From IMG/VR virus record IMGVR_UViG_3300037109_000101, positions 1-22,982 of that record: a DNA stretch of 22,982 bases; one strand, written 5' to 3'. This document shows, piece after piece, positions 1-22,982 of the stretch. Every line of letters starts with the position of its first letter. The first letter of the stretch is position 1. A program made the translations under genes and the position numbers. Source of the DNA: a virus. Under the pieces are notes generated by a model. That model ran no database searches, had not been told where the DNA came from, and saw only the letters and a program-made list of their open reading frames with translations.

Positions 1-2979
1 TTGAATGTGTGTTGCGTCAAGGACTTTATAATTTCCTGCCGGAATAGAAACCTGACTACCTTGTATCATTGCATTTCCTTGAATCGCTATGTTTTGTCCG
101 GTTGCAAGGGGCTGAAAATTTCCTTTTCCGTTATAATTAAATTGACCATTTGAAGCAAACGCATACGCGGGAGCACCAGACGCATAGTCAAGCGTGTTTA
201 TTGTAAAGTCTGGCTTGAAATTGGGAGTTACCACATTTCCGTTCGCGTCGGTGTGTGAAACAGATAGTGTTCCGTCTTTATTTTGTGTAAAAGAAACTCC
301 TGGTCCCGCATCCTTAAGCATTGCCACCATTTGAGCCTTTGAAGTGTCGTCAAGTTGCGTAGAAGAATTGATTGCGTAGATACTCGCATCAATCGGATTT
401 ACAAGACGCTTGTCCGTAGCTGCCGACCATTCAGACTTGGTGAACGCAGCAAACCCGGCAGGATTACTTGAAGGGTCGGTCCCGGTCTGAGCTTTCCACC
501 AATCAGACATAACTTGCTGGGCCCCCGCGTCAGTCGTTGGATTCGCGTCAAGATGAGTCGAAGCATACGTTTCAAGTTTCTTTGACGCATCCCAATATTG
601 CGCCGACTCCGCGCTGGCTTCCTGAATGTTCGTAGCTCGATTTTGAATATCGTAGGTGTTTGCAATCTGCGTTCTTTGATTGTCGAGTTCTCCGTTCACC
701 TGCTCGTTTTGTAATTGTAAACTACCTTGTACTCCGGTGTCTGGATTGCCATAAAGCGCATACGCCGCGTTTTTGTCAGCCGCATTCATGGAATCGATTT
801 TTCCAGGAACGTAAGCGCCGGTCGAATTGTCGTAGTATCCAAACAGTTCGTTGTGCTGGTCCTGATAGGTTTTCCCGGCAAGGTCTAACTGCGAAGAGGC
901 TATTTCTAATGATCCGGCAACATGGTTTCCGTTGTCATCGGTATAACCCTTCATTCCGGCTTCCTGAAGCGTCATTCCTTGCTTTTGAATCTCTTGTTCG
1001 TTTGCCTGTAAATCCATTGTTCCCGGCATATGAACCGTGGTCCCGTCGGCCGCAACCACGTCTTTTCCATAGAGCGCGTCGGCCGCGCGCTGATCTTCGG
1101 CGTTAAGCAGAGAGTATTTCTGCTGGATTTCGTCTTTCTGCATGGCAAGGGTGTCGGATTGTAATCCGAATTGTTTTGCCGCGAGTTGTAGACTGCCGTC
1201 GATATATTCCCCGGTATTCGGATCACGATATCCCTTAAGACTGTCAATAGTCGCCCCGGCCTTTTCCGCCTCGATCTGAGCACTACCCTTGACATAATTA
1301 CCGTCGCTGTCGATATACCCTTTAAGGGCTGCATCCTGCAAGGATAGTCCTTGTTTTTGTATAGCAACCTGGTCGTTTTGGATTTCGAGAGAACCCGGAA
1401 TATGGTTTCCGTTTGCGTCGGTGGTCCCAAAAAGAGCCGCGGCCTTCTGCTGGGTTTCCGCGTCCATATTCGCCATCGTTCCCGGACGGAAAATTCCCGA
1501 AGCATCAACACCGCCAAACAACTGAGTGTGAGCGTCGGCAACCGTGGTCGCCTTAAGCCCAAGTTCTCCGGCGGCAATTTCAGCGCTGCCTTGAACGTGT
1601 TGTCCATTCTGGTCGGGATAACCCTCGACCGACGCCTTGTTCAAATCAATTCCCTGCTGTGTCAACCAGTTGGAATCCGCCGCAATCTTTTGGGCGGAAG
1701 TGATCTGCATTTGCGCAATGGTCTGATTGCTGGAAATGTTCATTCCGGCAATCTTTTCGCCCGAAGCAATGCCTTCACGAGTAAGAGTTGCATTCTGAGC
1801 CAATTGACCGTATTGGAAATTAAGACTTTGGCTGTATTCGCTCTTTGATTCTTCAAATTTCGCCTGGTCAAGTCCCAACGAAGCGACAAACTGCTTGTCC
1901 TGTTGATTGAGGTCGGCATAGCTTTTTGCCAACGTCGCTTGAAACTGTGTGGCCGCCTGGTCGGTGGAGATGCCGAACTCCTTGGCCGTTTCCGCCAGTT
2001 TCGCCGTATCCAGGCCGATTGTCTGCGCAAACTGCTGGGTTTGAATTGTGGTCGCCGCAACCGATTTCATGGAATTATACTGATCTGCCGAAAGCGTTCC
2101 CGCGCCATACTGCCCGTTGATCTGATCAACCGTGGCCCCGGTGTTTACCATGTTCTGAATGGCGTTGTATTTATCACTTCCGAGCTTGTCCTGCATCCCC
2201 TGTATGGTAAGGTCTCCGGTCGTAACATCCTGGTTCATCTTAACGTTCCTATAATCCTGGACGGTTTTAAACTGGGAGGTATCAAGGTCCTTGCCAGTTG
2301 CCTGTTTGTAGGCCGCCGCCGCCGTGGCGAAATCGCCAGCCTCCACGGCCTTGTCATACGTGGCCCATCCTTGGGTTTGCGTATTCTGCAATGTCGCAAG
2401 ATTTATCTGCTGTTGTCCTTGACCCGAAGAAACGCCGAATTGCTGAGACTGAGTTTCCATTCCCGCAAGAGTATTTGCCGCTCCTACTCCGGCCTGCTTT
2501 ACCTGTTCGGTGGCAACTTGGTTATTTAAATCGTTTTGGCTTGCCATTCCGAGAATTGTATTTTCCGTGGCGTTCTGATTTGCAATTGCTCCACCCTGCC
2601 CGGCCGCCCCAACACTCTGAGCCGCACTCTTAGCGCGCAGTTCGTTTGCAGCCCGAACAAAACCCTCGTTGTTCTGCGCCAAATTAGGCGCGTAGGATTG
2701 CCCGGACATCATCGATTTAAGCGTCTGCGTGTATTGGTTTGCCAAATCTTCCGGAAGCGTGCTCAATACGCTTGGCGTTGTTTTTGGCGCAGCCCCTCCG
2801 CCCGATCCGCCCGGAGTAAAGGCATCGGTATAGTTTCCGGCGTTGGCCTGAACATCCGCAAGGGTCGATGTTCCCGACGGACTGAACGGCGTACCGGCCC
2901 CCGAAGATGTGGGAGCCAGGTATAAACGATTTGCAACCGTCGGATCGGTAGAATCTACAGGATTTGCAAGGGTAGCCAT
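1..2979 (-). CDS. Giant repeat-containing virion protein, partial (candidate ejection/internal virion protein)
   Basis: This reading frame stays open from an ATG at 2979 to the left window edge, 993 codons without a stop, so the C-terminus lies outside. I checked every triplet. A GGGAGAG Shine-Dalgarno lies 6 bases before the ATG. Residues 1-80 are Gly/Ser/Pro/Ala-rich. Residues about 80-440 are Gln/Ala/Asn-rich and mostly helical-looking (for example TIQTQQFAQTIGLDTAKLAE). Residues about 450-755 hold nine degenerate units with the pattern [KL]-[GFY]-[GY]-x-D-x(2-5)-G-x-[YH]-V-x-G-S, each followed by a helix. The last 240 residues look globular with beta character. It is the most tail-distal gene of the virion module. 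Large Gln/Ala-rich helical proteins in this position of podovirus genomes are often DNA-ejection proteins, but I recognise no specific family; a tail or adhesin role is also possible. Confidence 0.85.
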   Translation of the reverse strand, partial: MATLANPVDSTDPTVANRLYLAPTSSGAGTPFSPSGTSTLADVQANAGNYTDAFTPGGSGGGAAPKTTPSVLSTLPEDLANQYTQTLKSMMSGQSYAPNLAQNNEGFVRAANELRAKSAAQSVGAAGQGGAIANQNATENTILGMASQNDLNNQVATEQVKQAGVGAANTLAGMETQSQQFGVSSGQGQQQINLATLQNTQTQGWATYDKAVEAGDFATAAAAYKQATGKDLDTSQFKTVQDYRNVKMNQDVTTGDLTIQGMQDKLGSDKYNAIQNMVNTGATVDQINGQYGAGTLSADQYNSMKSVAATTIQTQQFAQTIGLDTAKLAETAKEFGISTDQAATQFQATLAKSYADLNQQDKQFVASLGLDQAKFEESKSEYSQSLNFQYGQLAQNATLTREGIASGEKIAGMNISSNQTIAQMQITSAQKIAADSNWLTQQGIDLNKASVEGYPDQNGQHVQGSAEIAAGELGLKATTVADAHTQLFGGVDASGIFRPGTMANMDAETQQKAAALFGTTDANGNHIPGSLEIQNDQVAIQKQGLSLQDAALKGYIDSDGNYVKGSAQIEAEKAGATIDSLKGYRDPNTGEYIDGSLQLAAKQFGLQSDTLAMQKDEIQQKYSLLNAEDQRAADALYGKDVVAADGTTVHMPGTMDLQANEQEIQKQGMTLQEAGMKGYTDDNGNHVAGSLEIASSQLDLAGKTYQDQHNELFGYYDNSTGAYVPGKIDSMNAADKNAAYALYGNPDTGVQGSLQLQNEQVNGELDNQRTQIANTYDIQNRATNIQEASAESAQYWDASKKLETYASTHLDANPTTDAGAQQVMSDWWKAQTGTDPSSNPAGFAAFTKSEWSAATDKRLVNPIDASIYAINSSTQLDDTSKAQMVAMLKDAGPGVSFTQNKDGTLSVSHTDANGNVVTPNFKPDFTINTLDYASGAPAYAFASNGQFNYNGKGNFQPLATGQNIAIQGNAMIQGSQVSIPAGNYKVLDATHIQ
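715..1629 (-). repeat. Nine-unit degenerate protein repeat (GYxDxxGxxVxGS type) within the giant protein
   Basis: Units begin (first base of the K/L/E codon) at about 1626, 1521, 1434, 1323, 1236, 1074, 951, 846 and 756. Examples are KGYIDSDGNYVKGS, KGYTDDNGNHVAGS, LFGTTDANGNHIPGS and LYGNPDTGVQGS. Spacings are 35, 29, 37, 29, 54, 41, 35 and 30 residues. The first three and last three units repeat the same KGY-35-LFG-30-LFG spacing, and units 3 and 6 share an IQKQG(L/M)(S/T)LQ(D/E)A helix, so a multi-unit block appears to have duplicated. The DxDG/DxNG cores resemble calcium-binding loops, but that is only a resemblance. Confidence 0.75.
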
Positions 2980-2997
2980 GGAATTCTCTCCCAAATA

Positions 2998-3348
2998 TTA
3001 AAGCTTGTGAAAATACAGAGTGATCTTCGCCGCGGCCGATCCGTTACCGGTTCCCCATACCGTACCGATAGCGGGCATGATGTCGGACCAACTATAAGCG
3101 GCCAGGTTAATGTCCTTTTTGTCCGCAAGCAAGGGATTGACAAGGGTCGAATAATAAATCTGTGAAACCGACGAAGCTTCGTTCCTGATTGCCCTGCAAA
3201 GAAGTCCAGGGTAGTTGGTTCCGATCACAACGTCCGACGCGCCAATGGTAATGACACGCGTGTCGTACCATACAGACATCAACGTGAGAAGTTCGAGGTG
3301 TGTTCTTGGATAACTCAGATTTCCGAACGATACTGGGACATCGGACAT
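2998..3348 (-). CDS. Hypothetical virion-module protein, 116 aa
   Basis: ATG at 3348 follows AAGGAG with a 6-base spacer. The protein is soluble-looking and rich in aliphatic and aromatic residues, with no signal peptide or membrane helix. It ends in a beta-like stretch (AAAKITLYFHKL). It sits 18 bases downstream of the tail-fibre gene stop and 18 bases upstream of the giant repeat-protein gene, all on one strand, so it is probably a co-transcribed virion or virion-assembly gene. I do not recognise the family. A fibre-associated chaperone or small tail component would fit the position, but that is inference only. Confidence 0.7.
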   Translation of the reverse strand: MSDVPVSFGNLSYPRTHLELLTLMSVWYDTRVITIGASDVVIGTNYPGLLCRAIRNEASSVSQIYYSTLVNPLLADKKDINLAAYSWSDIMPAIGTVWGTGNGSAAAKITLYFHKL

Positions 3349-3366
3349 AGTAGACTCCTTTTTTTA

Positions 3367-5157
3367 TTATGATGCTACCGCTTTAATAACGATAAATTTT
3401 AAGGGTGTTGCTTCCGTAATCGACGCCGCGCTTATATTTTTAACCGTTACCGACGCCGAACCCGCTGCGCAAACCACTTCAATCGCCCAGCAAGATGCGT
3501 TGGTTGCGCTATTGTGTTGCATTACTACTAAATCTGTTGCCGCCAAAAAGGTGTTTGTCCAAGTAAAAACCGACGTAGCAGCCGCCGCCACTGCCGAGCT
3601 AAACATCGTGATCGTTCCGCAAAGTTTCGAAAGCGTTACTCCGGTTGTTCGACTGGTCCCTTGCGTTGCCGTTCCACCCGCCCCGGTTGCATATCCAATT
3701 CCACCACCCGAGGACGCTATCGCTCCGGTCACGGCCAGCGAGGTTCCCGTGGCCGCGGCAATTGCAGGAGTACCGGTCAATGCCGGAGATGCAAGCGGAG
3801 CAAGAGCGGAATGGCCGGACGAGTCGCCTGTATTGGCCCCAGAAATAGAACTTGCTCCTGCTCCAAGCGAAAGAGAGGCGTTGTCGGTTCCGGACAATGT
3901 AAGCGTATTGCTTACGGTTAATGATTTTCCGTTCGCAACAACAGCGGCCAAATAATCAACGTTCCATGTTCCCGCCGCCACTGAATTTGTAAGAAGAATT
4001 ATTTGCACGTCCGTACCTGGCGCAAGAATTGCCAAGGCTCCGGCTCCGCTTGTTTGCAAGGTGATAATTCCTGTCGAAACATTATCAATTTCAAACTGAG
4101 AAAATTGTGGCAGTGTGGTCGCGTTAGGGAGTACAACCGTTTGGTTTTGCGTGCCAGTAAACCGAATATACCCCGTAATTGATGATGCGGTAAGAGTAGT
4201 AGTTCCCCCGGCGGTCGCAATATCCTGGGAGGTTCTGGCGACATTTTTAGCAAGGATGTTTCCTTGTGCATCGCGCAAAACCACCGAGTTAGCCGTAGCC
4301 GCAGTCGCAAGAGAAACAGCCGTCGGAGTTGCCGCGCTTCCCGTGGTGTTTCCTATCACGCTATTTGCGGCAAGATTGGCCTGTTTGGCAAGCGTTACCG
4401 CACCATTCGCAATGGTAGGGTTTGGATATGTTGAACCGTTCAAATCTCCCCCGGCCGATCCGCTTGGGACCCGCGAATCGCTTAACCGCGAATCATTGCC
4501 GATTGCTACAGTCGTGGCGGTTGCACCGGTTGGAATTTGAGCAATCGGAACTTTGGTCGATCCGTCGAGCCCCGCATACCCGGATGCAGCGCCCTTGTTC
4601 GCCGTTGCTTCCTTGGCGTTCAATGCCGTTTGCGTGGCGCTCGAAATCGGTTTATTGGCATCGCTCGTATTGTCGCAGTTTCCAAGTCCTACATCCGATT
4701 TGCTTGGCGTACTTGCCGCTGCGTCTTCCACACCCGCCGTTACATGCCGCCATCCGGTCCCTGATGGAACGGTAGCCCCGCCAACCGTCGCCCATGTTCC
4801 GTCGTCCTTAAGTAATTTTCCCGACGGCGTTCCGGTCGCGGGAACCCCGCCCCTTTTCGAAGAGGATATTGCCGGAAGACGGTCGCCGTCAAGCGTTCCG
4901 GAAGTAATTATCGAAGCGTCAATTGTTGATGGAGCGGAAGGACCAGGAACCGAAACAGGGACGTTTTCCAGACCGTTCAAGATCGTTCGCAAATCGGTAT
5001 TTGCGTTGATTTTAAATTCCGCGCCGGAAACAATAATTTTCCCTTGCCCCTCAAATTTGATTTTACTCAAAAACGCGGTTGCGTCCGCCAAAAGAGAAAG
5101 CTTCTGCTTAAGGTCGGCAGTGTCTTTGATTACCTGATCAAGAGCGGGATACGACAT
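3367..5157 (-). CDS. Tail fibre protein
   Basis: A 596-aa low-complexity, Ala/Thr/Ser/Gly-rich fibre. Residues 1-30 form a short coiled coil. Residues about 100-125 carry the common fibre motif GGVPATGTPSGKLLKDDGTW, followed by VGLGNCDNTSDANKP near residue 157, a signature seen in many phage tail fibres (VGLGNVDNTSD type). Around residue 450 an ALAPLASPALTGTP segment matches another recurring fibre motif. The last 90 residues, from TSRTTGVTLSKLCGTITM, form a beta-rich tip-like domain often seen at the end of such fibres. The ATG overlaps the upstream stop as TAATG, suggesting translational coupling with the small membrane-protein gene. It presumably makes a trimeric host-recognition fibre; the receptor is unknown. 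Confidence 0.85.
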   Translation of the reverse strand: MSYPALDQVIKDTADLKQKLSLLADATAFLSKIKFEGQGKIIVSGAEFKINANTDLRTILNGLENVPVSVPGPSAPSTIDASIITSGTLDGDRLPAISSSKRGGVPATGTPSGKLLKDDGTWATVGGATVPSGTGWRHVTAGVEDAAASTPSKSDVGLGNCDNTSDANKPISSATQTALNAKEATANKGAASGYAGLDGSTKVPIAQIPTGATATTVAIGNDSRLSDSRVPSGSAGGDLNGSTYPNPTIANGAVTLAKQANLAANSVIGNTTGSAATPTAVSLATAATANSVVLRDAQGNILAKNVARTSQDIATAGGTTTLTASSITGYIRFTGTQNQTVVLPNATTLPQFSQFEIDNVSTGIITLQTSGAGALAILAPGTDVQIILLTNSVAAGTWNVDYLAAVVANGKSLTVSNTLTLSGTDNASLSLGAGASSISGANTGDSSGHSALAPLASPALTGTPAIAAATGTSLAVTGAIASSGGGIGYATGAGGTATQGTSRTTGVTLSKLCGTITMFSSAVAAAATSVFTWTNTFLAATDLVVMQHNSATNASCWAIEVVCAAGSASVTVKNISAASITEATPLKFIVIKAVAS

Positions 5158-5426
5158 TACTTTTTAAAAACCATTTCCAAAATAAAGACACCCATTGCCA
5201 GAATGATGCTTCCCATTTCAGCCATAAGCATCCCCTTTAAACCATTTAAGCCTTTCCAAAGTTCATTCTGTTCTGTTTTGCGATCAGCTGTTTCTACCGT
5301 TAGGTTTTTAGAAATCAATTCAACCTCTTTACAAACTCCGCTATGGTTGAGACAAAGTTCGTCTTCTGGCCGGTGGTGTTGGTGTCCGAAGTCGTCTTCA
5401 GGTCTGTGGTGTTGATGCTCGTTCAT
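5157..5426 (-). CDS. Small coiled-coil protein with C-terminal membrane helix (XhlA/holin-like candidate)
   Basis: 89 aa. I chose the ATG at 5426, two bases after the nozzle-gene stop, because GGGAG lies 5 bases before it; an in-frame ATG at 5438 is possible but would overlap that Shine-Dalgarno and the upstream gene. The N-terminus has a duplicated HQHHRPED motif, then a C-x-N-H-S-G-V-C element, a short amphipathic coiled coil (about residues 35-60) and one hydrophobic C-terminal helix (GSIILAMGVFILEMVF) ending in KK. This order (coiled coil plus single C-terminal helix in about 90 aa) is typical of XhlA-like phage membrane proteins, which work with holins in lysis. No endolysin is visible nearby, so the lysis role is inference. 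Confidence 0.7.
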   Translation of the reverse strand: MNEHQHHRPEDDFGHQHHRPEDELCLNHSGVCKEVELISKNLTVETADRKTEQNELWKGLNGLKGMLMAEMGSIILAMGVFILEMVFKK

Positions 5427-5428
5427 TG

Positions 5429-8400
5429 TTACTCCCATCCATTTTCGCGTGGTGAAGTTCCTGAATAAAATTCTGCTCCAAAATCCTGCATGGGTTCAAT
5501 ATGAAACTCCACGCCTCGGTATTTAAAATTCCCGTCAGCGGGAAGGACTTTATCGATAAGAATATCAAATCCTCTGCCGTAACATCCTTCGGGAGTAACG
5601 ATCTGCAACATTTTCCTGAACCAGTTATACCCGGCTGGAGCAATGGCAGTATCGACAACCTCAGTATAGGCCCCTGGACACTCGAAGCGGTCGCCGTCGG
5701 TAAATAAAACAATGGACAAACCCGCGGCATCAACCAAATCGCAAAAGAGCAGATATTCCGTGCATTCTCCCATCGTTCCGAATTCGGCATCGAGACCGAG
5801 ACGCCGGGATTTTACTTTCAGGTGGTACGGGTACGCCGTGCCGCCGTAATTATCCTGAAAAACTCCTGATTTTAGGAAATTGAATACCCGGTATACGTTA
5901 CTTTTATTTGAAAGGCCATAACAGACATTTCCATCCTTCGGAATCAACACAATCGGGTCGTTCTGATATGCTCCAGCCAGTCCAGGCGCCAGGGTATCCC
6001 GATATGAACCGATATACTTGCCGTCAGGCGAGGCATAAAACCCAAATATGGTCGGAATGGTCTGGCCAGGAACCGCTATTCTCCAAGAATCCTTATGCCA
6101 AAGTGAAAAAACCGTTTCCTTCCATTCTAACGAACGAGGAAGACCCGTGCCGGGATCAACGTGGGTATACCCGTCGTACCACAACTCTGAAAGTCGCATC
6201 GTCTCCAAGACCTCCACAGAGGCCCCTGGACGAAGTACGATCGGACATTTATGAGACAGTCCGAAAACAACCTGTTTAAGTTTCGGATGATCGGCAAAAG
6301 CAATCGTATTCGGGAAATCAATTCCAAGTTCATGGGAAATGGTACGCGGGATATTTGCCGGGTCATGATTGTCGAGAATGCCGATTTTTTGCTCTTTGCA
6401 GAAATAAAGGTCGCCCTGAAAAATGAAGATCCCGGTATCACGTTGACTGTCATTTGGTTCAAATACGATTTTTTGCGTAACGGCCTGGAAAAGCGAAGCG
6501 AATTTTTGAGGGAAAGCCGCATCCGAAGATGCTCCAACAGAATAAAGCCAGTATCCGCCGCCGGTCGAAAGCCAAAGTCTTTCCTGATCCCAACATGCAA
6601 AACGTCCGGCAGGAGAAACCTGAAAGCCGGTAGTATCCAGGGTATTGGTTTCGTAGGTAAGTTCGGCATCGGTCGTTAAGTCATGATAAATTAAATTCGG
6701 ATCAAAAACCCCGGTCAAAGCAAAATCCCGAAGATACCGTAACGAAAGACCGTCGGCCACGGTTTCGCTTGCGTCTCCCAGCGTTCTCCATACTCTGAAA
6801 TGTGTCGCTCCCTGAGCAATTGCATTTACATAATTCATCGGCATTGAAATGAGAGGAATTCCAACGGATGTCGAGCAGACCATAGTCAATGACTGGCGCT
6901 GGTCTACTTGTTCCATGCTTGAATCAATTGTCTCTTCAAAAACGCTGGTGTCAACGCCTAAAGACGTTCTTCGTCTTACGAATGTGCCGGTTATCGAGAA
7001 ATAATAACCACTGGTTATTCCATTAGATAATTTGGTCCAGATAATACCGTCTAAAGAACTATAAATTAAGTGTGAACCTGTTCCAAATATTACCCACATT
7101 TTATTGTTAAAAATCATAGAAGCAGAGTTGTAAGTATCCACAGGAAGCGCGTCGGTTCCCGACTCCGTCCAGGTAATGCCGTCCGAAGATGAATAGACCT
7201 TGCGAGTAGGAGCGGTAGTATATCCTCCAATGACCCACATCTTGTTATTAAAAACCACAGAAGCAGAGTTGTAAGTAGCCACAGGCAGAGCGTCAGTACC
7301 AGATTCAGTCCAGGTAATGCCGTCAGAAGAAGAATAAACCTTACGAACAGCGGTCGTGGTATATCCTCCAATCACCCACATTTTATTGTTAAAAATCACA
7401 GAAGCAGAGTGGTAAGTAGCCACGGGTAGCGCGTCGGTTCCCGATTCTGTCCAAGTAGTACCATCAGAAGAAGAATAAACCTTACGGGTGGCAATGCCTC
7501 CTGTGAGAAGCCCTCCAATCACCCACATTTTGTTATTAAAAATTAAAGAGGTATGCATACAAGTAGCCACGGGTAGCGCGTCGGTTCCCGATTCTGTCCA
7601 AGTAATTCCGTCAGAAGAAGAATAAACCTTACGGATGGCATTACCTCCGGTATATCCTCCAATCACCCACATCTTGTTATTAAAAACTAAAGAGGTATGA
7701 TAATAAGTAGCCACAGGTAACGCGTCGGTTCCCGATTCTGTCCAAGTAATTCCGTCAGAAGAAGAATAAACCTTACGGGTGGCAGAAGAGGTTGCTCCAC
7801 CAATTACCCACATCTTATTATTAAAAACCACAGAAGAGTGACCGTAAATATTTAAAGTCAAATTCGAAACATCCGCATCCGCCGTCATATACGGATTCAA
7901 CGACGGTACGCAATCAATCCCCCATGCCCGTAGTCCCCATGCGCTTCCCGTCCAATAAATAATCATGTTCCTTTTCAAATACGGAAACGTGTAATTCGTC
8001 GTGATTGCGGTATCGAACAAACAATAGATCGAACTATAAATTTTCAGCATGGAAAAATGAGCGGTCGCCGAAGCAAAAAGCGCGCTCATTAAAATCGTGC
8101 GGGTATGGTCGGTAATATTAACTACTTCGAGGTTGTAAACCGTGGCCGTGGTAACATTCTGCGTCCAATTGAACAGGTATTCTTTTCCATCCGGGCCGAT
8201 CATGTAAACTGCTTCCGGAGTATAGTTCGTGTGTTCGGAACCATACCCTCGCGCCGTGCCCTCCGTAAAAATATCGACAAGGGCCTCGCGCGGATCGAGC
8301 GGGTCGATAGGAGTGCAGTTCTCAAGCAGTTGGCATTCCCCTTGCTTGAGTGTAAGCGGATCATCGAGGGAGTTCATTCCCTGATAATATCCGCTTGTTC

Positions 8401-8434
8401 CACTGTCGGCGCTTCGATCAGGTAGTTTTATCAT
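5429..8434 (-). CDS. Tail nozzle-like protein with inserted Kelch-type repeats
   Basis: 1001 aa. The N-terminal 195 residues (with GYYQGMNSLDDPLTLKQGEC near residue 15) and the C-terminal 500 residues, rich in beta strands (LWLSTGGGYWLYSVG, IFIFQGDLYFCKEQKIGIL), read like the large beta-propeller nozzle (gp12/tail tubular B type) proteins of short-tailed phages. That assignment rests on general sequence character, size and position, not on a recognised family motif. Residues about 199-480 hold six Kelch-type units. The ATG directly abuts the previous stop (TAAATG), with only a weak Shine-Dalgarno, so translation is probably coupled to the upstream connector gene. The last residues (TSPRENGWE) end 2 bases before the next ATG. 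Confidence 0.75.
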   Translation of the reverse strand: MIKLPDRSADSGTSGYYQGMNSLDDPLTLKQGECQLLENCTPIDPLDPREALVDIFTEGTARGYGSEHTNYTPEAVYMIGPDGKEYLFNWTQNVTTATVYNLEVVNITDHTRTILMSALFASATAHFSMLKIYSSIYCLFDTAITTNYTFPYLKRNMIIYWTGSAWGLRAWGIDCVPSLNPYMTADADVSNLTLNIYGHSSVVFNNKMWVIGGATSSATRKVYSSSDGITWTESGTDALPVATYYHTSLVFNNKMWVIGGYTGGNAIRKVYSSSDGITWTESGTDALPVATCMHTSLIFNNKMWVIGGLLTGGIATRKVYSSSDGTTWTESGTDALPVATYHSASVIFNNKMWVIGGYTTTAVRKVYSSSDGITWTESGTDALPVATYNSASVVFNNKMWVIGGYTTAPTRKVYSSSDGITWTESGTDALPVDTYNSASMIFNNKMWVIFGTGSHLIYSSLDGIIWTKLSNGITSGYYFSITGTFVRRRTSLGVDTSVFEETIDSSMEQVDQRQSLTMVCSTSVGIPLISMPMNYVNAIAQGATHFRVWRTLGDASETVADGLSLRYLRDFALTGVFDPNLIYHDLTTDAELTYETNTLDTTGFQVSPAGRFACWDQERLWLSTGGGYWLYSVGASSDAAFPQKFASLFQAVTQKIVFEPNDSQRDTGIFIFQGDLYFCKEQKIGILDNHDPANIPRTISHELGIDFPNTIAFADHPKLKQVVFGLSHKCPIVLRPGASVEVLETMRLSELWYDGYTHVDPGTGLPRSLEWKETVFSLWHKDSWRIAVPGQTIPTIFGFYASPDGKYIGSYRDTLAPGLAGAYQNDPIVLIPKDGNVCYGLSNKSNVYRVFNFLKSGVFQDNYGGTAYPYHLKVKSRRLGLDAEFGTMGECTEYLLFCDLVDAAGLSIVLFTDGDRFECPGAYTEVVDTAIAPAGYNWFRKMLQIVTPEGCYGRGFDILIDKVLPADGNFKYRGVEFHIEPMQDFGAEFYSGTSPRENGWE
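6990..7840 (-). repeat. Six Kelch-type propeller repeats within the nozzle-like gene
   Basis: Six in-frame units of about 46-48 residues, each beginning with a variant of [SA]S(L/V/I/M)(V/I)FNNKMWVIGG, then a variable 5-8 residue loop, then RKVYSSSDGITWTESGTD and ALPVAT. The last unit is degenerate (FNNKMWVIFGTG, then YSSLDGIIWTK). The SSSDGxTW piece resembles an Asp-box. Between units the protein sequence is almost invariant outside the loop, while many third codon positions differ: for example VYSSSDG is spelled differently at about 7165-7185 and 7305-7325. Confidence 0.9.
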
Positions 8435-10165
8435 TTAAACATCGTCCGCATCAGGAAAGATGTCGATTTCGGAATCGTCCATCATGCCGATCCATCGACG
8501 AGACCGAACATCCGTTTGATTGCCGCCCGATAAAAATTCGTCGCGTACTTTCATAAGCACCTTGTCGAAATACGTATGCCAACCTTTTGCAATAGGAGCG
8601 TCAGGCCCGGAAGGAAGCTGTTCAAAGCCAAGCATGGACAACCCGGCGCGCATGATCTGATGTTCGTGATTATTATTTATCGGGATTTCGTCGGTAGTCG
8701 CCTCGATTTCAACGAAACTTCCTTTGTACGAAAGCATGATATAGTTGTCCGGCGAAACGATGACCGCAGAGGTTATGTCTGAACCGATACCCAACGCAGT
8801 TGACAATAAATGATAGTAATAAAGTTTTGTCGCCCGGCCTACGCTTGCGTCGTTTCCGGCAATTGCAAGCGTATTCCCTGCCTGGTTCCCGGCAGTTACG
8901 ACAAGGAGGTAATCTTTTAAATCGTCTTGATTGCGAGCCAATGACGACATCGTCCAAATGTAACCAATGCCAGCCACCGCCGTCTGTACGGTTCCATCGG
9001 AGGATATTGCTATTCCATGCCAGTTTTGTGATGTTGCTTTCTGCGTCCAGGTATTTCCTGAATCGGTCGAAACCCAAATGTATCCGCCGTAAACCGTTGC
9101 AGTTTGAATAACACCGTCGGAGGACATCGCTACAGCGTACCAATTCAACGATGTTGCTTTCTGCGTCCAGGTATTTCCTGAATCGGTCGAAACCCAGATG
9201 TACCCGCCGTTGACCACCGCCGTTTGCTTAACACCGTCGGAGGACATCGCTACAGCGTACCAATTCAACGATGTTGCTTTCTGCGTCCAGTTTGCTCCCG
9301 AATCCGTCGAAACCCAAATGTAACCAATGCCAGCCACCGCCGTCTGTACGGTTCCATCGGAGGATATTGCTATTCCACGCCAGTTTGGTGATGTTGCTTT
9401 CTGCGTCCAGGTATTTCCTGAATCGGTCGAAACCCAGATGTACCCGCCTTTGACCACCGCAGTTTGAATAACACCGTCGGAGGACATCGCTACAGCGTAC
9501 CAATTCAACGATGTTGCTTTCTGCGTCCAGGTATTTCCTGAATCGGTCGAAACCCAAATGTATCCGCCGTAAACCACCGCCGTTTGCTTAACACCGTCGG
9601 AGGACATCGCTACAGCGTACCAATTCAACGATGTTGCTTTCTGCGTCCAGGTATTTCCTGAATCGGTCGAAACCCAGATGTACCCGCCGTTGACCACCGC
9701 CGTTTGCTTAACACCGTCGGAGGACATCGCTACAGCGTACCAATTCAAACTTTGAGCAACCTGAATCCATGAATTATCCAAATTAGGAACGTTATTCGAA
9801 TTCAAATCGCAAATCGTAATTGAATCTATATTGGAATTTGAGAACACAAGCGGAACAATCGGCGCGGGATCTTCGTCAACGGTGGCGTTCGTGAGCATCA
9901 ATTTTCCGTCATCTTCAATAAACGGAAATTCGGAATTATAATCCGTGGGAGAAAACAACTTCTTTGCCTGCCGATAATTCGCAGGAGGGGTAATCCATTT
10001 TTTGTATTTTACGATTACCCCTTTTTGATAAGACAACTCCCTCAGAATTCTTTCACTCGATAATATCTCAAGGATATTATTCGCGGCAGAAATCCAGAAA
10101 GCGTCTCCGTATTTTTGCTTCAATATCGGCGGCAATTGTGCGACGTATGATGCAAGGGTAGGCAT
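8435..10165 (-). CDS. Connector/tail-adaptor-like protein with inserted BNR-type propeller
   Basis: 576 aa. Residues 1-130 (SYVAQLPPILKQKYGDAFWI near the N-terminus) and about 410-576 (including NQAGNTLAIAGNDASVGRAT) are unique sequence. Residues about 133-412 are seven tandem 40-residue BNR/Asp-box units. The position, between head genes and the nozzle-like gene, and the bipartite unique sequence suggest a head-tail adaptor or tail-tubular protein interrupted by a propeller; this is inference, as I recognise no defining motif in the flanks. The ATG at 10165 starts 4 bases after the previous stop with only a weak upstream GAG, so coupling is likely. The C-terminus is acidic (DDSEIDIFPDADDV), and the stop is immediately followed by the next ATG. 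Confidence 0.75.
   Translation of the reverse strand: MPTLASYVAQLPPILKQKYGDAFWISAANNILEILSSERILRELSYQKGVIVKYKKWITPPANYRQAKKLFSPTDYNSEFPFIEDDGKLMLTNATVDEDPAPIVPLVFSNSNIDSITICDLNSNNVPNLDNSWIQVAQSLNWYAVAMSSDGVKQTAVVNGGYIWVSTDSGNTWTQKATSLNWYAVAMSSDGVKQTAVVYGGYIWVSTDSGNTWTQKATSLNWYAVAMSSDGVIQTAVVKGGYIWVSTDSGNTWTQKATSPNWRGIAISSDGTVQTAVAGIGYIWVSTDSGANWTQKATSLNWYAVAMSSDGVKQTAVVNGGYIWVSTDSGNTWTQKATSLNWYAVAMSSDGVIQTATVYGGYIWVSTDSGNTWTQKATSQNWHGIAISSDGTVQTAVAGIGYIWTMSSLARNQDDLKDYLLVVTAGNQAGNTLAIAGNDASVGRATKLYYYHLLSTALGIGSDITSAVIVSPDNYIMLSYKGSFVEIEATTDEIPINNNHEHQIMRAGLSMLGFEQLPSGPDAPIAKGWHTYFDKVLMKVRDEFLSGGNQTDVRSRRWIGMMDDSEIDIFPDADDV
8950..9765 (-). repeat. Seven 120-bp tandem repeats encoding a BNR/Asp-box beta-propeller
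   Basis: The period is exactly 120 bases (40 codons). The unit consensus includes NWYAVAMSSDG, QTAVVxGGYIWVSTDSG and NTWTQKATS; STDSGNTW is a canonical Asp-box (S-x-D-x-G-x-T-W). From N- to C-terminus the units are A, A, A, B, A, A, B, where B has NW(R/H)GIAISSDG and QTAVAGIGYIW. Units 1 and 5 are identical over almost 90 bases (9661-9748 and 9181-9268). Differences among the A units concentrate in two codons: K or I after SSDGV, and N, Y or K before GGYIW. Seven blades is a usual closed-propeller number. Confidence 0.92.
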
Positions 10166-10168
10166 AGA

Positions 10169-10636
10169 CTATACTCGTTTTCCGTATTTTCCGCGAATCG
10201 GTTTTTCCTCTTGAGTCGGTTCTTCGTTGACCGGTTCAACTTCTTCCGAGGCGGCAGCCACGACCTTTTCCATGACCGTGTTTACCGCCGGACTTCCTTC
10301 CGCGTCGATTTCGGCGTCGGTTTTCTCGACCCATTTTCCGTCGTCGCCTTTTTTGTGCGCCTTGAGCGTAATCAGCGACGTTCCCCCACGACCGTTAGGT
10401 TTTCTAACGATCAACTTATTCGGGGAATAAAGTAAAAACGTCCGGCCACCCGCGTTCTCCAATTGCCTTTCGGCATAATCGCGGGGTAACGAATACGATG
10501 GAACCCCTAAATCGAAATTGGGTTCAAATGACCGAAGCTCCTGATCTGGTCCGTAATTGTAATACAGAATATCAGGAGGAACTCCCTCGGTAACGTCCAA
10601 GACCATAACCATCATTTTGGGGTCGAACTGATTCAT
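10169..10636 (-). CDS. Hypothetical head/tail-module protein, 155 aa
   Basis: ATG at 10636 with CGGAGAG 4 bases upstream. The first 105 residues look globular and beta-rich (MMVMVLDVTEGVPPDILYYN; GGRTFLLYSPNKLIVRKPNG). The final 45 residues are charged and low-complexity (EEVEPVNEEPTQEEKPIRG), ending in basic KYGKRV. It lies between a probable terminator and the connector-like gene, reading the same way. I do not recognise the family. A small head-completion or decoration protein with a flexible tail would fit, but nothing in the sequence proves it. Confidence 0.75.
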   Translation of the reverse strand: MNQFDPKMMVMVLDVTEGVPPDILYYNYGPDQELRSFEPNFDLGVPSYSLPRDYAERQLENAGGRTFLLYSPNKLIVRKPNGRGGTSLITLKAHKKGDDGKWVEKTDAEIDAEGSPAVNTVMEKVVAAASEEVEPVNEEPTQEEKPIRGKYGKRV

Positions 10637-10654
10637 AGCACTCTCCGTTTTTTA

Positions 10655-10696
10655 AAAATAAAAAAAGAATGATAGGCGCGCCGTTTCCAGCGCGCC
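10655..10696 (-). terminator. Candidate rho-independent terminator after the decoration-like gene
   Basis: Read on the minus strand, a 7-bp GGCGCGC/GCGCGCC stem (10690-10696 with 10675-10681, 8-base loop) starts about 18 bases after the stop at 10714. It is followed by TATCATTC and a run of seven T, then ATTTTT. The T tract is about 8 bases from the stem, farther than ideal, so termination may be partial, separating abundant capsid transcripts from tail genes. Confidence 0.6.
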
Positions 10697-10713
10697 GCCA
10701 TTAACTGCAACCG

Positions 10714-11445
10714 TTAGAACGCGGCTACGTCCATCACTTTATACCAAAACCCAACCTTGGCGGAACATCCGGTTCCAGTAGTGGGGTTCGCACCTGTGAT
10801 ATGCACGCACGCAATGGCGTTTGCCGCCATGATCGCGTTTGCCTGTGGCGCTCCCCACGCCGTTGCGTTGGCTGTCTGGTCTAATACCCCCGTGGTCGGC
10901 ATCTTGATAAGAGCCGCACCACTCGTGCCGGTATATCGGATTTCAAGGTCCACAACACTACCCAAGCCAAACGCCGCGGACCCATACGTGTACTGATACG
11001 CTGCCCGGATCGGTACAATCGCCTTTGTCGCTCCGGGCGCCGCTACGATTTGAATCGGAGTCGTGTACAATGCCAGCAATTGGGTAAGCGTTAACGACAC
11101 CGAAGCGTAAAGCATTGTATCGGTCGCTTCCCAGCCGTACTGGGTTTTGATGAAAAGTTTCGAATCGTACGGATTCGTTTTCGCGCTGTCCGTATGCCAG
11201 CAAAAGAAAAGCGATCCTATCGGAGCATTGGGATAATCGGAGGAGGTCGGCTCGACGCGGCCACCGATAAACCATATGTCGTTTTGGGCGAGAATTCCGT
11301 CACCGGCTCCCGACCAGTTGGCCTGGACTCCTGCAAAAATATTTTGAAGCCCTTCAACTTTTGCCTGGGCCCCCAGCGCGGTAGCACCCTCAGGAACGAG
11401 GTTGATTATACCGAGCTTGTCTTGTGCAACCGTGGGTATACTCAT
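10714..11445 (-). CDS. Putative head decoration/structural protein, 243 aa
   Basis: ATG at 11445 after AAGGAG with a 7-base spacer. The N-terminal half has the segments DGILAQNDIWFIGGRV and YGWEATDTMLYASV. The C-terminal 120 residues follow a pattern common in phage accessory virion proteins: a stretch like LLALYTTPIQIVAAPGATKA, then hydrophobic beta strands and LGSVVDLEIRYTGT, then an Ala-rich segment and a final beta strand (SAKVGFWYKVMDV). It follows the capsid gene directly and precedes a candidate terminator, so it may be co-expressed at high level, as expected for a decoration protein. The exact family is not recognised. Confidence 0.7.
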   Translation of the reverse strand: MSIPTVAQDKLGIINLVPEGATALGAQAKVEGLQNIFAGVQANWSGAGDGILAQNDIWFIGGRVEPTSSDYPNAPIGSLFFCWHTDSAKTNPYDSKLFIKTQYGWEATDTMLYASVSLTLTQLLALYTTPIQIVAAPGATKAIVPIRAAYQYTYGSAAFGLGSVVDLEIRYTGTSGAALIKMPTTGVLDQTANATAWGAPQANAIMAANAIACVHITGANPTTGTGCSAKVGFWYKVMDVAAF

Positions 11446-11477
11446 TATTAAACTCCTTAAAAAATTTATCGAAGAAT

Positions 11478-11500
11478 GGGGCGAAGAATTTCTTCGCCCC
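11478..11500. other. Perfect 11-bp inverted repeat between capsid and decoration-like genes
   Basis: GGGGCGAAGAA (11478-11488) and its exact complement TTCTTCGCCCC (11490-11500) flank a single base. It lies 18 bases beyond the capsid stop in the 73-base gap. No T run follows immediately on either strand (the minus strand reaches TTTTTT only about 13 bases later, next to the next gene's Shine-Dalgarno), so it may be an attenuator or mRNA-stabilising hairpin rather than a strong terminator. Confidence 0.6.
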
Positions 11501-11518
11501 GGTTAAACCATCGAACGC

Positions 11519-12802
11519 TTACGCCGCGAACGCTTTCTCAACACCGGGATCAAACCACCATCCGACGGCAATACTATCGCAATCGAATTCGGTCCGTCCG
11601 TCTTTAGCTAACCAGTCGCGCCGTACAAAGCCGTCATCCCAATGCAGGGCGTACTCGTATTGGTCCTTATGCTGATCGACTTGCGCGGCCGTTACCCACA
11701 TGCGCCGATCCGTTGCCCGAAGAATGGCGCCGGGCCCCATCCAAATCTGACAGCAGATTTTCTGGGTGTTAACGTAGGTCCGAGGGTCGGCCGTGATGCC
11801 GGGTCCGTAAATCGGGTTTGTACTTACGGATGCGCGGAACTTCTTGAGCTGTTCGCAGGGGATATACATGACGTCATCCAGAACGATAGGGCTCATACTG
11901 TCGATCGAGGGACTGTCGAAACCCTTGCCCATGAACGCGGAACGCATCTTCATATCGTAGTCTCCACTCGTCGCCGCAAGCCGGGCAATCAACCACGGAT
12001 CGGAAAGGACAACAGCGTTCAACGATTTCCCGCCGACTTCACTTTTCTTGAAGAAAAGCGATCCGATCAAGTCAAGCATGAGGTTATGCTGCTTGTAGTT
12101 GAAGGCATAGAGCGCGTTGTCGCTGAGTCCGGATAACGCCGTGCCAACGGACGCTTCGAACGTCGCCCGAGTGGTATTCTGGGTCACGAGACCGTTACCC
12201 ACAACGTAGGTATTCCAGCATGACCGAGTTTGGCCGGCACTGCAACCCGGCAGAGTGATTCCAAGGCCGCCGCGCGTTGTCGAGAGAAGGTTTTTCGAAG
12301 CTCCCATCAGGCAGGAAATAAGAAATTCCCAATCGATTTCACCGGAGGACCACACTTCGAGCCCATTCAGCGCATCGCCTTTGGGGTCGTTGAGAATGTC
12401 CTTGACCTGTTTGAGGCTGCATCGACCGGGAACCGGCACGGCTTCCGAATCGATCTGGTTGACCCACACCTGGGAATGTTTGTATTTGTCGTAGTTTCCG
12501 GTCTGTACGGGATAATCGCCATAACCCGACGGCATGCCCGCCCGGTTCTCGATCATGGTGATACGGGATTCATTCCCCGAAGAAATCTCCGTTTCCCATA
12601 TACAGCTCGAATTTCCGACGAACACGTTTTGCGTTTTGTTTCCAAAGCGCAAAATCTGCGTGCTCATTTTCCGATTTCCGTTAAGCTTTCCCACAATGGT
12701 ATTGTAGGTTGACTTAACGTAAATTTCCTTCTCTCGTTTCGGGACTACGATATACGCATTATTCGTATCCCCTGCGTTTCCCCATGTTTGTTGACCAGCC
12801 AT
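11519..12802 (-). CDS. Major capsid protein
   Basis: 427 aa, the usual size for an HK97-fold capsid subunit, and directly downstream of the scaffold gene. ATG at 12802 has CAGGAGG 8 bases upstream. The N-terminus (YIVVPKREKEIYVKSTYNTI) resembles an N-arm. The middle has ESRITMIENRAGMPSGYGDY and a helix near IDWEFLISCLMG. The second half contains VVLSDPWLIARLAATSGDYD followed by SPIVLDDVMYIPCEQ and WMGPGAILRATDRRMWVTAA, a layout that recalls the N4-gp56 type of capsid family. I base the assignment on position, size and this resemblance; the exact family needs a profile search. The C-terminus (WWFDPGVEKAFAA) is short and non-acidic. Confidence 0.85.
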   Translation of the reverse strand: MAGQQTWGNAGDTNNAYIVVPKREKEIYVKSTYNTIVGKLNGNRKMSTQILRFGNKTQNVFVGNSSCIWETEISSGNESRITMIENRAGMPSGYGDYPVQTGNYDKYKHSQVWVNQIDSEAVPVPGRCSLKQVKDILNDPKGDALNGLEVWSSGEIDWEFLISCLMGASKNLLSTTRGGLGITLPGCSAGQTRSCWNTYVVGNGLVTQNTTRATFEASVGTALSGLSDNALYAFNYKQHNLMLDLIGSLFFKKSEVGGKSLNAVVLSDPWLIARLAATSGDYDMKMRSAFMGKGFDSPSIDSMSPIVLDDVMYIPCEQLKKFRASVSTNPIYGPGITADPRTYVNTQKICCQIWMGPGAILRATDRRMWVTAAQVDQHKDQYEYALHWDDGFVRRDWLAKDGRTEFDCDSIAVGWWFDPGVEKAFAA

Positions 12803-12827
12803 ACCTCAAGCCTCCTGTTAAGATTTA

Positions 12828-14066
12828 TTATTTTCCAGAAGAGGAGGATTGGTCGGGGTTCTCAATTAGAAACCGCTCCCCTCTTTCTCTCAATCTCGAA
12901 ATTTTATCCACCCATTTCAAATCGCCGGAATTTTTATAGAGCATTTTTTCATGATAGTCGTCATTGGTTGCCAGCTTTACGATGTCAATTCCATCAACAA
13001 CCTGTCCGCTTTTAATTTTTTTGGAATCGACTTCTTTCCCGGACGGCATTTGACCGCCGTTGCCATCCTTGTTTTTCCTGTACCTGTCAGCCAGGGCCTG
13101 GTTGGATTTCTTTACGATGTCGCGGATTTTTTTGTCGGCATTAAGCACCAAAGGCAACCCTAATTCCACGGCCATTTCGGCATAGAGCGCTTCCGGCTTT
13201 CGCTCACTGATGTATTTGGCGACACTGGTAATGGTTTTATTGGCTTGCATTTCGGAAAGCTTTTGAAGTACCTTGCCAAGGTTCCCAAGCTTTTCAAATG
13301 GAGTTTCTACCAACTTATCCGGGTCGGTTATATCACATTTCAATTCCGCGTTTAATTCCCCAAGCTTCAATAGGTTTTTCCCGGCGGAATTTAACATTTT
13401 TTGGGTATTGAATTTTGAATTTTCTAAAATGCGCGTATTGCTTTCGGATAATTCCGACGACTGTTTTACAATGTCGCCTAAAATATCGCGGGCTTTTTTG
13501 CGGGCCTCCGGAGTATCTTCGTCCACGCATTTAAGTATTTCCGCGAATTGCTGATCGGTAATCGTGGGAAGCTCATACGTGAGGTCCGACTTCCCGGTTT
13601 TTATCATTTCGTCACGATGTTTTACAATGGGATCATTTAAAAGTTTTTCAAGGCGTGATTGTGTTTCCGAACTTTTGGTTTTAAGTTCTTCGGCTTGGGT
13701 TGCTGCTTTGGCAACGACTTCCCGAACGTCGTCCGGAAGAGCGCTGAATTGTTTTCCGGTAAGGCCAGGAATAACGTTATCCTCGTATTCGACTTCTTCT
13801 TTCGCGGGTTCTTCGCCGTCCCCATCGATGTCGTCGTTTTTTTCAACAACGGTCTCAGGTTCTTCGTTTGCCGGTTCATCCTCTTTTGGAGGTTCTTCTT
13901 TTTCCTCGATAGGTTTCTCGCCCGGTTTCGATGCCGCCGCGGCCGCCTCTTCTTTTACCTGTTTCTGATATTCCGGATCGTCGGCCAACATGGCGGTGGC
14001 GTATTCCGCTTCGCCTTTCGAACTTGTAAACCCGGTATCGACTACCGATTCTTTTTCCGTGCCCAT
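12828..14066 (-). CDS. Capsid scaffolding protein
   Basis: 412 aa between portal and capsid genes, the classic scaffold location. The ATG at 14066 has TAGGAGGAG 5 bases upstream; the TAG is the portal stop, so the Shine-Dalgarno overlaps it. Residues about 35-100 are strongly acidic and Pro/Glu/Ala-rich (EEKEEPPKEDEPANEEPETV). Residues 120-300 are charged and helical (QAEELKTKSSETQSRLEKLL; DIVKQSSELSESNTRILENS), as expected of an internal alpha-helical scaffold. Residues 300-400 are basic-leaning, and scaffolds often bind coat through a C-terminal basic helix; here the last residues are ENPDQSSSSGK. It probably co-assembles with the capsid protein and leaves before or during DNA packaging. 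Confidence 0.8.
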   Translation of the reverse strand: MGTEKESVVDTGFTSSKGEAEYATAMLADDPEYQKQVKEEAAAAASKPGEKPIEEKEEPPKEDEPANEEPETVVEKNDDIDGDGEEPAKEEVEYEDNVIPGLTGKQFSALPDDVREVVAKAATQAEELKTKSSETQSRLEKLLNDPIVKHRDEMIKTGKSDLTYELPTITDQQFAEILKCVDEDTPEARKKARDILGDIVKQSSELSESNTRILENSKFNTQKMLNSAGKNLLKLGELNAELKCDITDPDKLVETPFEKLGNLGKVLQKLSEMQANKTITSVAKYISERKPEALYAEMAVELGLPLVLNADKKIRDIVKKSNQALADRYRKNKDGNGGQMPSGKEVDSKKIKSGQVVDGIDIVKLATNDDYHEKMLYKNSGDLKWVDKISRLRERGERFLIENPDQSSSSGK

Positions 14067-14078
14067 AAAACTCTCCTC

Positions 14079-16346
14079 CTACCCTTGACTGGATGGTTGT
14101 GGTTGATTTTGTGGTTGAGGTGGTTGTGGTTGAGGTGGTTGTTGGTTTTGTAATTCCTGAGCCGCTGGAACCTCAGCTCCGGGATCTTGAGACGCAGGGA
14201 GCGCGCCTTGTGATTCCGGTGGTAATTGCTGGGGAGGCGGAGTGAAATACCCGATTTCATTTAGTAACTGAGCCAACATCGGAAACTGCGCAAGCTGTTC
14301 GCCGGTAACCGAGAACATGATTTTGCTTGCCCTGATTCTGTCGGCTTCGTTTTTAAGTTTCTGTAAACGCTCATTAGCGTCAAGCATCTGCTTGGTTTGT
14401 GCCTGCTGTTGTTGAGCTTGCGCTCGACCTTGGGCGGCCGACAATAGTTTTTTCCCGGCGTCCTGCAGAATTCTATTCGGCAGCGACATCATGAAATATG
14501 CCAAGGTCTCGCCGCTCGGATCGATTGCGGAAAGCGGGCCAGGGACCGCATTTAAGAAGACAATTGCTTGCCGCTGTTCTTCTGCCTTTGCCGTCGGTGA
14601 ATCATCAACCGGCTGAAGTTTGAATTTAAAATTATGAGCGGTCAAATCGTTTGCCACTCCGATTATTTCCCCGGTAATGTCGGAAACAGGAGCATTGATT
14701 TCGACGCTTTTTTTCTGACTTGTTTTTTCGTCAACGATTTCGATGATGTCAAACTGGTCATATCCGTAAGGAATGAGTGAACATTTTAAGTCCTGGAATT
14801 CTTCCCACCAATTATTGAAGTTTTCAACATAGTCGGTTTGGGCAACCATACCTTGAGCAATTTCCATTGATTTTGCCACGCCGGATTGATCACCTTGGGA
14901 AGCCCCTTGCATACTCTGGTTCAACCGGGTTTCTTCTTCAATATCCGCCTTGACTTTTTGGGCATACTCAAGGGTTGCAGAGTTTGGTTTACGTTGAATA
15001 TTCTTAGCCACATTGTCAAGAGGCCCGGGAAAATCTCCTTTTATAAAAACAGTACCATTGCTTTTTGATACTTCTGTTTGAAAGTCGTCGATGTTCGCAA
15101 TATACCCGTTTCGTAAAAGCCAAATACTTCCTGATCCCTTCATCACTTCGTCAAGGAATTCCGTTTCGGCGCAAGCCGCTTTCAGAACATTGCTCAACAT
15201 TTTTTCACCGGGCCCGCAGATGTCCGCGTCGATCATAGCGGGCCAATATGCCGCGCCAGGCATGCGACCGTTTTCTTGATACCAATGGTGTTGGTTTTGA
15301 ACCATGAGCCCGGAAGATGTTCCAGTCGTTTCCCACAGGGCAGTCACGAGGCGCTCGTCTTCCGAATATTCAATTCCGTCTTTGTCTTTCTTTTCCTGAA
15401 TAAAAGCGTTCCATCGTTCAACGTCCCAATCCGGCGGCCGAATATGAAAGTCGTTTGGATTTTCCAGGTTGATCGCAATTTTTTCTTTACGTTTAATTTG
15501 AAAAACCCGCTTGATTACTTCGTAAAAAGAATCAGGCATTACAATCGATGACCGCCCGCTAACCATAATGGAAAAAAGTGTTGACCGATTCTCTGAAGAA
15601 AGCTGTGTATTCCACTCTGAAATGGAAGATTCAAGTTCGTAATCTTTGTCCTTCAAGTTTTGACGATGGGCTTTGATCTGTTCTTCCATTTTCGGATAAT
15701 AATCGATGAGTTCGGCCTCCTTGAGGAACGACCGATAAGAAACGCAGGTGATGTCTTGAGAGTAAAGAAAATTAAAAGGAGCCACCGCGACGGAGTCCCA
15801 GGGTAGGAGAGTTGCTTTCAGGACCCCTTCTCCCTTTGACGGTGACTCCTTCTCGATCCATGCCCAATTCGGGAAACAACTTATGAGCGCGTTGTGAAGT
15901 AAATCCTTTTCAAGTTGCCGCTCCTTGAATTTTTTCTCCATATCCTTCATGACAATCGACGCAATTTCGCAGGCCATCGCGCTTTCATTTGGATTGTCAA
16001 GACTTCCGCCTTCGGTCGTGATTGATCCGGACCGTCGCCCACGAAGTATCTGTCCTATCAATGAGTAAATGCGCTGTTCCACGAGACGCGGTTCAACGCA
16101 CAACTTATCTTCCTTGGCATATTTCTTTCGTTGTTTCGAGGTAAAGATGTTCCCTTTTTCATAGTTGAAACAGGTCTTTCCCCTATCGTAATAAGGCTTC
16201 CAATACGAAAACATCCTATCCGAAATCAACATGTGGCGAGTCCAAAGAAGGCGCATTAAATCGTCGTCCCACTCGCGGCCATCAATGGTGATGTCGTCCT
16301 CACTGATTTCGTAAGGAGAAAATTTTCCTGTTATTGACTCGGCCAT
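14079..16346 (-). CDS. Portal protein (P22-like size)
   Basis: 755 aa from the ATG at 16346, one base after the terL stop, with GGAG 6 bases upstream; a TTG at 16367 in frame is less likely because it would sit inside terL with no Shine-Dalgarno. It would form the dodecameric DNA channel at one capsid vertex and dock the terminase and tail. Features: an N-terminal helical region (DDDLMRLLWTRHMLISDRMF), LVEQRIYSLIGQILRGRRSG, an aromatic/Gly-rich core (MVQNQHHWYQENGRMPGAAY), the segment NSATLEYAQKVKADIEEETR, then a long C-terminal helix (AQGRAQAQQQQAQTKQMLDA) as in portals with a barrel. The last 70 residues are Pro/Gln-rich. Its length is close to the P22 portal (725 aa). Confidence 0.85.
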   Translation of the reverse strand: MAESITGKFSPYEISEDDITIDGREWDDDLMRLLWTRHMLISDRMFSYWKPYYDRGKTCFNYEKGNIFTSKQRKKYAKEDKLCVEPRLVEQRIYSLIGQILRGRRSGSITTEGGSLDNPNESAMACEIASIVMKDMEKKFKERQLEKDLLHNALISCFPNWAWIEKESPSKGEGVLKATLLPWDSVAVAPFNFLYSQDITCVSYRSFLKEAELIDYYPKMEEQIKAHRQNLKDKDYELESSISEWNTQLSSENRSTLFSIMVSGRSSIVMPDSFYEVIKRVFQIKRKEKIAINLENPNDFHIRPPDWDVERWNAFIQEKKDKDGIEYSEDERLVTALWETTGTSSGLMVQNQHHWYQENGRMPGAAYWPAMIDADICGPGEKMLSNVLKAACAETEFLDEVMKGSGSIWLLRNGYIANIDDFQTEVSKSNGTVFIKGDFPGPLDNVAKNIQRKPNSATLEYAQKVKADIEEETRLNQSMQGASQGDQSGVAKSMEIAQGMVAQTDYVENFNNWWEEFQDLKCSLIPYGYDQFDIIEIVDEKTSQKKSVEINAPVSDITGEIIGVANDLTAHNFKFKLQPVDDSPTAKAEEQRQAIVFLNAVPGPLSAIDPSGETLAYFMMSLPNRILQDAGKKLLSAAQGRAQAQQQQAQTKQMLDANERLQKLKNEADRIRASKIMFSVTGEQLAQFPMLAQLLNEIGYFTPPPQQLPPESQGALPASQDPGAEVPAAQELQNQQPPQPQPPQPQNQPQPSSQG

Positions 16347-16347
16347 C

Positions 16348-18123
16348 TTATGCTCCAGCACCAACAAACGAAACGAAACGGCGCCCCTTTAATCTTTCCT
16401 TTGGAATCTCATACGGTCCGTCGTAATCTTCCCTGCTTTTTCGAATCCGGGAATAATCGTCCCCTTCGATAGACTTCAATCCGCATAATTCATCAAACGT
16501 TTTTCCTGAAGTGAATACCGTTCCATACCTGATGATGTCCATGCCGTCCTTATATTTTTTATCGATGGACTCATTGACCGCGGTCGTAACATCCTTACGC
16601 GCCTTGCGTCCATAAAACTTGCACGAATTAATCAGGTTCTCGCAGTTTGACGTGAAGTCCATTCCTGGTTGAGCAAGGATGTCCGATGGGTCGGTCTTTG
16701 CCACTCGCTTATCGAAATACAGCGCCGAATGAATTTGCTGATGTCCAAACTCCAAATTATCCCGAACGAAACAATTAAACGAAAACCCATGCGGTACATA
16801 GAGAGCCCATAGCGCGAGATTATCGCGCGAGTCCGCGGTCATAAACCTGTTCGGGTCGCCGATCCGCGTAACGACCTGGTCGGAAATTCCGAGACGCGAT
16901 TCAAGCGCCGTCCACTCCGCGCATATTTCCGCAATAGTCTTATTCCTCGAACTCAATTTTTCCCAAGGAAGATGCGGCCATTCCTCAAACCAGTGTTTGC
17001 GTCCAAGGTGATCAACAAAGAAATATCCCGCAAGGTCCGGCTTCACAGGGTGCGGGTCAACCACCTGAAACACTGGAACATTTCGAGGAATAACTCGGGA
17101 AGGACATACGTGAATATTGATATTAAACGTCTTAAATTCCGCTCCAAACGTCTGGGTATTCGCTCCCCAAATACGCGCCTCGATCTGATTTGGGTCCGTC
17201 CGCTCAAAAAAATGTATCTGGTTTTCAATCGACGACCTGGTCAGATGTCCATACGTGAGATAGTGGCCGGCGGTATCTTTTTCCAGTACAACGTTAAGCT
17301 TTTCCTCTAACTGGTCCGCAATGTCCTGAGTAATTTCCTCCCCAACGCAGTTTTCCCAAATAGACCCTTGAACAAAAACAATCTTTCCTTTAAAAAACTC
17401 GTCGTCCTGTAAATCAAAAATCCACGTTGCCACATCCAAAATCGTCGCGTTCATCAGAATCGTACACTGCACTTGTCCTTTTTGCGACCGTATCCTCGAT
17501 ATTGTTTCCGCAAACACCGGATAAGGCGGAGGCTCATTGATCCCAATTCGATGCAGATTCGCCCCGGCGTGCGTCGTTACTTCCTGATCAAACGTTTTTA
17601 TATCAACGTAATTTTTTACCGAAGGATTCGAAGGTAATGGAATCTCTATCTGTTTATACGATCCCGTCGACGTCTTTCCTTTAAAATTTGCAGTCGGAAT
17701 ATATTTTTTGATCTCAACGTAAAGCGACCCGCCCTCTTTCATGTCCTCCGGACCACAAAGCAGTCGATACTGAAACTCTCCCTTTTCCCGCAACTCCCGG
17801 CAATCGTGATAATACCGATAATGCGTCATTCCTATCGACTTTCCGTCTGGTCCTGCGTTCCAACAGTCATTCAAAAACTCAGGTCCACACAGACACCCAA
17901 CCAAATCCACAGGAACAACGTTCGTCTTTCCTGTTCCGTTTCCGCACGACGATACCACCATAAACGGATACGGCCCCTTCTCCCACGGCGCCATAATGCG
18001 ACGTTGAGCCGTATTAGGCACGTGTCCAAGCGTCGGGTATAGTCTTACCATCTCCCGAACCGCTTCAAGAAGCGTTGTGCCTTCCAACGGCGATTTAACG
18101 TCGATTTTAGCGATCGGTTTCAC
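16348..18123 (-). CDS. terL: Terminase large subunit
   Basis: 591 aa, GTG start at 18123 overlapping the upstream stop (GTGA) with GAGGAAA 8 bases before it. It would power DNA packaging (ATPase) and cut concatemers (RNase H-fold nuclease). Walker A is GNGTGKT at residues 61-67. The likely Walker B is HRIGINEPPP at 191-200, where the usual Asp before the catalytic Glu is Asn (N196, codon AAT). A coupling-motif candidate is MNAT at 224-227. The nuclease domain begins near VVDPHPVKPD (D356), then WFEEW (E380/E381) and IGDPN (D423), with later acidic residues DPSD. It follows small genes and is immediately before the portal, the standard arrangement. terL is used as a generic symbol. Confidence 0.92.
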   Translation of the reverse strand: MKPIAKIDVKSPLEGTTLLEAVREMVRLYPTLGHVPNTAQRRIMAPWEKGPYPFMVVSSCGNGTGKTNVVPVDLVGCLCGPEFLNDCWNAGPDGKSIGMTHYRYYHDCRELREKGEFQYRLLCGPEDMKEGGSLYVEIKKYIPTANFKGKTSTGSYKQIEIPLPSNPSVKNYVDIKTFDQEVTTHAGANLHRIGINEPPPYPVFAETISRIRSQKGQVQCTILMNATILDVATWIFDLQDDEFFKGKIVFVQGSIWENCVGEEITQDIADQLEEKLNVVLEKDTAGHYLTYGHLTRSSIENQIHFFERTDPNQIEARIWGANTQTFGAEFKTFNINIHVCPSRVIPRNVPVFQVVDPHPVKPDLAGYFFVDHLGRKHWFEEWPHLPWEKLSSRNKTIAEICAEWTALESRLGISDQVVTRIGDPNRFMTADSRDNLALWALYVPHGFSFNCFVRDNLEFGHQQIHSALYFDKRVAKTDPSDILAQPGMDFTSNCENLINSCKFYGRKARKDVTTAVNESIDKKYKDGMDIIRYGTVFTSGKTFDELCGLKSIEGDDYSRIRKSREDYDGPYEIPKERLKGRRFVSFVGAGA

Positions 18124-18362
18124 GCGTCTATTTCCTCACGATAAAAACGATAGCCTTTTTTAAAATCTTCCTGTCGAACCACAAACAACCGATCCTTCTC
18201 GTCACAAATCAAATAATCTCCCGACTCCCCTTGCAACACATCACCGTCATATGTCGGTATCTGAAATTCCTCCTCTATTTGCAATGCCTCAACCGGTTTA
18301 ACCTTCTTCATCACCCGGTCAAAACTTAATCCCTGAACATTCTGTGTCGTAAAAACCTTCAC
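18120..18362 (-). CDS. Small phage protein, 80 aa
   Basis: GTG start at 18362 with a strong GAGGAG 7 bases upstream; the stop overlaps the terL start. The sequence contains GESGDYLICDEKDRLFVVRQ and ends DFKKGYRFYREEIDA. This (P/S)GDYL(V/I)-x-DE ... V-x-x-E-x-F-x-x-x-Y pattern is seen in many short phage proteins of unknown function, often near structural or replication genes. No enzyme motif, signal peptide or membrane helix. Tight coupling to terL suggests an accessory packaging role, but that is inference. Confidence 0.8.
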   Translation of the reverse strand: MKVFTTQNVQGLSFDRVMKKVKPVEALQIEEEFQIPTYDGDVLQGESGDYLICDEKDRLFVVRQEDFKKGYRFYREEIDA

Positions 18363-18365
18363 CGC

Positions 18366-18731
18366 TTATCTCCTCGACAAATTTCTATATTCACAAAACC
18401 GATTAATAAAATCCGAATTATCCACTCCTCGAATTAAAACATGGTTAGCATCAACCGGTATCGACGTCTCAAGCGAATACCGAATCCGATTTAAACGCTC
18501 CTTGTTCTCGACAAGCATTAATCTGTAATCCGGTTCTTGTATCTTTTGTAAAGTCGATTTTATAGGAAATTTTAAAGGCTGAGGCGGATGTACCTGGTGG
18601 ACCGAGTCGTCTGGCGGACTCCCCCCTGGGGGTCTCCGAAAAAAGGAGGGGGCGGCTATGACCGTCCAAATTAATCGCAATGGATTGAGAATCCATTTAG
18701 TTAAACGCGTAACAGTTGTATTGATATTCAT
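18366..18731 (-). CDS. Hypothetical protein, 121 aa, between terminase genes
   Basis: ATG at 18731; upstream only a weak GAAAG. The stop is 3 bases before the next gene's GTG, and the neighbouring Shine-Dalgarno lies within its last codons, which supports this frame. The N-terminal 40 residues include a hydrophobic/basic stretch (LTKWILNPLRLIWTVIAAPS) that could be a membrane helix; residues 31-55 are Pro/Gly-rich (RRPPGGSPPDDSVHQVHPPQ), coded by an unusual C/G-homopolymer island; the last 60 residues are charged and helical. The first half may not be translated at all: a later start at MLVENKERL (about residue 72) is possible. Another frame at 18469-18696 is also open. Function unknown. Confidence 0.5.
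   Translation of the reverse strand: MNINTTVTRLTKWILNPLRLIWTVIAAPSFFRRPPGGSPPDDSVHQVHPPQPLKFPIKSTLQKIQEPDYRLMLVENKERLNRIRYSLETSIPVDANHVLIRGVDNSDFINRFCEYRNLSRR
18588..18656. other. C/G-homopolymer island between terS and terL (packaging-site candidate)
   Basis: In an otherwise AT-rich stretch, runs of 6 C and 5 G form an inverted pair (18621-18632), followed by CTCC/GGAG around seven bases (18634-18648) and GGGGGCGG. Similar G/C-run clusters occur close to terminase genes in some phages and can mark cos or pac sequences; here that is inference from location and composition alone. Confidence 0.35.
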
Positions 18732-18771
18732 TTACAATCTTTCAACTTAACAACATTGTAATAGATTGTAA
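18732..18771. promoter_or_regulatory. Three ATTGTAA/TTACAAT boxes in the terS-downstream gap (operator candidate)
   Basis: TTACAATCT (18732-18740) and AGATTGTAA (18763-18771) form a perfect 9-bp inverted repeat; a third box, ATTGTAA, lies at 18755-18761, giving two direct copies about 10 bases apart. The group fills the 43-base gap between the terS stop and the next ATG, so it could bind a repressor or form an RNA hairpin controlling terL-side translation. Confidence 0.4.
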
Positions 18772-18774
18772 TTA

Positions 18775-19230
18775 TCATGCAGATTGCGCCTGTCTTATTA
18801 ACTCACCCATACTTAATCCTTGGTTGCGTACCATGTCTATCAGGATTGAGACGTTGGTTGTGTGTTGCTGCACTTCAATGCGTTCAGGCGCGTGCCATCC
18901 TGCCATGTTGTTGATCTCTCGTATTGCAGACACTCGTTCAGGACATGCGTTCTCTGCATCATATGCAATGCTGCCAAGGGTCGCTGCATTAGCCTCAACG
19001 CTTACGCCGACCACATCACAGGCAGCCTCAATGCGCTCCTGGATCGGCAAATATGATTGTGTGCGTTCTGGAGAATAACCAGCATGATATCCAGCGCGCT
19101 TTTTGGCTTCGCATTTACTGAGACCACCAACACCTGAGAGAATTGCATAAGCAAGTGCGCGAGTCGACGCGACTTTTTTCGCGCGAGCGACCGGTCTTCC
19201 GGGTTTTTTATTAGATTTCGTTAGCGGCAT
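18775..19230 (-). CDS. terS: Terminase small subunit (DNA-recognition)
   Basis: 151 aa, ATG at 19230, without an obvious strong Shine-Dalgarno, as for a leader gene with a short untranslated region. The N-terminus is basic (KSNKKPGRPVARAKKVASTR), typical of DNA contact. A helix-turn-helix-like region follows: LAYAILSGVGGLSKCEAKKR then AGYHAGYSPERTQSY, which matches the AGYS-x(2-4)-T/A pattern of phage small terminases. The middle is a helical oligomerisation-like segment, and the C-terminal part (IRQAQSA) is short. It is the first gene of the leftward virion operon, upstream of terL, as usual. It would form a ring that selects phage DNA for packaging. The symbol is generic. Confidence 0.75.
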   Translation of the reverse strand: MPLTKSNKKPGRPVARAKKVASTRALAYAILSGVGGLSKCEAKKRAGYHAGYSPERTQSYLPIQERIEAACDVVGVSVEANAATLGSIAYDAENACPERVSAIREINNMAGWHAPERIEVQQHTTNVSILIDMVRNQGLSMGELIRQAQSA

Positions 19231-19271
19231 AATCTTAAATCATGAATGGATCGTTTAAAATAAAAGGCTTT

Positions 19272-19299
19272 AGTATAATAAAATTGAATACAATTGTTA
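19272..19299 (-). promoter_or_regulatory. Candidate leftward promoter for the virion operon
   Basis: On the minus strand a good -10, TATACT (19277-19272), lies about 42 bases before the terS ATG. The best -35 at 16 bases is TAACAA, a poor match, so either activation is needed or the promoter is weak. The nearby ACAATTGT and AATTGTGTTGTTAA sequences are partly palindromic and could be operator sites. Confidence 0.3.
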
Positions 19300-19376
19300 G
19301 ATAATTGTGTTGTTAAAACATACCACTTGAATAACTAATCCGCAATGGAAAAGCGCTTAAACAAATCGAATTGTTG

Positions 19377-19415
19377 AGGTTTAGCAGGTTTTAGCGGGTT
19401 TATGCAGGGTTTTGG
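19377..19415. repeat. Four 10-bp GGTTT-type direct repeats
   Basis: AGGTTTAGC, AGGTTTTAGC, GGGTTTATGC and AGGGTTTTGG follow one another at 9-10-base spacing, i.e. one helical turn. The regular phase is what a protein binding one DNA face repeatedly would need, as in iterons, but the units are short. Confidence 0.5.
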
Positions 19416-19513
19416 ATTGGTAGTTTACTTACAATAAAACTCATTTATTTTATATCCACATAACACATTGATTTAAGTAACGTTTTTTCTTATTATGTAA
19501 AATTGTTAGCCAC

Positions 19514-19552
19514 GTTGCCATACTTTAGGCAGCTTGTTGCCAGCCTTTAGGC
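19514..19552. repeat. Two 22-bp direct repeats
   Basis: GTTGCCATACTTTAGGC (19514-19530) recurs as GTTGCCAGCCTTTAGGC (19536-19552), with 15 of 17 bases identical at a 22-base period, about two helical turns. It could be a paired protein-binding site. Confidence 0.5.
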
Positions 19553-19559
19553 CATCTAT

Positions 19560-19690
19560 TGTATTGATTTATATATATTTATACAAATACATATACATAA
19601 TAATACATGATACACAATGCATATACGTATGCGCGTATGGGCGTATGGGCGCGTGCGGGTGCGCATGCGCGGGACGCGCGTGAGAGAGTC
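19560..19690. other. Alternating purine/pyrimidine tract (AT-rich passing into CG-rich)
   Basis: The stretch runs from TATATATATTTATAC through ATACATATAC-like steps into ATACGTATGCGCGTATG, two GGGCG(T/C) pieces and GCGCATGCGCGGGACGCGCG. Long alternating pyrimidine-purine DNA can melt (TA part) or adopt Z-DNA (CG/CA part). No gene is encoded. Confidence 0.6.
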
Positions 19691-19798
19691 TTTTATATAG
19701 GTATCTCAAGTGGTGAAATAAACATCCGTTTAAGTCATTGATTTATATAGAAAACGCTGGAACGTTATTTGGGTTGCCACTGTTTTTTGTGTTTTTTT

Positions 19799-19829
19799 AT
19801 GACACCGTCGAAAATCGTCTCTATATAAT
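19799..19829 (+). promoter_or_regulatory. Candidate rightward promoter before the 76-bp repeats
   Basis: ATGACA (19799-19804) and TATATA (19822-19827) are 17 bases apart; TATAAT (19824-19829) overlaps with 19-base spacing. Transcription would begin about 10 bases before the first 76-bp unit. Confidence 0.4.
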
Positions 19830-19848
19830 AGGTGTTGTGTTGGAGGGG

Positions 19849-20084
19849 AAAATTGGGAGGTTTTTTGTGGAAAATACTGTTAAAGATGATAGTCAACCCT
19901 CAAAAGTTTTGAGGGTTGAAATGGAAAATTGGGAGGTTTTTTGTGGAAAATACTGTTAAAGATGATAGTCAACCCTCAAAAGTTTTGAGGGTTGAAATGG
20001 TAAATTGGGAGGTTTTTTGTGGAAAATACTGTTAAAGATGATAGTCAACCCTCAAAAGTTTTGAGGGTTGAAATGGAAAATTAA
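19849..20084 (+). repeat. Three 76-bp tandem units, each with a 27-base perfect hairpin
   Basis: Units start at 19849, 19925 and 20001, with an 8-base partial fourth at 20077. They are nearly identical (one A-to-T change at 20001). Each contains TCAACCCTCAAAA, one G, and the exact complement TTTTGAGGGTTGA, and also GGGAGG, six T and a GTG. As 76 is not a multiple of 3, this is not a protein repeat in one frame. Each GTG instead opens a separate short frame: 30 codons at 19867-19959 and 19943-20035, and 21 codons at 20019-20084. Translation is unproven. Confidence 0.9.
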
Positions 20085-20100
20085 GAAGAAAATGTATTGT

Positions 20101-20544
20101 TTAGTTAAAAACTCCCATAAAAATGGGGACGCCTAATTTTATTCGTTCAATTTTAAACGCTTTTCCTGTTATAGTAACAATTTTACCCGAGCTGTCTGTA
20201 AATGTTACCCATGGTGTCGTAGTTATTCCGGTTTGAACAACTAAAAATCGTGGAAAAAGTCTTCCGTCGGGTCCTAATGTATTTCTTAAGTATTTTTTAA
20301 GATCCATCCCGCCATAAAATGTCATATCATTGCTTTCAATAAAAGAAAACGGATAAAACATGCTTGGGACTAAAACCAAAGCATCAAGCAAAATATCAGG
20401 TATGGTTGAACCAATTCCGGAATAAATTGGTTTTGTAATAAATTCCTCTGAAATCTTATCATTAAAATCGTATGAAGATATTTTATAAACAGAACATCCT
20501 GCCATAATTATTATAAAAAAGAAAAGCGTTAAAATTCGCAACAT
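20101..20544 (-). CDS. Putative phage-encoded lipoprotein
   Basis: 147 aa, ATG at 20544 with AAGGAG 5 bases upstream. The N-terminus is a lipoprotein signal: a basic start (MLR), a hydrophobic stretch (ILTLFFFIIIM) and the lipobox MAGC with Cys17, after which Ser would favour the outer membrane in a Gram-negative cell. The mature part has YSGIGSTIPDILLDALVLVP then FYPFSFIE and a Lys-rich C-terminus, vaguely like the small YceK-type lipoproteins (PYSG ... DLPFS ... DTLLLP), but too weakly to name it. It stands alone on the minus strand inside the control region, so it may be expressed independently, for example during lysogeny. Superinfection exclusion, a surface-modifying role or a spanin partner are possible. 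Confidence 0.75.
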   Translation of the reverse strand: MLRILTLFFFIIIMAGCSVYKISSYDFNDKISEEFITKPIYSGIGSTIPDILLDALVLVPSMFYPFSFIESNDMTFYGGMDLKKYLRNTLGPDGRLFPRFLVVQTGITTTPWVTFTDSSGKIVTITGKAFKIERIKLGVPIFMGVFN

Positions 20545-20654
20545 AAATACTCCTTGTTTTTATTAGAATCTTGATATATACTTATAACGTTCCTCAGGTT
20601 AATACACCGAAGGAATATAAAATCACATCATAACATACAAAATGGGGAGGCGTT

Positions 20655-20873
20655 ATGGAAGCGGAAAAGGAAAAGCAGTATACCTGCTTGCGCTGCGATC
20701 ATGGTTGGAATTCTCGATGTCCAGATCATGAGGACTTTAAAAAATGGAAGCCAATACTTTGCCCGGCATGTAAAAGTCCGTATTGGAATAAAGAAAAACG
20801 CACTTCAGAAAAGAGTGTTTCAGAAAAGAGTGTTTCAGAAAAACCATTAACGCCAGAGGAGGCCTTATCATGA
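20655..20873 (+). CDS. Small zinc-ribbon protein
   Basis: 72 aa, ATG at 20655 with GGGGAGG 4 bases upstream. Two CxxC pairs form a zinc ribbon: CLRC (residues 11-14) and CPAC (36-39) in a frame YTCLRCDHGW ... LCPACKSPYWNK, a pattern common in small bacterial and phage zinc-ribbon proteins. The last 20 residues are low-complexity (SEKSVSEKSVSEKP) from a 15-bp DNA repeat. First gene of the rightward operon; its stop overlaps the next ATG (ATGA). Probably a nucleic-acid or protein-binding regulator; exact role unknown. Confidence 0.8.
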   Translation: MEAEKEKQYTCLRCDHGWNSRCPDHEDFKKWKPILCPACKSPYWNKEKRTSEKSVSEKSVSEKPLTPEEALS

Positions 20874-21439
20874 ACGAACTTGATTTCGTCTATTCGGGAA
20901 AAAACGTCAGGGTTTTACAGATCAACGATGAACCATGGTGGATTGCAAGCGACGTTTGCGAGGTGTTAGGGCTGGAAAATATTACGATGGCACTTCAAAA
21001 ACTCGATAGTGATGAAAGGGACACCGTCGTTAAAAGCGAAGGTCAAAATGGTCCTGATCGCAATATCATCTCCGAATCCGGCCTTTATACGCTCATTATC
21101 CGCTCAAACAAGCCTGAAGCGCACGCTTTTCGGCGTTGGATCACGCACGACGTCTTACCGTCGATCAGAAAAACTGGGAAATTTGCGGTCAAAAACCCTG
21201 TACCAGAGGGAAAAGTCGTGAATTTATTCGATTTTAACGATGAACCGACAATGGTTCCGATGATTAAATCTAAGAGAAAAATTCCCGAAGTTTTCATCGC
21301 CGACGACTTTGTGAACCTTAGGCTTTCTGAATATGCCTTTAAGATGTTGCAGTACAAGCACGACGACCTATCTCAAAAAATGGGATTTAATCACACGTAT
21401 TCAGACGTGATTTTACATCTTATACGGAGGGACCTATGA
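20870..21439 (+). CDS. BRO-N domain protein (antirepressor-like)
   Basis: 189 aa, ATG at 20870 after GAGGAGG with a 7-base spacer. Residues 1-105 match the BRO-N (Bro family N-terminal) domain: VRVLQINDEPWWIASDVCEV, LGLENITMALQKLDSDERDT, ISESGLYTLIIRSNKPEAHA, FRRWITHDVLPSIRKTGKFA. In phages these DNA-binding domains occur in antirepressors and other regulators. The C-terminal 85 residues are different from the usual KilA/ANT partner: IADDFVNLRLSEYAFKMLQY followed by a helical tail, and I do not recognise them. It overlaps both neighbours by four bases, so it is part of one operon. Likely a switch regulator. Confidence 0.88.
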   Translation: MNELDFVYSGKNVRVLQINDEPWWIASDVCEVLGLENITMALQKLDSDERDTVVKSEGQNGPDRNIISESGLYTLIIRSNKPEAHAFRRWITHDVLPSIRKTGKFAVKNPVPEGKVVNLFDFNDEPTMVPMIKSKRKIPEVFIADDFVNLRLSEYAFKMLQYKHDDLSQKMGFNHTYSDVILHLIRRDL

Positions 21440-21843
21440 CCTCTCTCCTCGCAAACATCCTCGTGTCTGGCGTTTTGCAGCTTGGGGTCATCCCTGGTCA
21501 TACCATGGCGCTCTATGGCCAAATGGACCAAATGCAGTACGTCGACGTTCACCACACGGTACTGGTGGACTATCAAGCCGAAGCGGAATTCTGGAAACAC
21601 GGCTTTATATCGGGTGGGTTCACGTCGTACAGTCTGCCGGCGGCCAAAGGATTCGATTTTTATCCGTTTAGAGCAGACTACGACTATGGCGCCGGAGCGC
21701 GCGCGGGACGCTTCGAACTCGGATACTCGCACTTATGCATGCACCCGCTTGCTCCAAACATGGAGAGGTTCCCGCTTCCAATGGTTAACGGAGGATACGA
21801 TATGTTTTACCTTAAAATCAAAATGGGAGGACGAAATAATTAA
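21436..21843 (+). CDS. Putative exported beta-rich protein, 135 aa
   Basis: ATG at 21436 overlaps the previous stop (ATGA), with GGAGGGA 4 bases upstream. The N-terminus (SLLANILVSGVLQLGVIPGH) is moderately hydrophobic without a clear basic start, so export is plausible but not certain. The rest alternates polar and aromatic residues as in beta-barrels: FISGGFTSYSLPAAKGFDFY, YDYGAGARAGRFELGYSHLC, then HPLAP. Short phage proteins with a GxRxGxxELGxxHYCxHP-like ending exist, but I know of no assigned function. It is unusual to find such a protein in a regulatory operon; superinfection control or a surface role is possible, and this is inference. Confidence 0.7.
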   Translation: MTSLLANILVSGVLQLGVIPGHTMALYGQMDQMQYVDVHHTVLVDYQAEAEFWKHGFISGGFTSYSLPAAKGFDFYPFRADYDYGAGARAGRFELGYSHLCMHPLAPNMERFPLPMVNGGYDMFYLKIKMGGRNN

Positions 21844-21853
21844 TCGCTCCTCT

Positions 21854-21898
21854 AAAAATAAAAACGGCTGATTTCCTGTTGAAACCAGGAAATCAGCC
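21854..21898 (-). terminator. Strong hairpin with T tract on the minus strand
   Basis: A perfect 13-bp stem (21866-21878 with 21886-21898, 7-base loop). On the minus strand it is followed, after one base, by TTTTATTTTT, the layout of a rho-independent terminator; on the plus strand no T run follows (TACACTC). It therefore points against the flanking genes and would stop leftward transcription coming from the right. Confidence 0.65.
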
Positions 21899-21936
21899 TA
21901 CACTCTAAAACCGTCCTGTACAGAAAGAAGGTTCCA

Positions 21937-22428
21937 GTGATACGCAAAATACTTCGCAAACGGCATGCCAGCAAGAAAATCTCTCCCTCACTTGAAAAAT
22001 TCATCGACCGTATTGATGGCATATTATTCGACACCGGCCACGTCTGCATGGCCTGCCTGCGCCCGATCTGGCAGCAACACGAGACGGCAATGATCGGAAA
22101 AGGTCACTACCATCTCTCGTGCGCCACGCGCCGGCACGAGCTTCGAGCTAAGTCACATATATTTCATAAATGCAAGGCTTGTGGCAAAATTGCAATCTAT
22201 GGTGTTTGCCCGTCGTGCGGGTTTGGAGTTGCTTGTATGGGTTGCTGGAAGGTCCGCCAGGGTGATGACTCATGGCGCATCGCATTGTCTCCTATAGTTG
22301 TATCCCATGGCATTTGCCCGGATTGTCTTAAACAGCATCACCCGAAGATTTATACGAAATTGCAGCAGATCATTCAGATCGCCGCAGAAACAGGTATATC
22401 GGTCGAGGAAATCGAGGCGGCGCTATGA
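21937..22428 (+). CDS. Multi-zinc-site regulatory protein, 163 aa
   Basis: GTG start at 21937 with AGAAGG 5 bases upstream. It has about six zinc-binding half sites: CMAC, HLSC (HYHLSCATRRH), CKAC, CPSC, CMGC and CPDC. The C-terminal half, CMGCWKVRQGDDSW ... SHGICPDCLKQHHP, matches a zinc-ribbon family with C-x2-C-(K)-(V/I)-R-x2-D-x-W and (S/T)HGICP-x-C, often found next to sensor or signalling domains. The final residues form a short helix with EEIEAAL. The stop overlaps the next gene (ATGA). With the following sigma-like gene it may act in transcription control; the target is unknown. Confidence 0.8.
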   Translation: MIRKILRKRHASKKISPSLEKFIDRIDGILFDTGHVCMACLRPIWQQHETAMIGKGHYHLSCATRRHELRAKSHIFHKCKACGKIAIYGVCPSCGFGVACMGCWKVRQGDDSWRIALSPIVVSHGICPDCLKQHHPKIYTKLQQIIQIAAETGISVEEIEAAL

Positions 22429-22934
22429 TAACCCTCACTGAGCTTATCAACGTTGGTGAGCCGTTTCCGCGCAAAAAACCAGTAGTTTTTAAGTCTGAGT
22501 ACGATCTCATTAAAAAATACGGCCTCACGCTCGACGAAATCGAGGCCGGACTGAAAAAACACGCGCTCGTTCGAAAGAAATTCATTCTGGACCTGAGCCA
22601 CATGTTTTTAACAGAGATCCCGCACGACGCTTTATTTGCCGGATACACCGCAGATAAAATCCGGACCGCGATCATCGACTCGATGCGCGAACAGGCTGTA
22701 AACGACATCATCGCCGATTACGTCGAAGGTCTCCCGCATGAGGAAATAGCGAAAATGCTCGGGATTACGAACACGGCATCGAGACAACTGTTAAGCAGGG
22801 CCACTAAAAAACTGAAAGAAACCAGCGGAGCATCGTTATTTGAGGCGTTGACGCAATTAAACACCCTGAAAAACCGTAGCGGAAATTATCGAATCACCAT
22901 GCGCCAGAAAATTACTATCCGAATCGATGATTAA
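22425..22934 (+). CDS. Sigma-region-4-like helix-turn-helix protein (candidate late regulator)
   Basis: 169 aa, ATG at 22425 overlapping the upstream stop. Residues 105-135, DIIADYVEGLPHEEIAKMLG then ITNTASRQLLSRATKKLKE, form a sigma-70 region 4 type helix-turn-helix (EGLPHEEIAxxLGIxxxxxRxxLxRAxxKLKE). The N-terminal 100 residues are helical and contain the segment YGLTLDEIEAGLKKHALVRK, similar in style to the C-terminal helix of the preceding protein (ETGISVEEIEAAL). A region 2 (promoter -10 binding) is not evident, so it may be a truncated sigma-like activator rather than a full sigma factor. A role in switching on the leftward late genes is plausible. Confidence 0.8.
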   Translation: MITLTELINVGEPFPRKKPVVFKSEYDLIKKYGLTLDEIEAGLKKHALVRKKFILDLSHMFLTEIPHDALFAGYTADKIRTAIIDSMREQAVNDIIADYVEGLPHEEIAKMLGITNTASRQLLSRATKKLKETSGASLFEALTQLNTLKNRSGNYRITMRQKITIRIDD

Positions 22935-22982
22935 AAACCCATCTGATTATCTTCCGAAACAGCGGGGGTCTCAGCCTCCGCT
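22935..22982. other. Right-edge sequence, nothing identified
   Basis: 48 bases follow the last stop. A GCGGGGGTCTCAGCCTCCGCT stretch (edge) has GCGG.. and ..CCGC arms that could form a hairpin, possibly the start of a terminator cut by the window edge. No gene is supported. Confidence 0.3.

Follow-up and report, generated by a model that had tools for sequence, protein, structure and literature searches.

Tandem propeller arrays in two adjoining late genes

The window, by which we mean the whole stretch of DNA analysed here, is a virus record of 22,982 bases in which the late genes all lie on the minus strand. These run from candidate small and large terminase genes through the portal gene and candidate scaffold and capsid genes to genes for a 243-aa, a 155-aa, a 576-aa and a 1001-aa protein, a small gene and a fibre-like protein. 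The portal protein (14079..16367, minus strand) is of P22 type, matching PF16510 (P22_portal, E 9e-23, 81 bits against a cut-off of 26) and phrog_156. The probable major capsid protein (MCP; 11519..12802, minus strand) is named from its position after portal and scaffold; it is 97.7% identical in the related contig L003 and had no family match in PHROG or Pfam. The fibre-like protein (3367..5157, minus strand) has tail-fibre and minor tail matches in PHROG and a match to DUF5907. Sizes and order fit the P22-like series terminase-portal-scaffold-coat-adaptor-nozzle, in which position is the only guide to scaffold, coat, adaptor and nozzle. The 576-aa protein (8435..10165, minus strand) stands in the adaptor position, the order portal, scaffold, MCP, 243 aa, 155 aa, 576 aa, 1001 aa being as in P22 and T7, and the 1001-aa protein (5429..8434, minus strand) follows it directly in the nozzle position. 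The junction reads GAT GTT TAA ATG ATA, with the stop codon of the first gene abutting the start codon of the second (TAAATG).

The 576-aa protein consists of an N-terminal flank (aa 1-137, 9755..10165, minus strand) that is conserved in L003, an array of seven Asp-box (BNR) units of 40 aa each with unit 7 incomplete (about aa 138-402, 8960..9754, minus strand), and a C-terminal flank (aa 408-576, 8438..8944, minus strand). Tandem Repeats Finder, Pfam BNR_6 and unit comparison delimit the array: the repeat at 9030-9748 was reported with period 120 (score 1053) and also with period 360 (score 1311), BNR_6 scored 29.5 bits against a cut-off of 27, and the motif S-x-D-x-G-x-x-W is present in six full copies and one incomplete unit. 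With regard to a sialidase or other glycoside hydrolase, Pfam gave no GH family match; the near identity of the units would speak against a built active site.

In the 1001-aa protein the N-terminal flank (aa 1-196, 7847..8434, minus strand), which probably forms a platform and the first blades of a nozzle propeller, is followed by six Kelch/Asp-box hybrid units of 47-49 aa (about aa 197-476, 7007..7846, minus strand), of which unit 6 is degenerate. The array was located by Tandem Repeats Finder (7092-7836, period 141, score 812), by Pfam Kelch_1 and Kelch_KLHDC2, and from the units themselves; Kelch_1 scored 63.5 bits (cut-off 20.1) and PF24681 69.8 bits (cut-off 50). Given the scores of 1053/1311 and 812, the arrays in the two genes are not due to chance. 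The C-terminal flank (aa 477-1001, 5432..7006, minus strand) had no family or PDB match and may comprise an Ig-like segment and the remainder of the nozzle propeller. The protein in all probability has an intrinsic propeller of its own besides the Kelch array.

A first-pass annotation of this DNA had proposed two adjoining, coupled genes with a different tandem propeller domain in each, and the reading frames, repeat detection, Pfam matches and gene junction all bear this out. The annotation had also called the two propeller families unrelated. They are indeed distinct in sequence, but an Asp-box (YSSSDGITWT) is also present in every Kelch unit, and a profile comparison of the Asp-box unit with the Kelch unit produced an alignment at the Asp-box motif only. 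Judged by sequence, the arrays represent two repeat families within one broad type of propeller and are not cleanly unrelated. Propellers with hybrid blades, in which an Asp-box and a second propeller motif occur in one blade, were predicted in 2009 (PMC2716378). The Kelch units of the window resemble these in joining both motifs within each blade; the examples described there are cellular (an archaeal kelch hybrid and bacterial Reg_prop hybrid blades), whereas those of the window are viral.

Identity of the carrier proteins

Several searches addressed the identity of the flanks. The 1001-aa protein, whole or as joined flanks, matched neither PF11134 nor phrog_578, with PHROG hits considered up to E 10, and the flanks of the 576-aa protein matched none of the adaptor profiles PF24175, phrog_2941 and phrog_12985; leave-one-out controls with SU10 and CV-1-33 also missed. 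Nozzle and adaptor profiles and hhalign gave no signal with the flanks of either protein, and here too the positive controls (T7 against SU10) missed; the T7 and SU10 nozzles have no detectable sequence similarity to each other (PMC9509320). The flanks of both proteins had no match among PDB chains, and tblastn of the flanks in 50,697 phage records returned nothing. AlphaFold runs from two-row alignments, reflecting the few relatives, gave pLDDT values of 35 (576-aa protein) and 28 (1001-aa protein), and these models were unusable.

The suggestion that the flanks are conserved parts of the tail machine is upheld in one respect: the late-operon position fits an adaptor and a nozzle. Profile matching did not add to it, in a test that the T7 and SU10 controls also fail. 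From gene order and size we infer that the 576-aa protein is the adaptor and the 1001-aa protein the nozzle. The alternative that retains most weight, which we nevertheless regard as unlikely, is that both are structural proteins of another kind, for example neck, fibre-attachment or capsid-associated proteins, bearing arrays as many phage fibres do. Flanks lacking profile, Pfam, PHROG and PDB matches would be expected under this alternative, and Asp-box arrays elsewhere occur in fibre-type proteins. Position, order and coupling nevertheless agree with the adaptor-nozzle pairs of P22 and T7, the 243-aa and 155-aa proteins are the only other adaptor or nozzle candidates between the MCP and fibre genes, and true gp10 nozzles with Kelch insertions exist (see below).

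Array variation among near relatives

Protein and alignment searches of viral and genome collections, using the nozzle C-terminal flank, terminase, capsid and adaptor C-terminal flank as queries, recovered two near relatives, L002 and L003. L002 is almost identical to the window, without any difference in terminase, portal and scaffold, and its array likewise numbers seven Asp-box units. At the DNA level L003 and the window are 77% identical. Both contigs end inside the two genes, L002 before the Kelch region. The L003 homologue of the 576-aa protein is 416 aa long; both of its flanks are about 77% identical to those of the window, and its array, at the same site, has three units in place of seven. 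In the L003 nozzle homologue, identity is about 81% as far as the common insertion point, after which the sequence continues into Kelch units until the contig ends. An in-frame stop codon lies within this Kelch array near the contig end (L003:13808-13810) and reflects either a sequencing error or a truncated nozzle.

The insertion site is common to the window and L003, and the Asp-box array is variable. The earlier description of conserved flanks interrupted by arrays holds to the extent that flanks and sites are shared while unit number changes, but a relative of the window phage with an empty site, lacking either array, was not present among the relatives found. Three Asp-box units cannot close a propeller within one chain, which leaves a collapsed contig, a propeller shared between chains or a non-closed array in L003. 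The pairing of Asp-box and Kelch arrays was found nowhere besides the window phage and L003.

Within the window the Asp-box units are 89-98% identical in DNA, leaving out the divergent units 4 and 7, as against 68-77% between window units and the two full L003 units. In the sequenced part of the gene, six of the eight differences between the window and L002 fall within 13 bases of unit 2, where the unit-6 type of sequence gives way to the unit-1/5 type. This patch is most simply explained by exchange between units, an assembly choice between repeats being the alternative. The similarity of units within a genome, the patch in unit 2 and the change from seven to three units would also be expected if the arrays were tolerated, selfishly spreading tandem repeats that have no binding role and drift in number by recombination. 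We consider this account distinctly improbable: the frames are open in the window, the units keep their propeller motifs, the number of Kelch units stays at six, which suits a closed propeller, and a like module is retained in the nozzles of three lineages. Somewhat less probable still is that the unit numbers are assembly artefacts, from collapsed or expanded repeats. These are metagenome contigs, two of which end in the genes in question, one with the in-frame stop noted above; yet the window and L002, which are separate contigs, both give seven units, and the arrays are present wherever the contigs reach.

Related modules in other phages

The closest Asp-box arrays are those of L012 (59.5% identity over 269 aa), whose carrier has tail-fibre matches, and of L014 (60.8%). 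The closest Kelch array, in L036/L041, is 56.7% identical over 270 aa and 71% identical in DNA over 266 bases, and its carrier has weak tail matches. Because the nearest arrays sit in other phages and in other, unrelated tail genes, the modules appear to travel independently of their carriers. Asp-box blades are shared with known virion proteins, namely the propellers of phage tail fibres and of K1F endosialidase (PMC2716378; L011-L014), and the array of the window is about 60% identical to those of L012 and L014; those propellers belong to fibre, spike or other proteins, whereas the array of the window lies in an adaptor-position protein. The Kelch proteins of jumbo phage CBB (PMC5259590) are virion proteins too, and that study calls the presence of such a domain unusual in phages; they are, however, accessory structural proteins in their own right, and CBB is a large myovirus.

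One viral contig (IMGVR_UViG_3300033153_007511) contains very long Kelch/Asp-box arrays (L031:5422-8070 and L033:1-1944), with ten Kelch_1 stretches found by Pfam in the L031 part alone. The 'outer capsid protein' of phiVC8 was considered as a precedent for an adaptor insertion and set aside; it has Asp-boxes, but its gene follows the fibre genes.

Kelch insertions in gp10-type nozzles

A search of viral contigs with a DNA pattern for the Kelch core returned 16 stretches. In two of these, L042 and L039, the C-terminal part of the protein matches phrog_578, 'head closure Hc3', which is the P22 gp10 family (P22 gp10 itself matches phrog_578 with E 3e-227, 756 bits). When the L042 flanks were joined without the Kelch part, residues 5-472 matched phrog_578 positions 5-473 of 486 in one stretch (E 9e-30). 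Because the joined flanks cover the gp10 profile end to end, the L042 protein is a complete nozzle into which a Kelch domain has been inserted. For L039 the match of the flanks extends over a portion of the profile (153-446), and relatives of gp10 that have no Kelch domain are present in several phages. That a Kelch domain can be inserted in a nozzle is thereby confirmed in two unrelated contigs.

These gp10-type nozzles (PF11134, phrog_578) share with the 1001-aa protein a Kelch/Asp-box propeller in the N-terminal part of a short-tail nozzle. They differ from it in that their flanks are recognisably gp10, whereas those of the window have no such match, and identity between their Kelch modules and that of the window is only 29-34%. 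The gene preceding the L042 nozzle belongs to PHROG 12985, as does a gene of MW202796 annotated as tail adaptor; this adaptor-type neighbour has no Asp-box array, unlike the 576-aa protein.

Insertions of other domains in nozzle proteins are known. In SU10, four Ig-like domains are inserted between blades 2 and 3 of the propeller of the nozzle gp17 itself and form the tail tip (PMC9509320); the likeness to the window lies in the extra domains, which in SU10 are Ig-like and not a second propeller. T7 gp11/gp12 and crAss001 gp43/gp44 (PMC6702177, PMC10172136) are likewise adjoining genes for an adaptor or ring protein and a nozzle or muzzle protein, and the nozzle propellers of T7 and crAss001 are interrupted by a distal domain, as may be the case in the nozzle-position protein of the window. 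In contrast to the window, these pairs carry no Kelch or Asp-box array, and they have no detectable sequence similarity to its proteins. An intrinsic seven-bladed propeller is known from the nozzles of T7, SU10 and crAss001 (PMC6702177, PMC9509320, PMC10172136), a precedent for supposing that the Kelch array is the diverged intrinsic propeller of the nozzle and not an insertion, but this is very improbable because the Kelch part of L042 is additional to flanks that span the whole gp10 profile and because about 520 aa, enough for an intrinsic propeller, remain after the array in the window.

In the literature available for searching, no paper on a nozzle or adaptor with a Kelch, BNR or Asp-box insertion was found. 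Nozzle domain insertions as such are known, and the Kelch domain in the nozzle is a variant of them that recurs in unrelated phages. The Asp-box array in the neighbouring protein, an adaptor by position alone, appears to be new.

A proposed pair of surface-binding modules on a short tail

The explanation that we favour, and hold to be probable, is that the window derives from a P22-like short-tailed phage in which the adaptor ring (576 aa) and the nozzle (1001 aa) have each acquired a β-propeller module that binds surfaces. In the nozzle, a six-bladed Kelch/Asp-box propeller would sit between early intrinsic blades, where other nozzles carry tip or nozzle domains, and six copies would be displayed near the tail tip. 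In the adaptor, the Asp-box array would lie mid-chain with a variable number of units, and twelve copies would surround the top of the tail. The arrays would act as binding modules on the virion surface, for glycans or other cell-surface partners. Propeller modules may be swapped between phage tail genes, with similarity among units kept by exchange between them. Acquisition by insertion, symmetry, the copy numbers of 12 and 6, virion placement and surface binding are drawn here by analogy with known short tails and should be read as predictions. More tentatively, and with rather less confidence than we place in the modules themselves, the two rings could decorate a single vertex in two stacked tiers, of twelve and six copies, where recombination would vary surface binding and leave the channel proteins unchanged.

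The channel-forming parts of short tails accept propeller modules, as fibres and spikes do, and the Kelch insertion in the nozzle arose in, or was passed on to, more than a single lineage of phages. Should the binding role be true, nozzle and adaptor would be host-range determinants that are overlooked when annotation considers fibres only. The Kelch units of the window are also a clean instance, in a virus, of the hybrid blades whose existence was predicted in 2009.

Other features of the window

A 998-aa protein at 1-2994 (minus strand), open at the window edge, contains diverged internal repeats (GYxDxNGxxVxGSxxIxxxxxxL) that alternate with longer units; it had no PHROG match, and its TPR match was below threshold. 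Genes on the early side encode a protein with a sigma-70 region 4 domain (22425-22934, plus strand) and a Bro-N protein (20870-21439, plus strand). A direct repeat of 76 bp, with 3.1 copies at 98%, is located at 19847-20082 and contains the inverted repeat CAACCCTCAAAAGTTTTGAGGGTTG. At this repeat the near-identical contig L002 is shorter by 152 bp, corresponding to two copies.

Follow-up and report, generated by a model that had tools for sequence, protein, structure and literature searches.

A gene assembled from seven almost identical units raises the question of how it varies: by gaining and losing whole units, by change at a few codons, or by exchange of segments between units. We analysed such a gene in a 22,982-bp virus record, IMGVR_UViG_3300037109_000101, the whole of which is called the window here. 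The array consists of seven in-frame 40-codon (120-bp) Asp-box (BNR) units on the minus strand, at 8933-9772, with a spacing of exactly 40 residues. Two phages are used for comparison throughout, the strain L006 (IMGVR_UViG_3300049716_000091) and the sister phage L007 (IMGVR_UViG_3300037356_000039). The features are the following.

8435..10165, minus strand: propeller-array gene, an open reading frame of 576 aa; the neighbouring portal matches P22_portal, in P22 gene order
9773..10165, minus strand: N-terminal non-repeat domain, 131 aa; 72.8% nucleotide identity kept in L007
9653..9772, minus strand: unit 1, A type, with codons 21 and 27 encoding K and N; its first 8 codons have diverged
9533..9652, minus strand: unit 2, A type; the window has a K,Y hybrid, L006 the I,T,Y form
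9576..9588, minus strand: converted tract of 13 bp; the window and L006 differ here by six substitutions, which make unit 2 the same as unit 6
9413..9532, minus strand: unit 3, A type; I,K
9293..9412, minus strand: unit 4, B type; P at codon 8, R at codon 11
9173..9292, minus strand: unit 5, A type; K,N; codons 8-39 identical to unit 1
9053..9172, minus strand: unit 6, A type; I,T,Y
8933..9052, minus strand: unit 7, B type; Q at codon 8, H at codon 11; the C-terminal domain is fused on in place of the Asp-box end
8435..8932, minus strand: C-terminal non-repeat domain, 165 aa; 74.1% nucleotide identity kept in L007
5429..8434, minus strand: kelch gene, 1001 aa, adjoining the array gene; P22 gp10 hub position by gene order only

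The first-pass annotation had recognized seven 120-bp units, although its limits (8950-9765) were slightly short, and the order it gave, A,A,A,B,A,A,B, holds in the coding direction. In TRF, the 120-bp period scores 1053 and a superperiod of 360 bp (94% match) scores 1311, values that exclude a chance origin of the array. With the exception of the start of unit 1, pairs of A units have 109-115 of 120 bases in common. The long identity described earlier between units 1 and 5 extends to every base of codons 8-39 (96 bp). The block duplication with gain or loss of one unit is also borne out, as units 2-4 are duplicated in units 5-7 with one A unit left over.

The genes are ordered TerL, portal, scaffold-like, capsid, two small genes, the propeller gene and the large kelch gene. 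This order matches that of P22 and the portal is of the P22 type, which puts the propeller gene in the head-tail adaptor position. Homology to P22 gp4 was not found (hhalign probability 0.1%), the N- and C-terminal domains have no PHROG matches, and no fibre, spike or baseplate domain was found within the window protein. In other viruses, related propellers lie behind Mtd_N and Ig domains (L035), before a Peptidase_S74 domain (L025) or beside a baseplate wedge gene (L021), and a Mu gp48-like baseplate protein (L016:7158-8648) carries a diverged Asp-box propeller between its N- and C-terminal parts. Based on gene order and these relatives, the protein is presumably located in the virion, and a ligand-binding role is plausible. 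The placement on a virion surface proposed earlier follows here from gene order and relatives, with no adaptor homology found, and is weakly supported.

Units 1-6 each close with STDSGNTW or STDSGANW, which conform to the SxDxGxTW motif, and four strands are predicted per unit. Pfam gives a BNR_6 match (E 5.5e-7, above its cut-off) and one borderline Tli3 match over the same BNR repeats. AlphaFold models of the seven-unit and three-unit proteins are of low confidence (pLDDT 34 and 31). A Foldseek search with the low-confidence model ranks Asp-box propellers first (Ycf48, E about 1e-8; also GH74 and sortilin), which is supportive but weak evidence for a propeller fold. Because the pLDDT is poor, we infer ring closure and the residue positions. 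Most likely, the seven units close into one seven-bladed beta-propeller; their number fits a closed propeller, and the three units of L007 could not close a ring alone.

Differences among the A units amount to 11 variable bases in eight codons (21, 23, 24, 25, 26, 27, 29 and 31), all inside 32 bp. Eight of the 11 codons from 21 to 31 vary, three changing the amino acid (21 K/I, 25 V/T and 27 N/Y/K) and five synonymously. The changes are linked in blocks, comprising codons 21 and 23, codons 24 and 25, and codons 26, 27, 29 and 31. Units 1/5, 2, 3 and 6 between them carry every one of the four possible pairings of the first and last blocks, which indicates exchange between units and is poorly explained by recurrent point mutation. 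Over codons 0-32, the two B units have exactly two base differences, at codons 8 (P/Q) and 11 (R/H); both change the amino acid and both had escaped the first-pass annotation. Site pairs with all four gametes occur within the array of the window (4) and within those of L015 (18), L035 (32) and L036 (5). Same-column comparisons of codons for the same residue find identical codons 77% of the time within the window array, as against 43% between arrays. Codons 21 and 27 had been singled out as two hotspots. They do vary, but as members of linked blocks among eight variable codons, so the pattern found is one of block exchange and not of codon-specific change.

The one near-identical strain found for comparison, L006, differs from the window over ~11.3 kb by 14 mismatches and one 8-bp deletion. 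Six of the substitutions form the tract in unit 2, where AAG CAA ACG GCG GTG in the window is ATT CAA ACT GCA ACG in L006, the sequence of unit 6; about 8e-11 such six-mismatch clusters are expected by chance. Units 2 and 6 of L006 are identical throughout their 120 bp, and its units 1 and 5 over codons 8-39. The L006 array keeps seven units and is a clean block duplication, (KN, ITY, IK, B)(KN, ITY, B). This points to the hybrid unit 2 of the window (K,Y) as the derived form. This tract is direct evidence of segment exchange with the unit number constant, and the idea that recombination between units alters the gene is supported, the replacement agreeing with unit 6 letter for letter.

The flanks of the L007 gene are 73-74% identical to the window in nucleotides, and its array has three units. 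Private codons are common to these units, a pattern that, read from the sequence, points to concerted evolution. The neighbouring kelch gene carries five near-identical units of 47-49 aa (7092-7836) in which the segments following GG and PVAT vary; the sister phage has TEAGTDALPVAT where the window has TESGTDALPVAT, which again suggests concerted evolution. Scans with the capsid, terminase and N- and C-terminal domains matched only L006 and L007, so that intermediate relatives are missing, and tblastn with the whole protein and the portal against 50,697 phage records gave no match. The repeats alone gave only weak matches, in Vibrio phages such as phiVC8. Matches in bacterial genomes (L010-L012) were rejected as phage relatives, being diverged propeller-type repeat proteins.

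A pattern scan with AMSSDGxxQTAV identified related arrays in many unrelated viral contigs. Complete arrays of seven units are found in L015, L020/L025, L021, L024/L027 (counted by eye), L030, L031, L032, L036 (whose array starts at the contig end) and L037; L035 shows six. The two members of L020/L025, and likewise of L024/L027, do not differ at all (100% identity) over the stretches they share, and these pairs therefore give no strain comparison. Since complete arrays in other viruses almost always have seven units, the number looks constrained. Seven is the rule and the three units of L007 are the exception, either real or due to assembly loss. Comparison with related phages had been proposed as a check, and it shows altered unit-2 codons in L006 and three units in L007, while the count in L006 stays at seven. 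The gain or loss of blades without frameshift accordingly may have an example in L007, but as the main mode of variation it is weakly supported at best. Two of these viruses, L031 and L032 (IMGVR_UViG_3300004481_001142), have long frames with several successive Asp-box propeller arrays and a GGAYFGRVGITENQ-like segment before each.

The same columns vary across a set of 11 non-redundant viral arrays, namely codons 9, 11 and 12 and codons 26, 27 and 28, and the stretch AMSSDGxxQTA between the two patches is nearly invariant. When each array is compared with the mean of the rest, agreement is better in register than after any of the 39 circular shifts; the variability of the window, too, agrees best with the viral mean in register (Spearman 0.36). 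Mean normalized entropy in the other arrays is 0.13 at codon 21 and 0.75 at codon 27. At fourfold sites of the scaffold there are no differences in L015 (0/70) or L036 (0/81), whereas first and second positions of the patches differ at rates of 50% and 34%, respectively. In the window, patch variation (0.314) equals synonymous scaffold variation (0.317), and a claim of selection therefore rests on the relatives L015 and L036. The two patches are combined independently of each other from blade to blade in L015 and L035.

In Asp-box propellers the top face is functional and variable, and the Asp-box lies in loop 3-4 at the structural bottom (PMC2716378). By this anatomy and the predicted strands, codons 8-12 (the N-terminal end of strand 1) and 26-29 (loop 2-3) should lie on the functional top. 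The suggestion that the two hotspots line a ligand-binding face fits codon 27, whose patch varies in the 11 other viral arrays and whose loop 2-3 belongs to the top face (PMC2716378). It does not fit codon 21, which is nearly invariant elsewhere and whose place in the strand order is at the opposite, structural end.

We consider it probable that the array is an Asp-box propeller in a structural protein of a tailed phage, in which exchange between units re-patterns the binding face while the number of units stays constant. Exchange within the array, by gene conversion or double crossover, would keep the blade DNA nearly identical. As long as the units stay in register, short segments, including the surface patch at codon 27, could move from blade to blade with frame and blade number unaltered. 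Ring closure would explain why seven units are kept, and occasional unequal events may change their number, as to three in L007. With two variable patches on the top face, the likely effect is a re-patterned binding face, whose target is probably a glycan or protein of the host surface or the environment. We infer that the fold closes, that it is exposed on the virion and binds a ligand, and that the phage would benefit from the variation. A broader proposal is tentative, and we would sooner expect it to fail than to hold: that tailed phages widely use such a retroelement-free form of diversification, with propellers held to seven blades, two independent surface cassettes on each, and exchange among the blades of one gene that homogenizes the scaffold and re-deals the cassettes across a binding face.

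The same array could have arisen from recent blade amplification followed by neutral homogenization, in a structural or decorative domain where conversion is a by-product of tandem identity and has no adaptive role. Propellers of highly repetitive blades have emerged repeatedly throughout life, also in viruses (PMC9218822), and the patch change in the window is no higher than the synonymous change. The window and L006 also differ in the copy number of an intergenic tandem repeat, so exchange at repeats may be general. Drift alone, however, is not expected to produce variable columns common to 11 arrays, nor patch change of 34-50% in L015 and L036 where synonymous change is zero. We regard this explanation as doubtful, although it deserves serious weight. 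As for the view taken in the first-pass annotation, that the array varies mainly by adding or dropping whole blades and that its two hotspots are codons 21 and 27, we find it improbable. The contrast of three units in L007 with seven in the window and the AAAB-AAB block structure are in its favour, but seven units are also found in L006 and, with few exceptions, in the complete arrays from other viruses, codon 21 hardly varies in other arrays, and the changes come as linked blocks that include synonymous sites.

Assembly from short reads, or mixing of strains, might instead have created both the unit 2 variant and the three units of L007. The source is metagenomic, three units are unusual for the family, and exact repeats inside the arrays (160 bp, the longest in that of the window, and 239 bp in L006) exceed a 150-base read. 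Yet the junctions that distinguish the strains are an 18-bp string present only in the window and an 81-bp string present only in L006, each of which fits inside one read. The longest exact repeat of the L007 gene is 68 bp, though identical units between may have been dropped. Such an artefact seems quite improbable to us. A diversity-generating retroelement (DGR), or other targeted mutagenesis that writes the variable codons, is by far the least credible source. DGRs resemble this system in that they vary residues of phage surface proteins while the scaffold stays fixed, and phage receptor-binding proteins are common DGR targets (PMC10743442). In the window array, by contrast, the six linked changes match an existing unit exactly, so that the donor is another blade of the same gene, and changes are not confined to adenines (GTG/ACG, GTC/GTT and CGT/CAT). 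An RVT_1 reverse transcriptase was not found in 10 of 11 records, which are partial (the window, L006, L007, L015, L036, L035, L025, L037, L030 and L031). The single match, G009:C1:89725-90453, is in the L021 record, a 208-kb phage contig with a seven-blade array. On the absence of the enzyme from these ten partial records and of an adenine-specific pattern, and on the unit-6 donor match, a DGR was rejected.

Exchange between blades that re-patterns a binding face, the reading we prefer, can be set against known propellers. Highly repetitive beta-propellers amplified from single blades have been described, in a data set with Asp-box and viral members (Pereira and Lupas 2022, PMC9218822), and amplification of near-identical blades is therefore already known. 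The window array is like them in its near-identical blades (above their 60% identity criterion), recent amplification and blade-level homology. What sets it apart is that the window and L006, two strains, differ by an exchange between blades that leaves the unit number as it was, and that variation falls in two patches common to viruses; the terms recombination and gene conversion do not occur in the main text of PMC9218822. With the Asp-box propellers of Quistgaard and Thirup (2009, PMC2716378), such as Ycf48, sortilin and GH74, the array shares an SxDxGxTW motif in each internal unit, units predicted to have four strands, and a variable loop 2-3. It differs in that its units are almost identical in DNA and are inserted in a protein of the phage virion module. 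Propellers have also been proposed as receptor-binding domains in phi11 gp45, PRD1 P2 and PhiKZ gp131 (PMC4901313). As here, these are propellers in phage virion proteins with a proposed binding role, that of PhiKZ gp131C being seven-bladed; the host proteins are different, the window gene is positioned differently, and near-identical blades are not reported in the available text of PMC4901313. Within the part of the literature covered, no account of blade exchange in phage proteins was found.

Among the known ways in which phages vary their receptor-binding surfaces are DGRs, invertible segments and point mutation. If real and common, blade exchange in tandem propellers would be a further, enzyme-free route, in which the fold sets the number of units and the DNA repeat supplies the variation.

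Elsewhere in the window, positions 19847-20082 hold three 76-bp tandem repeats with a 27-nt palindrome in each; L006 apparently has ~2 fewer copies (alignment offset 151 bp) and also lacks one 8-bp unit at 19644-19651. A phage anti-repressor (Ant) gene is encoded on the plus strand at 20870-21439 (PHROG E 9e-41).
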